Source of the DNA: Streptomyces sp. NBC_01335
GTDB taxonomy: Bacteria > Actinomycetota > Actinomycetes > Streptomycetales > Streptomycetaceae
Length of the DNA: 64,000 bases
Direction: 5' to 3'
Assembly (NCBI RefSeq): GCF_035953295.1
Contig: NZ_CP108370.1
Location: 3,129,001-3,193,000, forward strand
Both the position numbers and the translations under genes were made by a program. Under the pieces are notes generated by a model. The model saw only the letters and a list, made by a program, of their open reading frames with translations. It was not told where the DNA came from and ran no database searches. This document shows positions 1-64,000 of the stretch, one piece after another; the first letter of the stretch is position 1; each line of letters begins with the position of its first letter.

Positions 1-289
1 CGCCGGGGAGCCGGAGTACGGCGTCGCAGTGGGCCAGCAGGCGGTGGGCGACCGGGTAGAGGACCTCGTCCGCGAGGGGATCGGTGGGGCCCGCACCGGC
101 GGAGCGCAGTACGGGCAGGGCGATCCACTCACCGATGACGGGGACGTGCCCGGCCTCGAAGACCGGCCAGGCGGCGGCTTCGAGGCGTGCGAGGTTGTCG
201 GCCATGGCCTGCGGGTCGCCGTCGGTGCCGGAGCGGTAGGGGCCTGCGATCAGGACGAGCATGGGCTTGTCGGTCATCTTGCTGGTCAT
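1..289 (-). CDS. DUF4406-like protein (nucleoside 2-deoxyribosyltransferase fold), 3' end outside window
   Basis: This gene runs off the left edge; about 96 N-terminal residues are visible. After a short leader they read LVLIAGPYRSG, then a helix with ADNLARLEAAAWPVFEAGH and the segment PVIGEW. This matches my memory of the DUF4406 / nucleoside 2-deoxyribosyltransferase-like fold, which has a GPY/F-type loop after the first strand. Those proteins are thought to bind nucleosides or nucleotides, but no substrate can be assigned here. I chose the outermost ATG, at 289. ATGs at 277 and 262 are also possible because none has a clear ribosome binding site. The gene is divergent from the DeoR regulator, only 48 bp away, so the two may share a control region. 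Confidence 0.6.
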   Translation of the reverse strand, partial: MTSKMTDKPMLVLIAGPYRSGTDGDPQAMADNLARLEAAAWPVFEAGHVPVIGEWIALPVLRSAGAGPTDPLADEVLYPVAHRLLAHCDAVLRLPG

Positions 290-301
290 GGCGGCTACAC
301 T

Positions 302-318
302 ACATGCAGAAACATGCA
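302..318 (+). promoter_or_regulatory. Direct repeat ACATGCA x2, candidate DeoR operator
   Basis: ACATGCA occurs at 302-308 and again at 312-318, a 10-bp period, directly before the deoR ribosome binding site and between two divergent genes. DeoR-type regulators often bind short direct repeats in their own promoter. That this is the operator is inference from position. Confidence 0.35.
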
Positions 319-337
319 AGAACAGGAGAGAGTGTGC

Positions 338-1099
338 ATGCTGGCTGCTGAACGACACGCCCATCTGCTCGGTCTGCTCGCCCGCGAGGGCAAGATCGTC
401 GCGAAGGACGTCGCCGCCGAACTGGGGATCTCCGAGGACAGCGTGCGGCGCGACCTGCGCGACCTCGCGGCCCAGGGGCTGTGCCAGCGGGTCTACGGCG
501 GCGCGCTGCCCGTGTCCCCGGCGGTGGTCGACTACGAGGCCCGGCGGAGCGTGGCTTCGGAGGGCAAGGCGAAGGTCGCGTCGGTCGCCGCCGGCCTGGT
601 ACGGCCGGGCGGCTCGCTGATTCTCGACGGCGGAACCACCGCCCTCGCCGTCGCCCGCGCGCTCCCGACGGATCTCGCCTGCACGGTGATCACCCACAGC
701 CCGACGATCGCCGTGGCCCTGCTCGACCACCCGCGCGCGGAGCTCTTCCTGCTCGGGGGCCGCGTCTTCAGACACTCGGCGGTCACCTGCGGCGCGGCGG
801 CGGTCGAGGCCGCGCAGAACGTCTCCGCAGACCTCTGCCTGCTCGGCGTCACCGGCGTACACCCCGAGGCGGGGCTGACGACCGGCGACGCCGAGGAGGC
901 GGCGATGAAGCGGGCACTGTCCGCGCGGGCCGCGGACACCTACGTCCTGGCGTCCTCCGAGAAGATCGGCACCGCCTCGCAGTTCCGCGTCCTGCCCTGG
1001 GAGCGGGTCACCGGGCTGATCACCGACGCCGAACCCGGCGACCCGGTGATCGAGCAGCTCGCGGCGGAGACCGGGGTGGAGATCCTGGCGGCGGGGTGA
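338..1099 (+). CDS. DeoR-family transcriptional regulator
   Basis: A 253-residue protein of the usual DeoR length. The N-terminus carries a winged helix (about residues 3-57, containing VAAELGISEDSVRRDL, the typical DeoR recognition helix). The rest is a DeoRC sensor domain of the phosphosugar-isomerase fold, with LDGGTTALAVA and the later GVTGVHPEAGLTT segment. DeoR proteins usually repress sugar or nucleoside genes and are released by a phosphorylated intermediate; the ligand here is unknown. ATG 338 was chosen because AGGAG at 324-328 sits 9 bp upstream. The in-frame GTG at 332 is too close to that site. The gene is divergent from the DUF4406 gene, which is a likely target. Confidence 0.85.
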   Translation: MLAAERHAHLLGLLAREGKIVAKDVAAELGISEDSVRRDLRDLAAQGLCQRVYGGALPVSPAVVDYEARRSVASEGKAKVASVAAGLVRPGGSLILDGGTTALAVARALPTDLACTVITHSPTIAVALLDHPRAELFLLGGRVFRHSAVTCGAAAVEAAQNVSADLCLLGVTGVHPEAGLTTGDAEEAAMKRALSARAADTYVLASSEKIGTASQFRVLPWERVTGLITDAEPGDPVIEQLAAETGVEILAAG

Positions 1100-1306
1100 C
1101 GGTCGGGGGCTGCGGTCGGGGCGACGGTCAGTGGCCGGGGCGGGCAGGGTGCGCCGGGCGGTGGCCGGCGCTCCAGGCCGCTCCGGCAGCGCGGCCGAGC
1201 ACCTCTTGAGGGTGTGGATCAGCGTGAACGAGCCCTCCCGCCCTGCAGTCTCCGACACAGTGGAGAGCGCGCAACCAGGCGCAACGAGTTGGACGGGAGG
1301 GGCGCC

Positions 1307-1540
1307 ATGGCCCTACGTTTCGTCGGTAAAGATCCCGAGTCCGGCGACCACGGATCACCCGCTGTATGGGTGGACCAGGAGTCCAAGGACCTTGTGATTC
1401 AAGGGTGGACGGCCGACGAGCAGACCGTGAGTGAAAGCTCGCGAGATGTACGGATCCCTGGACACGAATCGGTGATCAGAATTCCGAAGCGGATGGTCCC
1501 GCTTCTCCGGGAGGCGCTTCGTGTCGCAGAGCCTGACTGA
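1307..1540 (+). CDS. Small hypothetical protein, first gene of a DUF6879/XRE cassette
   Basis: A 77-residue soluble protein beginning MALRFVGKDPESG with no signal peptide or membrane segment. ATG 1307 has a GGGAGGGG ribosome binding site a few bases upstream; an in-frame start at 1214 would add a poor leader. It is acidic and ends in a basic helix (RIPKRMVPLLREALR). Its 3' end overlaps the DUF6879 gene by 20 bp, so the two are probably translationally coupled. Small proteins in this position are common beside XRE/DUF6879 regulators of Streptomyces, but I cannot assign a function. The DNA is visibly less GC-rich than the flanking genes. Confidence 0.65.
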   Translation: MALRFVGKDPESGDHGSPAVWVDQESKDLVIQGWTADEQTVSESSRDVRIPGHESVIRIPKRMVPLLREALRVAEPD

Positions 1541-2045
1541 CTTTTCCGACCTCATCAGGTCCGCACGGGAGTCAGCCGTCCACCTTGAGATGCGCGATAC
1601 GTACGGCGTCGAAAACGAGATCGATGGCTTCGCCGCGTGGAAGCGGGGACACCGACTCTCCACGGAGGACCCTGCTTCCTGGTGGCGTCCTTGGCTCGAC
1701 CTCGTGCAGGAGGTCACAGCCAAGGGGGTTGTGATTCGACGGGCCCGCATCGTCTCCGAGCCCGTCAGCGAGTACATCGCCTTCGAGCACTCGGGCACCT
1801 TCACGAACATCGCGGCCGGAGAACAGATCCGTTGGCTGCCCCGTCGCAGCGCCTCGGACCTTGCTCTTCCGGGCAATGATTTCTGGCTGTTCGACGGCCG
1901 AATCGTGCAGTTCAACGTCTTCGACGGAGTCGGGCGGTGGGTCCATACCGACCAGACAGAAGACCCTGCTGTGGCCGGCCTGTGTGCGTCGGCGTTCGAA
2001 GCGGTGTGGGAGCGAGCCGTCCCGCACGACAAGTACATCCTCTGA
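1521..2045 (+). CDS. DUF6879 family protein
   Basis: A 174-residue protein. It has the features I associate with DUF6879: an early helix ending HLEMRDTYG, a W-rich centre (DPASWWRPWLDLV), then RRARIVSEPVSEYIAFEH, and the late RWLPRR and DFWLFD segments. The GTG start at 1521 follows GGGAGG at 1509-1514. It overlaps the previous small gene and lies 18 bp before the XRE regulator, so the three form one unit. DUF6879 proteins are usually encoded beside DUF5753 regulators in actinomycetes and may be their partner or effector. That role is inference; no catalytic motif is evident. Confidence 0.75.
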   Translation: MSQSLTDFSDLIRSARESAVHLEMRDTYGVENEIDGFAAWKRGHRLSTEDPASWWRPWLDLVQEVTAKGVVIRRARIVSEPVSEYIAFEHSGTFTNIAAGEQIRWLPRRSASDLALPGNDFWLFDGRIVQFNVFDGVGRWVHTDQTEDPAVAGLCASAFEAVWERAVPHDKYIL

Positions 2046-2063
2046 TTCCTGACCGGCCAGCTC

Positions 2064-2912
2064 ATGCCCTCTTCTCCGCTCTCCAGCGCCCAAGCAGCAC
2101 GAGCCTCTGTGGCTGCCCGCTTGCAGGGCCTCATGCGGGACGCCGGCCTGACAGGGCATGAGTTGGCCGTTCGGTGCGGCTGGCACAAGTCGAAGTCGTC
2201 CCGGATCGCGCGGGGGAAGACACCTCCCTCGGACGCGGACATCCGTGCCTGGTGCGCTGCCTGCGGGGCCGGTGACCAGGCGGCTGATCTGATCGCCGCC
2301 TCCCGAAACGCGGAGTCGATGTACGTCGAGTGGCGGCAGATCCATCGAGACGGAATGCGGCGCGTCCACGAGCAGACCGTCCCGCTGTACCAGAGGACCC
2401 GCTCCTTTCGCGTGTACGCATCGAATGTCATGCCCGGGATGCTCCAGACTCCCGGGTACACGACAGGGCTCCTGCGGTCCATCACTGCCTTCCAGGGGAC
2501 ACCGGACGACGTGGCCGACGCCGTGCAGGCCCGCATGCAACGGTCCCGCGTGATCCGGGAGGGTGACCATCGGTTCGCCCTGCTACTCGAGGAGACGGTT
2601 CTCTACTACCGGGTGAGTGACGATGCCGCGATGGCGGCCCAACTTGAGTACGTGCTCTCGGTGATGGGGCAGCAGAACGTATCCCTCGGCATCATCCCGG
2701 CAAGGGCCCGCCGCACCGTCTGGCCGCTCGAAGCCTTCTACGCCTTCGACGATCGGCAGGTGGCGGTGGAGACCCTCACCGCAGAGATCAACCTGACTGC
2801 CCCGGGAGAGATTTCCACGTACCTCCGAGCCTTCTCCGAACTGTCCCGGACAGCTGTGCGGGGAGCTGAAGCCCGCGCCCTCATCACCAAGGCACTCGCC
2901 ACCCTCGGGTGA
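2064..2912 (+). CDS. XRE-family regulator with DUF5753 domain
   Basis: A 282-residue protein. Residues about 10-65 form a lambda-repressor-like helix-turn-helix (GLTGHELAVRCGWHKSKSSRIARGK). The remainder is the DUF5753 region typical of Streptomyces regulators, with the landmarks RVYASNVMPGMLQTPGY, RMQRSRVI, FALLLEETVLYY and SLGIIPARA. This architecture is shared with developmental and antibiotic regulators that are often paired with a small DUF397 protein; here the partner is DUF6879 instead. The start at 2064 lacks a strong Shine-Dalgarno but is close enough to the upstream stop for translational coupling. It probably autoregulates the cassette. Confidence 0.88.
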   Translation: MPSSPLSSAQAARASVAARLQGLMRDAGLTGHELAVRCGWHKSKSSRIARGKTPPSDADIRAWCAACGAGDQAADLIAASRNAESMYVEWRQIHRDGMRRVHEQTVPLYQRTRSFRVYASNVMPGMLQTPGYTTGLLRSITAFQGTPDDVADAVQARMQRSRVIREGDHRFALLLEETVLYYRVSDDAAMAAQLEYVLSVMGQQNVSLGIIPARARRTVWPLEAFYAFDDRQVAVETLTAEINLTAPGEISTYLRAFSELSRTAVRGAEARALITKALATLG

Positions 2913-3008
2913 ATCGGTGCAACCGGGTGCAACAGCGTGGCCGCTCCGCAGTCGCCCTTCTTACGGTCGGCTCATCGACCTACGGAACGGTACGGAAAGG
3001 CGCACGGT

Positions 3009-3215
3009 GTGAACGAACGGCGACGTACGACCATGAGCGGACCGGTGAACCTGGCCCTTCCCCTGCCGCCCCCGAAACCGGCGGCCGGATGCGACGTGTG
3101 CGAGGTGCTGGCCGCAGAGCGTTCGGCGGCGCGAGACAGGGGTGACTTGTCGGCGGCTACCGATGCCGATGTGGAGATCAGGAGCCACCCGCACAAGACG
3201 AGGCGGGCGAGGTGA
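3009..3215 (+). CDS. Small cysteine-motif protein
   Basis: A 68-residue protein with a proline-rich start (ALPLPPPKP), then a CDVC motif followed by a charged helix (LAAERSAARDRGDLSAATDADVEIRSH). GTG 3009 was chosen because GGAAAGG at 2994-3000 gives good spacing; ATG 3033 is an alternative with a weak site. Its stop codon overlaps the next gene's GTG start (GTGA), so they are coupled. Similar short CxxC proteins with a helical arginine/alanine tail are frequent in Streptomyces accessory cassettes. The function is unknown. Confidence 0.6.
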   Translation: MNERRRTTMSGPVNLALPLPPPKPAAGCDVCEVLAAERSAARDRGDLSAATDADVEIRSHPHKTRRAR

Positions 3216-3433
3216 CGCGCTCGGTCGCACGGTTCGTGCAGCACCGGATCGCACAACACCCGGATACGGATGTGACGTTCGAGGCGGAGTGCCTCGGCTG
3301 CAAGTGGAGGGCGATGCCTTCGACGGACGGTGCGGCGGTCGATGTGGAGTGCATGAGCCACACGGGGCGCAGTAACCATCGGGGCTTCCGCCGTATCTGC
3401 ACGTCGTTCGCGGCGGTCGTCCGCGACGAGTGA
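3212..3433 (+). CDS. DUF7848-like small protein
   Basis: A 73-residue protein with the pattern VARFVQHRIAQHP, then FEAECLGCKW, VDVECMSHTGR and FRRICTSFA. I recognise this as a widespread Streptomyces small-protein family (DUF7848 in recent annotation). The CxxC, a third Cys and a His could form a small zinc knuckle. The GTG start overlaps the previous gene by 4 bp. It sits inside the regulatory cassette, and the same pair (short CxxC protein followed by this family) recurs in such cassettes. The role is unknown. Confidence 0.65.
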   Translation: MTRSVARFVQHRIAQHPDTDVTFEAECLGCKWRAMPSTDGAAVDVECMSHTGRSNHRGFRRICTSFAAVVRDE

Positions 3434-3523
3434 CCTGCCGGGCCGAGTTGCCCGGCCGGTACGTCTCCGGCCGGGCGACTCCGCGTGTCGAGAGCGGCCC
3501 CACCCTGTAGAAGGAGCCCCCAC

Positions 3524-3752
3524 ATGGGCCTGCCACTTCCTCCCCCGGCGGGGCAGTCGACCTCCTCGCCCAACACGTCGGCCACATCGACCACACCGGC
3601 GATCCCACCTCGGTCCAGCTCCTGATCGACCGGCGCGGCACGCGAGCCTGGCGAATCCGGGGGCTCCGGGGCTCGGTCGTTGAAGGCCTACGACCCCGGC
3701 ACCCGATCCCGCCGACCGCCCGACCGCGAAGGAGCTGATCGCCGCGTGGTGA
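3524..3752 (+). pseudogene. Frameshifted small gene of the regulatory cassette
   Basis: ATG 3524 has a good GAAGGAG site 7 bp upstream and begins MGLPLPPPAG, but that frame stops after 33 codons. From 3556 the frame shifted by one reads VDLLAQHVGHIDHTGDPTSV, then LLIDRRGTRAWRI and LRGSVVEGL; this looks like real protein and has no start codon of its own. Near 3690 a second shift gives PDPADRPTAKELIAAW followed by a stop at 3750-3752. A single intact protein split over three frames is the simplest reading, so this is probably a decayed gene of about 75 residues. Over-interpretation of GC-rich sequence is possible. Confidence 0.45.
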
Positions 3753-4176
3753 TCAGCCCGCCCCCTCCAGCGATCCAACGACCGGGTCCCGACTACCCGG
3801 ACCCGGTGCGACGGGACCCGGTGCTACAAGGCCCGGAGGAACGGGACCCGGTCCACCGTGTCCTCGCTGGTGGGGACAGGGAGCTTCGGGATTCCAAAAG
3901 CTTGAAAGAACGTGGGAAAGAACCACACCCAACCCCCTCCCCACCCAGCGGTTCGGGAGGCGACCGGCGCCCTCGGGGGCCGACCGGCGTCCCTCGGCGC
4001 GTCCTCACCCGGACGGGTGACTTTCGGTAGCTCAGCTGGATTTCCGTCCGGTCGGCAGGCATACGCTCCCCCCAACAACAGGGGCATCCGCCCCACACCG
4101 GACATAGGACGGCCCCCGCCGGGACTGGCATCCCGATCGAGGGCCTGACCAACCAGGAAGTAAGCCCCTCTTCCCG
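3753..4176. other. Intergenic stretch without a gene
   Basis: No convincing coding region is seen. It contains short repeats of GGACCCGGT (3799-3807, 3814-3822, 3844-3852); the 12-mer ACGGGACCCGGT is repeated exactly 30 bp apart (3811, 3841). It also holds an A-rich segment around 3895-3925. It probably carries the promoter of the following winged-helix gene. Confidence 0.4.
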
Positions 4177-5538
4177 ATGGATATCCAGAAGACTAGCGCG
4201 CGCCCGCGCGCCCACACAGTGGTCGTCGACCGCAGCCGCACCCGGACTTCCGGGCTGTCGCACGTGACCGTGCCGCTCACCAGCGAGTTCGTGGTGGTCG
4301 GCAACCATCTGGCCCAGCACCCCGAACTGTCGCTCGTGGCGATCGGCATCTCGGTCCACATCCAGTCGCTGCCGCCCGGCCGACGGGTGGGCATCAAGGG
4401 ACTCGCCGAGCGCTTCCAGGAGGGCGCCGAGACCATCGCACGGGCCATGCGCGAGCTGGAGCGGTGCGGGTACCTGGACCGGCCCCGGGACCGTGTCGGC
4501 GAGGGCCGGTTCATGACGCGGACGATCGCGTACAACCACCCTGACGCCGCCCGGCAGGAGCGCGCCGCGCGGACAGCCGCAGCCGAGGTCAGGGCCACCG
4601 AGCGGAAGCTTTCCGGCGGGACGGTCCTCGGGCGGAGGTCCGCCGTCGTTCCGCGGCAGCGGGCAGGCGCGGGCGCTCCGGCCGCCGGGCGGCGTTACGG
4701 CACCCGGGCCGCGCAAGGACGGCACGGAGCGCAGCCGCGTCCCGCACGGGCGATGTGCACGGCGGCGGACGCGCTGCGGGAGCTGTGGGAGCCGGAGGCC
4801 GCTGCCACGGAGGCGGCTGCTGCGGAGGCAACTACTGTTGCGAAGGTGGTCGCCCAGGTACCGCAGGCGGCCGAAACCGCAGCGCACGTACCCGCCCCGG
4901 TGCCGCAGGAGCAGCCTGCCGTACCTGCCGCGGCAGAACCTGCAGTCGTCGCACCCGCCGCCCCATCCGCCGTCCCCGATACCGCAGTTGCCGTCCCCGA
5001 CGCCTCGACCATCCGTGCCTCCCTCCCCCGCCCCGTACAGCCGTCCGCGTCCTCGGCCGCCGACCTGGAGCGGCACGCCATCGCTGTCGAACTGCTCAGC
5101 GGATTGCGGGGCAGGGACGAGCGGCTGACGCTCAGCGAGAAGGACGTCGAGAAGCTCGCGCCGTCCGTGGGCCTCTGGCTGGAGCGCGGGGTGGAACTGG
5201 ACACCTTGTACCGGGCGCTCCTCGACGAGCTGCCTCCGATCGTGAAGTACCCGGTCAAGTTCGTCGGCTGCCGCTTGGCCGACCGCCTGCCGCCGCCGCT
5301 TCCCGCCCATCGCGGCCCCGGGCATCCCGGCGGTCACGGCGAGGCGCCCCGTAAGCCCGCCGTCACGCCCCTGCAGAACTGCGACAGCTGCGACCGGGCG
5401 TTCCGCTCCCCCGATCCGGGCCGCTGCCGCGCCTGCCGGCCGCCGGGCGCCGAGAGCACCGGCACAGGCACCAGCACGGGCACGGGCACGAGCGCGGAGA
5501 CCGGCGCAGGCACCAGCACCGGCCTTCCCCGTGGCTGA
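4177..5538 (+). CDS. Winged-helix DNA-binding protein with C-terminal CxxC zinc-ribbon-like motif
   Basis: A 453-residue protein. Residues about 27-115 look like a winged helix of the replication-initiator/MarR-like kind: SLVAIGISVHIQSLPPGRR, then GIKGLAERFQEGAETIARAM, a wing with RCGYLDR, and GRFMTRTIAYNHP. A long alanine/proline/valine-rich low-complexity region follows (about 200-290). A second folded helical part covers about 290-380 (AIAVELLSGLRGRDERLTLSEKDVEKLAP). A CDSC...CRAC pair (about residues 406-425) could bind zinc, and the tail is made of STGTGT repeats. Similar proteins occur widely in Streptomyces as helix-turn-helix proteins of unknown role. The ATG at 4177 has only a distant AGGAAG; a later GTG start is possible. 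Confidence 0.65.
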   Translation: MDIQKTSARPRAHTVVVDRSRTRTSGLSHVTVPLTSEFVVVGNHLAQHPELSLVAIGISVHIQSLPPGRRVGIKGLAERFQEGAETIARAMRELERCGYLDRPRDRVGEGRFMTRTIAYNHPDAARQERAARTAAAEVRATERKLSGGTVLGRRSAVVPRQRAGAGAPAAGRRYGTRAAQGRHGAQPRPARAMCTAADALRELWEPEAAATEAAAAEATTVAKVVAQVPQAAETAAHVPAPVPQEQPAVPAAAEPAVVAPAAPSAVPDTAVAVPDASTIRASLPRPVQPSASSAADLERHAIAVELLSGLRGRDERLTLSEKDVEKLAPSVGLWLERGVELDTLYRALLDELPPIVKYPVKFVGCRLADRLPPPLPAHRGPGHPGGHGEAPRKPAVTPLQNCDSCDRAFRSPDPGRCRACRPPGAESTGTGTSTGTGTSAETGAGTSTGLPRG

Positions 5539-5616
5539 CCGAAATCCCGTCGCCTCCCCGCCCCGCCGCTGCATAGAGTGACGGTCGCTTTCCCACCGGA
5601 CCGGGGGCCCGACCGT

Positions 5617-7317
5617 ATGCGTACGCACTATCCGCGCACCCCGCACCTGCCCTGGTCGCCGGGCGCCACCTCCGACGACGTGCGGGTGGCGGATCTGGCG
5701 GCGCTCGCCGGGCGCGAGGTCGTCGTGACGGAGAAGCTCGACGGCGAGAACACCACGCTCTACGCGGACGGGCTGCACGCACGCTCGCTGGACTCCGCCC
5801 ACCACCCCTCGCGGGGCTGGGTGAAGGCGCTCCAGGGGCGGGTGGGTTCCCGCATACCGGTGGGGTGGCGGGTGTGCGGCGAGAACATGTTCGCGCGGCA
5901 CTCGATCCCGTACGACCGGCTGGACAGCTTCTTCTACGGCTTCTCCGTCTGGGACGGCGACCGCTGCCTGGACTGGGACCGCACCACCGCGTTCCTGCGC
6001 GGGCTGGGCATCCCCGTACCGCCGGTGCTCTGGCGCGGGGTGTTCGACGCGCGGGCGGAGAAGGCGCTGCGGAAGACGGTGCTCGACACCGGGCGGCAGG
6101 AGGGGTACGTCGTACGGCCCACAGCGGCCTTCGGCGCCGACGAGTTCGGGCGGGTCGTCGCCAAGTGGGTGCGGCCGGGACACGTCACGACGGACACCCA
6201 CTGGATGCACGCGGCGGTCGTCCCGAACGCGCTGGGCCCCTCCGCCGCCCTGTGGAACGTACGCTCCGGCGGCGCGGTCGACGCGGACGCCGTGTACGAG
6301 GCGCTCCCCCCGGCGGGCAGCGAGCGGCAGGACACCGCGCCCGACGCCCGTACGGCGACCGCCATGGGCTCCGGCGTCGCGGGCGCCGACGGCTCGGCGC
6401 CCTTCGGCGACGAGCGGCTGGCCGGGGTGCTCGCGGGGCTGCTGCACCGTGACCGCCGGACCTCGGTCGCGCCCCGGCTCGCCCCGGTCGTCGGGCTGCC
6501 GCTGGCCATGCGGGTCGCGGACCTGGTGGGGCTCCACCGTTCGCTGCACCGGCCGTACCCGGACGAGGAGCGCCGGACCGGGCTGACCCGGATGTCCTGG
6601 GCGGCCGACCTGCCGACCCTGCACGCGCTCGCGGCGGCCACCGCCCCCACGGACGAGGCGCGCGGGTACGTCGAGTGGTCCGCGCTCCACGCCGCGGAGG
6701 TCCGCGAGCCCGCCGGGCTGCGCGAGGTGTTCGACGGGCTGGAGCCGGACGCGGCCGACCGCTGCCGGGCGCAGGCCCGCGAGGCGTACGCGCTGGGGCG
6801 GATCTCGACCGCCGAGGAGGCGGTCGCCGCGACCTGGCGGCTGCGGTCCGGTGACTTCCCGCGTCTGGTACTGGTGTGCGGGCCGTCCGGCAGCGGGAAG
6901 AGCACGTACGCCCGCGATCTGCCCGGCGTCACCACCCGCGTCGCCCTCGACGACCTGCGCGAGGCGCGTGGCGACCGGGCCGACCAGAGCGCCAACGCCG
7001 AGGTGCTGCGGGAGGCGCTGGACCGGCTGGACCGTGCGCTGGAACCCCGTACGACGACGGTCTGGGACGCGACCTCGCTCACCCCGAGGCAGCGCGCGCT
7101 GGTGCACGCCACCGCCGCGCGCCGGGACGCGATGGTCACGCACGTGGTGGCGGTGGTGGGCGCGGAGGAGCTGGCCCGCCGCAACACCCGCCGTACCCAT
7201 CCCGTACCGCCACGGGTGCAGGAGGCGCAGCTGCGGCGGTACGTCCCGCCCTACCCCGGCGAGGCGCACCGGACCTGGTACCTGGGCACGAGCGGGACGG
7301 TGGAGGCGAGGGCCTGA
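5617..7317 (+). CDS. RNA ligase fused to polynucleotide-kinase-type P-loop domain
   Basis: A 566-residue protein that would re-seal broken RNA. Residues about 25-225 show nucleotidyltransferase ligase motifs: TEKLDGEN (K40 is the predicted AMP-accepting lysine), CGENMFARHSIPY, FYGFSVWDG, EGYVVRP and VAKWVRPG. The C-terminal part has a Walker A (GPSGSGKST, about 422-430), then DDLREARG, whose Asp and Arg match the catalytic pair of T4-type 5'-kinases, and a basic lid (RRNTRRTH). It would thus make 5'-phosphates and ligate. ATG 5617 was preferred over an upstream GTG at 5578, which lies within the probable promoter. Its stop overlaps the next ATG by one base, so the two genes are coupled. Confidence 0.85.
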   Translation: MRTHYPRTPHLPWSPGATSDDVRVADLAALAGREVVVTEKLDGENTTLYADGLHARSLDSAHHPSRGWVKALQGRVGSRIPVGWRVCGENMFARHSIPYDRLDSFFYGFSVWDGDRCLDWDRTTAFLRGLGIPVPPVLWRGVFDARAEKALRKTVLDTGRQEGYVVRPTAAFGADEFGRVVAKWVRPGHVTTDTHWMHAAVVPNALGPSAALWNVRSGGAVDADAVYEALPPAGSERQDTAPDARTATAMGSGVAGADGSAPFGDERLAGVLAGLLHRDRRTSVAPRLAPVVGLPLAMRVADLVGLHRSLHRPYPDEERRTGLTRMSWAADLPTLHALAAATAPTDEARGYVEWSALHAAEVREPAGLREVFDGLEPDAADRCRAQAREAYALGRISTAEEAVAATWRLRSGDFPRLVLVCGPSGSGKSTYARDLPGVTTRVALDDLREARGDRADQSANAEVLREALDRLDRALEPRTTTVWDATSLTPRQRALVHATAARRDAMVTHVVAVVGAEELARRNTRRTHPVPPRVQEAQLRRYVPPYPGEAHRTWYLGTSGTVEARA

Positions 7318-9662
7318 TGCGGACGAGCGACGAGATCTACCACCGCGTCCGGTGGGACGCCCGCTTCGATCCGGCGCGGTTCACGATCGGGGTGGCGCAG
7401 CGCGGCCGGGAGCCGAAGCGGGTGCCGTTGCCGCTGTTCACGCCGGGCGGGGAGATCCCCTGGCACCGGGTGCTCTTCTTCGAGGCGGACGGCGAGACGG
7501 TGTGGGACCGTGCCTCCGGCCTGGACCGGGTGGACACGGCGGAGGCCGGACGGGTGCGCGAGGCCCGGTCGCTGCCGTCGCCGTACTTCGCCGCCCGGAC
7601 CCCGCACGCCTTCGACGGCCGGGGATGGGCGCCCGTGCCTCCTCCTGCTGAAATCGCCCTGTCCGCAGGCGGGTTGACCGTGCTGACGTGGAACACGCTC
7701 TGGGACCGGTACGACTCCGAGCGCATCGCCACCGACCGCCGCCGCCCGCTCCTGCTCGACGCGCTGCGGGCCGCCGACGCGGACGTCATCGCCCTCCAGG
7801 AGGTCGAACCGCCGCTGCTGGACCTGCTGGCGGGCAGCGCGTGGGTCCGGGAGGAGTACGCGTTCGGCGCCGCCCTCGACGGGCGGGAGGTCGCCGACTG
7901 CGGGCTGCTGCTGCTCAGCCGGCTGCCGGTACGCGAGGCGGGGTGGCACCCGCTGGGGCGGCACAAGGCGGTCGCCGCGGTCGTCGTGGAAACGGCGGAC
8001 GGGCCCGTCACCGTCGCGGTGACCCACCTCAGCAGCGACCACTCCCCCGAGGGAGCCGCCCGCCGCGACCGTGAACTCGCGGATCTGGCAACGGGGTTGG
8101 CGGACCTGACGGGAGACCTCCTGGTGGTCGGGGACTTCAACGACGGCGGCCCGAACCCGCAGTCCCGGCTCGGCCTGACGGACGCCTGGACGACGGTGCG
8201 CGGCCCGGACGACCGGACCCCCACCTTCGACCCCTCGGTGAACCCGCTGGCCGCCGTGGGCTCGCTCACCGGCCGGATCTCGCGGCTGGACCGGGTGCTC
8301 CACCGCGCGGAGCGGCTGCGCCCGGTGGCGGCCGGGCTGGTGGGCGCCGAGCCGGACGCGACCGGGCTGTACGCCTCGGACCACTTCGGCGTACGCGTCG
8401 AACTGGCCCCGGCCGGTGCCGAAGCAGGCCCGGCCGGCGCCGAAATGAGCCCTTCCTGTGTCGAGTTGGCCCCGGAAGGTACCGACGTGGGCCCCGACCT
8501 CGGCGAGTCGGTCCTCCGCCGTGTGGCGGAGGCGCTGCCCGGCGGGAGCGTCCTCCGGCTCGTCGGTTCGCGGCGGATCGGCGGTGCGCTCCCCGGCGCG
8601 GACGTGGACCTGGTGGCGGCGCTGCCCGCCCCGGTCGGCGCCCGGGCGCTGGGGCGTCGGCTGCCGGACGCCGAGGAGGTGCGCGAGGTGGTGGGGGCCC
8701 GGGTGCCGGGCCTGCGTTTCCTCCTCGACGGTGTACCGGTGGACCTGGTGACGGTCGTACCGGACCGGGTTCCCCCGGCCGAGGCGGTCGAGCGGCGCGA
8801 GGAGCTGGGCGCTGCGGCGGCCGTCGCGCTGAGCGCGGTGAGCGACGCGGAGGCGGTGCGCGCGGCCACGGCCCCGTACCGGCAGGCGTTCACCGAGCTG
8901 GCCCACGACGTGAAGGCGTGGGCGCGGGCGCGCGGGCTCGACTCGGCCCCGAGCGGCGGGCTGCCGGGCCTGGCGTGGACGGTCCTCGCGGTCCGGACGG
9001 TCCACGCGGTCCGGACGGTCCACGCGGCGGAAGCGGTCCACGCGACGCGCACGACGGGTACGGCCCGGCCGACGCGTACGGCGCTGCTCCGGCGGTTCTT
9101 CGCCCAGTGGGCGGAGTGGGACTGGGCCCGGCCGGTGGCGTACGCGGGCGATCCCCTCCCCCTCGACAATCCCCTCCCCCTCGACGCGGGCTCCGCCGTC
9201 ACGATCCTGACGCCGACCGCCCCCGTAAGGTCCTGCTCCACGCAGGTGTCGGCGGCCGGCCGGGACCTGCTCGCCGAGGAGCTGTACCGGGCGTGGGAGG
9301 TGCTGGAGGCGGCGGCGGACGCCGAGCCCGTCCCGTACGCCCGGCTCTGCGCCCCACCCCCGCACCACCTGCGCCACCGTGCCTGGGCGCTGGTCTCCGT
9401 ACGCGAGGGCGCCGACGAGGGCCGCTTCCGGGGGCGGCTCCTGGCACTCCTCGACGCCCTCGCCCGGTCCGGCTCCCCCGACACCCACGCCTGGCCGCGC
9501 CCGGTCACCGGGGGCGCGGACGCGGGGTTCGTCCGGTACGCCGTCGGGCTCGGCGCCACTCCCCCGGACGCGCAGCGCCTCACGGAGATCGGCGCGGAGA
9601 TCCTGCGCGGGCTGCCCGGCGCCCGGGTGAGCCGGACGGTGGCGCCGCCCCCGCTGGGCTGA
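7317..9662 (+). CDS. RNA-end-processing fusion: MJ1316/DUF504 + EEP phosphoesterase + nucleotidyltransferase
   Basis: A 781-residue multidomain protein. Residues 1-85 resemble DUF504/MJ1316 (SDEIYHRVRWD, PLFTPGGEIPWHRVLFF), predicted by others to recognise RNA cyclic-phosphate ends. Residues about 120-360 are an endonuclease/exonuclease/phosphatase domain with the key motifs LTWNTLWD, ADVIALQEVE, VVGDFNDGG and the final SDHFGV. Residues about 405-520 are a polymerase-beta-type nucleotidyltransferase (GSRRIGGALPGADVDLVAAL, the GS...DxD motif) followed by a helical poly(A)/CCA-polymerase-like domain to about 700. The order suggests end recognition, trimming and nucleotide addition before ligation by the upstream partner. 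ATG 7317 overlaps the ligase stop, with GGAGGCGAGG in front. Short in-frame tandem repeats interrupt the helical domain. Confidence 0.82.
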   Translation: MRTSDEIYHRVRWDARFDPARFTIGVAQRGREPKRVPLPLFTPGGEIPWHRVLFFEADGETVWDRASGLDRVDTAEAGRVREARSLPSPYFAARTPHAFDGRGWAPVPPPAEIALSAGGLTVLTWNTLWDRYDSERIATDRRRPLLLDALRAADADVIALQEVEPPLLDLLAGSAWVREEYAFGAALDGREVADCGLLLLSRLPVREAGWHPLGRHKAVAAVVVETADGPVTVAVTHLSSDHSPEGAARRDRELADLATGLADLTGDLLVVGDFNDGGPNPQSRLGLTDAWTTVRGPDDRTPTFDPSVNPLAAVGSLTGRISRLDRVLHRAERLRPVAAGLVGAEPDATGLYASDHFGVRVELAPAGAEAGPAGAEMSPSCVELAPEGTDVGPDLGESVLRRVAEALPGGSVLRLVGSRRIGGALPGADVDLVAALPAPVGARALGRRLPDAEEVREVVGARVPGLRFLLDGVPVDLVTVVPDRVPPAEAVERREELGAAAAVALSAVSDAEAVRAATAPYRQAFTELAHDVKAWARARGLDSAPSGGLPGLAWTVLAVRTVHAVRTVHAAEAVHATRTTGTARPTRTALLRRFFAQWAEWDWARPVAYAGDPLPLDNPLPLDAGSAVTILTPTAPVRSCSTQVSAAGRDLLAEELYRAWEVLEAAADAEPVPYARLCAPPPHHLRHRAWALVSVREGADEGRFRGRLLALLDALARSGSPDTHAWPRPVTGGADAGFVRYAVGLGATPPDAQRLTEIGAEILRGLPGARVSRTVAPPPLG
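8988..9041 (+). repeat. Three 18-bp tandem repeats inside the nucleotidyltransferase gene
   Basis: Two identical 18-bp units (8988-9005, 9006-9023) and a diverged third (9024-9041) encode AVRTVH-type repeats. The frame is kept. Confidence 0.85.
9150..9185 (+). repeat. Two 18-bp tandem repeats inside the nucleotidyltransferase gene
   Basis: Units 9150-9167 and 9168-9185 differ only in the first bases and encode DPLPLD-NPLPLD, an in-frame local duplication. Confidence 0.85.
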
Positions 9663-9845
9663 GGGGCACCCCGACGCCGTTCGCCTCCCCCGCCGTCGTT
9701 CGCCCTTCCCCGCCGCTCGCCCTCCCCCGCCGTCGTCCCCCGCCCGCACCGCCGTTTCCCGCTCGCGTGGCCGACTTCGCCGACCGGACGCAGGATGGAT
9801 GCTCCCGGGGGGAGTGGCACGGCTACGGCCCGACAGGAGAAAACG

Positions 9846-10256
9846 ATGAGCAACGGCGTGTACCTGGCCTACGACTATCCGGTCCTCGGCGCCTTCTGGA
9901 CCGCGATGTGGGTCTTCATCTGGGTCCTCTGGCTGGTGCTCCTCTTCCGGATCATCGCCGACATCTTCCGCGACGACGACATGAGCGGCTGGGGCAAGAC
10001 CCTCTGGCTCATCGTCGTGATCGTGCTGCCGTACATCGGCGTCTTCGCGTACGTCATCGCCCGGGGCAGGGGCATGGGCAGCCGCGAGCACAAGCACGCG
10101 AAGGACCAGCAGCACGCGTTCGAGACGTACATCCGCGAGACGGCGGGCGGCTCCGCCACCCCCGCCGAGCAGCTGTCCAAACTCTCCGAGGTACGGGCGC
10201 GGGGCGACATCTCGGACGAGGAGTTCGAGCGGGCCAAGGCGAAGATCATCGGCTGA
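9846..10256 (+). CDS. Two-TM membrane protein with C-terminal SHOCT domain
   Basis: A 136-residue protein. Two hydrophobic helices (about residues 13-40, FWTAMWVFIWVLWLVLLF, and 53-74) are followed by a charged cytoplasmic linker. The C-terminus is a SHOCT domain, EQLSKLSEVRARGDISDEEF then ERAKAKIIG, a short module thought to mediate oligomerisation. The N-terminal layout resembles phospholipase-D-nuclease N-terminal-like membrane proteins. AGGAG at 9835-9839 supports ATG 9846. It stands alone between the RNA-repair operon (same strand, 183 bp upstream across C-rich simple sequence) and a convergent gene. The function is unknown. Confidence 0.8.
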   Translation: MSNGVYLAYDYPVLGAFWTAMWVFIWVLWLVLLFRIIADIFRDDDMSGWGKTLWLIVVIVLPYIGVFAYVIARGRGMGSREHKHAKDQQHAFETYIRETAGGSATPAEQLSKLSEVRARGDISDEEFERAKAKIIG

Positions 10257-10277
10257 CGGCCGCCGCACAGCACACCG

Positions 10278-10325
10278 CCGGGCCCGGTTCCCTCCCCCAC
10301 GCGGGGTTCAGAACCGGGCCCGGCG
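10278..10325. terminator. Bidirectional hairpin between convergent genes
   Basis: A perfect 14-bp inverted repeat (10278-10291 with 10312-10325) lies between two convergent stop codons. This is typical of a shared Streptomyces terminator without a long U-tract. Confidence 0.8.
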
Positions 10326-10347
10326 CGGCGCTCGGCGCTCGGGCGGC

Positions 10348-10899
10348 TCAGCCCTTGGCCCACTCCGCCACGGTGACGACCTCGGCCTGCTTCGGGAAGA
10401 CCTTCTCCGTCAGGACCCGGTGCACCTCGGGGTCGCCGTCCGCGCAGGCGTCCGAGAGGACGGTGAGCCGGTAGTCGAGGTCGGCGGCCTGGCGCACGGT
10501 CGACAGCACCACCCCGCTGGTGGCGATACCGGCGAGGACCAGGTGGTCGAAGCCGCCGGCCCGCAGCACCATGTCGAGGTCGCTGCCCGCGAAGGCACTC
10601 ACCCGCCGCTTGACGACCACGACGTCCTCCGGGCGGGGCTCCACCCGGGAGTGGATCGGGTTGGGGTCCACGCCTGCGGGCGCCGCCTGGCGACCGGCCA
10701 GGCCGGCGAACATCTTGTTCCGCGGGTGGATCTCGGGGGCCCCGGGACGGAACCCGACCGTCACATGGATGATCTGCGTCCCCTCGCTCCGGGCGTGCTC
10801 GACGGCCTCCTCCACCCGGTCCAGGTAATCCGGCCCGGCAAGCCGCTCGACGATGAGCTTCTGGACGTCCATGATCAGCAGGGCCGCGCGCTCGGACAT
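10348..10899 (-). CDS. Isochorismatase-family protein lacking the canonical cysteine
   Basis: A 183-residue protein of the isochorismatase/cysteine-hydrolase fold. It has LLIMDVQ (catalytic-type Asp) near the start, VVVKRRVSAF (Lys), and the loop AGIATSGVVLSTVRQAADL. In active cysteine hydrolases this loop reads roughly GxxTxxCV..T; here the aligned Cys position is Val. That argues against ordinary amidase activity, and an isochorismatase-like or binding role is possible. The ATG at 10899 has a GAAGGAA site. The gene stands alone, convergent with the SHOCT gene and divergent from the acetyltransferase. Calling it simply nicotinamidase would be unsafe. Confidence 0.75.
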   Translation of the reverse strand: MSERAALLIMDVQKLIVERLAGPDYLDRVEEAVEHARSEGTQIIHVTVGFRPGAPEIHPRNKMFAGLAGRQAAPAGVDPNPIHSRVEPRPEDVVVVKRRVSAFAGSDLDMVLRAGGFDHLVLAGIATSGVVLSTVRQAADLDYRLTVLSDACADGDPEVHRVLTEKVFPKQAEVVTVAEWAKG

Positions 10900-11003
10900 C
10901 GGGTTCCTTCTCTCGTACAGGAGTCGACGGGGGCCGACGAGAGCCACCGAGGGGGCAACGGGTTCAACGGCTTCTCGTCGTGGCGACGGTACTGCGCCGC
11001 CCC

Positions 11004-11041
11004 GGTCAACTCCCCGCAGGGGTGGCCTAGATACTTGACGG
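11004..11041 (+). promoter_or_regulatory. Candidate leaderless promoter of the acetyltransferase gene
   Basis: GTCAAC (11004-11009), an 18-bp gap and TAGATA (11028-11033) place transcription start next to the ATG at 11042, which has no Shine-Dalgarno. This would give a leaderless mRNA, common in Streptomyces. Confidence 0.45.
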
Positions 11042-11527
11042 ATGAACAACAGCACCACCGCCGTCGCCTGGGCCCTGCGCCCCGCACTCCCCGGCGACCT
11101 GGAGACCATCGCGGACCTGCGCGCCGAGGCCATGCGGCCGGACCTGGAACGCCTCGGGCGGTACGACGACCACCGCGTACGCCAGCGGCTGCGCGACGTC
11201 TGGGCGCCCGAGCACACCTCGGTCATCGAGGTCGACGGAGCCTTCGCCGGAAGCGTGACCCTGCGCCCCGTCGAGCGGGGCCGCTGGCTGGAGAACTTCT
11301 ACATCGCCCCCGAGGCCCAGGGGCGCGGCATAGGCACCGCGGTCCTCCGCTCGCTGCTCACCCGCGCCGACGAGGCGGGCGCGGAGGTCCGGCTGATCGT
11401 CGTCCGGGGCAGCGCCGCCCGCCCGCTGTACGAGCGGCACGGCTTCGTCGAGGAGAGCCAGGACCCGATCGACGTGTACATGGTCCGCCGACCGGTCCGT
11501 AACGCCTCGGCGGCCGTCACCGACTGA
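11042..11527 (+). CDS. GNAT-family N-acetyltransferase
   Basis: A 161-residue single GNAT domain. It begins WALRPALPGDLETIADLRAE (first strand and helix). The acetyl-CoA pyrophosphate loop is EAQGRGIGTAVL, the Q/RxxGxG/A motif, near residue 86. The final YERHGFVEES and VYMVRRP strand are typical of the fold. The substrate is not predictable from sequence. ATG 11042 is supported by the closely spaced -10 and lack of a ribosome binding site, suggesting a leaderless mRNA. It is divergent from the isochorismatase-like gene. Confidence 0.88.
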   Translation: MNNSTTAVAWALRPALPGDLETIADLRAEAMRPDLERLGRYDDHRVRQRLRDVWAPEHTSVIEVDGAFAGSVTLRPVERGRWLENFYIAPEAQGRGIGTAVLRSLLTRADEAGAEVRLIVVRGSAARPLYERHGFVEESQDPIDVYMVRRPVRNASAAVTD

Positions 11528-11702
11528 GGCGCGGAGCACCTCGACCCCTCGCGGTCTCCGTGGTGGTGGGGGGGGCGGCTCCGGTCCGGGTGCGGACGCG
11601 CGGACAGACCCACCCGGGTCATGGGCCCGGATCATGGGCAGGCTCCCGCCGCCCGCGCCTCCCGCCCCCGGCCACCAGGGCAACCGGAATCACAGATTCC
11701 AG

Positions 11703-11714
11703 GCACGTACGTGC
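11703..11714. promoter_or_regulatory. Perfect 12-bp palindrome upstream of the binding protein
   Basis: GCACGTACGTGC at 11703-11714 is a perfect palindrome 45 bp before the lipoprotein gene start. The position fits an operator. It does not resemble the iron box I remember for Streptomyces DmdR. Confidence 0.3.
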
Positions 11715-11758
11715 GTACGAATCGGGCTACTGTCGCGGGGAGCGAGTCAAGGAGAAGC

Positions 11759-12730
11759 ATGAACACCCGCATCCGGACCGGTGCACTCGTCGGCATAGCC
11801 TCCGCCCTGCTGCTGACCACCGCCTGCACGGCCGACGGAACCACCCCCTCCGTCTCGGTCGAAGGCAAACTCGGCACCGCGCAGATCAAGGGGAAGCCGC
11901 GCAGGGTCGTCGCGCTCGACAGCGCCAGCGCCGACATCGCGCTCTCGCTCGGCTTCAAGCCGACGGCCATGCCTGCGGCCGACGAGGGAGTGGCCGGCGG
12001 CATCACGCCCTGGACGAGGAGCGCCCTCTCCGGCAAGCAGCCCCACCTGCTCCCGGCCGGCGGCGACGTGGTCGCCGAGGTCGCCTCGTACAAACCCGAC
12101 GTGATCCTGGCGACCCGGGACCGCACCCTCGACCCCTTGTACGCCAAGCTCTCCGCCCTCGCGCCCGTCGTTCACTACGTCAAGGGGCCCGACGCCGACC
12201 CCTGGCAGACGAGCACCCGCGTCATCGCCAAGGCGCTCGGCGTCAAGGACCAGGGCGAACAGCTGATCAGCGCCGCCGAACAGACCGCCCTCGACGCCCG
12301 CGCGGTCTTCCCCGCCATGACCGGAACCCGCTTCAACCTGCTGGTCTCCCCCATGCCCCACGGAGTCGGCGCGGTGAAATCGCGCGAGGACACCTCCACC
12401 CGCGTGCTGCGCAGGCTCGGGATGAAGCTGAACGAGCTCACCGCCCTGCTGCCCGACTCCAGCGACCCGGCCCGCGCCTACCTCGACTACGCCGACGTCG
12501 GCCAGGCCGACACCGACATCGTCTTCGCCGCCGGTACGACCGACGCCCTCGCCACCCTGGAGCAGACCCCCGCCTTCCGGAAGATGCCGGCGGTCGCCGA
12601 AGGCCGGTACATCCCGCTGCCCCCCGCCCTCGCCCAGGCCCTCGCCGAACCGACCCCGCACAGCGTCGAATGGGCCGTCACCGAGCTGGCCCCGAAGATA
12701 GGCGCGGCGGCCCTGGCAGCCCGGCACTAG
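11759..12730 (+). CDS. Lipoprotein substrate-binding protein, siderophore/cobalamin (BtuF/FhuD) type
   Basis: A 323-residue exported lipoprotein. The signal peptide (RIRT, then a hydrophobic stretch) ends in the lipobox LTTAC with Cys23. The mature part has the helical-backbone binding-protein pattern: RRVVALDSASADIALSLGFK, VVAEVASYKPDVILATRD, LSALAPVVHYV, and the C-terminal lobe with the conserved last helix HSVEWAVTELAPKI. Proteins of this class bring ferric siderophores or corrinoids to an ABC importer; no permease or ATPase gene is nearby, so it must work with a distant partner. AAGGAG lies just before ATG 11759. The stop codon abuts a palindromic repeat element. Confidence 0.82.
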   Translation: MNTRIRTGALVGIASALLLTTACTADGTTPSVSVEGKLGTAQIKGKPRRVVALDSASADIALSLGFKPTAMPAADEGVAGGITPWTRSALSGKQPHLLPAGGDVVAEVASYKPDVILATRDRTLDPLYAKLSALAPVVHYVKGPDADPWQTSTRVIAKALGVKDQGEQLISAAEQTALDARAVFPAMTGTRFNLLVSPMPHGVGAVKSREDTSTRVLRRLGMKLNELTALLPDSSDPARAYLDYADVGQADTDIVFAAGTTDALATLEQTPAFRKMPAVAEGRYIPLPPALAQALAEPTPHSVEWAVTELAPKIGAAALAARH

Positions 12731-12897
12731 GCCGTGTCTGACCATGCGCGTCGGATCAGCGGGCGGTGTCCGGTGCGGTGCCTCGCAAGGCGAGGCGGAG
12801 GACCCGCCCGAGTACGGGATGTACACGGGCGGTCCGACAACGCCGCGAGGTGCCGTGCCGGACGCCGACCGCCCGGCGGGAATGATCAGACACGGCC
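12730..12897. mobile_element. 168-bp palindromic MITE-like repeat element
   Basis: The ends are 15-bp near-perfect terminal inverted repeats (12730-12744 with 12883-12897, one mismatch). The interior is also imperfectly self-complementary over most of its length, including an inner hairpin around 12810-12835. No ORF is convincing. This is the form of a non-autonomous (MITE-like) element that folds into one long hairpin. The left end begins with the last base of the upstream stop codon, so insertion or read-through termination may have fixed the 3' end of that gene. No clear target duplication is seen. Confidence 0.65.
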
Positions 12898-12927
12898 CAG
12901 CACCGCCTCCCACCCCTCGGGCCACAT

Positions 12928-12980
12928 CAAAAAAGAAGGGCCCCGTCCCACCGCTCGCGCGGCGGGCCGGGGCCCTTCTC
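12928..12980 (-). terminator. Rho-independent terminator of tuf
   Basis: On the minus strand a long GC hairpin (arms 12969-12978 and 12935-12944, plus inner pairing) is followed by a run of U. It lies 40 bp after the tuf stop and is the best canonical terminator in the window. Confidence 0.9.
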
Positions 12981-13020
12981 GGTGCTCAGTGAGGAGCAAC
13001 CAGGTCAGACTCCCAAGTAA

Positions 13021-14214
<1,194 letters not shown>

Positions 14215-14375
14215 TGGGTCCTCCTGGGGAGTGGTTCTGTACGCCTTGCTTCATCGGCGCCAGGTGATCTTTGCTGGGATGCCGGAACCCGGGGCATCCA
14301 CCGCCTCCGCTTTCGCATCGACGGTGAATGCCCACCAGGCTCCGGTGACAAGCCTAAAGCGTGAGCTCGGGAGAG

Positions 14376-16502
<2,127 letters not shown>

Positions 16503-16541
16503 AAGGCTTCAGTCTTCTCTCGGTCTCGATGTGGGTAACGA

Positions 16542-17012
16542 CTACCAGCGGTAGTGCGCGAAGGCCTTGTTGGACTCGGCCATCTTGTGGGTGTCCTCGC
16601 GCTTCTTGACCGCAGCGCCGAGGCCGTTGGAGGCGTCGAGCAGCTCGTTCATGAGGCGCTCGGTCATGGTCTTCTCACGACGGGCGCGGGAGTAACCGAC
16701 GAGCCAGCGCAGAGCAAGGGTGGACGCGCGACCGGGCTTGACCTCGATCGGCACCTGGTAGGTGGCGCCACCGACACGGCGGGACTTGACCTCAAGAGCG
16801 GGCTTGACGTTCTCAAGCGCGCGCTTCAGCGTGATGACCGGGTCGTTGCCGGTCTTCTCGCGGAGGCCTTCCATGGCGCCGTACACGATGCGCTCGGCGG
16901 TGGAACGCTTGCCGTCGAGCAGGATCTTGTTGATCAGCGACGTGACAAGAGGAGAGCTGTAGACCGGGTCGATGATGACCGGGCGCTTCGGGGCGGGGCC
17001 CTTACGAGGCAT
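16542..17012 (-). CDS. rpsG: 30S ribosomal protein S7
   Basis: A 156-residue S7, the 3' major-domain 16S rRNA-binding protein. It starts [12 protein letters not shown], with [34 protein letters not shown] and the basic helix [18 protein letters not shown] 17012 lies 2 bp after the rpsL stop, so translation is coupled. S7 autoregulates the str operon in E. coli; no equivalent site was identified here. Confidence 0.98.
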
Positions 17013-17014
17013 TC

Positions 17015-17386
17015 TTACTTCTCCTTCTTGGCGCCGTAGCGGCTGCGGGCCTGCTTGCGGTTCTTGACACCCTGGGTGTCAAGGGAGCCGCGGATGATCT
17101 TGTAACGAACACCCGGCAGGTCCTTCACACGGCCACCACGCACGAGCACGATGGAGTGCTCCTGCAGGTTGTGTCCCTCACCCGGGATGTAGGCCGTGAC
17201 CTCGATGCCGGAGGTCAGGCGCACACGCGCGACCTTACGGAGGGCCGAGTTCGGCTTCTTCGGGGTGGTCGTGAACACACGCGTGCAGACGCCGCGGCGC
17301 TGGGGCGAACCCTCGAGCGCGGGCGTCTTGTTCTTCTCGACCTTGTCCTGCCGGCCCTTCCGGACCAGCTGCTGGATCGTAGGCAC
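17015..17386 (-). CDS. rpsL: 30S ribosomal protein S12
   Basis: A 123-residue S12, part of the decoding centre. The GTG start at 17386 (protein [11 protein letters not shown]...) was chosen over the longer open frame because it has GGAGAAG just upstream and matches the normal S12 N-terminus. The streptomycin-related lysines are wild type: [11 protein letters not shown] (K43 region) and GRVKDLPG (K88 region), so no rpsL-type streptomycin resistance is expected. It is the first gene of the str operon, 200 nt downstream of a strong promoter. Confidence 0.98.
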
Positions 17387-17585
17387 TACTTCTCCGGTTT
17401 CTGTGTGCCGTTCGTTGAAACTAACCTGGAACATCGCCGACCCACGCGGTCGGGTGTGTCGAATACTGCAAGCCTCTGCCGGAAAACAACGGATGAGGCG
17501 CAGATTGCGGTGGCCCTATCGCGGACCCGGCCTGCGGCTGAGGACACGCATGCCGAGCCCAGGCACACCCCAGGCACAAGGCTTG

Positions 17586-17614
17586 AGCGTACCTACCTCA
17601 TCGACTTGGGTCAA
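17586..17614 (-). promoter_or_regulatory. Principal-sigma promoter of the str operon
   Basis: On the minus strand TTGACC (17614-17609), a 17-bp spacer and TACGCT (17591-17586) match the Streptomyces HrdB consensus closely. It gives an mRNA leader of about 195 nt before rpsL. Confidence 0.75.
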
Positions 17615-17656
17615 AACAAATGGGGCGGGGCCGGACGCGCGACGGCGGCCCGGCGG

Positions 17657-18088
17657 TCAGAGCGGGTACGCGCCGTCGCCGCCCAGATACTTGCGGATCA
17701 GCAGCGCGTCCTCCCGGTCCTTCACGCGGGAGGACCGCTCCTTCCACTCGAGGACCACGTCCAGAGGGCAGAACGGCAGCTCCTCGATCCACTCCGCCCC
17801 GTCGATGAGCGCGTCCGCGCCCACCGTGCCCGGCAGCCAGGAGTCGAAGACCTCGAGGTCACCGCCGAAGAGCACCACCATCGAGCCGTGCCCCGAGGGG
17901 GCGCGCACCGGCGCGGAGAGCTTCGTGGCCGCCTTCCACGCGTCGCCCCTGGCGACGATGTCCAGGTCCCCCACGGTCTGTCGCAGCCCATGCGCGAGCA
18001 GAGGTCCGCTGCCCGCGATCACGTAGTCACCACTCGCCAGGCGCAGAGACATGAGTTTCCTCACGATCGGGTGCTCGGGCAGGTTCAC
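17657..18088 (-). CDS. Minimal nucleotidyltransferase-like protein
   Basis: A 143-residue protein with the minimal nucleotidyltransferase signature: VIAGSGPLLAHGLR...VGDLDIVARG gives the G-S-x11-D-x-D metal-binding pattern, and LEVFDSWLPG may supply the third acidic residue. A C-terminal stretch, KDREDALLIRKYLG, resembles the end of predicted nucleotidyltransferases and AbiEii-like proteins. GTG 18088 has GGAAGAGG in front. It follows the membrane protein gene by 11 bp, so the two form an operon. The target is unknown; a toxin-like or regulatory role is only a possibility. Confidence 0.65.
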   Translation of the reverse strand: MNLPEHPIVRKLMSLRLASGDYVIAGSGPLLAHGLRQTVGDLDIVARGDAWKAATKLSAPVRAPSGHGSMVVLFGGDLEVFDSWLPGTVGADALIDGAEWIEELPFCPLDVVLEWKERSSRVKDREDALLIRKYLGGDGAYPL

Positions 18089-18099
18089 GGTGCCTCTTC

Positions 18100-18858
18100 C
18101 TAGAAGGTGGGCAGTCCCACTGCTGACCGAGCGGCCATGCCCATCGCGAGCGCAGCGATGACACTCGCCAGCGTACCGATGAGGAAATACTCCGAGGCGT
18201 GCTTGCCGTGATCGTTCGTAGGGACCCGTGCCAGCGATTTGGCTGCGAGCACCAGCGCGGCCGCCTCCGGTTGGCCGGCGCCGATGAAGGCGAAGAGGAG
18301 CCCGCGCTCCAGCAGACCGATCATCCGGCTGCCACTCATGAATTCGAGCGCCCGGTCCTTGGCCGGACCCGGGGGCAGGGCGTCCACCTCGGCCCGGACC
18401 GAGGCGGTGGCCATGGCCGCCAGCACTCCGCCGCCGAACACGGCGAGCAGCAACGCCGAGAGGAAGACGGCCACCCGGTCGCTGAGGACGAACTCGAGGC
18501 TGAGGGCCTTCGTCCTCCCGCCCGCCGTCCACAGACCCATGAGCACCGCGAGGGACAACAGAGCCAGCCCCGAGCGGCGGGTCGCTGCCGACGGCCCCGT
18601 GGCCAGCGGCAGCGACAGGGAGAACCCGAGCGCCGGCGCCGACGCCTCTCTCAGGAGCAGGACCGACCCGACGGCCATCAGCACGGCCACGGCCCACGCG
18701 GACCAGGCACGCCCGTCCGCCACGTACGGAGCTATCCCGTAGGCGCCGTAAAGGCCCGCGAACAGCACCGTGGCGCCCGGTCTCGTACGGTGCCAGCCGG
18801 ACCCCCAAGGTGTTGTCAGCGCCGCTGCCACGCCGAAGAAGACCCGCGTCGTCTCCAT
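18100..18858 (-). CDS. Polytopic membrane protein, unknown function
   Basis: A 252-residue protein with about six hydrophobic segments. The central loop (DALPPGPAKDRALEFMSGSR) is cytoplasmic-looking. The C-terminal part, GLLERGLLFAFIGAGQPEAA then AAKSLARVP and ASEYFLIGTLASVIAALAMG, has the LER...AKSL...EYFLIGTL pattern that recurs in many uncharacterised bacterial membrane proteins. No transport or enzyme motif is seen. It is the first gene of a two-gene unit with the nucleotidyltransferase, placed between the rpoBC and str blocks. Confidence 0.65.
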   Translation of the reverse strand: METTRVFFGVAAALTTPWGSGWHRTRPGATVLFAGLYGAYGIAPYVADGRAWSAWAVAVLMAVGSVLLLREASAPALGFSLSLPLATGPSAATRRSGLALLSLAVLMGLWTAGGRTKALSLEFVLSDRVAVFLSALLLAVFGGGVLAAMATASVRAEVDALPPGPAKDRALEFMSGSRMIGLLERGLLFAFIGAGQPEAAALVLAAKSLARVPTNDHGKHASEYFLIGTLASVIAALAMGMAARSAVGLPTF

Positions 18859-18967
18859 GTCCCCGCCCCGTCCCCCCGCACACCGGCCATCGCCTGCGGG
18901 CGCCGGACTCTACCGACGCGGAGGACGCGACGTGGGCCACTCACGAAAATCCCCGGCGCGGAAACGC

Positions 18968-19005
18968 CGCAGGGCGGCCACCCCCAACGGGGTGACCGCC
19001 CTGCG
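18968..19005 (-). terminator. Terminator hairpin after rpoC
   Basis: An inverted repeat (18968-18977 with 18996-19005, extended inward by CCACCCC/GGGGTGA) lies 22 bp after the rpoC stop. There is no long U-tract, as is usual in this genus. Confidence 0.8.
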
Positions 19006-19027
19006 GTTGGTCGATCAGGCGACTCGC

Positions 19028-22927
<3,900 letters not shown>

Positions 22928-23019
22928 TTGTCGTCAATCCCTCTTTCGGGGGTTCGAGCCCCTCGCCGTGAAGCGTGGAGATGGGGCACTTCAGCAATGG
23001 TCTGAACGGGTCCCGGGAG

Positions 23020-23050
23020 GGCCGGCCGGATCACGTGGATCCGGCCGGCC
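23020..23050 (-). promoter_or_regulatory. Perfect hairpin between rpoB and rpoC
   Basis: A 13-bp perfect inverted repeat (23020-23032 with 23038-23050) with a 5-nt centre begins 6 bp after the rpoB stop. It could be a processing site or a partial attenuator setting the rpoB/rpoC ratio. There is no U-tract. Confidence 0.7.
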
Positions 23051-23056
23051 TACCCG

Positions 23057-26000
23057 TCAGACCTCTTCGACGCTGCTCGGCTCGCGCCGGGACAGGTCGA
23101 TACCGAGTTCCTCCGCCGCGCGGAAGACGTCCTCGTCCGTGTCGCGCATCTCGATGGACATGCCGTCCGAGGACAGCACCTCCACGTTGAGGCAGAGCGA
23201 CTGCATTTCCTTGATGAGCACCTTGAAGGACTCAGGGATGCCCGGCTCAGGGATGTTCTCGCCCTTGACGATGGCCTCGTAGACCTTCACGCGGCCGGTC
23301 ACGTCGTCGGACTTGATCGTCAGCAGCTCCTGGAGGGCGTATGCGGCGCCGTAAGCCTCAAGGGCCCACACCTCCATCTCTCCGAAGCGCTGACCACCGA
23401 ACTGAGCCTTACCACCGAGCGGCTGCTGGGTGATCATGGAGTACGGGCCGGTCGAACGAGCGTGGAGCTTGTCGTCGACCAGGTGGTGCAGCTTGAGGAT
23501 GTACATGTACCCGACCGAGACCGGGTCCGGGAACGGCTCACCGGAGCGGCCGTCGAACAGGTTGGCCTTTCCGGAGGGCTGGACCAGGCGGTCGCCGTCG
23601 CGGTTCGGGATCGTGGCGTTGAACAGGCCGCTGATCTCGTCCTCGCGCGCACCGTCGAAGACGGGCGTGGCGACGTTGGTGCCGGGCGCGACCTGGTCGG
23701 CGCCGATGGCCTGGAGCCGCTGGGCCCACTCGTCACCGAGGCCGGAGACGTCCCAGCCGCGGCTGGCGAGCCAGCCGAGGTGGATCTCCAGGACCTGTCC
23801 CGGGTTCATTCGGGACGGAACACCCAGCGGGTTGAGGATGATGTCGACCGGGGTGCCGTCCTCCAGGAACGGCATGTCCTCGATCGGCAGGATCTTCGAG
23901 ATGACGCCCTTGTTGCCGTGACGGCCGGCGAGCTTGTCACCGTCGGTGATCTTGCGCTTCTGCGCGACGTAGACGCGGACCAGCTGGTTCACGCCCGGCG
24001 GCAGCTCGTCGCCCTCTTCGCGGTCGAAGACGCGGACGCCGATGACCTTGCCGATCTCACCGTGCGGCACCTTCAGCGAGGTGTCGCGCACCTCGCGCGC
24101 CTTCTCACCGAAGATCGCGCGGAGCAGGCGCTCCTCGGGGGTCAGCTCGGTCTCGCCCTTGGGCGTGACCTTGCCGACGAGGATGTCGCCGGCGACGACC
24201 TCGGCACCGATACGGATGATGCCGCGCTCGTCGAGGTCGGCGAGGACCTCCTCGGAGACGTTCGGGATGTCCCGGGTGATCTCCTCCGGGCCGAGCTTGG
24301 TGTCACGGGCGTCGACCTCGTGCTCCTCGATGTGGATCGAGGAGAGGACGTCGTCCTGCACGAGGCGCTGCGACAGGATGATCGCGTCCTCGTAGTTGTG
24401 ACCCTCCCACGGCATGAACGCCACGAGCAGGTTCTTGCCCAGGGCCATCTCACCGTTCTCGGTGGCCGGTCCGTCGGCGAGCACCTGGTCGGCGATGACC
24501 CGGTCGCCCTCGGAGACGACGACCTTCTGGTTGACCGAGGTGCCCTGGTTGGAGCGCATGAACTTGGCGATGCGGTACGTGGTGTACGTGCCGTCGTCGT
24601 TCGTGACGGTGATGTAGTCCGCGGAGACCTCCTGGACCACACCGTCCTTCTCGGCCTTCAGCACGTCACCGGCGTCGGTGGCGCAGCGGTACTCCATGCC
24701 GGTGCCGACGAGGGGCGCCTCGCTCTTGATGAGCGGGACGGCCTGACGCATCATGTTCGCGCCCATGAGGGCACGGTTGGCGTCGTCGTGCTCCAGGAAG
24801 GGGATCATCGCGGTGGCGACGGACACCATCTGGCGCGGCGAGACGTCCATGTAGTCGACCTCGGCCGGCGGCACGTAGTCGACCTCACCGCCGCGGCGGC
24901 GGACCAGGACGCGGGGCTCGGTGAAGCGCAGCTCGTCGGAGAGGGTCGCGTTCGCCTGGGCGATGACGTAGCGGTCCTCCTCGTCGGCCGTGATGTAGTC
25001 GACCTCGTCGGTGACCTGGCCGTCGGTGACCTTGCGGTACGGCGTCTCGATGAAGCCGAACGCGTTGACGCGGCCGTACGAGGCGAGCGAACCGATCAGA
25101 CCGATGTTCGGGCCTTCAGGGGTCTCGATCGGGCACATGCGTCCGTAGTGGGACGGGTGCACGTCTCGGACCTCGAAGCCGGCCCGCTCACGGGAGAGAC
25201 CACCCGGGCCAAGTGCCGACAGGCGGCGCTTGTGGGTGAGACCCGACAGCGGGTTGTTCTGGTCCATGAACTGCGACAGCTGGCTGGTGCCGAAGAACTC
25301 CTTGATGGAGGCGACGACCGGCCGGATGTTGATCAGGGTCTGCGGCGTGATCGCCTCGACGTCCTGGGTCGTCATGCGCTCACGCACGACGCGCTCCATA
25401 CGGGCGAGACCCGTACGGACCTGGTTCTGGATCAGCTCGCCGACGTTGCGCAGGCGGCGGTTGCCGAAGTGGTCGATGTCGTCGGTCTCGACGACGATCG
25501 AACGTCCGGACTCGCCGACCGTCTCGGTCTCACCGGCGTGCAGCTTGACCAGGTACTTGATGGTCGCGATGACGTCGTCGGTGGTGAGGACGCCGGCGTC
25601 CAGCGGCTCGTCGGCGCCGAGCTTCTTGTTCACCTTGTAGCGGCCGACCTTCGCGAGGTCGTAGCGCTTCGGGTTGAAGTAGAGGTTCTCGAGCAGCGTC
25701 TGAGCGGCCTCGCGGGTCGGCGGCTCGCCCGGGCGGAGCTTGCGGTAGATGTCGAGCAGCGCGTCGTCCTGGCCCTGGGTGTGGTCCTTCTCCAGGGTGG
25801 CGCGCATCGACTCGTACTCGCCGAACTCCTCCAGGATCTGCTCGGTCGTCCAGCCGAGAGCCTTCAGGAGGACGGTGACCGACTGCTTGCGCTTGCGGTC
25901 GATGCGGACACCGACCATGTCGCGCTTGTCGATCTCCATCTCCAGCCAGGCACCCCGGGAGGGGATGATCTTGGCGGAGTAGATGTCCTTGTCGGACGTC

Positions 26001-26542
26001 TTGTCGATCGAGGAATCGAAGTAGACGCCGGGGGAACGGACGAGCTGCGACACCACGACACGCTCGGTGCCGTTGATGACGAAGGTGCCCTTGTTGGTCA
26101 TGAGCGGGAAGTCGCCCATGAAGACCGTCTGGGACTTGATCTCGCCGGTCTCGTTGTTGGTGAATTCGGCGGTGACGAAGAGCGGGGCGGCGAACGTGAA
26201 GTCGCGCTCCTTGCACTCGTCGATCGAGTTCTTCGGGGGTTCGAATCGGTGGTCGCGGAACGTGAGCGACATCGACCCGGAGAAGTCCTCGATCGGGGAG
26301 ATCTCCTCGAAGATTTCCTCCAGGCCGGACTTGGTGGGGACGTCTTGTCCACTGTCCAGAGCAGCCTCGACGCGAGCCTTCCAGGCGGCGTTGCCGAGGA
26401 GCCAGTCAAAGCTCTCGGTCTGCAGCGCGAGGAGGTTCGGAACCTCGAGGGGCTCCTTGATCTTTGCAAAGGAGATGCGCAGCGGGGCGGTGCTGGCACC
26501 GTTGTTCGTATTCGCGGTCGAGGCGTTGCGCGAGGCGGCCAA
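23057..26542 (-). CDS. rpoB: RNA polymerase subunit beta
   Basis: A 1161-residue beta subunit. TTG 26542 (protein starts [13 protein letters not shown]) was chosen over the longer open frame because it matches the S. coelicolor N-terminus and has GGAAGG upstream. The rifampicin region [17 protein letters not shown] followed by [13 protein letters not shown] is wild type, so no RpoB-type rifampicin resistance is predicted. Other landmarks are [32 protein letters not shown] and the C-terminal [20 protein letters not shown] good promoter lies 160 bp upstream. Confidence 0.98.
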
Positions 26543-26702
26543 GAGGGGGTCCTTCCGAGGGCTCGGACTCACTACGCGCGTACCGGTCCCATGCCGACAC
26601 GAGGACGGACATCCCCGTTCAGGGAGATCTGTCATCGATGCTCAAGCGTGGGCATGCCCCTGGTGACGGGCAGGAGGCAGCTAACAGGCAGCGCAAAGGG
26701 AC

Positions 26703-26731
26703 AGTGTAGCCAAGCGGCACACTGATGTCCA
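26703..26731 (-). promoter_or_regulatory. Candidate rpoBC promoter
   Basis: On the minus strand TGGACA (26731-26726), 17 bp and TACACT (26708-26703) sit about 160 bp before the rpoB TTG start. This fits separate transcription of rpoBC from rplJL. Confidence 0.65.
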
Positions 26732-27046
26732 GTCGGGGTTCTCAGAGACCCGCGTCGCTGTCAACAGCTGTTCTCAACACCTTTTCAGCCCTCGCGCGGC
26801 GTGTGCCGCGCGCTTCTTTACTTCCCGCTTCGTTCTCGATCCATGCCTCGGATGCGGACCGAGATGAAGACGCGTCCTGAGAATTGCGCGCCGCGTGCGG
26901 TTCGTCAAGGCCCCCCGGCCCGCACGCACCCCCTGCGGCCGCGTCCGCGGCTCGGAGGCCCTCTCCGACGCCCTCAGGAGGCGTACGGCGATGATCACCC
27001 TACTACCCACCGACGGAAGAGCAAGGCAGCCTGCTCGGGCACGCCA
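26732..27046. other. Non-coding stretch between rplL and rpoB
   Basis: No gene is seen. It separates the rplL terminator hairpin from the rpoB promoter. Repeated CGCGCG-type palindromes occur around 26795-26812. Confidence 0.4.
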
Positions 27047-27078
27047 AAGGGCGACCACCCGGTCGGGTGATCGCCCTT
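27047..27078 (-). terminator. Terminator/attenuator hairpin after rplL
   Basis: A 14-bp stem (27047-27060 with 27065-27078, one wobble) with a 4-nt loop lies 65 bp after the rplL stop. Only a short U-run follows, so partial read-through into rpoB is possible. Confidence 0.7.
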
Positions 27079-27142
27079 CGCGTTCGCGACGGACCCCGCC
27101 TCACGGCAGGGGCGTCACAGGAGAGTCAGAAGACTCGTGAGG

Positions 27143-27526
27143 TCACTTGACCTCGACGGACGCGCCGGCGCCCTTGAGGGACTCGGCGGCCTTGTCAGCG
27201 GCCTCCTTGGCGACCTTCTCGAGGACGGGCTTCGGGGCGCCGTCGACGAGGTCCTTGGCCTCCTTCAGGCCGAGGGAGGTCAGCTCACGCACGACCTTGA
27301 TGACCTGGATCTTCTTGTCACCGGCGGCGGTGAGGATGACGTCGAACTCGTCCTGCTCCTCGACGGCCTCAGCGGCGACACCGGCGCCACCGGCGGCGGC
27401 AACGGCGACCGGGGCGGCGGCCGTGACGTCGAACTTCTCCTCGAACGCCTTGACGAACTCGGCCAGCTCGATGAGGGTCAGGGTCTCGAACTGCTCGAGC
27501 AGCTCTTCCTGGGACAGCTTCGCCAT
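27143..27526 (-). CDS. rplL: 50S ribosomal protein L7/L12
   Basis: A 127-residue L7/L12 stalk protein that recruits translation GTPases. The N-terminal dimerisation helices read [24 protein letters not shown]. An alanine-rich hinge ([14 protein letters not shown]) follows. The C-terminal factor-binding domain has [21 protein letters not shown] and [13 protein letters not shown]. It lies 82 bp after rplJ in the same transcript. Confidence 0.98.
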
Positions 27527-27608
27527 GATGGCGTCCTTCCACTAAGTCGGCAGGTGCCGGATGTATATGTCGGCGGGCGTACGAAGGGCCCGCTGGACCG
27601 CTGAGTGG

Positions 27609-28166
27609 TTACTCGGCAGCCTCGGCGGGCGCCGGCGTACCGGCACCGCCCTGCTCTTCCTTCTTGGCACGAAGAGCTTCCGCGGTGCGGACGAACTTCG
27701 AGGGGAGCGCCTGGAAGAGCGCCGCAGCCTGAGACTGCTTGCCCTTCAGTGCACCTGCCAGCTTGGCGAGCAGAACCTCGCGGGACTCGAGGTCCGCGAG
27801 CTTCTTGATCTCATCGGCGGACAGCGCCTTGCCGTCAAGGACACCGCCCTTGATGATGAGGTTCGGGTTGTCCTTGGCGAAGTCACGAAGACCCTTCGCC
27901 GACTCCACCGGGTCACCGGTGACGAAGGCAACCGCCGTCGGGCCTGCGAACAGGTCGTCCAGCGTGTCGATCCCGGCCTCGTTGGCCGCGATCTTGGTCA
28001 GCGTGTTCTTCACCACGGCGTACTGGGCGTTCTCACCGAGCGAACGGCGCAGCTGCTTGAGCTGGGCCACGGTGAGACCCCGGTACTCGGTCAGCACGGC
28101 GGCGTTCGAGCTGCGGAACTGGTCCGCGAGCTCGGCTACCGCGGCAGCCTTGTCGGGCCTTGCCAT
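27609..28166 (-). CDS. rplJ: 50S ribosomal protein L10
   Basis: A 185-residue L10, the base of the L12 stalk. ATG 28166 ([15 protein letters not shown]) was chosen over the longer open frame because GGAAGGAGG sits directly upstream. It has [25 protein letters not shown] and GPTAVAFV as in other L10 proteins. The C-terminal helix that binds L12 dimers is present, followed by a short [13 protein letters not shown] tail. A long leader precedes it, consistent with L10 autoregulation. Confidence 0.98.
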
Positions 28167-28381
28167 GAGCGTCGGCCTCCTTCCGGGTGATGAGGACCGC
28201 TCAGAAGGGGCCGGGAAAGACGAAACGCCCCAGCACAAGTGCCAGGGCGCGGCTCGACCGGCACGAGTCCGGGAGCAGTTCCACAGTCACCTGCGCAGGT
28301 CGTCCGTCTGTACGGAACCTTCGGTCGATGTCCCTTCTGACGAAGGCACACCAACGACCAGCGGTCTTTGGCTTCTCAAGG
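28167..28381 (-). promoter_or_regulatory. Probable L10 leader of rplJL
   Basis: The approximately 210-nt leader between the promoter and rplJ is rich in complementary segments. Near its 5' end it contains CCAAAGACCGCTGGTCG. L10-L12 complexes bind such leaders to repress rplJL in many bacteria. The assignment rests on position and length; I did not fold the RNA. Confidence 0.5.
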
Positions 28382-28411
28382 AGCGTACGCGACCGGGACC
28401 GCGCGGGGCAA
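28382..28411 (-). promoter_or_regulatory. Candidate rplJ promoter
   Basis: On the minus strand TTGCCC (28411-28406), 18 bp and TACGCT (28387-28382) lie before the L10 leader. The -10 is identical to that of the str operon. Confidence 0.6.
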
Positions 28412-28486
28412 ATCCGTCCGGAATCCGCAGGGTGCGGGAGGTTTACGCCCGCACCCCGCGGGCCACTGGAAGGCGTCGAGAAGGGG

Positions 28487-29401
28487 TCAGGAAGCGGAGG
28501 TCGAGGCCTGTCCCGCGACCTCCTTGAAGTCCACCGTGTCCCCCGCCGCGGGCGCCTGGACGCTCACCGGGGTGCCGTACCCGCTGTAGAAGACGGTGGT
28601 GTTCACGTCGCCGGTGGCGCTCTCGGCCCGCTCGGTCTTCTTGACCGGCAGGTCGTTCTTGTCGACCCACAGGTCGATCGTCTCCGTGGTGATGCCGGCC
28701 TTGTCGAGCTGCTCCCTGAGCTCCGCGGTCTTCTGGGCGTCGAGGGCGCCGACCTTCGCGGTGATCGCGGCCGCGTCGACGACTCCGGAGTAGTGCGTGG
28801 CGGAAACTCCCCGGACGTCCTCCACGCCGACCTTCTTGACGTCACCGGCGGCCAGCAGCGTCTTCACGGCTTCCAGCGGCGTGGTGTTCTGCACCTGGCT
28901 CTGCAGCGCCTCGCCGGAGGCGCCGGTGAGCGCGGCGAGATCGGCGTAGGCGTACCGGACCCAGTGCTTGCCGCCGAGGGCGGCGGCGAAGGAGTCGCCC
29001 ATGTTCATGTAGTAGGCGTCCTTGAGGTACAAGGTCCGGACCGAGCCGTCCTCGCCCATCTTCGCCATGGCCGATCCCATGGAGCCGCCGGTGTACCGGA
29101 CGGAGACGTCCCCGGTCATGCCGTTCGACCAGTCCATGGTCCCGGACATCTCCATCGACATGGTGGTGCCCATGTCGACGGTGCTCTCCACCTTGGCGGA
29201 CGCGACGCCGTCGCTCTTCTGCTGCACCCGCTTGAGCGCGGCGATCGGCGACACGGCGGCCACGGCACCGGCCGGGCTCTTGTCGCCGTTCTTGCCGGCG
29301 GAACCCGCGGCGTCGTCCGACCCCCCGCACGCCGCCACCGAAGACAGCGCCACCACTGTCACGACCGACGCGCACACGCGCCGCAGTGTCCTGCTCGTCA
29401 T
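28487..29401 (-). CDS. Lipoprotein with LolA/LppX-like fold
   Basis: A 304-residue lipoprotein. The signal peptide runs from TSRTLRRVC to the lipobox SVAAC (Cys25), followed by a GGSDDAAGS linker. The mature part has LolA/LppX-LprG-type features: repeated beta-strands (VESTVDMGTTMSMEMSG, VRTLYLKDAYYMNMG) and a late IDLWVDKNDLPVKKT strand. Such proteins carry lipids or act in envelope maintenance in actinobacteria. ATG 29401 was chosen; a GTG one codon upstream has equally good spacing to GAGGGG. It has its own start and end between rplA and rplJ, a position I remember for a lipoprotein in S. coelicolor as well. Confidence 0.75.
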   Translation of the reverse strand: MTSRTLRRVCASVVTVVALSSVAACGGSDDAAGSAGKNGDKSPAGAVAAVSPIAALKRVQQKSDGVASAKVESTVDMGTTMSMEMSGTMDWSNGMTGDVSVRYTGGSMGSAMAKMGEDGSVRTLYLKDAYYMNMGDSFAAALGGKHWVRYAYADLAALTGASGEALQSQVQNTTPLEAVKTLLAAGDVKKVGVEDVRGVSATHYSGVVDAAAITAKVGALDAQKTAELREQLDKAGITTETIDLWVDKNDLPVKKTERAESATGDVNTTVFYSGYGTPVSVQAPAAGDTVDFKEVAGQASTSAS

Positions 29402-29503
29402 CACTGCCCCACCCCTCGTACGTACTGTCGTCCCACCCTTGCACAGGGGGCTGACAGCGACCGATGCGGCCCCGTCCAGCCGGACCGCTCCGGATACGAA
29501 GAC

Positions 29504-29533
29504 GGGCCCCGCAACCACATGGTTGCAGGGCCC
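29504..29533 (-). terminator. Terminator hairpin after rplA
   Basis: GGGCC...GCAACCA pairs with TGGTTGC...GGCCC across 29504-29533, about 40 bp after the rplA stop. It separates rplKA from the lipoprotein gene. Confidence 0.75.
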
Positions 29534-29573
29534 ATCTACACGCGTGACGCGGCTACCCGGTGAGCACGGAGGC

Positions 29574-30296
29574 TCAGACGGAGGCCGGGTCCTCCTCGAC
29601 GAGGAGGTTACGGGTGCGGTTCGAGTCCAGCGGGATGCCGGGGCCCATCGTGGTGGCCAGCGCGGCCTTCTTGATGTAGCGGCCCTTGGCGGCCGACGGC
29701 TTCAGACGGAGGATCTCCTCCAGCGCGGCGGCGTAGTTCTCGACCAGCTTCGTCTCGTCGAAGGAGACCTTGCCGATGATGAAGTGCAGGTTCGAGTGCT
29801 TGTCGACGCGGAACTCGATCTTGCCGCCCTTGATGTCGTTGACAGCCTTGACGACATCGGGGGTGACGGTGCCGGTCTTCGGGTTCGGCATCAGACCACG
29901 CGGACCGAGCACGCGGCCGAGGCGGCCGACCTTGCCCATGAGGTCCGGGGTGGCGACGACGGCGTCGAAGTCCAGGCGGCCCTTCGCGACCTCGTCGATG
30001 AGCTCGTCGGAGCCGACGATGTCGGCGCCCGCGGCTTCCGCGGCCGCAGCACGGTCACCGGTCGCGAAGACCAGGACCCGGGCGGTCTTGCCGGTGCCGT
30101 GCGGGAGGTTCACGGTGCCACGGACCATCTGGTCGGCCTTGCGAGGGTCAACGCCCAGGCGGAAGGCGACCTCGACGGTGCCGTCGAACTTGGTGGTCGC
30201 GGTCTCCTTGGCGAGACGGACGGCCTCGAGCGGGGCGTAGACGCGCTCCCGGTCGATCTTCGCGTCCGCAGCGCGGAGGTTCTTGCTGCGCTTCAC
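29574..30296 (-). CDS. rplA: 50S ribosomal protein L1
   Basis: A 240-residue L1, which binds 23S rRNA at the E-site stalk and often represses its own operon. Landmarks are [48 protein letters not shown] and [15 protein letters not shown]. It lies 82 bp after rplK, with a terminator following. Confidence 0.98.
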
Positions 30297-30378
30297 TGCT
30301 GCTCCTGTGTGTTCAGAGTGTGGAGTCGTGGTGCGGACCAGCGCCTGGTCCTACCACTTGAGGCCTGGAAGGCTGGAC

Positions 30379-30813
30379 TCAGCCTTCGACCGTGATGCCC
30401 ATGGAACGGGCGGTGCCAGCGATGATCTTCGACGCGGCGTCGAGGTCGTTGGCGTTCAGGTCGGGGAGCTTGGTCGTGGCGATCTCGCGGACCTGGGCAG
30501 CCGTCAGCTTGGCGACCTTGGTCTTGTGCGGCTCGCCGGAGCCCTTGTCCACACCAGCGGCCTTGAGGATCAGCTTGGCGGCCGGCGGAGTCTTGGTGAT
30601 GAAGGTGAAGGAACGGTCGTCGTAGACCGTGATCTCCACCGGCACGACCATGCCACGCTGCGACTCGGTCGCGGCGTTGTAGGCCTTGCAGAACTCCATG
30701 ATGTTGACGCCGTGCTGACCCAGCGCGGGGCCGACCGGCGGGGCCGGGTTGGCGGCACCGGCGTTGATCTGGAGCTTGATAAGCCCCGTGATCTTCTTCT
30801 TCTTGGGAGGCAT
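30379..30813 (-). CDS. rplK: 50S ribosomal protein L11
   Basis: A 144-residue L11, which binds the GTPase-associated region of 23S rRNA and is the thiostrepton site. It shows [20 protein letters not shown] (the proline-rich thiostrepton-facing loop), [12 protein letters not shown], and the C-terminal RNA-binding part ending [12 protein letters not shown]. It lies downstream of nusG across a strong hairpin, so it probably has its own promoter. Confidence 0.98.
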
Positions 30814-30907
30814 TGCTCTCTCCGGGTCCTAGTGAGAGTGTTTCGCCGCCATTCCGGTCATCCGGACGGAGGCATACCGCACAACGATAACGGGTATAGC
30901 TGCGCAA

Positions 30908-30958
30908 CCAAAAACCGAGCAGGTCAGACCGGCTGCGAAGCCTGTCTGACCTGCTCGG
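30908..30958 (-). terminator. Terminator of secE-nusG
   Basis: A perfect 15-bp stem (30915-30929 with 30944-30958) is followed on the minus strand by a U-run (about 30914-30910). It lies 33 bp after the nusG stop and before rplK. Confidence 0.9.
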
Positions 30959-30990
30959 TAGGCATGTGTCCAGAAAGGAGACGGAAACCG

Positions 30991-31878
30991 TCAGTTCTTC
31001 TGGATCTGGTCGAAGCTGAGCTCGACCGGGGTCTCACGGCCGAAGATCTCGACGAGACCCTTGACCTTCTTCGAGTCGGCGTTGATCTCGTTGATCGTCG
31101 CCTGCAGCGTCGCGAACGGGCCGTCGGTGACGGTGACCGAGTCGCCCACCTCGAAGTCGAGCACCTGGACCTCGACCCGACGGGCCGGAGCCGGCTTGCC
31201 CGCGGCCTCCGCGGCCTCGCGGGCGGCCTTCTCCTCGGCCTCGGGGGCGAGCATCTTGACGATCTCGTCCAGGGTCAGCGGGTACGGGTCGTAGGCGTTG
31301 CCCACGAAGCCGGTGACGCCGGGCGTGTTGCGGACGACGCCCCAGGACTCGTTCGTCAGGTCCATGCGCACCAGGACGTAGCCCGGGAGCTTGTTCTGGC
31401 GGACGTTCTTGCGCTCGCCGTTCTTGATCTGGACGATCTCTTCCTCGGGGACTTCCGCCTGGTAGACGAACTCCTCGACGTTGAGCGAGACGGCGCGCTG
31501 CTCCAGGTTGGCCTTCACGCGCTTCTCGTACCCGGCGTACGTGTGGATGACGTACCACTCGCCGGGCAGGGTGCGGAGTTCCTCGCGCAGGGCGGCGACG
31601 GGGTCGACGGGGGCGGCCGGCTCGGCGGCCTCCTCGGACTCCTCGTCGGCGTCGTCCCCGGCGGGCTCGTCGTCGGACTCTGCGGCGAGCGCCTCGTCGG
31701 CGTCGTCGGTCTCGTCGGCGTCGAGCTCGGCTTCAGCGCTCTCGTCAGCAGCTTCGACCTGGTCCGAGGACTCGGAGGACTCGGACTCCGAGGCCTCAAC
31801 GATGTCGTGCTGGTCCTCGGCGGACTCGAAGGCGTCCGTCCCGGACTCGGCGGCGTCGTTCAGGTTCGGGTCAGACAC
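30991..31878 (-). CDS. nusG: Transcription antitermination factor NusG
   Basis: A 295-residue NusG. The GTG start at 31878 ([12 protein letters not shown]) is preferred to the longer open frame. About 110 N-terminal residues form a very acidic, disordered extension typical of Streptomyces NusG. The NGN domain follows ([41 protein letters not shown]), then the KOW domain with [15 protein letters not shown]. NusG couples RNA polymerase to Rho or ribosomes. It lies 73 bp after secE, in the conserved order. Confidence 0.97.
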
Positions 31879-31951
31879 GATGGCTGCTTCTTCCTGGATA
31901 CAAATGGGTGGAACATGCGAAAGGGGCGCCGGTGAGGCGCCCTCCGCGGGA

Positions 31952-32236
31952 TCAGCCGAAGACGTACTTGATGACCCGCTGGAATCCGAAGTCAATCACG
32001 GTAACGAGACCAATCATGACGACTACGAACACAATCACCACGGTGGTGTACGTGCTCAGCTGCTTGCGCGTGGGCCAGACGACCTTGCGCAGCTCGGCGA
32101 TGATCTGACGGTAGAAGAGCGCGAGACGGCCGAACGGGCCCTTCTTGCCGCGCTTGCCGCCCTTCCGAGCCTTCTTCGACTCGGGCGCTTCATCCTCAGC
32201 ATCAGGCATGTCGATGGAGCCCACGGCGTCCGTCAC
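31952..32236 (-). CDS. secE: Preprotein translocase subunit SecE
   Basis: A 94-residue SecE, clamping SecY in the Sec channel. GTG 32236 ([15 protein letters not shown]) has AGGTGAG upstream and matches the S. coelicolor start. A charged N-terminal segment precedes the single amphipathic and transmembrane helix: [20 protein letters not shown], then [20 protein letters not shown]. It is in the standard tRNA-Trp-secE-nusG order. Confidence 0.97.
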
Positions 32237-32342
32237 GCTACTCACCTGATTCCGGGTCGTGGCCGTGCCGCGCCCGGTGGAGCCGCACGGCTGTGCAATG
32301 AAGTACGTACATGCGCACACATCCTGGCGAAGGAGTGTGTAG

Positions 32343-32415
32343 CAGGGCCGGAGGGACTTGAACCCCCAACCGCTGGTTTTGGAGACCAGTGCTCTACCAA
32401 TTGAGCTACGACCCT
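32343..32415 (-). tRNA. tRNA-Trp (CCA)
   Basis: A 73-nt cloverleaf with a 7-bp acceptor stem (AGGGTCG/CGGCCCT), D-arm GCTC...GAGC, anticodon arm CTGGT-CTCCAAA-ACCAG (CCA) and T-arm GGGGG-TTCAAGT-CCCTC. CCA is not encoded. It lies 106 bp before secE, as in mycobacteria. Confidence 0.97.
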
Positions 32416-32693
32416 TTGTGGTTTCCCCAACCTACCGCATGTCCCCTGGTGACCAGGAAGTCATTCCGGTGCGGCTGGTGAAGGCCAACGACAGGTGAGT
32501 GTACGTGTTCATGGGCTCCGCGTCGAACAGAAGTTGAGCGGGCCATCCTGACGGGGGTCCGCGGGGCGTGTCCCGGGGCTTCCCCGGGGCCTCCTTCCGG
32601 CCCTGACCAGGGCCCGTACGAGGGCCTGCGGGGCCCTGTCCAGCCGCTGGAACTGCCGCGCCGAGGGGGGTCCCGGTCAGGCACCATGGGGGC

Positions 32694-33920
32694 ATGAGCG
32701 CTGCAACTTCTCCGTCCGAACGCCGGGTCTCCGTCCGCGTCGGCGCGATCTCCGAGTCCGCCACCCTCGCCGTCGACGCCAAGGCGAAGGCACTCAAGGC
32801 CGCCGGCCGTCCGGTGATCGGGTTCGGTGCCGGTGAGCCCGACTTCCCGACGCCCGACTACATCGTCGAGGCCGCGATCGAGGCGTGCCGCAACCCCAAG
32901 TACCACCGCTACACCCCGGCGGGCGGGCTGCCGGAGCTCAAGGCGGCGATCGCGGCGAAGACGCTGCGCGACTCCGGCTACGAGGTCGACGCCTCGCAGG
33001 TCCTGGTGACCAACGGCGGCAAGCAGGCCATCTACGAGGCCTTCGCCGCGGTCCTCGACCCGGGCGACGAGGTCATCGTCCCGGCTCCGTACTGGACCAC
33101 CTACCCGGAGTCGATCCGGCTGGCCGGCGGTGTGCCGGTGGACGTGGTGGCCGACGAGACCACCGGGTACAAGGTGACCGTCGAGCAGTTGGAGGCCGCC
33201 CGGACGGAGCGGACGAAGGTCGTCCTGTTCGTCTCGCCGTCCAACCCGACCGGCGCGGTGTACACCGAGGCCGAGGCCGAGGCGATCGGCCGCTGGGCCG
33301 TCGAGCACGGGCTGTGGGTGCTGACCGACGAGATCTACGAGCACCTCGTCTACGGCGACGCCGAGTTCACCTCGCTGCCGGCGCTCCTGCCGGAGCTGCG
33401 GGACAAGTGCATCGTGGTCAACGGTGTCGCCAAGACGTACGCGATGACCGGCTGGCGGGTGGGGTGGATCGTCGGCCCGAAGGACATCGTGAAGGCCGCG
33501 ACCAACCTCCAGTCGCACGCCACCTCGAACGTCTCCAACGTCGCCCAGGCCGCGGCGCTGGCCGCCGTCTCCGGGCCGCTGGACGCGGTCGCCGAGATGC
33601 GGACCGCCTTCGACCGCCGGCGCAGGACGATCGTGCGGATGCTCAACGAGATCGACGGGGTCCTCTGCCCCGAGCCCGAGGGCGCGTTCTACGCGTACCC
33701 CTCGGTGAAGGCCCTGCTCGGCAAGGAGATCCGCGGCCGGCGCCCGGCGAGCTCGGTCGAGCTGGCGGCGCTCATCCTGGACGAGGCCGAGGTCGCCGTC
33801 GTACCGGGTGAGGCCTTCGGTACGCCGGGTTACCTCCGGCTCTCCTACGCGCTGGGCGACGACGACCTGGTCGAGGGCGTCTCGCGGGTCCAGAAGCTGC
33901 TCGGCGAGGCGCGCGACTGA
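32694..33920 (+). CDS. aspC: Aspartate aminotransferase-type PLP enzyme (class I)
   Basis: A 408-residue fold-type I aminotransferase. It has [15 protein letters not shown] (substrate loop), [39 protein letters not shown] (PLP-binding Asn), DEIYEHLVY, and the lysine loop [15 protein letters not shown] with K247 as the predicted Schiff-base lysine; the substrate arginine sits in LRLSYAL. Aspartate is the most likely amino donor, but a prephenate or broader specificity cannot be excluded. It is divergent from the tRNA-Trp-secE unit and is followed by a U-tract terminator. Confidence 0.92.
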
Positions 33921-33943
33921 CCTCGCGCCGAACGCCGGAGGGT

Positions 33944-33989
33944 GCCCCCGGGCCGCGGACTTCATGTCCCGGTCCGGGGGCGCTTTTTT
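33944..33989 (+). terminator. Rho-independent terminator after the aminotransferase
   Basis: A GCCCCCGGGCC arm pairs with GGTCCGGGGGC and is followed by six T (33984-33989). It lies 24 bp after the stop. Confidence 0.92.
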
Positions 33990-34056
33990 GTTCGCCCCCC
34001 TCCTCGAAAGAGGAAGCGGCTTCCGCTCCGGGGCGCGGGTGCGGCAGGATCTTCCA

Positions 34057-35079
34057 ATGGAGCGTGATGTACGTCTGTTGCCCAAGGCCCACCTGCACCT
34101 GCACTTCACGGGGTCGATGCGGCCCACCACCCTGCTCGAACTCGCCGACAAGTACGGCGTGCGCCTGCCCGAGGCCCTCACCGGCGGTGAACCCCCCGAA
34201 CTGCGGGCGACCGACGAACGGGGCTGGTTCCGCTTCCAGCGGCTCTACGACATCGCCCGGTCCTGCCTGCGGGAGCCGGAGGACATCCAGCGCCTGGTGC
34301 GGGAGACCGCGCAGGAGGACGTCGCGGACGGTTCCGGCTGGCTGGAGATCCAGGTCGACCCCACCTCGTACGCGCCGCTGCTCGGCGGGCTGATCCCGGC
34401 GATCGAGATCATCCTGGACGCCGTGGACAGCGCCTCCCGGGAGACCGGGCTGGGGATGCGGGTGGTGATCGCGGCGAACCGGATGAAGCACCCGCTGGAC
34501 GCCCGCACGCTGGCCCGCCTCGCGGTGCGGTACGCGGACCGGGGGGTCGTCGGGTTCGGGCTCTCCAACGACGAGCGCCGGGGCATGGCCCGGGACTTCG
34601 ACCGGGCCTTCGCCATCGCCCGCGAGGGCGGGCTGATCGCCGCCCCGCACGGCGGTGAGCTGGCCGGTCCCTCCAGCGTCCGGGACTGCCTGGACGACCT
34701 GGACGCGTACCGGATCGGGCACGGGGTGCGGGCCGCCGAGGATCCCCGGCTGATGCGGAGGCTGGCGGAGCGCGGGATCACCTGCGAGGTCTGCCCGGCG
34801 TCCAACGTGGCGCTGGGGGTCTACGAGAAGCCCGGCGACGTGCCGCTGCGGGCCCTGTTCGAGGCGGGGGTGCCGATGGCGCTCGGCGCGGACGACCCGC
34901 TGCTCTTCGGCGCCCGGCTGGCGGACCAGTACGACCTGGTGCGCAAGCACCACGCCTTCAGCGACGAGGAGCTGGCGGAACTCGCCCGGCAGTCGGTGCG
35001 CGGCTCGGTGGCACCCGAGGACGTGCGGCGCGGGCTGCTGGACGGGATCGACGGCTGGCTGGCCGCTCCGGCCGCCTGA
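34057..35079 (+). CDS. Adenosine deaminase-family hydrolase
   Basis: A 340-residue amidohydrolase of the adenosine/adenine deaminase family. The zinc ligands are in KAHLHLHFTGSM (H14, H16). Further on are AAPHGGEL (the HxGE catalytic pair), YRIGHGVR, CEVCPASNVALG and the terminal LGADDPLLF aspartate pair. It deaminates a purine nucleoside or base, most simply adenosine to inosine for salvage. Compared with the usual HAGE motif, Gly replaces Ala. ATG 34057 follows a weak AGGA. It is convergent with murB, only 18 bp away. Confidence 0.85.
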   Translation: MERDVRLLPKAHLHLHFTGSMRPTTLLELADKYGVRLPEALTGGEPPELRATDERGWFRFQRLYDIARSCLREPEDIQRLVRETAQEDVADGSGWLEIQVDPTSYAPLLGGLIPAIEIILDAVDSASRETGLGMRVVIAANRMKHPLDARTLARLAVRYADRGVVGFGLSNDERRGMARDFDRAFAIAREGGLIAAPHGGELAGPSSVRDCLDDLDAYRIGHGVRAAEDPRLMRRLAERGITCEVCPASNVALGVYEKPGDVPLRALFEAGVPMALGADDPLLFGARLADQYDLVRKHHAFSDEELAELARQSVRGSVAPEDVRRGLLDGIDGWLAAPAA

Positions 35080-35097
35080 GCGGCTCGCGGGGCCTCC

Positions 35098-36153
35098 TCA
35101 GAGGCTGACGCCGACCGTCACCGGTTCGTTGACGAGGGTCACGCCGAACGCCTCGCGGACCCCGGCCACGACCTCGCGGGCGAGGGCGAGCAGGTCCTCG
35201 GTGGTGGCCTCGCCCCGGTTGGTGAGGGCGAGGGTGTGCTTGGTGGAGATGCGGGCGGGGCCGGTGCCGTACCCCTTGGTGAAACCGGCCTTGTCGATCA
35301 GCCAGGCGGCCGAGGTCTTGGTCCGCCCGTCCCCCGCCGGGTAGGCGGGCGGGGCGGTGTCGGGGCCCAGGCGTTCGGCGGCGCGGGCGAGGAGCTCCGC
35401 GTACTGCCGCTCGTCGAGCTCCGGGTTGGTGAAGAAGGAGCCGGCGGACCAGGTGTCGTGGTCCTCGGGGTCCAGCACCATGCCCTTGCCCGCGCGCAGC
35501 GCGAGGACGGTCTCCCGGGCGGCGGCGGCCGGGACCCGGTCGCCGGGCCCGACGCCGAGGGTGCGGGCCATCTCCGCGTACTTGACGGGCGCCGACAGTC
35601 CTCCCGCGTCCTCCAGCTCGAAGCGGACGCGCAGGACGACGTACCGGCCGGGGTGGTGCTTGAAGGTGCTGTGCCGGTAGGAGAAACCGCACGCGGCGTT
35701 GGAGAGGGTGACCGTCTCCCCCGAGCGCCGGTCGTAGGCGACGACCTCGCTGATGGTGGCGGCGACCTCCTGGCCGTACGCCCCCACGTTCTGGATCGGC
35801 GTGGCACCGGCGGAGCCGGGGATTCCGGCGAGGCACTCGATGCCCGCGAGCCCGGCTTCGACGGTACGGGCGACGGCGTCGGTCCAGACCTCGCCGGCCG
35901 CGAGTTCGAGGCGGGTGCCGGTGAGCTCGAAGCCGGTGGTGGCGATGCGCAGGGCGGTGCCGTCGAAGCCCTTGTCGCCGATGACCAGGTTGGAGCCGCC
36001 GCCGACGATCAGCAGCGGGGTGCCCGCGTCGTCGGCCTCGCGGACGGCAGCGATCACCTCGGCGTCGGTCGTCGCGGTGACGAGCCGGGTGGCCGGGCCG
36101 CCGAGCCGGAAGGTGGTCAGGGGGGCGAGGGGGGCGTCGTGGAGTACCTGCAC
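35098..36153 (-). CDS. murB: UDP-N-acetylenolpyruvoylglucosamine reductase
   Basis: A 351-residue FAD enzyme reducing UDP-GlcNAc-enolpyruvate to UDP-MurNAc in peptidoglycan synthesis. It has LTTFRLGGPATRLV, LIVGGGSNLVIGD (FAD-binding loop), GIECLAGIPGSAGATPIQNVG and YRHSTFK. Next is AGSFFTNPEL with the catalytic serine position, and SAAWLIDKAGFTKG. GTG 36153 has no ribosome binding site, but TACTCT lies 6 bp upstream, so the mRNA is probably leaderless. Length fits the type I enzyme. Confidence 0.95.
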   Translation of the reverse strand: MQVLHDAPLAPLTTFRLGGPATRLVTATTDAEVIAAVREADDAGTPLLIVGGGSNLVIGDKGFDGTALRIATTGFELTGTRLELAAGEVWTDAVARTVEAGLAGIECLAGIPGSAGATPIQNVGAYGQEVAATISEVVAYDRRSGETVTLSNAACGFSYRHSTFKHHPGRYVVLRVRFELEDAGGLSAPVKYAEMARTLGVGPGDRVPAAAARETVLALRAGKGMVLDPEDHDTWSAGSFFTNPELDERQYAELLARAAERLGPDTAPPAYPAGDGRTKTSAAWLIDKAGFTKGYGTGPARISTKHTLALTNRGEATTEDLLALAREVVAGVREAFGVTLVNEPVTVGVSL

Positions 36154-36159
36154 GGGACC

Positions 36160-36165
36160 AGAGTA
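36160..36165 (-). promoter_or_regulatory. Candidate -10 of a leaderless murB mRNA
   Basis: TACTCT on the minus strand ends 6 bp before the murB GTG, which lacks a Shine-Dalgarno. No convincing -35 is seen because a large hairpin occupies that space. Confidence 0.4.
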
Positions 36166-36225
36166 CGGGCCCCGGTCCCGCCCGCCCCGACGCTCGGTCG
36201 GGGTCGGCGGGACCGGGGCCCGTAC
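36163..36225 (-). terminator. 63-nt long hairpin between the MFS gene and murB
   Basis: A perfect 20-bp inverted repeat (36163-36182 with 36206-36225) encloses another GC stem. It lies 17 bp after the MFS stop and most likely terminates that transcript. Its far arm overlaps the putative murB -10. Confidence 0.8.
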
Positions 36226-36242
36226 GGCGACCGGGACGGCTC

Positions 36243-37682
36243 TCAGGCCGGGACGCGGACGGCCGGGGTGGCGGACTCGGCCTCCGGCACCGGCGCGCCG
36301 GTGCGGCGGCCCGGCACCAGCAGGGCGACCAGCGCGGCGAGCGCCACCACGCCGGCCCCGATCCAGACCGCGGGCACGGTCCCGTCGGTGAACTGCTGCG
36401 GGGAGCCGAAGCCGCCCCGCGCGGAGAAGACGGAGGCCAGCACGGCGACCCCGAGGGCGCCGCCGACCTCGCGCAGCGCGTTGTTGGCGCCGGAGGCGAT
36501 GCCCTGCTCGCCGGGCCGGACGCTCGACATGACGAGTCCGGAGGCGGGGGCGAAGTACATCGCCATGCCGACGCCACCGATGATCAGGCCGGGCAGCTGG
36601 GCGGTGTAGGCGACGTCGGGGCTGAGCACCCGGGCGAAGAGCGCGAGGCCCACCGCCTGGAGCGCGAGGCCGGTGACGACGATGGGGCGGCCGCCGAACC
36701 GGTCGCTGAGGTAGCCGGCGACCGGCGCGACCAGGATCGGCATACCGGTCCAGGGCAGCATCCGGAGTCCGGCCTCGGTGGGCGAGTAGCCGAGGGCGCT
36801 CTGCAGGAACTGGCTGAGCAGGAAGATCGAGCCGAACATCCCGAGGAACATCAGCAGGCTCGCGATGTTGATGCCGAAGAAGGCCCGGCTGCGGAAGAGC
36901 CGCATGGGGAGCATCGGGCGCTTCGCCCGGAAGCCGTGGACGACGAAGCCGGCCAGGAGCGCGCTTCCGGCGATCAGACCGGTGAGGACGGGCGCGCTGG
37001 TCCAGCCATCGGAGTTGGCGCTGACGAGGGCGTACACGATCCCGAAGAGGCCGGAGCTGACCAGCAGGGTGCCCGGGACGTCGAGCCGGGCGTCGGGGGC
37101 GTACGACTCCGTCAGCCGCAGCCGGGCCAGCGGCAGCAGGACGAGGCCCACGGGCACGTTGAGCCAGAAGATCCACTGCCAGGAGATGTGCTCGGTGATG
37201 CTGCCGCCGATCAGCGGGCCGCTCGCCACGGCGAGGCCGGTGACCGCGCTGTAGATGCCGAGCACCGCGCCCCGGCGCGCGGCCGGGACGGCGGCCGTGA
37301 GCAGCGTGAGGGTGAGCGGCATCATGATCGCGGCGCCGACGCCCTGGACCGCCCGGAAGGCGATGAGTTCGCCGATGCCGGGCGAGAGGGCCGCCGCGGC
37401 GGAGGCGCCGGTGAAGACGGAGAGTCCGATGAGGAAGAGCCGGCGGCGGCCGAACCGGTCGCCCAGGGCCGCGCCCATCATCAGGAGGACGGCGAAGGTG
37501 AGCGTGTAGGCGTTCACCGTCCATTCGAGCTCCTTCAGCCCGCCGCCGAGGCTCACGCGGATGGACGGCAGGGCCGTGGTCACGACGAGGTTGTCGAGCG
37601 CCGCCATGAAGCTGGCGACGCTGGTGACGACGAGAGCCCAGACGGCTCCGCCGCGCAGGGCTGTGGGTGTGGGCTGGTGCAT
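36243..37682 (-). CDS. MFS drug exporter, DHA2 (EmrB/QacA) type
   Basis: A 479-residue integral membrane protein with 14 predicted helices. Typical motifs are MAALDNLVVTTALPSI (DHA2 motif D1), MGAALGDRFGRRRLFLIG (motif A), FRAVQGVGAAIMMP (motif B) and GIYSAVTGLAVASGPLIGG (motif C, antiporter). It should expel hydrophobic compounds with proton exchange; the substrate is unknown. ATG 37682 has GGGGGGA in front. A palindrome at 37709-37724 resembles the one before the upstream tetR-like gene, so the exporter is probably repressed by that TetR. Confidence 0.92.
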   Translation of the reverse strand: MHQPTPTALRGGAVWALVVTSVASFMAALDNLVVTTALPSIRVSLGGGLKELEWTVNAYTLTFAVLLMMGAALGDRFGRRRLFLIGLSVFTGASAAAALSPGIGELIAFRAVQGVGAAIMMPLTLTLLTAAVPAARRGAVLGIYSAVTGLAVASGPLIGGSITEHISWQWIFWLNVPVGLVLLPLARLRLTESYAPDARLDVPGTLLVSSGLFGIVYALVSANSDGWTSAPVLTGLIAGSALLAGFVVHGFRAKRPMLPMRLFRSRAFFGINIASLLMFLGMFGSIFLLSQFLQSALGYSPTEAGLRMLPWTGMPILVAPVAGYLSDRFGGRPIVVTGLALQAVGLALFARVLSPDVAYTAQLPGLIIGGVGMAMYFAPASGLVMSSVRPGEQGIASGANNALREVGGALGVAVLASVFSARGGFGSPQQFTDGTVPAVWIGAGVVALAALVALLVPGRRTGAPVPEAESATPAVRVPA

Positions 37683-37708
37683 GGTTCCCCCCTGATGATG
37701 AGCGATTA

Positions 37709-37724
37709 GTTATTGATGACTAAC
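37709..37724. promoter_or_regulatory. TetR operator candidate before the MFS gene
   Basis: GTTATTGATGACTAAC is an imperfect palindrome with GTTA/TAAC ends. It shares GTTATTG and ACTAAC with the site before the TetR gene. Confidence 0.65.
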
Positions 37725-37788
37725 TTCTGCGGGCAGAGAACGGGGCACCCTCCGAACGCGGCGTTCGGCGGGCCCGGTGACGCTGTTC

Positions 37789-38415
37789 TCAGTCGGGGAC
37801 CGGACCGGAGCCGGAGCCCGGGACGGGCCTGGGACCGAGGGGCTCGGGCCCGGCTTTCTCGCCCCCGCCGGACATCGGGCGGGCGGTGTCCCAGAAACAC
37901 GACCAGACCCGGTGGCCGGCCGGGAAGCCGAGCGAGGTGAGGGTGTTGATGAGCATGCCGTGGGCGAAGTAGTTCTTGGTCTCCTCGCCGTCGGCACCGA
38001 GCGCGAGGTGGACCTCGTCCCACATCCGCTCCCAGCAGGCCCGCACCGAGTCGCCGAACTCGTGGTCGCCGGACGCCTCGGCCGCCGCGACGGCCGCGTA
38101 CGTCTGCATCTGCATGAGCAGCTTGTCGGGGTCGTCGGCGATCAGCCGTCCGTACGCCGCGGCCATGCACTGGGCGGGATCCTCGGCGTCACCCGCCTTC
38201 ACGAGGATGCTCATGGTGTCCGAGAGGCAGCGTTCGGCGGCGGCGAGGAACATCGCCTGCTTGCCGGGGAACAGGCGGAAGAGATACGGCTGCGAGACAC
38301 CGACGGCCCGCGCGATCGTCTCCGTGGAGGTCCCGTCGTACCCGCCGCGGGCGAACGCGGTGATCGCCGCGTGGATGACGCTCTCGCGCCGCTCGTCCGC
38401 ACTCATTCTCACCAT
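37789..38415 (-). CDS. TetR-family repressor
   Basis: A 208-residue regulator. The N-terminal helix-turn-helix is ESVIHAAITAFARGGYDGTS, then TETIARAVGVSQPYLFRLFP, the standard TetR recognition helix. The C-terminal ligand domain has AAYGRLIADDPDKLLMQMQ and a G/P-rich tail. It lies directly upstream of the exporter on the same strand, with an operator-like palindrome before each gene, so it very likely represses itself and the exporter. No good ribosome binding site precedes ATG 38415, but TAACTT lies six bases upstream, so a leaderless mRNA is possible; ATG 38406 is an alternative. Confidence 0.9.
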   Translation of the reverse strand: MVRMSADERRESVIHAAITAFARGGYDGTSTETIARAVGVSQPYLFRLFPGKQAMFLAAAERCLSDTMSILVKAGDAEDPAQCMAAAYGRLIADDPDKLLMQMQTYAAVAAAEASGDHEFGDSVRACWERMWDEVHLALGADGEETKNYFAHGMLINTLTSLGFPAGHRVWSCFWDTARPMSGGGEKAGPEPLGPRPVPGSGSGPVPD

Positions 38416-38423
38416 GGAGGTAA

Positions 38424-38443
38424 GTTATTGCTCAATCACTAAC
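38424..38443. promoter_or_regulatory. TetR operator candidate before the repressor gene
   Basis: A 20-bp imperfect palindrome beginning GTTATTG and ending CACTAAC overlaps the probable -10 of the repressor gene. It matches the site before the exporter. Confidence 0.65.
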
Positions 38444-38537
38444 TGCGTCAAGGGGTGAGCCGGGACACGCCGAAGGGGCACCCGCCGAAGCGGATGCCCC
38501 TTTCCGTGCGCCTGGCGGCGGCCCGTACGGGGTGGGC

Positions 38538-38966
38538 TCAGGCGAGGCGGACCACGGCGCGGGACATGCCCAGCACCTTCTGGCCGTCGCACATGGCGAC
38601 CAGATCGACCCGGACCTGGTTGTCGTCCAGCTTGGCGGCGACCTTGCCGCTGACCTCGATCAGCGCACCCTTGTCGTCGTTCGGCACGACCACCGGCTTG
38701 GTGAAGCGCACGCCGTACTCGACGACCGCACCCGGGTCGCCGGCCCAGTCCGTGACCACCCGGACCGCCTCGGCCATGGTGAACATGCCGTGCGCGATGA
38801 CGTCCGGGAGCCCGACCTCGACCGCGAACTTCTCGTTCCAGTGGATCGGGTTGAAGTCGCCGGACGCGCCCGCGTACCGCACCAGCGAGGCCCGGGTGAC
38901 CGGGAAGGAGCGGGACGGCAGCTCCGTACCGACCTCGACCGACTCGTAAGCGACCTTCGCCGACAT
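38538..38966 (-). CDS. MaoC/HadB-like hydratase/dehydratase subunit
   Basis: A 142-residue hot-dog-fold protein. It has YAGASGDFNPIHWNEKFA, the hydratase-2 motif with the catalytic Asp and His, then GLPDVIAHGMFTMAE and FTKPVVVPN. With its upstream neighbour it resembles mycobacterial HadA/HadB, which dehydrate 3-hydroxyacyl-ACP as a heterodimer; this is the catalytic-type partner. ATG 38966 overlaps the upstream stop (TGATG) and has GAGGAGG in front. The substrate in Streptomyces is not known. Gene order beside rpmG matches mycobacteria. Confidence 0.88.
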   Translation of the reverse strand: MSAKVAYESVEVGTELPSRSFPVTRASLVRYAGASGDFNPIHWNEKFAVEVGLPDVIAHGMFTMAEAVRVVTDWAGDPGAVVEYGVRFTKPVVVPNDDKGALIEVSGKVAAKLDDNQVRVDLVAMCDGQKVLGMSRAVVRLA

Positions 38967-39418
38967 CACGCCTCCTCGGCGGCTCGCGCCACCAGCTTCG
39001 TCCAGGCCGTCACGACGTGTGCGCCGGACTCGTCGTGGACCTCACCGCGGATGTCCAGGATGTCGTTCCCGGCCATCGACTTGATCCGCTCGATGGTCGA
39101 GGTGACCGTCAGCCGGTCCCCCGCCCGCACCGGGCGCGTGTAGGCGAACTTCTGGTCGCCGTGCACGACCCGGCTGTAGTCGAGCCCCAGCTGCGGGTCC
39201 TCGACGACCTGCCCGGCGGCCTTGAACGTGATGGAGAAGACGAAGGTGGGCGGCGCGATCACGTCCGGGTGACCGAGCGCACGGGCCGCCTCCGCGTCGA
39301 CGTACGCCGGATGGGTGTCACCCACCGCCTCGGCGAACTCGCGGATCTTCTCCCGGCCGACCTCGTACGCCGGGGTGGGCGGATAGGTCCGCCCCACGAA
39401 GGACTGGTCGAGCGCCAT
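38966..39418 (-). CDS. HadA-like dehydratase subunit (MaoC N-terminal type)
   Basis: A 150-residue hot-dog-fold protein of the FAS1-like/HadA dehydratase family. It starts MALDQSFVGRTYPP, then YEVGREKIREFAEAVGDTHP, VIAPPTFVFSITF, VVHGDQKFAYTRPVRAGD and SMAGNDILDIRGE. It lacks the full hydratase motif, so it is likely the substrate-binding partner of the next gene, which it overlaps. ATG 39418 has AGGAGG 10 bp upstream. Confidence 0.88.
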   Translation of the reverse strand: MALDQSFVGRTYPPTPAYEVGREKIREFAEAVGDTHPAYVDAEAARALGHPDVIAPPTFVFSITFKAAGQVVEDPQLGLDYSRVVHGDQKFAYTRPVRAGDRLTVTSTIERIKSMAGNDILDIRGEVHDESGAHVVTAWTKLVARAAEEA

Positions 39419-39541
39419 GAGCTCGCTACCTCCTGATGAAGTGAAAAAAGGGGTCGAGGGAAGTCGATGGAACCAACCCACGACCCCATACAACGACACG
39501 AGGCCGCCCCCAGTGGGGACGGCCTCGTGTACGAGCCTGTT

Positions 39542-39706
39542 TCAGCGCGTTTCGCGGTGCGCAGTGTGCGAGTTGCAGCGCGGGCAGTGCTTCTTCATCT
39601 CAAGACGGTCCGGGTTGTTACGCCGGTTCTTCTTGGTGATGTAGTTCCGCTCCTTGCACTCCACGCAGGCCAGCGTGATCTTCGGGCGGACGTCGGTGGC
39701 AGCCAC
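39542..39706 (-). CDS. rpmG: 50S ribosomal protein L33
   Basis: A 54-residue L33. GTG 39706 with AGGAG upstream gives [21 protein letters not shown]. The zinc-binding type is indicated by CVEC and CPRC. Basic [18 protein letters not shown] is typical. It precedes the two dehydratase genes, as in mycobacteria. Confidence 0.96.
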
Positions 39707-39795
39707 GTGAGTGCTCCTAAGACGGACGGATGGACGGATGAACGCATAAAAGAGTAGCCGATCGAAGGACCGACCCCACAATCGGCTACCGTTTG

Positions 39796-39868
39796 TAGCG
39801 GTGACCGGACTTGAACCGGTGACACAGCGATTATGAGCCGCTTGCTCTACCGACTGAGCTACACCGCT
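39796..39868 (-). tRNA. tRNA-Met (CAT), elongator type
   Basis: A 73-nt cloverleaf: acceptor AGCGGTG/CACCGCT, anticodon arm AGCGG-CTCATAA-TCGCT and T-arm ACCGG-TTCAAGT-CCGGT. A1:U72 pairing and no GGG/CCC anticodon stem argue against initiator. A tRNA-Ile with modified CAU is not excluded. Confidence 0.92.
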
Positions 39869-39883
39869 TTGATGAAAGGATCC

Positions 39884-39899
39884 CCCCGCCGAAGCGGGG
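39884..39899 (-). terminator. Small UUCG-loop hairpin between two tRNA genes
   Basis: CCCCGC-UUCG-GCGGGG on the minus strand, between tRNA-Thr and tRNA-Met. It may terminate, or more likely mark processing of a joint precursor. Confidence 0.5.
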
Positions 39900-39914
39900 T
39901 TTCCCGATCACCAG

Positions 39915-39987
39915 AGCCCCAATGCGGAATCGAACCGCAGACCTTCTCCTTACCATGGAGACGCTCTACCGACTGAGCTATTGGGGC
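39915..39987 (-). tRNA. tRNA-Thr (GGT)
   Basis: A 73-nt cloverleaf: acceptor GCCCCAA/TTGGGGC, anticodon arm TCTCC-ATGGTAA-GGAGA (GGT) and T-arm TGCGG-TTCGATT-CCGCA. It lies 46 bp upstream of tRNA-Met in the same orientation, probably in one transcript. Confidence 0.96.
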
Positions 39988-39998
39988 GAGCGAGGAAG

Positions 39999-40028
39999 AC
40001 ATTACACGGTTCTCCGCCGATCCCCCAA
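39999..40028 (-). promoter_or_regulatory. Candidate promoter of tRNA-Thr/tRNA-Met
   Basis: TTGGGG (40028-40023), 18 bp and TAATGT (40004-39999) on the minus strand lie 12 bp before tRNA-Thr. Confidence 0.45.
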
Positions 40029-40348
40029 ATCCGTTTCCGCGACCCCCCTCGGGGGCCCTCCCGGAGGCGCCCGCGAGGCCCCGTCAGGCCTCTGATCAGG
40101 GGCTGAACCCCGGGGCGCGGAACCACGGCCGCCCCACGGAACCCCTCCGTCCGGGGCGTCCCGCCACACCTCACCGGTATGACTATTTCGCTCCTCCCTG
40201 GGACAGGTCGGACTCCGCCCTAGGCTCGGGCCGGTTCGATCTTGAAAACGGCCGTTCCGGCGGCGCCCCGGCACCGTCCCGGCGGCCGCCGGGCCTGGCG
40301 GGACCACCATCCCTCAGTGGCGAGACCACCACCCCTCCCAGGAGCGCG
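40029..40348. other. Divergent intergenic region
   Basis: No gene is seen. The region is very GC-rich and holds several short inverted repeats around 40080-40110. An A/T-richer patch at 40178-40190 (ATGACTATTT) may belong to the amidohydrolase promoter. Confidence 0.35.
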
Positions 40349-41662
40349 ATGCCCGACAGCCGGCCGAGGCGGCCCGACCACGACCCGGCGGACGGCCCCG
40401 GCGCGGCCCCCGAACCGCTCCTGCTGTGCGGCGCACGGCTCACCGACGGCCGCCCCGTGGACGTACGCGTGACGGGCGAGCGCATCGAGGCCGTCGGGGA
40501 CCCCGGCAGCCTCGGCACCAGGGGCGCCCGGGTCGACCTGCGCGGCTACCTGCTGCTCCCCGCCCCCGCCGAACCCCACGCCCACGGCGACACCGCCCTC
40601 ACCGCCTCCGACTGCGACGGCGATCCGCGCGGCCCCCAGGACCTGCGCCGGCGCGCGACCGAGGCCGCCCTGCTCCAGCTGGGCCACGGCGCGACCGCGC
40701 TGCGCACCCACGTCCGGGTCGGCGGCACGCAGGGCCTCGCACCCCTGGAGGCCGTCCTGCAGGCCCGGTACGCGCTGCGCGGGCTGACCGACCTCACGCC
40801 CGTGGCGGTCCCCCGGCGCCTCACCGGAGCCTCCGGCGGGGACGGTACGGCCCTGCTCAGGGACGCCGTCGCGATGGGCGCGGGCGTGATCGGCGGGCGC
40901 CCGGACCTCGACCCCGACCCGGACGGGCACGCGGAGCGGGCCCTCGCCGTCGCCGCCGAGCACAGGCTCCCGGTGGACCTGCACACGGACGCGGCCGACC
41001 CCGCCCGGCTGGCCCGGTTCGCCGCGATGGCGGCCGACCTGAGGGCGGGACCCACGACCGGCCCGGGGGCGGAGCCGGGACCTTCGCCGCAGGGCCCGCG
41101 GGTCACCATCGGCCCCTGCGGCGGCCTTTCGCGGCTGCCGCCGGAGACCGCGCGGCAGGCGGCCCGTCAACTCGCCGCGGCCGGTGTGGCGGTCGTCTGC
41201 CTGCCCCAGGGCTGCTGCTCCGGTACGAAGCGCCGACTCACCGCCCCCGTACGCCTGTTGAGGGCGGCCGGCGTGAGCGTGGCGGCGGGCAGCGGGGCGT
41301 TGCGCGACACCGCGAACCCGGTCGGGCGCGGGGACCCGCTGGAGGCGGCGTACCTGCTGGCCTCGCAGCACGGACTGCCCGTCAGAACCGCGTACGACGC
41401 CGTCGCGAGCACCGCCCGGCAGGTGATGGGGCTGCCCGAAGTGCGGGTGGAGGCGGGCGCCCCGGCCGAACTCCTCGCCGTGCGCGGCGACGGACTCGCG
41501 GGCGTGCTCTCGCTCGCGTACAGCCGGATCGTGGTGCACCGGGGGCGGATCGTCGCCCGGACGAGCGCGGTGCGCGAGTACTGCGACACGGAGCTGCCGG
41601 AGCCGTACGGGCTGCCCCGCCAGGGCAGACCGGGACCCGGTCCCGGGCCCGGCCCGGGTTGA
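40349..41662 (+). CDS. Amidohydrolase of the cytosine-deaminase type
   Basis: A 437-residue amidohydrolase. The N-terminal beta part reads LLLCGARLTDGRPVDVRV. The metal site is AEPHAHGDTAL (HxH), followed by VDLHTDAADP and IGPCGGLSRLPP. The late SGALRDTANPVGRGDPLEAA resembles the cytosine-deaminase aspartate loop, though the usual D is displaced and its activity may differ. A glycine/proline-rich GPGPGPGPG tail ends it. AGGAG precedes ATG 40349. Similar Streptomyces genes are annotated as hydrolases; the substrate is unknown. Confidence 0.75.
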   Translation: MPDSRPRRPDHDPADGPGAAPEPLLLCGARLTDGRPVDVRVTGERIEAVGDPGSLGTRGARVDLRGYLLLPAPAEPHAHGDTALTASDCDGDPRGPQDLRRRATEAALLQLGHGATALRTHVRVGGTQGLAPLEAVLQARYALRGLTDLTPVAVPRRLTGASGGDGTALLRDAVAMGAGVIGGRPDLDPDPDGHAERALAVAAEHRLPVDLHTDAADPARLARFAAMAADLRAGPTTGPGAEPGPSPQGPRVTIGPCGGLSRLPPETARQAARQLAAAGVAVVCLPQGCCSGTKRRLTAPVRLLRAAGVSVAAGSGALRDTANPVGRGDPLEAAYLLASQHGLPVRTAYDAVASTARQVMGLPEVRVEAGAPAELLAVRGDGLAGVLSLAYSRIVVHRGRIVARTSAVREYCDTELPEPYGLPRQGRPGPGPGPGPG

Positions 41663-41724
41663 ACTCCGTCCCGGCCGGGCGCGCTCCGGGCGGGCGGGGC
41701 CCGCTCCGGCGTACGGTCGTGACC

Positions 41725-42381
41725 ATGCGCATTGTCATCGCAGGTGGACATGGTCAGATCGCACTGCGGCTGGAGCGACTGCTCGCCGCGCGCGGGGACG
41801 AGGCGGTCGGCGTCGTCCGCGATCCGGGTCAACGCGGGGACTTGGAGGCGGTGGGCGCCCGAGCGGCCGTGCTGGACCTCGAATCGGCCTCCGTGGACGA
41901 GGTGGCCGAGGTACTCAGGGGCGCCGACGCCGTGGTCTTCGCGGCGGGCGCGGGTCCGAAGAGCGGGGCCGGGCGCAAGGACACGGTGGACCGGGCGGCG
42001 GCGGTGCTCTTCGCCGACGCGGCCGAACGCGCCGGTGTACGGCGCTACGTCATGGTCTCGGCCATGGGCGCCGACGCCTCGCACCCGGGCGACGAGGTCT
42101 TCGACGTGTACCTGCGGGCGAAGGGCGCGGCGGACGACGCCGTACGGGCGCGCCCCGGCCTCGACTGGACGATCCTCCGCCCCGGCCTGCTCACCGACGA
42201 CGCCGGCACCGGCCTGGTCCTGCTCGCCCCCTCCACCGGCCGGGGCCCGGTCCCCCGCGACGACGTGGCGGCGGCCCTCGCCGAGCTGCTGGACACCCCG
42301 AGCACGGCGGGCCTGACCCTGGAGCTGATCTCGGGCAACGTGCCGGTGGCGGTCGCGGTCCGGAACGTCGCGGGGAACTGA
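41725..42381 (+). CDS. NAD(P)H-binding atypical short-chain reductase
   Basis: A 218-residue Rossmann protein of the NmrA/NAD(P)-binding-10 type. The dinucleotide loop MRIVIAGGHGQIALRL is at the very N-terminus. Then come GADAVVFAAGAGP, RYVMVSAMGAD, YLRAKGAADDAVRA (Tyr and Lys near the usual catalytic positions) and LDWTILRPGLLTD. Such proteins act as reductases or redox sensors. TACGGT lies 8 bp before the ATG and there is no Shine-Dalgarno, suggesting a leaderless mRNA. Confidence 0.85.
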   Translation: MRIVIAGGHGQIALRLERLLAARGDEAVGVVRDPGQRGDLEAVGARAAVLDLESASVDEVAEVLRGADAVVFAAGAGPKSGAGRKDTVDRAAAVLFADAAERAGVRRYVMVSAMGADASHPGDEVFDVYLRAKGAADDAVRARPGLDWTILRPGLLTDDAGTGLVLLAPSTGRGPVPRDDVAAALAELLDTPSTAGLTLELISGNVPVAVAVRNVAGN

Positions 42382-42469
42382 GCGGACGCGGGCCCGCGGC
42401 GGGCATACGGAATCCCCGCCGCAGGCCCGCGCGCCGGCATCCGCACAGGAAAGCCCCCGGACATGAAGA

Positions 42470-42503
42470 AAGCCCCCGTCCACATTGCTGTGGACGGGGG
42501 CTT
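42470..42503 (-). terminator. Terminator hairpin after tRNA-Tyr
   Basis: A 14-bp stem AAGCCCCCGTCCAC/GTGGACGGGGGCTT with a 6-nt loop lies 10 bp after the tRNA 3' end on the minus strand. It also terminates towards the convergent reductase gene. Confidence 0.85.
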
Positions 42504-42512
42504 CCCGTTCGG

Positions 42513-42594
<82 letters not shown>

Positions 42595-42779
42595 TCGAAC
42601 ATCACTCCGGAGCCCCGCTCGGGGACTCCTTGGCGACGACGTAAACGATACCCGATGCTCAGGGGTGCTCCGCCACTCGATTGATCAGCGTTGGGACGCG
42701 GGGCCAGCCTTTAGGCTTTCTCCTGCACCGCATTGCATCCCACGCTTACGACCGATCACGACGCAAGGAGCCACACGTC

Positions 42780-43268
42780 ATGGCCGACTCCAGTTTCGAC
42801 ATCGTCTCGAAGGTCGAGCGGCAGGAGGTCGACAACGCCCTCAACCAGGCCGCCAAGGAGATCTCCCAGCGCTACGACTTCAAGGGCACCGGCGCGTCGA
42901 TCGCCTGGTCCGGCGAGAAGATCCTGATGGAGGCGAACGGCGAGGAGCGCGTCAAGGCGATCCTCGACATCTTCGAGACCAAGCTGATCAAGCGCGGGAT
43001 CTCGCTGAAGTCGCTGGACGCGGGCGAGCCGCAGCTCTCCGGCAAGGAGTACAAGATCTTCGCCACCATCGAGGAAGGCATCTCCCAGGAGAACGCCAAG
43101 AAGGTCGCCAAGGTCATCCGCGACGAGGGTCCCAAGGGTGTCAAGGCGCAGGTCCAGGGCGACGAGCTGCGGGTCAGCTCGAAGAGCCGCGACGACCTCC
43201 AGGCCGTCCAGGCGCTGCTCAAGGGCAAGGACTTCGACTTCGCCCTGCAGTACGTCAACTACCGGTGA
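42780..43268 (+). CDS. YajQ family (DUF520) nucleotide-binding protein
   Basis: A 162-residue YajQ protein with the typical start [33 protein letters not shown], the [14 protein letters not shown] stretch and [20 protein letters not shown]. The family has two ferredoxin-like domains; some members bind cyclic di-GMP or RNA. AAGGAG lies 12 bp before ATG 42780. It is a single-gene unit followed by a hairpin. Confidence 0.95.
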
Positions 43269-43313
43269 CGGACGGGCTGTCGCCCGTACTCCCGCGCAGA
43301 TCCTGAGGTTCCC

Positions 43314-43343
43314 CACGGCGGTGTCGTTCTCGGCACCGCCGTG
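43314..43343. terminator. Hairpin terminator after yajQ
   Basis: A perfect 10-bp inverted repeat (43314-43323 with 43334-43343) with a 10-nt loop lies 45 bp after the yajQ stop. Confidence 0.75.
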
Positions 43344-43482
43344 AGCCGTGTCCGGGTGCGGGCGGTCTCCCGGGGCGTGTCCACCGGATGCCTGATGTCG
43401 GATTCCCGCCAGCCGGACGGTGCGCCGGTGGCGCAGACTCGTGGGTACGGGACCGAGTGGCGCGCGAGAGGGATGAGGGCCG

Positions 43483-44034
43483 ATGAGCACGGTGTACACG
43501 AGGTTCGACAGCCCGCTGGGCGAGCTGCTGCTGGTCGGCGACGAGGCGTCCGGGGGCCTGCTCTCCGTGTCCGTACCGGGTCAGAAGGGCGGGGCGGCCG
43601 TCCTGGCGGGGTGGCGGGAGGCGCCGGAGGCACTCGCGGAGGTCCGGGCACAGCTCTCGGCGTACTTCGCGGGCCGGCTGACGCGTTTCGAGCTGCGGTA
43701 CGCGCCGGGGGCCGGGACGGAGTTCCAGCGGCGGGTCTGGGAGGCGCTGGAGGAGATCCCGTACGGCAGGACGGTGTCGTACGGCTGGGTGGCGGAGCGG
43801 GTAGGTGTCGCGGGGGCCGGGGTACGGGCCGTGGGCACCGCGATCGGGCGCAATCCGCTGCTGGTGGTGCGGCCGTGCCACCGGGTGATCGGCGCGGACG
43901 GGTCGCTGCGGGGGTACGCGGGCGGGCCGGAGCGCAAGGAGCGGCTGCTGACGTTCGAGGGCGCCTGGGCCGACGGCCGGACGACGGGGGACGCGGCGGA
44001 GGGCCCGGCGGTGCGCCTGGCCGGGCGGAGCTGA
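43483..44034 (+). CDS. ogt: Methylated-DNA--protein-cysteine methyltransferase
   Basis: A 183-residue O6-alkylguanine alkyltransferase. The C-terminal domain has FQRRVWEALEEIPYG (helix-turn-helix), AVGTAIGRNPLLVV and the acceptor motif PCHRVIG with Cys132. The N-terminal domain has FDSPLGELLLVGDE. The protein transfers the alkyl group to its own cysteine in a suicide reaction. It is followed after 2 bp by alkB, so the pair forms an alkylation-repair operon. No Ada-like regulator domain is present in this protein. Confidence 0.94.
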   Translation: MSTVYTRFDSPLGELLLVGDEASGGLLSVSVPGQKGGAAVLAGWREAPEALAEVRAQLSAYFAGRLTRFELRYAPGAGTEFQRRVWEALEEIPYGRTVSYGWVAERVGVAGAGVRAVGTAIGRNPLLVVRPCHRVIGADGSLRGYAGGPERKERLLTFEGAWADGRTTGDAAEGPAVRLAGRS

Positions 44035-44036
44035 CC

Positions 44037-44702
44037 GTGGCGGCGGGGCTGTTTCCGAGGGAGCGGCGGACCGTCGCTCCCGGGGCGGTGCACGTGCCGG
44101 GGTGGCTGTCGGTGGAGCGGCAGCGGGAGCTGGTGGTGGCCTGCCGGGAGTGGGCGCGGGGGCCGGTGCCGCTGCGGCACACGGAGCTGCCGGGCGGCGG
44201 GGTGATGTCGGTGCGGACGGTGTGCCTGGGGTGGCACTGGCGGCCGTACCGGTACGTCCGTACCGCCGACGACGTGAACGGCGCGCGGGTGGCGGACTTC
44301 CCCGGGTGGCTGGCGGAGCTGGGCCGGGCGGCGGTGGCCGAGGCGTACGAGGACGAGGCGGCGGGCCGGGCGTACGCGCCGGACGCGGGGCTGGTGAACT
44401 TCTACGACGACACGGCCAGGATGGGCATGCACCAGGACCGGGAGGAGCTCTCGGGGGCCCCGGTGGTGTCGCTCAGCATCGGCGACACCTGCGTCTTCCG
44501 GTTCGGGAACACGGAGGACCGGGGGCGTCCCTGGACGGACGTGGAGCTGGAGTCCGGTGATCTCTTCGTGTTCGGCGGCCCGTCCCGGTTCGCGTTCCAC
44601 GGGGTGCCGAAGGTGTACCCGGGAACGGCCGGCCCGGACACGGGGATGCGGGCCGGCCGGCTGAATCTGACGCTGCGGGAGACCGGTCTGGACGACCGGT
44701 GA
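44037..44702 (+). CDS. alkB: AlkB-type Fe(II)/2-oxoglutarate DNA dealkylase
   Basis: A 221-residue dioxygenase reversing N-alkyl damage in DNA. The iron ligands are MGMHQDREE (H132, D134) and the later FAFHGVPK histidine. The 2-oxoglutarate motif RLNLTLR matches the RxNxTxR signature exactly. VNFYDDTARMG is the typical substrate loop. GTG 44037 has GGAG at 44027-44030 and follows ogt by 2 bp. Length fits E. coli-type AlkB. Confidence 0.94.
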   Translation: MAAGLFPRERRTVAPGAVHVPGWLSVERQRELVVACREWARGPVPLRHTELPGGGVMSVRTVCLGWHWRPYRYVRTADDVNGARVADFPGWLAELGRAAVAEAYEDEAAGRAYAPDAGLVNFYDDTARMGMHQDREELSGAPVVSLSIGDTCVFRFGNTEDRGRPWTDVELESGDLFVFGGPSRFAFHGVPKVYPGTAGPDTGMRAGRLNLTLRETGLDDR

Positions 44703-44724
44703 CCGGCGGGCGGGCGGCGGGGGG

Positions 44725-44997
44725 TCAGCGGCGTTCGCGTGAGTTGCCGAAGAGCAGCCGGTAGACGATGAGCAGCACCAGGGAGCCCGCGATGGCGGCC
44801 ACCCAGGTCGCGAGGTCGAAGAAGTCGTCGTTGATGGGACGGTCGAGGAACTTCGCGGAGAGCCAGCCCCCGACGAACGCTCCGGCGATCCCGATGAGGG
44901 TCGTGATGATGATGCCGCCGGGATCGCGTCCCGGCAGCAGAACCTTGGCTATGACTCCGGCGACAAGCCCGAGGATGATCCACGCGATGATGCCCAT
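44725..44997 (-). CDS. GlsB/YeaQ/YmgE family membrane protein
   Basis: A 90-residue protein with three hydrophobic helices: IIAWIILGLVAGVIAKVLLP, then GIIITTLIGIAGAFVGGWLS and VAAIAGSLVLLIVYRLLF. It has the family's GRDPGG loop. Often annotated as transglycosylase-associated; the role is a general stress-related membrane function, mostly uncharacterised. It is convergent with alkB, 22 bp away. Confidence 0.9.
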   Translation of the reverse strand: MGIIAWIILGLVAGVIAKVLLPGRDPGGIIITTLIGIAGAFVGGWLSAKFLDRPINDDFFDLATWVAAIAGSLVLLIVYRLLFGNSRERR

Positions 44998-45124
44998 GTG
45001 ACCCGCCTACCCCTTTCCTGGTTACGGAATCAGGGACGCGTGCGGGGTGGGATCGGTTGCCCGGAACGGTCGCTCGGAACGGTTGTCCGGTGTGACGGCG
45101 GACAGGCCCTGGGCCGTGTCCGGT

Positions 45125-45517
45125 CTACCGGGTGGCGAAGGGCTGGTCGGTGGGGACGACCTCCTTGCCGAACGGCATCAGCGACACCGGGATCAGCTTG
45201 AAGTTCGCGATGGCCAGCGGGATGCCGATGATCGTGACGAAGAGCGCGATGCCGGTGACGATGTGGCCGAGCGCCAGCCACCAGCCGGCGAGGACCAGCC
45301 AGAGAACGTTGCCGACGCAGGAGGCGCCGCCCGCGTCGCGGCGGTCGACCACCATGTAGCCGAAGGGCCAGAGGGCGTAGATGCCGATACGGAACGCGGC
45401 CACGCCGAAGGGGATGCCGATGATCGTGATGCAGAGGACGAGACCTGCGGCGAGGTAGCCGAGGCACATCCAGAAGCCGCACAGGACCAGCCAAATGACG
45501 TTCAGGATCGTCTTCAC
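45125..45517 (-). CDS. YccF family (DUF307) inner-membrane protein
   Basis: A 130-residue protein made of two repeats of a DUF307/YccF module: [16 protein letters not shown] with ALWPFG, and [20 protein letters not shown] with LMPFG. Four membrane helices are likely. GTG 45517 overlaps the htpX stop (GTGA), so it is coupled to htpX. The function is unknown. Confidence 0.92.
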
Positions 45518-46377
45518 GGTCGATGACCTGCCATCTTCTCTAGTCGGGCGATGCGTTCCGCCATCGGCGGATGCGTCGAGAACATCCTGGACACGCCCTG
45601 GCCGGGCCGGAACGGGTTCGCGATCATCATGTGGCTCGCGGTCTCGATGCGCGGCTCCGGCGGCAGCGGGAGCTGTTTGGTGCCCGCGTCGAGCTTGGCC
45701 AGGGCGCTCGCCAGGGCGAGCGGGTCCCCGGTGAGCTGGGCTCCGGAGGCGTCGGCCTCGTACTCGCGGGAGCGGCTCACGGCGAGCTGGATGACGGAGG
45801 CGGCGAGCGGGCCCAGGATCATCACGAGCAGCAGGCCGAAAATGCCGGGGCCCTCGTCGTCGCTGGAGCGGCCGACCGGGACCAGCCAGGCGAAGTTGAC
45901 CAGGAACATCACGACGGAGGCGAGCGCTCCGGCGACGGAGGAGATCAGGATGTCGCGGTTGTAGACGTGGCTCAGCTCGTGGCCGAGGACCCCTCGCAGC
46001 TCGCGTTCGTCCAGGATCTGGAGGATGCCGTCGGTGCAGCAGACGGCGGCGTTGCGCGGATTGCGTCCGGTGGCGAAGGCGTTGGGTGCCTGGGTGGGCG
46101 AGATGTAGAGCCGGGGCATCGGCTGGCGGGCGGCGGTCGAGAGCTCGCGCACGATGCGGTAGATCGTGGGGGCCTCGAACTCGCTGACGGGACGCGCCCG
46201 CATCGCCCGCAGGGCCAGCTTGTCGCTGTTCCAGTACGCGTAGGCGTTGGTGGCGACCGCCACGAGGAGCGCGACGATCAGGCCGGTACGCCCGAAGAAG
46301 CTGCCGATGACGATGATCAGTGCGGACAGGCCGCCGAGGAGTACGGCGGTCTTCAGCCCGTTGTGCCGGCGGTGCAC
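45514..46377 (-). CDS. htpX: HtpX-type membrane zinc metalloprotease
   Basis: A 287-residue M48 protease with two N-terminal helices. The zinc motif is [12 protein letters not shown] (HExxH), and the third ligand is in [12 protein letters not shown]. Two further hydrophobic segments surround residues 155-200. It degrades misfolded membrane proteins, complementing FtsH. It starts at GTG 46377 and is coupled to a YccF gene. Confidence 0.94.
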
Positions 46378-46600
46378 GGTACGCCCTCCAAATGGTGCAG
46401 CAGGGGAACCCTTGCTCGATCGGTGTCCACTTCTCAGTGGAGCTTCCCGCTCTGGTCAACGCCAGGCGAGGTGAGCTAGTTCCCTTGTGCGCGGGCCCGG
46501 AGGGCGGGGCCCGCGCGGCTGTACGGGGGCGGAGGGGCGGGAAAGCCCTGGGTGAGCCGTACGGGTGGCGCGGGCGCCGGCGGCAGGCTCCCGGGGGCCG

Positions 46601-47098
46601 TCAGCGCTGGGCGGGGAGCTTCTGGGCCCCCACGGGCTTCCCGGTGATCCGCTCGGCGAGCGCCACGGCGGCGGGGTCGGGCTCGACCTCACTGGTGCAG
46701 TGGCCGCAGCGCGAGGCGATGGCCGGGATGGCGGTGTAGCAGCGCGGGCAGTCGCGCAGGGCCGCCTTGATGTCGGCGGGCTCGTCGGCCTTCTTCGCGG
46801 TGAAGCGGTCCTGGACCTTCTGCATGGGGACGACGACGCAGAAGTAGAGCACGGCGGCGGTGATGACGAAGGCGATGGCCGCGGCGATGAAGAGGCCGTA
46901 GGGGAACGTGACGCCCTCGACGTCGAACGACGCCTTGTTGAAGTCGCCGGTGCCCCGGGTGATGACACCGATGAGCGGCACGATGAAGGCGTTGCTGAAT
47001 CCGGTGACGACGGCGGTGAAGGCCGCTCCCACGGCGAGGCCGATCGCCATGGAGATGACGTTGCCCCGCAGGATGAAGTCCTTGAATCCGTTCAGCAC
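46601..47098 (-). CDS. mscL: Large-conductance mechanosensitive channel with zinc ribbon
   Basis: A 165-residue MscL. The channel part is normal: GFKDFILRGNVISMAIGLAV (pore helix), FSNAFIVPLIGVIT, and the second helix FIAAAIAFVITAAVLYFCVV. After the usual cytoplasmic bundle a tail carries DCPRCYTAIP...SRCGHC, a CxxC...CxxC zinc-ribbon, which most MscL proteins lack. The channel relieves osmotic downshock. GTG 47098 is the start. It lies alone between htpX and the nuo cluster. Confidence 0.92.
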   Translation of the reverse strand: MLNGFKDFILRGNVISMAIGLAVGAAFTAVVTGFSNAFIVPLIGVITRGTGDFNKASFDVEGVTFPYGLFIAAAIAFVITAAVLYFCVVVPMQKVQDRFTAKKADEPADIKAALRDCPRCYTAIPAIASRCGHCTSEVEPDPAAVALAERITGKPVGAQKLPAQR

Positions 47099-47271
47099 TG
47101 CGCTGTCTCCCTCGTTCCGCTCGTCGCGCCCGTCGCGCGCTCTCCGTGCTCTCCGCGCTCCTCACGCCGGGTGTTCGCCCGATGCGTGAGGGCTGCACGC
47201 AGACCCTGCCCTGTCCCGGCCCGCCGGTGCAAACCAGTGAGGTGAGAGCCGGGACGGTGGTCCGGGAACCG

Positions 47272-48900
47272 TCAGAAAAGCGTTCCTCCGGCGAACCTCA
47301 GAACGATCTGCGGCGCCGCGGAGAGGACGACCGCGGCGACGGTGGTGAGGACGAGCGCGGCGACGAGGGGGGCCGGGGCGGCGGCCGTACGGCCCTCCAC
47401 GACCACCGGGGCCGCGGCCGGGGCGGCCTCCGCCGGGCCCGGGCCCGCTTCCGTGCCCCGGAAGAGCAGCGCGGTCCACCGGAGGTAGTAGGCGAGGGCG
47501 ATCACCACGTTGACGGCCATCACGACGGCGAGCCAGCCCAGGCCCGCGTCGACGGCGGACCGGAAGACGGTGACCTTGGCGAAAAGGCCGATGATGCCCG
47601 GCGGCAGTCCGGCCAGGCAGAGCAGGAAGAAGGCGAGCGCCAGGGCGGTGAGGGGGCTGCGGGCGTAGAGGTCGCGGTAGTCGGAGAGGCGGTTGCCGGG
47701 GCTCGTACGGGCGACGAGCGCGGCGACCGCGAAGGCGCCGAGGTTCACGACGGCGTACATCAGGGCGTACGCGACGGTGGAGCCCGCCTGGAGCTCGTCG
47801 GTGTACGCGCCCGCGGCGACCGGCACCAGGAGGTAGCCGGCCTGGCCGACGGAGGACCAGGCGAGCAGGCGTACGGCGCTGCGGGAGCGGGCGGGGTCCT
47901 GGCGGAGGGCCGCGACGTTCCCGACGGTCATGGTGAGCGCGGCGAGGACGGCGAGGGCCGGTCCCCACACGTCGGAGTAGGCCGGGAAGGCCATCACGGT
48001 GACCAGGATCAGGCCCGAGAAGCCGACCGCCTTGCCGACGACGGAGAGGTACGCGGCGATGGGCAGCGGGGCGCCGACGTAGGTGTCGGGGACCCAGAAG
48101 TGGAAGGGCGCGGCGGCGGTCTTGAAGGCGAAGCCGACGAGAGTGAGCGCCACGCCCGTCGCCGCGAGGGTGGTGAACCGGGCGGGTACGTCGTCGAGGA
48201 CGTCGGACAGCTCGGTGAGGTGGGTGGTGCCGGCGGCCGCGTACACGAAGCTGACGCCCAGGAGCATCACGGCGGTCGCGGTGACCGACGACAGGAAGAA
48301 CTTGAGGGCCGCCTCCGAGGAGCGGCGGTCGCCGCGCTTGATGCCGACGAGGGCGAAGGCGGGCAGCGAGGCGACTTCCAGGGCGACGACGAGGGTGATC
48401 AGGTCGCGGGAGGCGGGCAGCAGCGCCGCGCCGGCGGCCGAGGAGAGCAGCAGGAACCAGAACTCGCCCGCGGGCAGTTTCCGGGTGTCGTCGAGCGAGA
48501 GCAGCGCGGTGAGCAGCGCCCCGACGAGGACCAGGGCCTGGATCACGAGGGCGAAGCCGTCGGCGGTGTAGCTGCACGCCCGTCCCGTGCCGGGGGTGGT
48601 GACGTCGACGCAGAAGGTGGAGCGGTGGCCGCCCAGCAGGGGGACCAGGAAGGCGAGGGCGACGACGAGCCCGGCGACGGTGGCGTACCCGAGGAGCGGC
48701 TTGTGGCGCTCGGCGAGGAAGAGGTCGGCGACGAGGACGGCGAGCGCCAGTACGGCGACGACGAGCGGGGGTGCGACGGCGAGCCAGTCGATCGACTGGA
48801 CGAGGCCGGCGGCCGACTCCACCGCCGGTGCTCCGGCCGGGCCCGTCGTGGCGGGGCCCGGGGCCGCTTCGACGGCGGCGGTCACGAGGTCCGTGATCAC
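47272..48900 (-). CDS. nuoN: NADH-quinone oxidoreductase subunit N
   Basis: A 542-residue antiporter-like membrane subunit of complex I and the last gene of the nuo operon. It has ALEVASLPAFALVGIKRGD (helix 5 Glu region), FKTAAAPFHFWVPDTYVGAP, YLSVVGKAVGFSG and LLAWSSVGQAGYLLV with conserved lysines. GTG 48900 overlaps the nuoM stop (GTGA). Fourteen helices are expected. Confidence 0.95.
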   Translation of the reverse strand: MITDLVTAAVEAAPGPATTGPAGAPAVESAAGLVQSIDWLAVAPPLVVAVLALAVLVADLFLAERHKPLLGYATVAGLVVALAFLVPLLGGHRSTFCVDVTTPGTGRACSYTADGFALVIQALVLVGALLTALLSLDDTRKLPAGEFWFLLLSSAAGAALLPASRDLITLVVALEVASLPAFALVGIKRGDRRSSEAALKFFLSSVTATAVMLLGVSFVYAAAGTTHLTELSDVLDDVPARFTTLAATGVALTLVGFAFKTAAAPFHFWVPDTYVGAPLPIAAYLSVVGKAVGFSGLILVTVMAFPAYSDVWGPALAVLAALTMTVGNVAALRQDPARSRSAVRLLAWSSVGQAGYLLVPVAAGAYTDELQAGSTVAYALMYAVVNLGAFAVAALVARTSPGNRLSDYRDLYARSPLTALALAFFLLCLAGLPPGIIGLFAKVTVFRSAVDAGLGWLAVVMAVNVVIALAYYLRWTALLFRGTEAGPGPAEAAPAAAPVVVEGRTAAAPAPLVAALVLTTVAAVVLSAAPQIVLRFAGGTLF

Positions 48901-50594
48901 GACTTGCCTCCTGCGAGGAGCTTCTGCACGGCCGGGTCGGTGAGTCCCAGGAGGACGGCGGGCCAGAGTCCGGCGAGGACGGTGAGGGCGACGAGCGGGG
49001 TCCAGGCGGCGAACTCGTACGGGCGGACGTCGGCGATCTCCGCGGTGGTGGCCGCCTCGTCGGCGGTGAGCGTGGCCACCGCGGTCGCCGTGGTGCCCGT
49101 GGGGGCCTTGGTGCCCACGGGGGCCGCGGGCTCCTGATGCGTGGTGCCGAGGCCGGTGCCGCCGCTCGGGCGCGCGGGCGGTTCGCCCATGCAGACGCGG
49201 CGGACCACGACGAGCATGTACGCGGCGGTGAGCAGGGTGCCGAACGCGCCGAACGCCGTGAACGTCCAGAACGCGGGGCGGCTGAGGCCCCCGGCCGGGT
49301 CGAACGCGCCGAACAGGGTGAGCATCTCGCCCCAGAACCCGGCGAGGCCGGGGAGCCCGAGGGAGGCCACGGCGGCGAACGCGAGCAGGGCGCCGAGGCG
49401 GGGCGCGCGGCCGTAGAGGGCGGCACCGGTGGCCCCGGCGAGGGTGTCGAGGTCGGCGGTGCCGTGACGGTCCTTCACCGCGCCGACCAGGAAGAACAGC
49501 AGACCGGTGATGAGGCCGTGGGCGATGTTGGCGAAGAGCGCGCCGTTGACGCCGGTGGGGGTCATGGAGGCGATGCCGAGGAGCACGAAGCCCATGTGGC
49601 CGACGGAGGAGTACGCGATCAGGCGCTTGAGGTCGCCCTTGGCGCCGGGTCGGGCGAGGGCGAGGCAGGCGAGCGATCCGTAGACGATCCCGGCGACCGC
49701 GAGGGCGCCGAGGTACGGCGCGAAGGTGTGCATGCCCTCGGGGGCGACCGGCAGGAGCACCCGGACGAATCCGTACGTGCCCATCTTCAGCATCACGCCC
49801 GCCAGCAGCACCGAGCCGACCGTGGGGGCGGCGGTGTGCGCGTCGGGGAGCCAGCTGTGCAGCGGCCACATCGGGGTCTTCACCGCGAGCCCGATCCCGA
49901 TCGCCAGAACGGCGATGACCTGCACGGACGTGGAGAGCCCGCGGCCGTTGTCAGTGGCGAGTGCCACCATGTCGAACGTGCCGCCGCTCAGTCCCACGAG
50001 CAGCAGTCCGAGCAGCATGACCACGGAGCCCAGCACCGTGTAGAGGACGAATTTCGAGGCCGCGGCCTGCTTGCCCTCGCCGCCCCAGCGGGCGATGAGG
50101 AAGTACATCGGGATGAGGACCATCTCGAAGGCGAGGAAGAAGAGCAACAGGTCCAGCACGGCGAAGGTCGCCAGCGTGCCGGACTCCAGCAGCAGGATCA
50201 GGGCGACGAAGGCCTTCGGGGACGGGCCCGCGGGCATCTTGAAGTAGCTGTACAGCGCGCAGAGGAAGGTCAGGAGCGCGGTGAGCACGACCAGGGGGAG
50301 AGAGATGCCGTCGATGCCGAGGTGGATGCGGACGTCCAGTGCCGGGATCCAGCCGATGTCGGTGGTGGCCTGCATCGTCGACGCGTGGTCGCGGTCGAAG
50401 CCGGCCGCCAGCACCAGGGTGACGAGGAGGATCGCGCCGGTCACGGTCACACCGTGGCGGAGCACGGCCTGGTCGGGGTCACGGCCCTTCAGACCGGGCG
50501 GGGCGGGGAGCAGGGCGGCGACGGCGCCCACCAGCGGGCCGACGACGGCCAACGCCAGAAGGACCTGCATCACGGACGGGCTGATATCGATCAC
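48897..50594 (-). CDS. nuoM: NADH-quinone oxidoreductase subunit M
   Basis: A 565-residue antiporter-like subunit. It has LLFFLAFEMVLIPMYFLIA (conserved Glu), VKTPMWPLHSWLPDAHTAAP, LKMGTYGFVRVL and LKRLIAYSSVGHMGFVLLG. A disordered alanine/threonine loop precedes the last helix. GTG 50594 follows the nuoL stop after 3 bp. Confidence 0.95.
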   Translation of the reverse strand: MIDISPSVMQVLLALAVVGPLVGAVAALLPAPPGLKGRDPDQAVLRHGVTVTGAILLVTLVLAAGFDRDHASTMQATTDIGWIPALDVRIHLGIDGISLPLVVLTALLTFLCALYSYFKMPAGPSPKAFVALILLLESGTLATFAVLDLLLFFLAFEMVLIPMYFLIARWGGEGKQAAASKFVLYTVLGSVVMLLGLLLVGLSGGTFDMVALATDNGRGLSTSVQVIAVLAIGIGLAVKTPMWPLHSWLPDAHTAAPTVGSVLLAGVMLKMGTYGFVRVLLPVAPEGMHTFAPYLGALAVAGIVYGSLACLALARPGAKGDLKRLIAYSSVGHMGFVLLGIASMTPTGVNGALFANIAHGLITGLLFFLVGAVKDRHGTADLDTLAGATGAALYGRAPRLGALLAFAAVASLGLPGLAGFWGEMLTLFGAFDPAGGLSRPAFWTFTAFGAFGTLLTAAYMLVVVRRVCMGEPPARPSGGTGLGTTHQEPAAPVGTKAPTGTTATAVATLTADEAATTAEIADVRPYEFAAWTPLVALTVLAGLWPAVLLGLTDPAVQKLLAGGKS

Positions 50595-50597
50595 GGT

Positions 50598-52598
50598 TCA
50601 CGCCCCGGCGTTGACGTTGGCATAGACGACGACGGCGATCGTCAGGACGAGTGACCCGGCGAGCAGGGCGGAGACGTAGGTCTGCGCGTTGCCGGTCTGG
50701 GCGCGGCGGACGGCGGTGCCGAGCAGTCGTGCGGTGGTGCCCGAGCCGCGCACGTACGTGTCGACGACCTCGCGGTCCAGGAAGCGGACGAGGCGGGCGG
50801 CGGAGAGCACGGGGCGTACGAACAGCCGTGAGTACAGGGCGTCCAGGTGGAAACCGGCGGCCGCGGGGGCGTGCAGCGGGCCGAGCAGCAGGCGTCCGGG
50901 GTCGGCCGGGTCGGCGGCGTCCGCGACGTCGCCGTAGACGGCGGCGTGGGCGGTGATGGCCTCGGCCTCCACCAGGGCGGGTTCGGCCTGCGGGTGGGCG
51001 GTGACGGCGCCGAGGGGGTGGACCGCGGCGTGCGCGGTGGTGTGCCGCCATGCCGCGTAGGTGACGAGTCCGCCGATGACTCCGACGCCCGTGGAGAGCA
51101 CGGCGGTGGTCAGTGTCGGGGTGAGGCGGTGTCCGTCGAACCAGTCGCCGATCACCCCGACGGTCAGGCCGAAGCCGAGGGTGGGGACGGCCAGCACCCA
51201 GAGCACGGAGGTCATCGCGGCGGGCTGCCTGCCGTGGTCCGGCACGGCGGGGCCGCGGCCCCGGAAGGTGAGCAGCCAGAGCCGCATGGCGTACCCGGCG
51301 GTGAGCACGGCGGCCAGCAGCCCGGCGATCAGGATCGTCCAGCCGGCGGCGGCCGGGGCGACGTGGCGGTCGCCGAGGGCGGTGTGCTCGGCGGCGACGA
51401 GGACGGCTTCCTTGGAGAAGAAGCCGGCGAACGGCGGGATGGCGGCCAGCGCCAGCAGGGCGACGGTCATCGTCCAGTAGGCGTCGGGGATGCGCTTGGC
51501 CAGGCCGCCCATGCGGGACATGGCGGCGAGCGAGTTGGTGCCGGTGGCGTGGATGACGACCCCGGCGGCGAGGAAGAGGACGGCCTTGAAGGCACCGTGC
51601 GACAGGAGGTGGAAGACGGCGGCCCCACGGTCGCCGACGGCCAGCGCCCCGGCCATGTAGCCGAGCTGGCCGAGGGTCGAGTAGGCGAGGACGCGTTTGA
51701 TGTCGTCCTGCGCCAGCGCGGCCAGCCCGGAGCCGACCATCGTGAGGGCGGCCATCACGGAGAGGACGACCAGGGCGGCGCCGGAGGCGGCGAAGACGGG
51801 CAGCAGCCGGGCCACGAAGTAGATTCCGGCGGCCACCATCGTCGCGGCGTGGATCAGCGCGGAGACGGGCGTCGGGCCGGCCATCGCGTCGGGCAGCCAG
51901 GTGTGCAGCGGGAACTGCGCGGACTTGCCCGCCACCCCGGCGAGCAGCAGCAGCGCGATGAGGGTGGGGTGGTCGAGGCCGCCGCCCGCGACCGCGCCGA
52001 GGACGCCGGTGATGCGGAAGGTGCCGGTGTCGGCGGCGAGCGCGAAGAGGCCGATCAGGAAGGGGACGTCGCCGAGCTTGGTGACCAGGAACGCCTTGAG
52101 GGAGGCGGCGCGCGCCTCGGGCGTCTCCCAGTAGTGGCCGACGAGGAAGTACGAGCAGATGCCCATGACCTCCCAGCCGACCAGCAGCACCATCAGGTCG
52201 CCGGAGTAGACGACGAGCAGCATCGCGGAGGTGAAGAGGGAGACGAGCGCCGCGTAGGAGGGGTAGCGGGGGTCGTCGCGGAGGTACGCGAGCGAGTAGA
52301 CCTGCACGCAGGTCGCGACGAGCCCGACGAGCACGGCGACGAGCACCGCGAAGCCGTCCAGGTGGAGGGCGAGGTCGATCGGCACCGAGCCGGTGGGCGT
52401 CAGCCGGGTCGCGGCGTCGATGGCCCGGCCGCCGCCCTGGTCGGCGGCGACGACCACGGCGAGGACGGCCGCGGCGAGCACCGGGAGGACGGCGAGCGGC
52501 CGGACGAACCCGGGGGCGGTGCGGCCGAGCAGCAGCCCGCCGACGGCCCCCAGGAAGGGCAGCAGGGGGACGAGGACGGCGAGGGTCGTGGTGGTCAC
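50598..52598 (-). CDS. nuoL: NADH-quinone oxidoreductase subunit L
   Basis: A 666-residue antiporter-like subunit with the long lateral helix. Motifs are [57 protein letters not shown] and [20 protein letters not shown] 52598 overlaps the nuoK stop. Proton-pathway residues look intact, so it could pump. Confidence 0.95.
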
Positions 52599-53029
52599 GC
52601 GGTGGCCTCTGTCTTCCTTGCCTTCCCCGCCGGGGCGGCCGGGTCTTCGGTGGCGCCGGGGGCGCCCTCGCCGAGGGGTTCGCCGTCGCCGGTCCACTCG
52701 TCGGGGAGGGCCTCGGCGGCGTCGGTCTCGGCGGTGTCGCGGAGCCGGTCGATGTCGGAGGAGCCGCGGTTGCGGTACACGGCGAGCACGATCGCCAGGC
52801 CGATGCCGATCTCGGCCGCGGCGATGGCGATGGTGAAGAGGGTGAGGGCCTGGCCGGCGTGGAAGGCGTCGCGGAGCCAGACGTCGAAGGCGACCAGGTT
52901 GAGGTTGACGGCGTTGAGCATCAGCTCGACGGACATCAGGACCAGGATCGCGTTGCGGCGGGCGAGCACGCCGTAGACGCCCACGCAGAAGAGGAGGACG
53001 GCGAGCACGGCGGGATAGGCGAGGTGCAT
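52595..53029 (-). CDS. nuoK: NADH-quinone oxidoreductase subunit K, extended
   Basis: A 144-residue NuoK; the family is usually about 100. Three helices carry the conserved glutamates ([38 protein letters not shown]). An acidic disordered tail of about 50 residues ([19 protein letters not shown]...) follows. ATG 53029 overlaps the nuoJ stop by one base. Confidence 0.94.
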
Positions 53030-53760
53030 CAGCTCGTCCCTTCTTCCCGGGCGTCGGGGGCTTCCGGGGCGGTGGACGCGGCCTCGCCTCCGGCGCGGGC
53101 CCGCCCGGTGGCGGCGGGCGTGCGGCGGTCGGGCTCGCTGCTTCCCGGCTTGCGGCTCCCGGCTGTACGGCTTTGGGGCGTACGGGCGCCGGGGAGTGCG
53201 CCGCGTGTCTCCGGGTCCCGGCGGGACAGCACGATCGCTCCCACCAAGGCGGCGAGCAGCAGCACGGAGAGCGCCTCGAACGGCAGCACCCAGTGGCGGA
53301 AGAGGAAGGTTCCGGTGACGGCGGTGGAGCCCTGGGCGGGCCCGTCGAGCCCGATCCAGGTGGTGCGGAAGGCGTCCACGACGACCCAGACGAGGGCCGC
53401 CGCCGCGGCGGCGGCCACGCCGAGCGCGACCCACCGGTTCTCCGAGTCGGCGTCCGGCGACCGGCCGATCGGGGCTCTGGTGAGCATCAGGCCGAAGAGG
53501 AGGAGGACCACGACGGAGCCGACGTAGATGAGCACCTGGACCCAGGCGATGAACTCCGCCGTGAGCAGGAGGTACTCGACCGCCAGGCCGCCGAGCGTGA
53601 CGACGAGCCAGAGCGCGGCGTGCACCAGCTGACGGGTGGTGACGGAGACGAGGGCCGCTCCGAGGGTGACCAGGCCGACCAGCACGAACGCGATCTCGAC
53701 GCCGGACGGGGAGAGGAAGCCGGGGTGGGCCGCCGCGCTCGCGGCGAGTGCGGGCATCAT
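53029..53760 (-). CDS. nuoJ: NADH-quinone oxidoreductase subunit J, extended
   Basis: A 243-residue NuoJ with five helices ([37 protein letters not shown], then [13 protein letters not shown]). The YVG segment beside the pi-bulge is typical. About 60 C-terminal residues are a disordered R/P/E-rich tail. The ATG-ATG start at 53760 follows AGGAGG and overlaps the nuoI stop. Confidence 0.94.
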
Positions 53761-54395
53761 GCCGGGCCCTCCTGATCGTCCTGCTGTGCCGCCTGCTCCG
53801 CCTGCGGCGCCTGTGCTGCCTGTTCCCCCTGGACGCGCCGGGCCTCCTGCTCCGCCTGCTCCTCCTGGGCGCGCTGGGCTTCGAGCTTCTCCGCCGTCTT
53901 GCGGGCGGCGGCGATCTCCTTCGGCTCCTCGGCACCCGGGTCGAGCGCGGGCGGCTCCGGCACGGTCCACATCCAGTCGCGCAGCTTGTCGCGCTCGTGG
54001 GTGAGGTCGCGGATGTCCGTCTCGGCGTACTCGAACTCCGGCGACCAGAAGAGGGCGTCGAAGGGGCAGACCTCGATGCAGATACCGCAGTACATGCAGA
54101 GGGAGAAGTCGATGGCGAAGCGGTCGAGGACGTTGCGGGAGCGCTCGCGTCCGCCGGGGGCGGCGGGCGGACTCGTCTCCTTGTGCGAGTCGATGTAGAT
54201 GCACCAGTCGGGGCACTCGCGGGCGCAGAGCATGCAGACCGTGCAGTTCTCCTCGAACAGCCCGATGACGCCCCGGGAGCGCGGCGGGAGTTCGGGCTGC
54301 GCGTCCGGGTACTGCGCGGTGACCGTCCGCCTGGTCATGGTCCGCAGGGTGACGGCGAGGCCCTTGGCCAGGCCGGAGCCGGGGATCGGAGGCAC
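53757..54395 (-). CDS. nuoI: NADH-quinone oxidoreductase subunit I (2x[4Fe-4S])
   Basis: A 212-residue NuoI. Two CxxCxxCxxxCP clusters are present: [12 protein letters not shown] and [12 protein letters not shown], the [4Fe-4S] carriers feeding NuoB. The N-terminus has the [19 protein letters not shown] amphipathic segment. A coiled, glutamine/glutamate-rich tail of about 60 residues ([19 protein letters not shown]) is unusual. GTG 54395 overlaps the nuoH stop by one base. Confidence 0.95.
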
Positions 54396-55363
54396 TAGTT
54401 GATCGCCACCTTCACGATGCCGGTGAGCGCGATCTGCGCGAGGGCGAGCGGGATGAGCGTGGTCCAGGCGAGCTTCTGGAGCTGGTCCTCGCGCAGGCGC
54501 GGGAAGGTGACCCGCAGCCAGATGACGACGAACGCGAGGATCGCCGTCTTCACCAGGGTCCAGAGCCAGCCGAGGCTCTCCCCGCCGAACGGGCTGTGCC
54601 AGCCGCCGAGGAAGAGCACGGTGGTCAGACCGCACAGGACGACGATCCCGGCGTACTCGGCGAGCAGGAAGAGCGCGAAGCGCAGTCCGGTGTACTCGGT
54701 GTACGCGCCGAAGATGATCTCCGAGTCGGCCACCGGCATGTCGAAGGGGGGACGCTGGAGTTCGGCGAGCCCGGCGACGAAGAAGATCAGGCCGCCGGTG
54801 ATCTGCCAGGGCAGCCACCACCACTCGAACGCGTCCACGATCCCGGGCAGCGACACCGTCCCTGCCGCCATCGCCACGGAGGCGGCGGCGAGCAGCATCG
54901 GCAGTTCGTACGCGAGGAGCTGGGCGGCGGTACGGAGCCCGCCGAGCAGGGAGAACTTGTTGGCGGAGGCCCACCCGGCCATCAGCGAGCCCAGGACGCC
55001 GATCCCCATGACGGCGAGCACGAAGAAGATCCCCGCGTCGACCGTCTGGCCGACCGCGCCCTCCTGGGGCCCGACCGGGATGACGAGCACCACCAGCAGG
55101 TACGGCAGCAGCGCCACGGCGGGCGCGAGCTGGAAGACGCGGCGGTCGGCGTCGGCCGGGACCACGTCCTCCTTCTGCGCGAACTTGACCCCGTCCGCGA
55201 CGAGCTGCGCCCAGCCGTGGAACCCGCCCGCGTACATGGGGCCCAGGCGGCCCTGCATGTGCGCCATCACCTTGTGCTCGGTCTGGCCGACGACGAGCGG
55301 GAAGACCAGGAAGACGACGAAGACGATGAGGAGCCGGAGGGCGACGTCGAGTACGTCGTTCAC
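54395..55363 (-). CDS. nuoH: NADH-quinone oxidoreductase subunit H
   Basis: A 322-residue NuoH forming the quinone chamber. It has [40 protein letters not shown] and [20 protein letters not shown], then [18 protein letters not shown]. The loop reads PVADSE where many homologues have PEAESE, so one acidic residue is replaced by Val. GTG 55363 overlaps the nuoC stop. Confidence 0.95.
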
Positions 55364-56745
55364 GCGGTATCGCCTCCGGAGGAACGGTGATCGGGGTCTT
55401 CGGGCACGTCGGGGGTCACTTCGGGACTCTCGGGTTCTGCGGGCTCCGCCGGTTCCGCCGGTTCTGCCGGTTCTGCCGGTTCTGCCGGTTCTGCCGGTTC
55501 TGCCGGTTCCGCCGGTTTCACGGACGGGGGTTCCGGCTCGGCGTCAGCCTTCGCGTCGGTCCCCGGCTCGGGCTTCGCCTCCGGGGCAGGCTCGGGCTTC
55601 GCCGCGCCCGTCCCGTCGTCGAACGCCGGGCGGGCGTGGTGCCAGGGGGCGTCCGCGCTTTGGGCCGTCCGGCGGGGAGCCGGGCTCTGCGGGGCGCCGG
55701 AGCCCGTCGCCGGGCCGGTCCGCCCGGAGGCCGCCGTGTCCGTCGCGGGGGTCTCCGTACCCGTACCGTCCGGGGTGCTCTCCGCGCGCTGGCTGGCTGA
55801 GCCGGCCGAGACGCTGCGGGACCTGCGCGCGGGGCGTGCGGCCGGTGCCCCCTCGGTCGGCGTCGCCGCGTCCGGGGTCTTCGCGTCCGGGGCCTCCGGG
55901 GCCGGGGTGTCCGGTCCGGCCGGTGCTGCTGCCGTCGGGGGCGCGGGCGGTGGGGCGGGCGTGGTGCGCTGTCCCGCCGAGCCCTCGGTGACGCTGCGGG
56001 CGCGGCGCACCGGTCGCTCCCCGGCACCGGCAGCAGCACCGGCGGCGCCTGCGCGGGCGCCCCGCGCGGGGCGGGCCGGGGCGGGCGGCAGCTGGCCCTT
56101 GAGCGGGCCCCACTCGTTCGGGTCGGGTACGCCCGGCGGGAGCATGGTGCGGCGCTTGGGCCCGCCGTGCTCGGATTCGCCGGGCTCCTTGGCACCGGGC
56201 CACGCCTTGGCGACCCGGGCCGCGAGGACGAAGTCCTTGCGCAGCGGGTGGCCCTCGAAGCCTTCGGGCAGCAGCAGGGGCACCAGGTGCGGGTGGCCCT
56301 CGAAGCGGATGCCGAACATCTCGTGGGTCTCGCGCTCGTGCCAGGCGGCGCCCGCGTAGACGGCGATCGCGCTGGGCAGCACGGCCGACCCGTGCGGGAC
56401 GGTCGTACGGACCAGCAGCCGCCGGACCGTGCCGGTGGAGAGCGCGGCCACGTGGGCACCGACCTGGAAGCCGGTGCCCGGTTCGTCGACGGCGCTCAGC
56501 CAGTCGAAGTAGGTGCAGCCGAGCCGGTCGCGCACGGTTTCCAGCGCGGCGGTCCAGGTGTCGGCGGGTACGTCCACGGTGAGCAGGTCGTACGCGTACG
56601 CGGCGGTCGCCCCCTCGCCGAAGAGCCCGGTGACGGCCTCGGCGACGGCGGCCGCGTCGGCGTCGAGCAGCCGGTCGTACAGACGCGCGGAGGTCTCAGG
56701 AGTCCCGGAGGTCCCGGAGGTCCCCGCGTTCTCGGAGGCGTTCAC
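55360..56745 (-). CDS. nuoC: NADH-quinone oxidoreductase subunit C with long disordered tail
   Basis: A 461-residue protein. Residues about 45-215 are the NuoC (30-kDa) domain: [64 protein letters not shown] and HPLRKDF. The remaining about 245 residues are proline/alanine/glutamate-rich. They contain two copies of an RRxRSVxxGSAxQR motif and about ten EPA triplets. No NuoD domain is fused here. GTG 56745 overlaps the nuoB stop. Confidence 0.92.
55448..55519 (-). repeat. Eight 9-bp tandem repeats in nuoC
   Basis: GCCGGTTCT-type units start every 9 bp from 55448 to 55511 (plus-strand reading) and encode EPA repeats in NuoC. Copy number can vary without a frameshift. Confidence 0.9.
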
Positions 56746-57419
56746 CGCGTCCCCTCCTCCGGCTCGGCCGGGGCCGCCGGCTCGGCCGGGGCCGCGACGA
56801 GCCCGCTGGTCAGCGCGGCGGTCGAGGGCCGGGCGGCGGGGTTCGTCGCGTAACGCTCCGCCAGGGACTCGCGGGCGATCCGGTCCTGGAGCTTGAGGAT
56901 GCCCTGGAGCAGCGCCTCGGGCCGGGGCGGGCAGCCGGGTACGTACACGTCGACGGGGATGATCTGGTCGACGCCCTTCGTGACGGAGTACGAGTCCCAG
57001 TACGGGCCGCCGCAGTTGGAGCAGGCGCCGAAGGAGATCACGTACTTCGGCTCGGGCATCTGCTCGTACAGCCGCTTCACGGCCGGGGCCATCTTGTCCG
57101 TCACCGTGCCGGAGACGACCATCAGGTCGGCCTGGCGCGGGCCCGGGGCGAAGGGGATCACGCCGAGCCGCATGAAGTCGTGCCGGGACATGGAGGCGGC
57201 GATGAACTCGATGGCGCAGCAGGCCAGGCCGAAGTTGAAGACCCAGAGGCTGTAGCGGCGGCCCCAGTTCAGGACCACCTTCATCGGTTCCGGCGCGAGG
57301 CGGGACAGTACGCCGAGCCGTTGGGGCTCCGGCAGCGGGACCGGCCCGGGGCCGGTCACCGCCTCCTGCGTTCCGGTCGCGGGCTGCGGCTCGGGGGTCG
57401 GCCGGCTCGTCACGCCCAT
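56742..57419 (-). CDS. nuoB: NADH-quinone oxidoreductase subunit B (N2 cluster)
   Basis: A 225-residue NuoB. The N2 cluster ligands are present: [11 protein letters not shown] (adjacent cysteines), [14 protein letters not shown] and [17 protein letters not shown]- and C-terminal extensions are proline/alanine-rich. ATG 57419 overlaps nuoA by 10 bp; GTG 57413 would give a 4-bp overlap instead. Confidence 0.95.
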
Positions 57420-57820
57420 GTGAGGACGCCCTTCTTCCATGCGTAGAGCAGTCCCACGGCGAGGAAGCCGAGGAAGACGAACATTTCCACCAGGGTGGTC
57501 GCGCCGAATCCGGGCGCGGCGAACACGGTCGCCCAGGGGAAGAGGAAGACCGAGTCGACGGCGAAGATCACGTAGAGGAAGGCGTAGACGTAGTAGCGGA
57601 CCTGGGTGTGCGCCCAGCCCTCCCCCACGGGATCCACGCCGCACTCGTAGGTGAGGAGTTTCTCGGGCGTCGGCACCACGGGCCTGAGCAGGCGTCCCGC
57701 CCCGAAGGCGGCGGCGACGAAGAGCACGCCGACGACGGCGAGCAGTCCGACCACCGAGTAGCTGTGGAAGTAATCCGACGCGAGAACGGTCGGCTCCGGC
57801 AGTTCCGGTACGTCCGCCAC
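57410..57820 (-). CDS. nuoA: NADH-quinone oxidoreductase subunit A
   Basis: A 136-residue three-helix NuoA, first gene of the operon. It has [20 protein letters not shown] (the conserved loop with Cys), [20 protein letters not shown] and FPWATVF. GTG 57820 is the start. Ten nuo genes follow head to tail with overlaps or gaps of only a few bases. Confidence 0.95.
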
Positions 57821-57867
57821 GTCCGTTCCTCGCTCCCTCGAACCGTTCGACGATCTGTACGCACGGG

Positions 57868-57895
57868 AGTCTAGGCCCTGTTAAAGAGACGGTAA
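57868..57895 (-). promoter_or_regulatory. Candidate promoter of the nuo operon
   Basis: On the minus strand TTACCG (57895-57890), 16 bp and TAGACT (57873-57868) lie 48 bp before nuoA, in the divergent gap with the first sensor kinase. Confidence 0.5.
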
Positions 57896-58047
57896 GCAGC
57901 CGCGTCCCGGGCGGGGACGGGGCGAGGGGCGCGGCGGAGCGCGGGGCGGGGGTGCGCGGCGGGGCGGGCGGGGTGGGGTTATCCCCACTTCTTCGCACCC
58001 ACGAGCCCCATGGCGTGCGCGGGGGTCGGACCGGCAGGCTGGGACGC

Positions 58048-59265
58048 ATGACGACGAGCCCCTCCGAGCCCCCCGCCGAGAGCCCTGCCGAGAGACTCTC
58101 CGAGCCGGACGACCCCCGGCCGCCCCGCCCGCGCCCGGCCCTCGACGCATGGACGTGGAAGGAGATCGCCCATCTGCTGGCGAACCTGCCGACCACGATC
58201 ATCGGCTTCGTCTACGCGATCGTGCTGGTCAGCGTCGGTGCCGGGCTCTCCGTCACGGTGATCGGGCTGCCGCTGCTCGCGCTCGGCATCCAGGGTTCGC
58301 GCGGGCTGGGCCGGTTCGAGCGCGCGCGGGCCCGCACCCTGCTCGGGGTCCATGTCGGGGAGCCGGGTGCGATCGCGCGGACCCGCCGCGAGAAGGGGTT
58401 CTTCGCCTGGCTCTGGTCGGGTCTCGGCGACCGGGTGGGCTGGCGGGCGCTGCTGTATTCGTTCATCCGACTGCCGTGGGGCGTGGTGACGTTCACCGTG
58501 ACGCTGGTGGGGCTCTTCGTCCTCTGGCCCGTGCTGCCCTATGTGACGCGGGCGCTCGCCAACGTGGACCGCGCGATGGTGCGGACGCTGCTGGCGCCCT
58601 CGGACGAGCTGGAGCGGCGGATCGCCGAGCTGGAGTCGGACCGGGGTGTGGTGGTGGACACGGCGGCGGCCGATCTCCGGCGGATCGAACGCGATCTGCA
58701 CGACGGCGCCCAGGCCCGGCTGGTGGCGCTCGCCATGGACCTCGGGCTGGCGAAGGAGAAGCTCAACCACGATCCGGAGGCCGCCGCCCGCATGGTCGAC
58801 GAGGCGCACGGCGAGGTGAAGGTCGCTCTCCAGGAGCTCCGCGACCTCGCCCGGGGCATCCATCCCGCCGTCCTCACCGACCGGGGCCTGGACGCGGCCC
58901 TCTCCTCGATCGCCTCGCGATGCACGGTGCCCGTCACGGTCGGCGTCGAGCTGCCGGGCCGCCCGGCCCAGGCGATCGAGGGCATCGCCTACTTCACCGT
59001 CTCGGAGCTCCTCCAGAACGTCAGCAAGCACAGCCGCGCGCGCTCGGCCGCCGTGGACGTGTGGCGCGCGGGCGACCGCCTGATGCTCCGGGTACGGGAC
59101 GACGGGCAGGGCGGGGCGCGGACCGGCGGCGGCACGGGGCTGGCCGGTCTGGCGGAGCGGCTGGGCGCGGTGGACGGTCTGCTGGTGGTGGAGTCGCCGG
59201 AGGGCGGCCCGACCTCGGTGACCGCCGAGCTGCCGTGGCGCGACGGCGCGGCCGGCCCGGGCTGA
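58048..59265 (+). CDS. Sensor histidine kinase (HisKA_3, membrane sensor), paralogue 1
   Basis: A 405-residue kinase. After a proline-rich start, a four-helix membrane sensor domain follows ([53 protein letters not shown]). The DHp domain has [15 protein letters not shown] with predicted phospho-acceptor H218. The HATPase has [12 protein letters not shown] (N box), VRDDGQGGA (G1) and [11 protein letters not shown] (G2). It is divergent from nuoA and followed by a paralogue with nearly the same DHp. ATG 58048 lacks a clear ribosome binding site. Confidence 0.9.
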
Positions 59266-59561
59266 CACCACCGGAAGCGGAAGGCCGGAAACGGCGCGGA
59301 GGGCCGGGGCGCGTGCGCTCCGGCCCTCCGCCGTACGCACGGCGCGCGCGCCGGGGTGGGGGTAACCCCCCACCGGATACGGAGACCGCCCTCATGGTGC
59401 GGAGCGCCCGTACGGAAGAGGCTGGAGTCCTCGGCTGGGAAGCCGCGCGCGGGCCGTGACCACGGGTCCCGCGAGAACGGCACGTGAGGAACGGCCCGTC
59501 GACGGGCTCACCCATCGGGCTCACCCATGGGCTCACCGGAGAACGGAAACGGACGGCAGCA

Positions 59562-60983
59562 ATGGCCACGGCATACGGATCGGACACACGGGGCGGGCAG
59601 GGCGGTGGCTCCACCGGCTCCTGGGACCGCCCCGACGAGAAGCACTTCTTCCCGGCCGTGCTCCGCGCACCGGTCGAGTCGCGGACCTGGCGGGAGCTGC
59701 TGTACCTCCTGCTGAGCCTGCCGATCAGCATCGTGCTCTTCACCCTCGTGGTGACCACGGTCTCGCTGGGCGCCGGCCTGATGGTCACGTTCCTCGGTAT
59801 TCCGGTGCTCGCGGCCGGGCTGGCGGTGTGCCGGGGCTTCGGTGTCCTGGAACGCCTGCGCGCCCGCGCCCTGCTCCGGCTCGACGTCGCCGACCCGGAG
59901 CCCGTACGGGGCCGGACCGGCGGCGTGTTCTCGTGGGCCGGCGCGGCGCTCCGCAGCGGCACCTCCTGGCGCCACCTGCTCTACGGATTCCTGCACTTCC
60001 CGTGGGCGGTCTTCGCGTTCACCGTCGCGGTGACGGTGGTGACGACCGCGTGGAGCATGTTCACGTACCCGCTCTGGGCCTGGGTCTTCCCGGCGTACGT
60101 GGGGGTCGACGGCCTCCAGCTGTACGGGGACGCGACGCACCGGGTCTACCTGGACTCTGCCTTCGAGCTGACCGCGACCTGCGGGGTCGGGCTGCTCCTC
60201 GTGCTGGTGTCGCCGTGGATCGTCCGGGGGCTGGCCTCGGTGGACCGGGTGATGGTCGCCGGGCTGCTCGGCCCGTCCCGGCTGGTCACCCGCGTGGTGG
60301 AGCTGGAGTCGGACCGGGGCGTGGTCGTGGACACGGCGGCGGCCGACCTGCGCCGGATCGAACGCGACCTCCACGACGGCGCCCAGGCCCGGCTCGCCGC
60401 GCTCGCGATGGAACTCGGGCTGGCCAAGGAGCGGCTCGCCGAGGACCCGGACGCGGCGGCGCGGCTGATCGACGGGGCGCACGGCGAGGTGAAGGTCGCC
60501 CTCCAGGAGCTCCGCGACCTCGCCCGGGACATCCACCCGGCCGTCCTCACCGACCGGGGCCTGGACGCCGCCCTCTCCTCCGTCGCCTCCCGCTGCTCGG
60601 TCCCGGTCTCCGTCGACGTGGAGCTGCCGCTCCGCCCGGCCCGCGCGGTCGAGAACCTCGCGTACGTCACGGTCTCCGAGCTGCTCCGCAACGTCACCCG
60701 GCATGCGGGCGCCACCCGGGCCTCGGTCACGGTGCGGCAGACGGCCGACCGGCAGAAGGGCCAGAGGGGCCACGACCCGTCCGACCGCCCGAGCCACCTG
60801 GACCGCCCGGACCACCTGGTGATCCGGGTCGACGACGACGGGCGGGGCGGCGCGGACGTGACGGCGGGCGGCGGACTGGCCGGCCTCGCCGAACGGCTGC
60901 GGGCCGTGGACGGCAACCTCACCGTGCAGTCCCCGGCGGGCGGCCCGACGACGGTGACCGCCCGGCTCCCGTGGCGGGACTGA
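59562..60983 (+). CDS. Sensor histidine kinase, paralogue 2
   Basis: A 473-residue kinase with the same layout as the upstream gene. The membrane sensor domain has LLYLLLSLPISIVLFTLVVT, then MVTFLGIPVLAAGLAV, and is larger than in paralogue 1. [15 protein letters not shown] carries predicted H271. The DHp and core linker ([20 protein letters not shown]) are almost identical to paralogue 1, pointing to duplication. The HATPase has an extra basic/Asp/Pro-rich insertion (about 390-420, KGQRGHDPSDRPSHLDRPDH) before VDDDGRGG. ATG 59562 was chosen over the upstream 59484 because it begins the conserved part after a GGACGG site. Confidence 0.9.
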   Translation: MATAYGSDTRGGQGGGSTGSWDRPDEKHFFPAVLRAPVESRTWRELLYLLLSLPISIVLFTLVVTTVSLGAGLMVTFLGIPVLAAGLAVCRGFGVLERLRARALLRLDVADPEPVRGRTGGVFSWAGAALRSGTSWRHLLYGFLHFPWAVFAFTVAVTVVTTAWSMFTYPLWAWVFPAYVGVDGLQLYGDATHRVYLDSAFELTATCGVGLLLVLVSPWIVRGLASVDRVMVAGLLGPSRLVTRVVELESDRGVVVDTAAADLRRIERDLHDGAQARLAALAMELGLAKERLAEDPDAAARLIDGAHGEVKVALQELRDLARDIHPAVLTDRGLDAALSSVASRCSVPVSVDVELPLRPARAVENLAYVTVSELLRNVTRHAGATRASVTVRQTADRQKGQRGHDPSDRPSHLDRPDHLVIRVDDDGRGGADVTAGGGLAGLAERLRAVDGNLTVQSPAGGPTTVTARLPWRD

Positions 60984-61080
60984 CCGGAGTGCGCCCGCGA
61001 GGACGTGCGGGCCTTCCCGCCGGGCGGGAGGGGCGCGCCGGGCGGAATACGGGTGCGCCGGGCGCGGTGGTGCGGGCAGG

Positions 61081-61959
61081 ATGCCCGGCGTGACCGAGCA
61101 GCCGAGCGCCCCCGTCCCGCCCCGCGCCGTCCTCGACGCGTTCGAAGTCGCGGGCACGCCCGTCCCCCTGGCCGGTGGTCAGGGGCGGAGCGTTCTCGTC
61201 GGCGGGTACGTGTTCAAGCCCGCCGAGGGGACGGAAGCCGAGGCCGAGTGGGCCGCCTCCCTGTGCGAGGCGTTGGCGCCGGGCCCCGGTTTCCGTGTCC
61301 CGCGCCCGCTCCGGGCCGCCGACGGCCGGAGTCTCGTGGACGGCTGGACCGCCCACGCGTTCCTGGCCGGCACGCCCGGTCCCCGGGGTCACTGGGACGA
61401 GGTGCTGAGCGCGGGCCGGGCCTTCCACGCCGCACTGCGCGGGTTCCCCCGGCCCGGCTTCCTCGACCGGCGCACCCACCCCTGGGCGGTGGCCGACCGG
61501 GTGGCGTGGGGCGAGCAGGACGTCGAGGTGGTCGCCGGCCTGGCCGCCCCTTTCTCGGCTCTGCTGGCGCTGAGGCGCCCGGTGCGGCAGGACGCGGCCC
61601 AGCTCGTGCACGGCGACCTCACCGGCAATGTGCTCTTCGCGCCGGGCCAGGTACCCGTGGTGATCGACTTCTCGCCGTACTGGCGGCCCCCGCTCTTCGC
61701 CGAAGCCGTGGTGATCGCGGACGGGCTGCTGTGGTTCGGCCTTCCGTCCGGGCCCACGTCCGGCATTCCTGGCGGGTCTACGGCGGCGGGCGGCGGTCAC
61801 CCGGACTGGCGGCAGATGCTGATCCGCGCGCTGATCTTCCGGCTCGTCGCGGAGAGCGAGAACGCCGGGCCGGGCGGCCGGGTGCGCCCCGGGGAGGCCG
61901 ATCGGTACGTCCGGGCCACCGAGGCCGTGGTGCGGGGGCCGGAGCGGCGTCGCGGGTGA
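61081..61959 (+). CDS. Aminoglycoside-phosphotransferase-like kinase (TIGR02569 type)
   Basis: A 292-residue protein of the APH/choline-kinase-like fold. It has LVGGYVFKP (nucleotide-binding Lys region), AQLVHGDLTGNVLFA (the HxDxxxxN catalytic loop) and VVIDFSPYWRPPLFAEAVV (the metal-binding Asp). I associate this pattern with TIGR02569. It does not look like a typical aminoglycoside-resistance enzyme; the substrate is unknown. It lies between the sensor kinases and the response regulator on the same strand. Confidence 0.75.
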   Translation: MPGVTEQPSAPVPPRAVLDAFEVAGTPVPLAGGQGRSVLVGGYVFKPAEGTEAEAEWAASLCEALAPGPGFRVPRPLRAADGRSLVDGWTAHAFLAGTPGPRGHWDEVLSAGRAFHAALRGFPRPGFLDRRTHPWAVADRVAWGEQDVEVVAGLAAPFSALLALRRPVRQDAAQLVHGDLTGNVLFAPGQVPVVIDFSPYWRPPLFAEAVVIADGLLWFGLPSGPTSGIPGGSTAAGGGHPDWRQMLIRALIFRLVAESENAGPGGRVRPGEADRYVRATEAVVRGPERRRG

Positions 61960-62392
61960 ACCGCGCGCTCGGCGCCGCCCGTACCTCCGTACCTGCCCTA
62001 TCCCGGCGACCACCGCATTCACATGATCAGAATTCCCGCATTCCTCTCCGCCGGTCCGAGTCCGACGAAAACCGCCAAAGCCCCGAAAACGCGAGGAGTG
62101 GCGGGAGTACCGAAATCCTGGACGCGCCGAAAAGTGGCCCCTACATGGAGTACGGCGCCGGATCCCACGCGGCGGAAATCCGCCGCACCCGATGCCCGCA
62201 CCCTTTGCCACCAGCTTGTTCTCACCCATGGATGAACACACCGCACGCTCCGTTGACGTACGCCCGTACCCCTGCGGGAAATGACCCGACCCCGTTCCGC
62301 CCGCACCGCCCCCGGGCTGGGATGCTGGAGGCGGAAGAGAAGACGCCGGGCGACCGGCTCAGGACGACGACAGCGGTGGGGGAAGCGGCAGC
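61960..62392. other. Intergenic region before the response regulator
   Basis: No gene is seen. It includes a lower-GC part (about 62015-62130). A perfect inverted repeat GCGGCGGA/TCCGCCGC is present at 62169-62186; it could be a terminator for the upstream gene or an operator. Confidence 0.4.
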
Positions 62393-63064
62393 GTGGAGAA
62401 CAAGGTGCGAGTAGTCATCGCCGAGGATTCGGTGCTGTTGCGGGAGGGCCTGACCCGGCTGCTCACCGATCTCGGGCACGAGGTCGTCGCCGGGGTGGGG
62501 GACGCGGAGGCGCTGCTCGCGCTGCTGGCGGAGCTGCACGCGCGGCAGGAGCTGCCGGACGTGGTGGTCGCGGACGTACGGATGCCGCCGACCCACACCG
62601 ACGAGGGCGTCCGGGCCGCGGTGCGGCTGCGCAAGGAACACCCCGGCGTCGGCGTGCTGGTGCTGTCGCAGTACGTGGAGGAGCGGTACGCCACCGAGCT
62701 GCTGGCCGGCAGCACGCGCGGGGTGGGTTACCTGCTGAAGGACCGGGTCGCCGACGTGCGGGACTTCGTGGACGCCGTGGTGCGGGTGGCCGGGGGCGGG
62801 ACCGCGCTGGACCCGGAGGTGGTGGCGCAACTGCTGGGCCGGAGCCGTAAGCAGGACGTGCTGGCGGGGCTGACGCCGCGCGAGCGCGAGGTCCTCGGCC
62901 TGATGGCGGAGGGGCGGACGAACTCCGCGGTGGCCAAGCAGCTCGTGGTGAGCGACGGCGCGGTGGAGAAGCACGTCAGCAACATCTTCCTCAAGCTCGG
63001 CCTCGCGCCGAGCGACGGCGACCACCGGCGGGTGCTCGCGGTGCTGACGTATCTGAACTCGTAG
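62393..63064 (+). CDS. NarL/FixJ-type response regulator
   Basis: A 223-residue two-domain regulator. The receiver has VVIAEDSVLLREGL (acid pocket), VVVADVRMPP with the phospho-acceptor D61, LVLSQYVEE and GYLLKDRV (the conserved Lys). The C-terminal LuxR-type helix-turn-helix has LTPREREVLGLMAEGRTN, then VSDGAVEKHVSNIFLKLGL. GTG 62393 has GGGGGAAG upstream. The likely partners are the two HisKA_3 kinases upstream; the target genes may include nuo and/or korA, but no operator was found. Confidence 0.92.
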   Translation: MENKVRVVIAEDSVLLREGLTRLLTDLGHEVVAGVGDAEALLALLAELHARQELPDVVVADVRMPPTHTDEGVRAAVRLRKEHPGVGVLVLSQYVEERYATELLAGSTRGVGYLLKDRVADVRDFVDAVVRVAGGGTALDPEVVAQLLGRSRKQDVLAGLTPREREVLGLMAEGRTNSAVAKQLVVSDGAVEKHVSNIFLKLGLAPSDGDHRRVLAVLTYLNS

Positions 63065-63215
63065 TCGAGCGGATCGCGGGTCGGGCCGCGCGCCGGCCCT
63101 GACCCGTGATCCGCCCCTCCGAATTCCGGACACCGCGCATTCTTGAACGGTTGTCGGCGCGATCAATCCTCCCCGGGCGGGAAATGTGCGGCCTACGTCG
63201 AAAGGACGAGAACGC

Positions 63216-63419
63216 ATGAGCCTTCCGACCTGCCACGGAAGGCTGGAATCGGCAGGGAAAAAGGTGCGAACCGTCCTCCCTCCCCGATGTCCCCCATATG
63301 ATCGACGGAGGAAGGCGCCCCTTACCGACGTAGTGTGGGCCACGGGACCGCCGGCGGGCCGGCTGTTCCGCAGCCGCCGCCCAAGGGAGGTCCAGTTCAG
63401 TGACCAGCCAGGTCAGTAG
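63216..63419 (+). CDS. Doubtful small ORF upstream of korA
   Basis: A 67-codon frame starting at ATG 63216 with AAAGGACGAG upstream. It ends inside the korA start region. The peptide (SLPTCHGRLESAGKKV..., arginine-rich) has no recognisable domain. It could be a leader peptide of korA or a chance frame. Confidence 0.2.
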   Translation: MSLPTCHGRLESAGKKVRTVLPPRCPPYDRRRKAPLTDVVWATGPPAGRLFRSRRPREVQFSDQPGQ

Positions 63420-64000
63420 CCAGGCCGATATGACCGACGAGGCTGTCGTGGGGGAGCAACGTGCTCCCCGTGCGACGAATGCGGAGGTCGGCGTGAAAGA
63501 AATCCGTCGACTGGATCGAGTCATCATTCGATTCGCCGGGGATTCCGGCGACGGTATGCAGTTGACGGGCGACCGTTTCACCTCGGAGACGGCGTCGTTC
63601 GGCAATGACCTGTCGACCCTGCCGAACTTCCCGGCCGAGATCAGGGCGCCCGCGGGGACGCTGCCCGGTGTCTCGTCCTTCCAGCTGCACTTCGCGGACC
63701 ACGACATCCTCACGCCCGGCGACGCACCGAACGTCCTGGTGGCGATGAACCCGGCGGCCCTGCGGGCCAACATCGGGGACGTCCCGCGCGGGGCCGAGGT
63801 GATCGTCAACACCGACGAGTTCACCAAGCGCCCGATGGCGAAGGTCGGTTACGCCACCTCCCCGCTGGAGGACGGTTCGCTGGAGGCGTTCAACGTCCAC
63901 CCGGTGCCGCTGACCACCCTGACGATCGAGGCGCTGAAGGACTTCGGCCTCTCCCGGAAGGAGGCCGAGCGGAGCAAGAACATGTTCGCGCTGGGCCTGC
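63400..64000 (+). CDS. korA: 2-oxoacid:ferredoxin oxidoreductase subunit alpha, 3' end outside window
   Basis: About 200 N-terminal residues are visible. After a leader of about 40 residues comes the gamma-type domain: RVIIRFAGDSGDGMQLTGDR, FTSETASFGNDLSTLPNFPA and EIRAPAGTLPGVSSFQLHFA, then VLVAMNPAALRANIGDV. This is the alpha subunit of KorAB, which oxidises 2-oxoglutarate (or a related 2-oxoacid) and reduces ferredoxin. GTG 63400 has AAGGGAGG 9 bp upstream. It lies downstream of the response regulator on the same strand, and a korB gene is expected beyond the window. Confidence 0.9.
   Translation, partial: MTSQVSSQADMTDEAVVGEQRAPRATNAEVGVKEIRRLDRVIIRFAGDSGDGMQLTGDRFTSETASFGNDLSTLPNFPAEIRAPAGTLPGVSSFQLHFADHDILTPGDAPNVLVAMNPAALRANIGDVPRGAEVIVNTDEFTKRPMAKVGYATSPLEDGSLEAFNVHPVPLTTLTIEALKDFGLSRKEAERSKNMFALGL

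Follow-up and report, generated by a model that had tools for sequence, protein, structure and literature searches.

A conserved two-gene operon in Streptomyces sp. NBC_01335 as a candidate pared-down RNA repair kit

Results

Layout of the operon

The window, that is, the whole stretch of 64,000 nucleotides analysed from Streptomyces sp. NBC_01335 (NZ_CP108370.1, positions 3,129,001 to 3,193,000), contains a two-gene operon that is real, conserved and preceded by its own promoter. The features are listed below, with domain limits in amino acids (aa).

5540..5583, forward strand: operon promoter, with upstream element GAAATCCCGTCG (5541-5552), a 21 nt spacer and a -10-like TAGAGT (5574-5579)
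5617..7317, forward strand: gene 1, ATG at 5617, TGA at 7315-7317, 566 aa
Gene 1, approximately aa 1-215, forward strand: predicted DRB0100-type ATP-dependent RNA ligase (Pfam; 56% identity to a D. radiodurans plasmid ligase)
Gene 1, approximately aa 244-392, forward strand: predicted degenerate HD remnant, helical (HD-Pnk profile match)
Gene 1, approximately aa 405-566, forward strand: predicted Pnkp-type 5'-OH polynucleotide kinase (Pfam, HD-Pnk profile, fold model)
7317..9662, forward strand: gene 2, ATG at 7317-7319, stop ending at 9662, 781 aa
Gene 2, aa 1-65, forward strand: MJ1316 domain (Pfam PF04457, E 8e-18)
Gene 2, approximately aa 120-360, forward strand: EEP phosphoesterase (Pfam Exo_endo_phos PF03372, residues 123-356, E 1.4e-19)
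Gene 2, approximately aa 395-781, forward strand: predicted eukaryote-type poly(A)-polymerase nucleotidyltransferase (PAP_central, NTP_transf_2, PDB profile, fold)

The stop codon of gene 1 and the start codon of gene 2 share one base on the same strand (TGATG). A preliminary description of the locus had given this overlap and the coordinates exactly, and the motifs that it had named in gene 1 (K40 in KLDG, EGYVVR and DDLR) are present. Its domain calls for both genes were right: the Pfam searches that it had proposed found the ligase and AAA_33 in gene 1, and MJ1316, PF03372 and a nucleotidyltransferase in gene 2, and the Pfam, profile and fold matches agree. It had not mentioned the promoter, the HD remnant in gene 1, or the absence here of a 2H domain that most relatives carry.

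Gene 1 combines a ligase, an HD remnant and a kinase

Residues 33-185 of gene 1 match RNA_ligase PF09414 (E 1.6e-35; 123.2 bits against a cut-off of 27), and the KxDG lysine and motifs IV and V of a DRB0100-type ligase are present. Among 74 gene 1 proteins (the window and 73 loci), K40, D42 and G43 are kept in 73, the remaining one having a gap, and E162, G163 and K183 are kept in 74/74; the conservation of the ligase lysine is far beyond chance. In a plasmid search, the ligase half (residues 1-206) shared 56% identity with a ligase encoded by the 177-kb plasmid of Deinococcus radiodurans. A quick tree of 65 rows, which took 38 of the 74 viral loci and phage XacN1, placed gene 1 near Deinococcus DRB0100 and viral ligases, and far from a second D. 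radiodurans ligase, DraRnl.

The AlphaFold model of gene 1 has a mean pLDDT of 81.6. Among the 50 fold matches listed, Pnkp kinases lead, with the kinase chain of an RNA repair complex at rank 23, Trl1 at rank 25 (E 4e-4) and a Naegleria RNA ligase at rank 31 (E 6e-4). No RNA ligase was found among the PDB matches of the gene 1 sequence profile at E 0.01, which were to the kinase part only.

The ligase half (5620-6237) also matches PHROG 34045 (E 1.7e-71), which is annotated as function unknown and whose members are probably RNA ligases. A phage origin of the operon was considered and rejected: viral kin were found mainly for the ligase half, and gene 2 had no match in phage records, nor, as a single-protein query, in viral contigs. 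An HD-Pnk gene lies beside the ligase at 1/73 viral ligase loci; at this locus, a jumbo-phage contig (L203:8001-9754), the DRB0100-type ligase gene overlaps the HD-Pnk gene, and the HD motif is intact. Against the PADLOC anti-phage models, gene 2 gave no match and gene 1 gave weak P-loop matches only (best E 0.0013). Identity as a defence system was rejected, as no PADLOC match went beyond the bare P-loop.

Residues 417-542 of gene 1 match AAA_33 (Pfam, E 7.9e-21), and the profile, the HD-Pnk alignment and the fold all point to a C-terminal Pnk-type P-loop kinase. K428 is kept in 73/74 gene 1 proteins, and the P-loop lysine in 73/73 of the set used for the HD counts below. The second half of gene 1 is 36-38% identical to HD-Pnk, from behind the HD motif onward. 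Profile-to-profile comparison with HD-Pnk gave a probability of 99.9% (E 4.1e-34), a value to which the included kinase surely adds much.

The HD metal ligands (H...HD...D) are missing from gene 1 of the window, where A, HR and T occupy the three positions. When 73 gene 1 proteins (L099 left out) were aligned with eight HD-Pnk proteins, the ligands invariant in all eight were rarely kept: the first His in 1/73, the HD Asp in 5/73, the third His in 4/73 and the last Asp in 0/73. The His of the HD motif is kept in 63/73 and a later His in 49/73, and the HD pair is intact in two proteins (L064 and L111). Judged by sequence, gene 1 is a fused ligase and HD-Pnk, the middle of which is a remnant of the HD phosphoesterase without its metal ligands, and the HD appears degenerate in nearly all the gene 1 proteins examined.

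Gene 2 combines MJ1316, EEP and transferase domains

The MJ1316 domain scores 65.4 bits against a PF04457 cut-off of 26.3. Across 81 gene 2 rows (the window and the best 80 of 309 relatives), W13, W49, H50, R51, D64 and R65 of this domain are kept in 81/81, as are N126, E162, D273, N275, D355 and H356 of the EEP, and the EEP conservation is likewise far beyond chance. The EEP count covers the best-scoring matches, and L029 falls outside them. This locus (L029:7481-8686, reverse strand) encodes a 402-aa MJ1316-EEP protein with N126D, E162D and H237L (window numbering) and gene 1 absent, and is apparently a decaying copy of gene 2. In two Microtetraspora loci (L102 and L114), gene 2 stops after the EEP (368 and 372 aa), yet the gene 1 that precedes it is full-length and the promoter is present.

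The C-terminal part of gene 2 matches PAP_central (E 1.7e-6) and NTP_transf_2 (E 5.6e-4; 20.7 bits, just below the cut-off of 21) in Pfam, and its family profile matches poly(A) polymerase gamma in the PDB (4lt6; E 5.4e-33). D429, D431 and D476 are kept in 78/81 rows, the others being gaps, and G417 and S418 in 79/81. The profile and fold matches and the GS...D.D...D residues are those of a eukaryote-type poly(A) polymerase. The RlaP nucleotidyltransferase family, which presumably has a Pfam model, was not among the four Pfam families that matched gene 2 at E up to 1. RlaP appears in PMC7824862 as a family of RNA repair systems.

In the AlphaFold model of gene 2 (mean pLDDT 85.0), the top fold matches are the mammalian poly(A) polymerases 1f5a and 4lt6, and TDP2 is matched as well. 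The EEP profile is nearest to TDP2 (E 6.8e-12) and not to ANGEL2 (E 0.11), and by fold it superimposes on TDP2 with a TM of about 0.8 over the TDP2 chain; removal of a 3'-phosphate is therefore not its obvious reaction.

The 2H domain is absent from this lineage

No 2H domain (PF13563) was found between the EEP and the transferase of the window gene at E up to 1. The position is taken up by a linker of some 28 residues (aa 366-393), 20 of them with a pLDDT <50. In the genus sample, an insert some 200 aa long occupies this position in 11 of the 12 relatives with an EEP, L029 stopping short of it, and the insert is PF13563 in both relatives scanned (E 1.1e-31 and 2.5e-30). The 81 rows (the window and the best 80 of 309) comprise 51 with 2H, 28 without it and two (Microtetraspora) that end after the EEP; among the best 80 of 309 relatives alone, 51 have 2H, and the 27 that lack it lie on more than one branch. 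The 2H-less rows in a quick tree form one fully supported clade of 23 Streptomyces, with L052 weakly placed and four found elsewhere (S. carminius, Actinoplanes, Goodfellowiella and Actinoallomurus). A single clade of 2H-less rows was rejected (p-AU 1.7e-33; 73 rows, 26 without 2H) in a tree that left out 8/81 rows that were cut, frame-broken or EEP-only (L056, L057, L059, L082, L099, L102, L111 and L114). Repeated loss of 2H is the simplest reading of these sequences, and repeated gain would also be compatible with the tree test.

According to PMC7824862, the 2H family is a specialist for 2',3'-cyclic phosphates. Five PF13563 proteins are encoded elsewhere in the genome, and these could open cyclic ends in trans. 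Compensation by a second MJ1316 protein was considered and rejected, the genome having one MJ1316 match only. With the HD degenerate in the gene 1 family and 2H absent in this lineage, the EEP is the operon's only remaining 3'-end phosphoesterase, and it likely acts as the 3'-end healer. The preliminary description had placed the whole chain of repair in two polypeptides, which was too strong, because the window copy is without two 3'-end phosphoesterase activities found in relatives (the 2H domain and the HD active site). The cyclic-end step therefore rests on the EEP or on one of the five PF13563 proteins elsewhere.

A conserved promoter precedes gene 1

The promoter ends 33 nt before the ATG of gene 1. 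A 44-nt motif in the 160 nt upstream of gene 1 at 73 loci (those with 250 nt upstream, window included) reached 30.3 bits against 9.5 for shuffled sequences, with the shuffled control run from two starts and the real set from four, and with related species raising the real value; the bits are not independent, because many loci are close relatives. Scored with a matrix built without the window, the window site ranked first of 127,914 positions with 20.9 bits, the next scoring 7.2. Leave-one-out scoring placed 69/73 loci above 12 bits, and those staying below in a rescan were L087 (-20.6), L091 (9.2), L108 (11.1) and L109 (10.7). The final matrix left out L087, L089, L107, L108 and L109, which had low first-site scores. 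Across 1,146,524 positions (the window and 25 loci, best three sites each), the only sites of >12 bits were the operon's own, in 24/26 sequences; of the other two, L054 has no gene 1, and the contig of L055 begins inside gene 1.

The -10 part (TAnnnT) is ordinary-looking, and the upstream element, with the consensus gTtATtC...TsG, lies 21 nt upstream of it. We know of no described element to which the latter corresponds. The operon promoter was not found at stand-alone MJ1316-2H genes or a lone gene 2 (L030-L034 and L054), nor in the RtcB and Hen1-Pnkp stretches (L140, L141 and L146). A larger operon including the HTH gene at 4177-5538 is thought unlikely, because the promoter sits between the HTH stop codon and gene 1. 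Rfam places the Streptomyces sRNA scr4677 at 3882-4176 (forward strand; 83.9 bits against a gathering threshold of 41), ending at the start of the HTH gene (4177).

Distribution, coupling and genomic site

Gene 2 matches occurred in 18/61 genus genomes (its own included), 13 with MJ1316 and EEP and five with a short MJ1316 protein only. The five short proteins (L030-L034; 268-304 aa), of which the two scanned are MJ1316-2H, have no gene 1 in the 16 kb covered and no operon promoter, and three Streptomyces plasmids also gave short MJ1316 matches. Across the phylum MJ1316 is rare (2/296 genomes, its own included). Gene 1 with its ligase was found in 16/61 genus genomes (its own included), once as two distant pieces, and gene 2 adjoins it at 14/16 genus loci. 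In one genome (L028 and L130), the kinase part of gene 1 adjoins gene 2 and is separated from the ligase part by about 2.8 Mb; at L119, gene 1 is present but gene 2 is missing to a distance of about 1.5 kb.

Scanning named genomes yielded 309 gene 2 relatives, the best 80 of which were studied; because the fractions below come from these best 80 only, they are skewed in favour of proteins that resemble the window gene. The families represented are Streptomycetaceae, Streptosporangiaceae, Micromonosporaceae, Catenulisporaceae, Pseudonocardiaceae, Nocardiopsidaceae and Thermomonosporaceae. Upstream of gene 2, the ligase segment was present at 73 of the best 80 loci, at least the kinase segment at six more, and no gene 1 at one. 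Five of these six lie near a contig end; L094 has room for a ligase, yet has none. The single locus with gene 2 and no gene 1 is that of Actinoplanes utahensis (L054), where no ligase gene adjoins. The distances of gene 1 and gene 2 correlate at 0.876 over 68 loci, a value that partly reflects shared species history. No RNase toxin was recognised among the recurrent neighbours from their first 120 residues, read without a domain search.

rpsJ lies to the left of gene 1 on the opposite strand at 40/80 loci (best 80 of 309), within 650 nt in 22, and tuf lies to the right of the operon on the opposite strand at 26/80, many contigs or flanks being too short to tell. The same placement between these ribosomal operons holds in the window genome, where tuf occupies 13021-14214 and rpsJ lies 1.7 kb beyond the left edge of the window. 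The same genome also encodes RtcB, Hen1 and, directly behind Hen1, a Pnkp-like kinase match (C1: 4544950, 6277931 and 6279610).

Comparison with known systems

The D. radiodurans plasmid ligase adjoins a TIGR02452 protein and an HD-AAA_33 protein, and by gene order and products this locus is the DRB0100 / PARG / DRB0098 operon described in PMC1997131 and PMC11833690. The likeness to the Streptomyces operon covers the ligase half, in which K40 is shared and identity reaches 56% across 206 residues, and the kinase with part of the gene 1 middle, which match the Deinococcus HD-Pnk (36-38% identity). In Deinococcus, however, the ligase and HD-Pnk are separate genes and the HD is intact, whereas in Streptomyces they are fused and the HD has lost its active site; the Streptomyces operon also adds gene 2, whereas 12.6 kb of the Deinococcus locus contain no annotated MJ1316-EEP-PAP gene. 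DRB0100 forms a covalent AMP adduct that is lost in K40A, and the purified protein gave no DNA or RNA ligation product in vitro, according to PMC1997131. Ionizing radiation strongly induces the DRB0098-0100 operon, and the DRB0100 knock-out is fully radiation resistant, according to PMC1978522. A ligase gene adjoins or lies near HD-Pnk in 5/8 HD-Pnk records (three Deinococcus, Bosea and Variovorax), the Bosea and Variovorax ligases being far more distantly related; in the other three records, no annotated ligase lies within 4 kb of HD-Pnk.

The MJ1316-EEP-2H-PAP proteins of other Actinomycetota and of a Calothrix plasmid have the same domain order as gene 2, except that the window gene is without 2H. 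The Calothrix plasmid is conjugative and carries a full MJ1316-EEP-2H-PAP gene (L223:7995-10970, annotated thpR_2), with no ligase domain in the three neighbours scanned. The Pnkp-Hen1 system likewise pairs a Pnkp-type kinase with an RNA ligase acting on healed ends, but the operon has neither Hen1 nor the Pnkp phosphatase (TIGR04075 scored 37 bits against a cut-off of 750), and a separate Hen1 and Pnkp-like kinase lie elsewhere in the genome. Fungal tRNA ligase Trl1, which consists of ligase, kinase and cyclic phosphodiesterase (CPDase) parts, resembles gene 1 in having a ligase and a kinase in one chain, and its structure 9r3w is among the gene 1 fold matches; however, Pfam found no cyclic phosphodiesterase in gene 1, and the two structures superimpose poorly overall (TM 0.24). 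RtcB repair also seals RNA after RNase damage, but the operon contains no RtcB, the one in this genome being encoded elsewhere.

Discussion

The sequences and predicted folds show the domains described, intact active-site residues in them, the coupling of the two genes and a shared conserved promoter. We read the operon as one for RNA repair by healing and sealing, and consider this reading reasonably probable. The healing and sealing function proposed in the preliminary description thus stands as the best-supported reading, resting on correct domain calls, with every reaction in it deduced from sequence or fold. Its presentation as an undescribed system went too far: Pfam already names MJ1316 as the RNA cyclic group end recognition domain, and a 2016 study by Burroughs and Aravind (doi 10.1093/nar/gkw722), the likeliest earlier description of such an operon, deals with RNA repair domain sets. 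That study is cited on these sets in PMC6514570, where MJ1316 is given as a predicted cyclic-end recognition domain. The operon, most likely one for RNA repair, is a pared-down version of an already known type of kit. No experimental study of it in Streptomyces was recognised in the open-licence literature, judged by titles and opening lines. The link to DRB0100, the double loss of 3'-phosphoesterases and the promoter are points that specialists may not know.

In the proposed scheme, a cut by an RNase would leave a 2',3'-cyclic phosphate (or 3'-phosphate) and a 5'-OH end. The MJ1316 domain of gene 2 would hold the RNA 3' end, the EEP would clear the phosphate to a 3'-OH, and the poly(A)-polymerase-type transferase may re-add lost nucleotides. 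Gene 1 would then phosphorylate the 5'-OH through its kinase and seal the RNA through its ligase, which would carry AMP on K40. The EEP may thereby have taken over 3' healing from the HD, degenerate in gene 1, and from 2H, absent in this lineage. We infer each of these reactions, RNA as the substrate, the order of the steps, induction and the takeover of 3' healing by the EEP. In favour of RNA repair, the two Microtetraspora proteins keep only MJ1316 and the EEP behind gene 1, and there is a precedent for an EEP protein as a 3' healer in ANGEL2, which hydrolyses RNA 2',3'-cyclic phosphate according to PMC9525292. Against it, the genome also has RtcB and Hen1, which leaves the need for a further repair system unexplained.

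The affinity of the EEP to TDP2, which matches it best both in profile (E 6.8e-12) and in fold (TM about 0.8), raises the alternative that the domain frees the ends of nucleic acids from a protein or another adduct, so that the operon would repair adducted rather than RNase-cut ends. We regard this as unlikely, since MJ1316 is predicted to bind cyclic RNA ends and the relatives join the EEP to 2H, the cyclic-phosphate specialist family of PMC7824862. The kinase of gene 1, moreover, implies 5'-OH ends, whereas TDP2 products are 5'-phosphorylated in PDB titles. Gene 2 might instead mark or trim RNA 3' ends in tailing, decay or maturation, with ligation a side branch and repair not the main role; this would fit a transferase like the poly(A) polymerases of eukaryotes (E 5.4e-33 to PAP gamma) and the presence of gene 2 without gene 1 in A. 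utahensis. That role is quite improbable, however, as gene 1, or at least its kinase part, lies upstream at 79/80 loci (best 80 of 309) and the conserved promoter precedes gene 1 in 69/73.

Repair of DNA strand breaks, as once proposed for Deinococcus DRB0100-DRB0098, is very improbable for this operon. The strong induction of DRB0098-0100 by ionizing radiation (PMC1978522) would fit it, but DRB0100 did not ligate DNA in vitro (PMC1997131) and its knock-out is fully radiation resistant (PMC1978522), and RNA is the substrate suggested by the MJ1316, 2H and poly(A)-polymerase domains.

Taking RNA repair as the preferred reading, the operon is probably inducible. Sigma adaptation by PafBC and AfsR is described in PMC11804915, and an activator resembling these at the operon promoter is our guess. 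A wider picture, which we offer tentatively and consider doubtful, is that of a dedicated RNA-damage response of Actinomycetota, in which a putative activator at gTtATtC...TsG would switch on this operon alone, a TDP2-like EEP would have replaced HD and 2H, a eukaryote-type poly(A) polymerase would refill bases, and DRB0100 would be an RNA ligase needing a partner and healed RNA ends.

If this is true, the same ligase family would explain the radiation-induced, seemingly idle DRB0100 of Deinococcus. Because close relatives of DRB0100 sit in RNA repair operons, the puzzle of a radiation-induced 'DNA ligase' that is inactive in vitro and dispensable for radiation resistance would gain a testable answer. 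The lineage would also offer a natural experiment on RNA 3'-end healing, in which two candidate phosphoesterases are gone and the EEP stays, and the promoter would provide a way to trace the signal by which Streptomyces sets RNA repair in motion.
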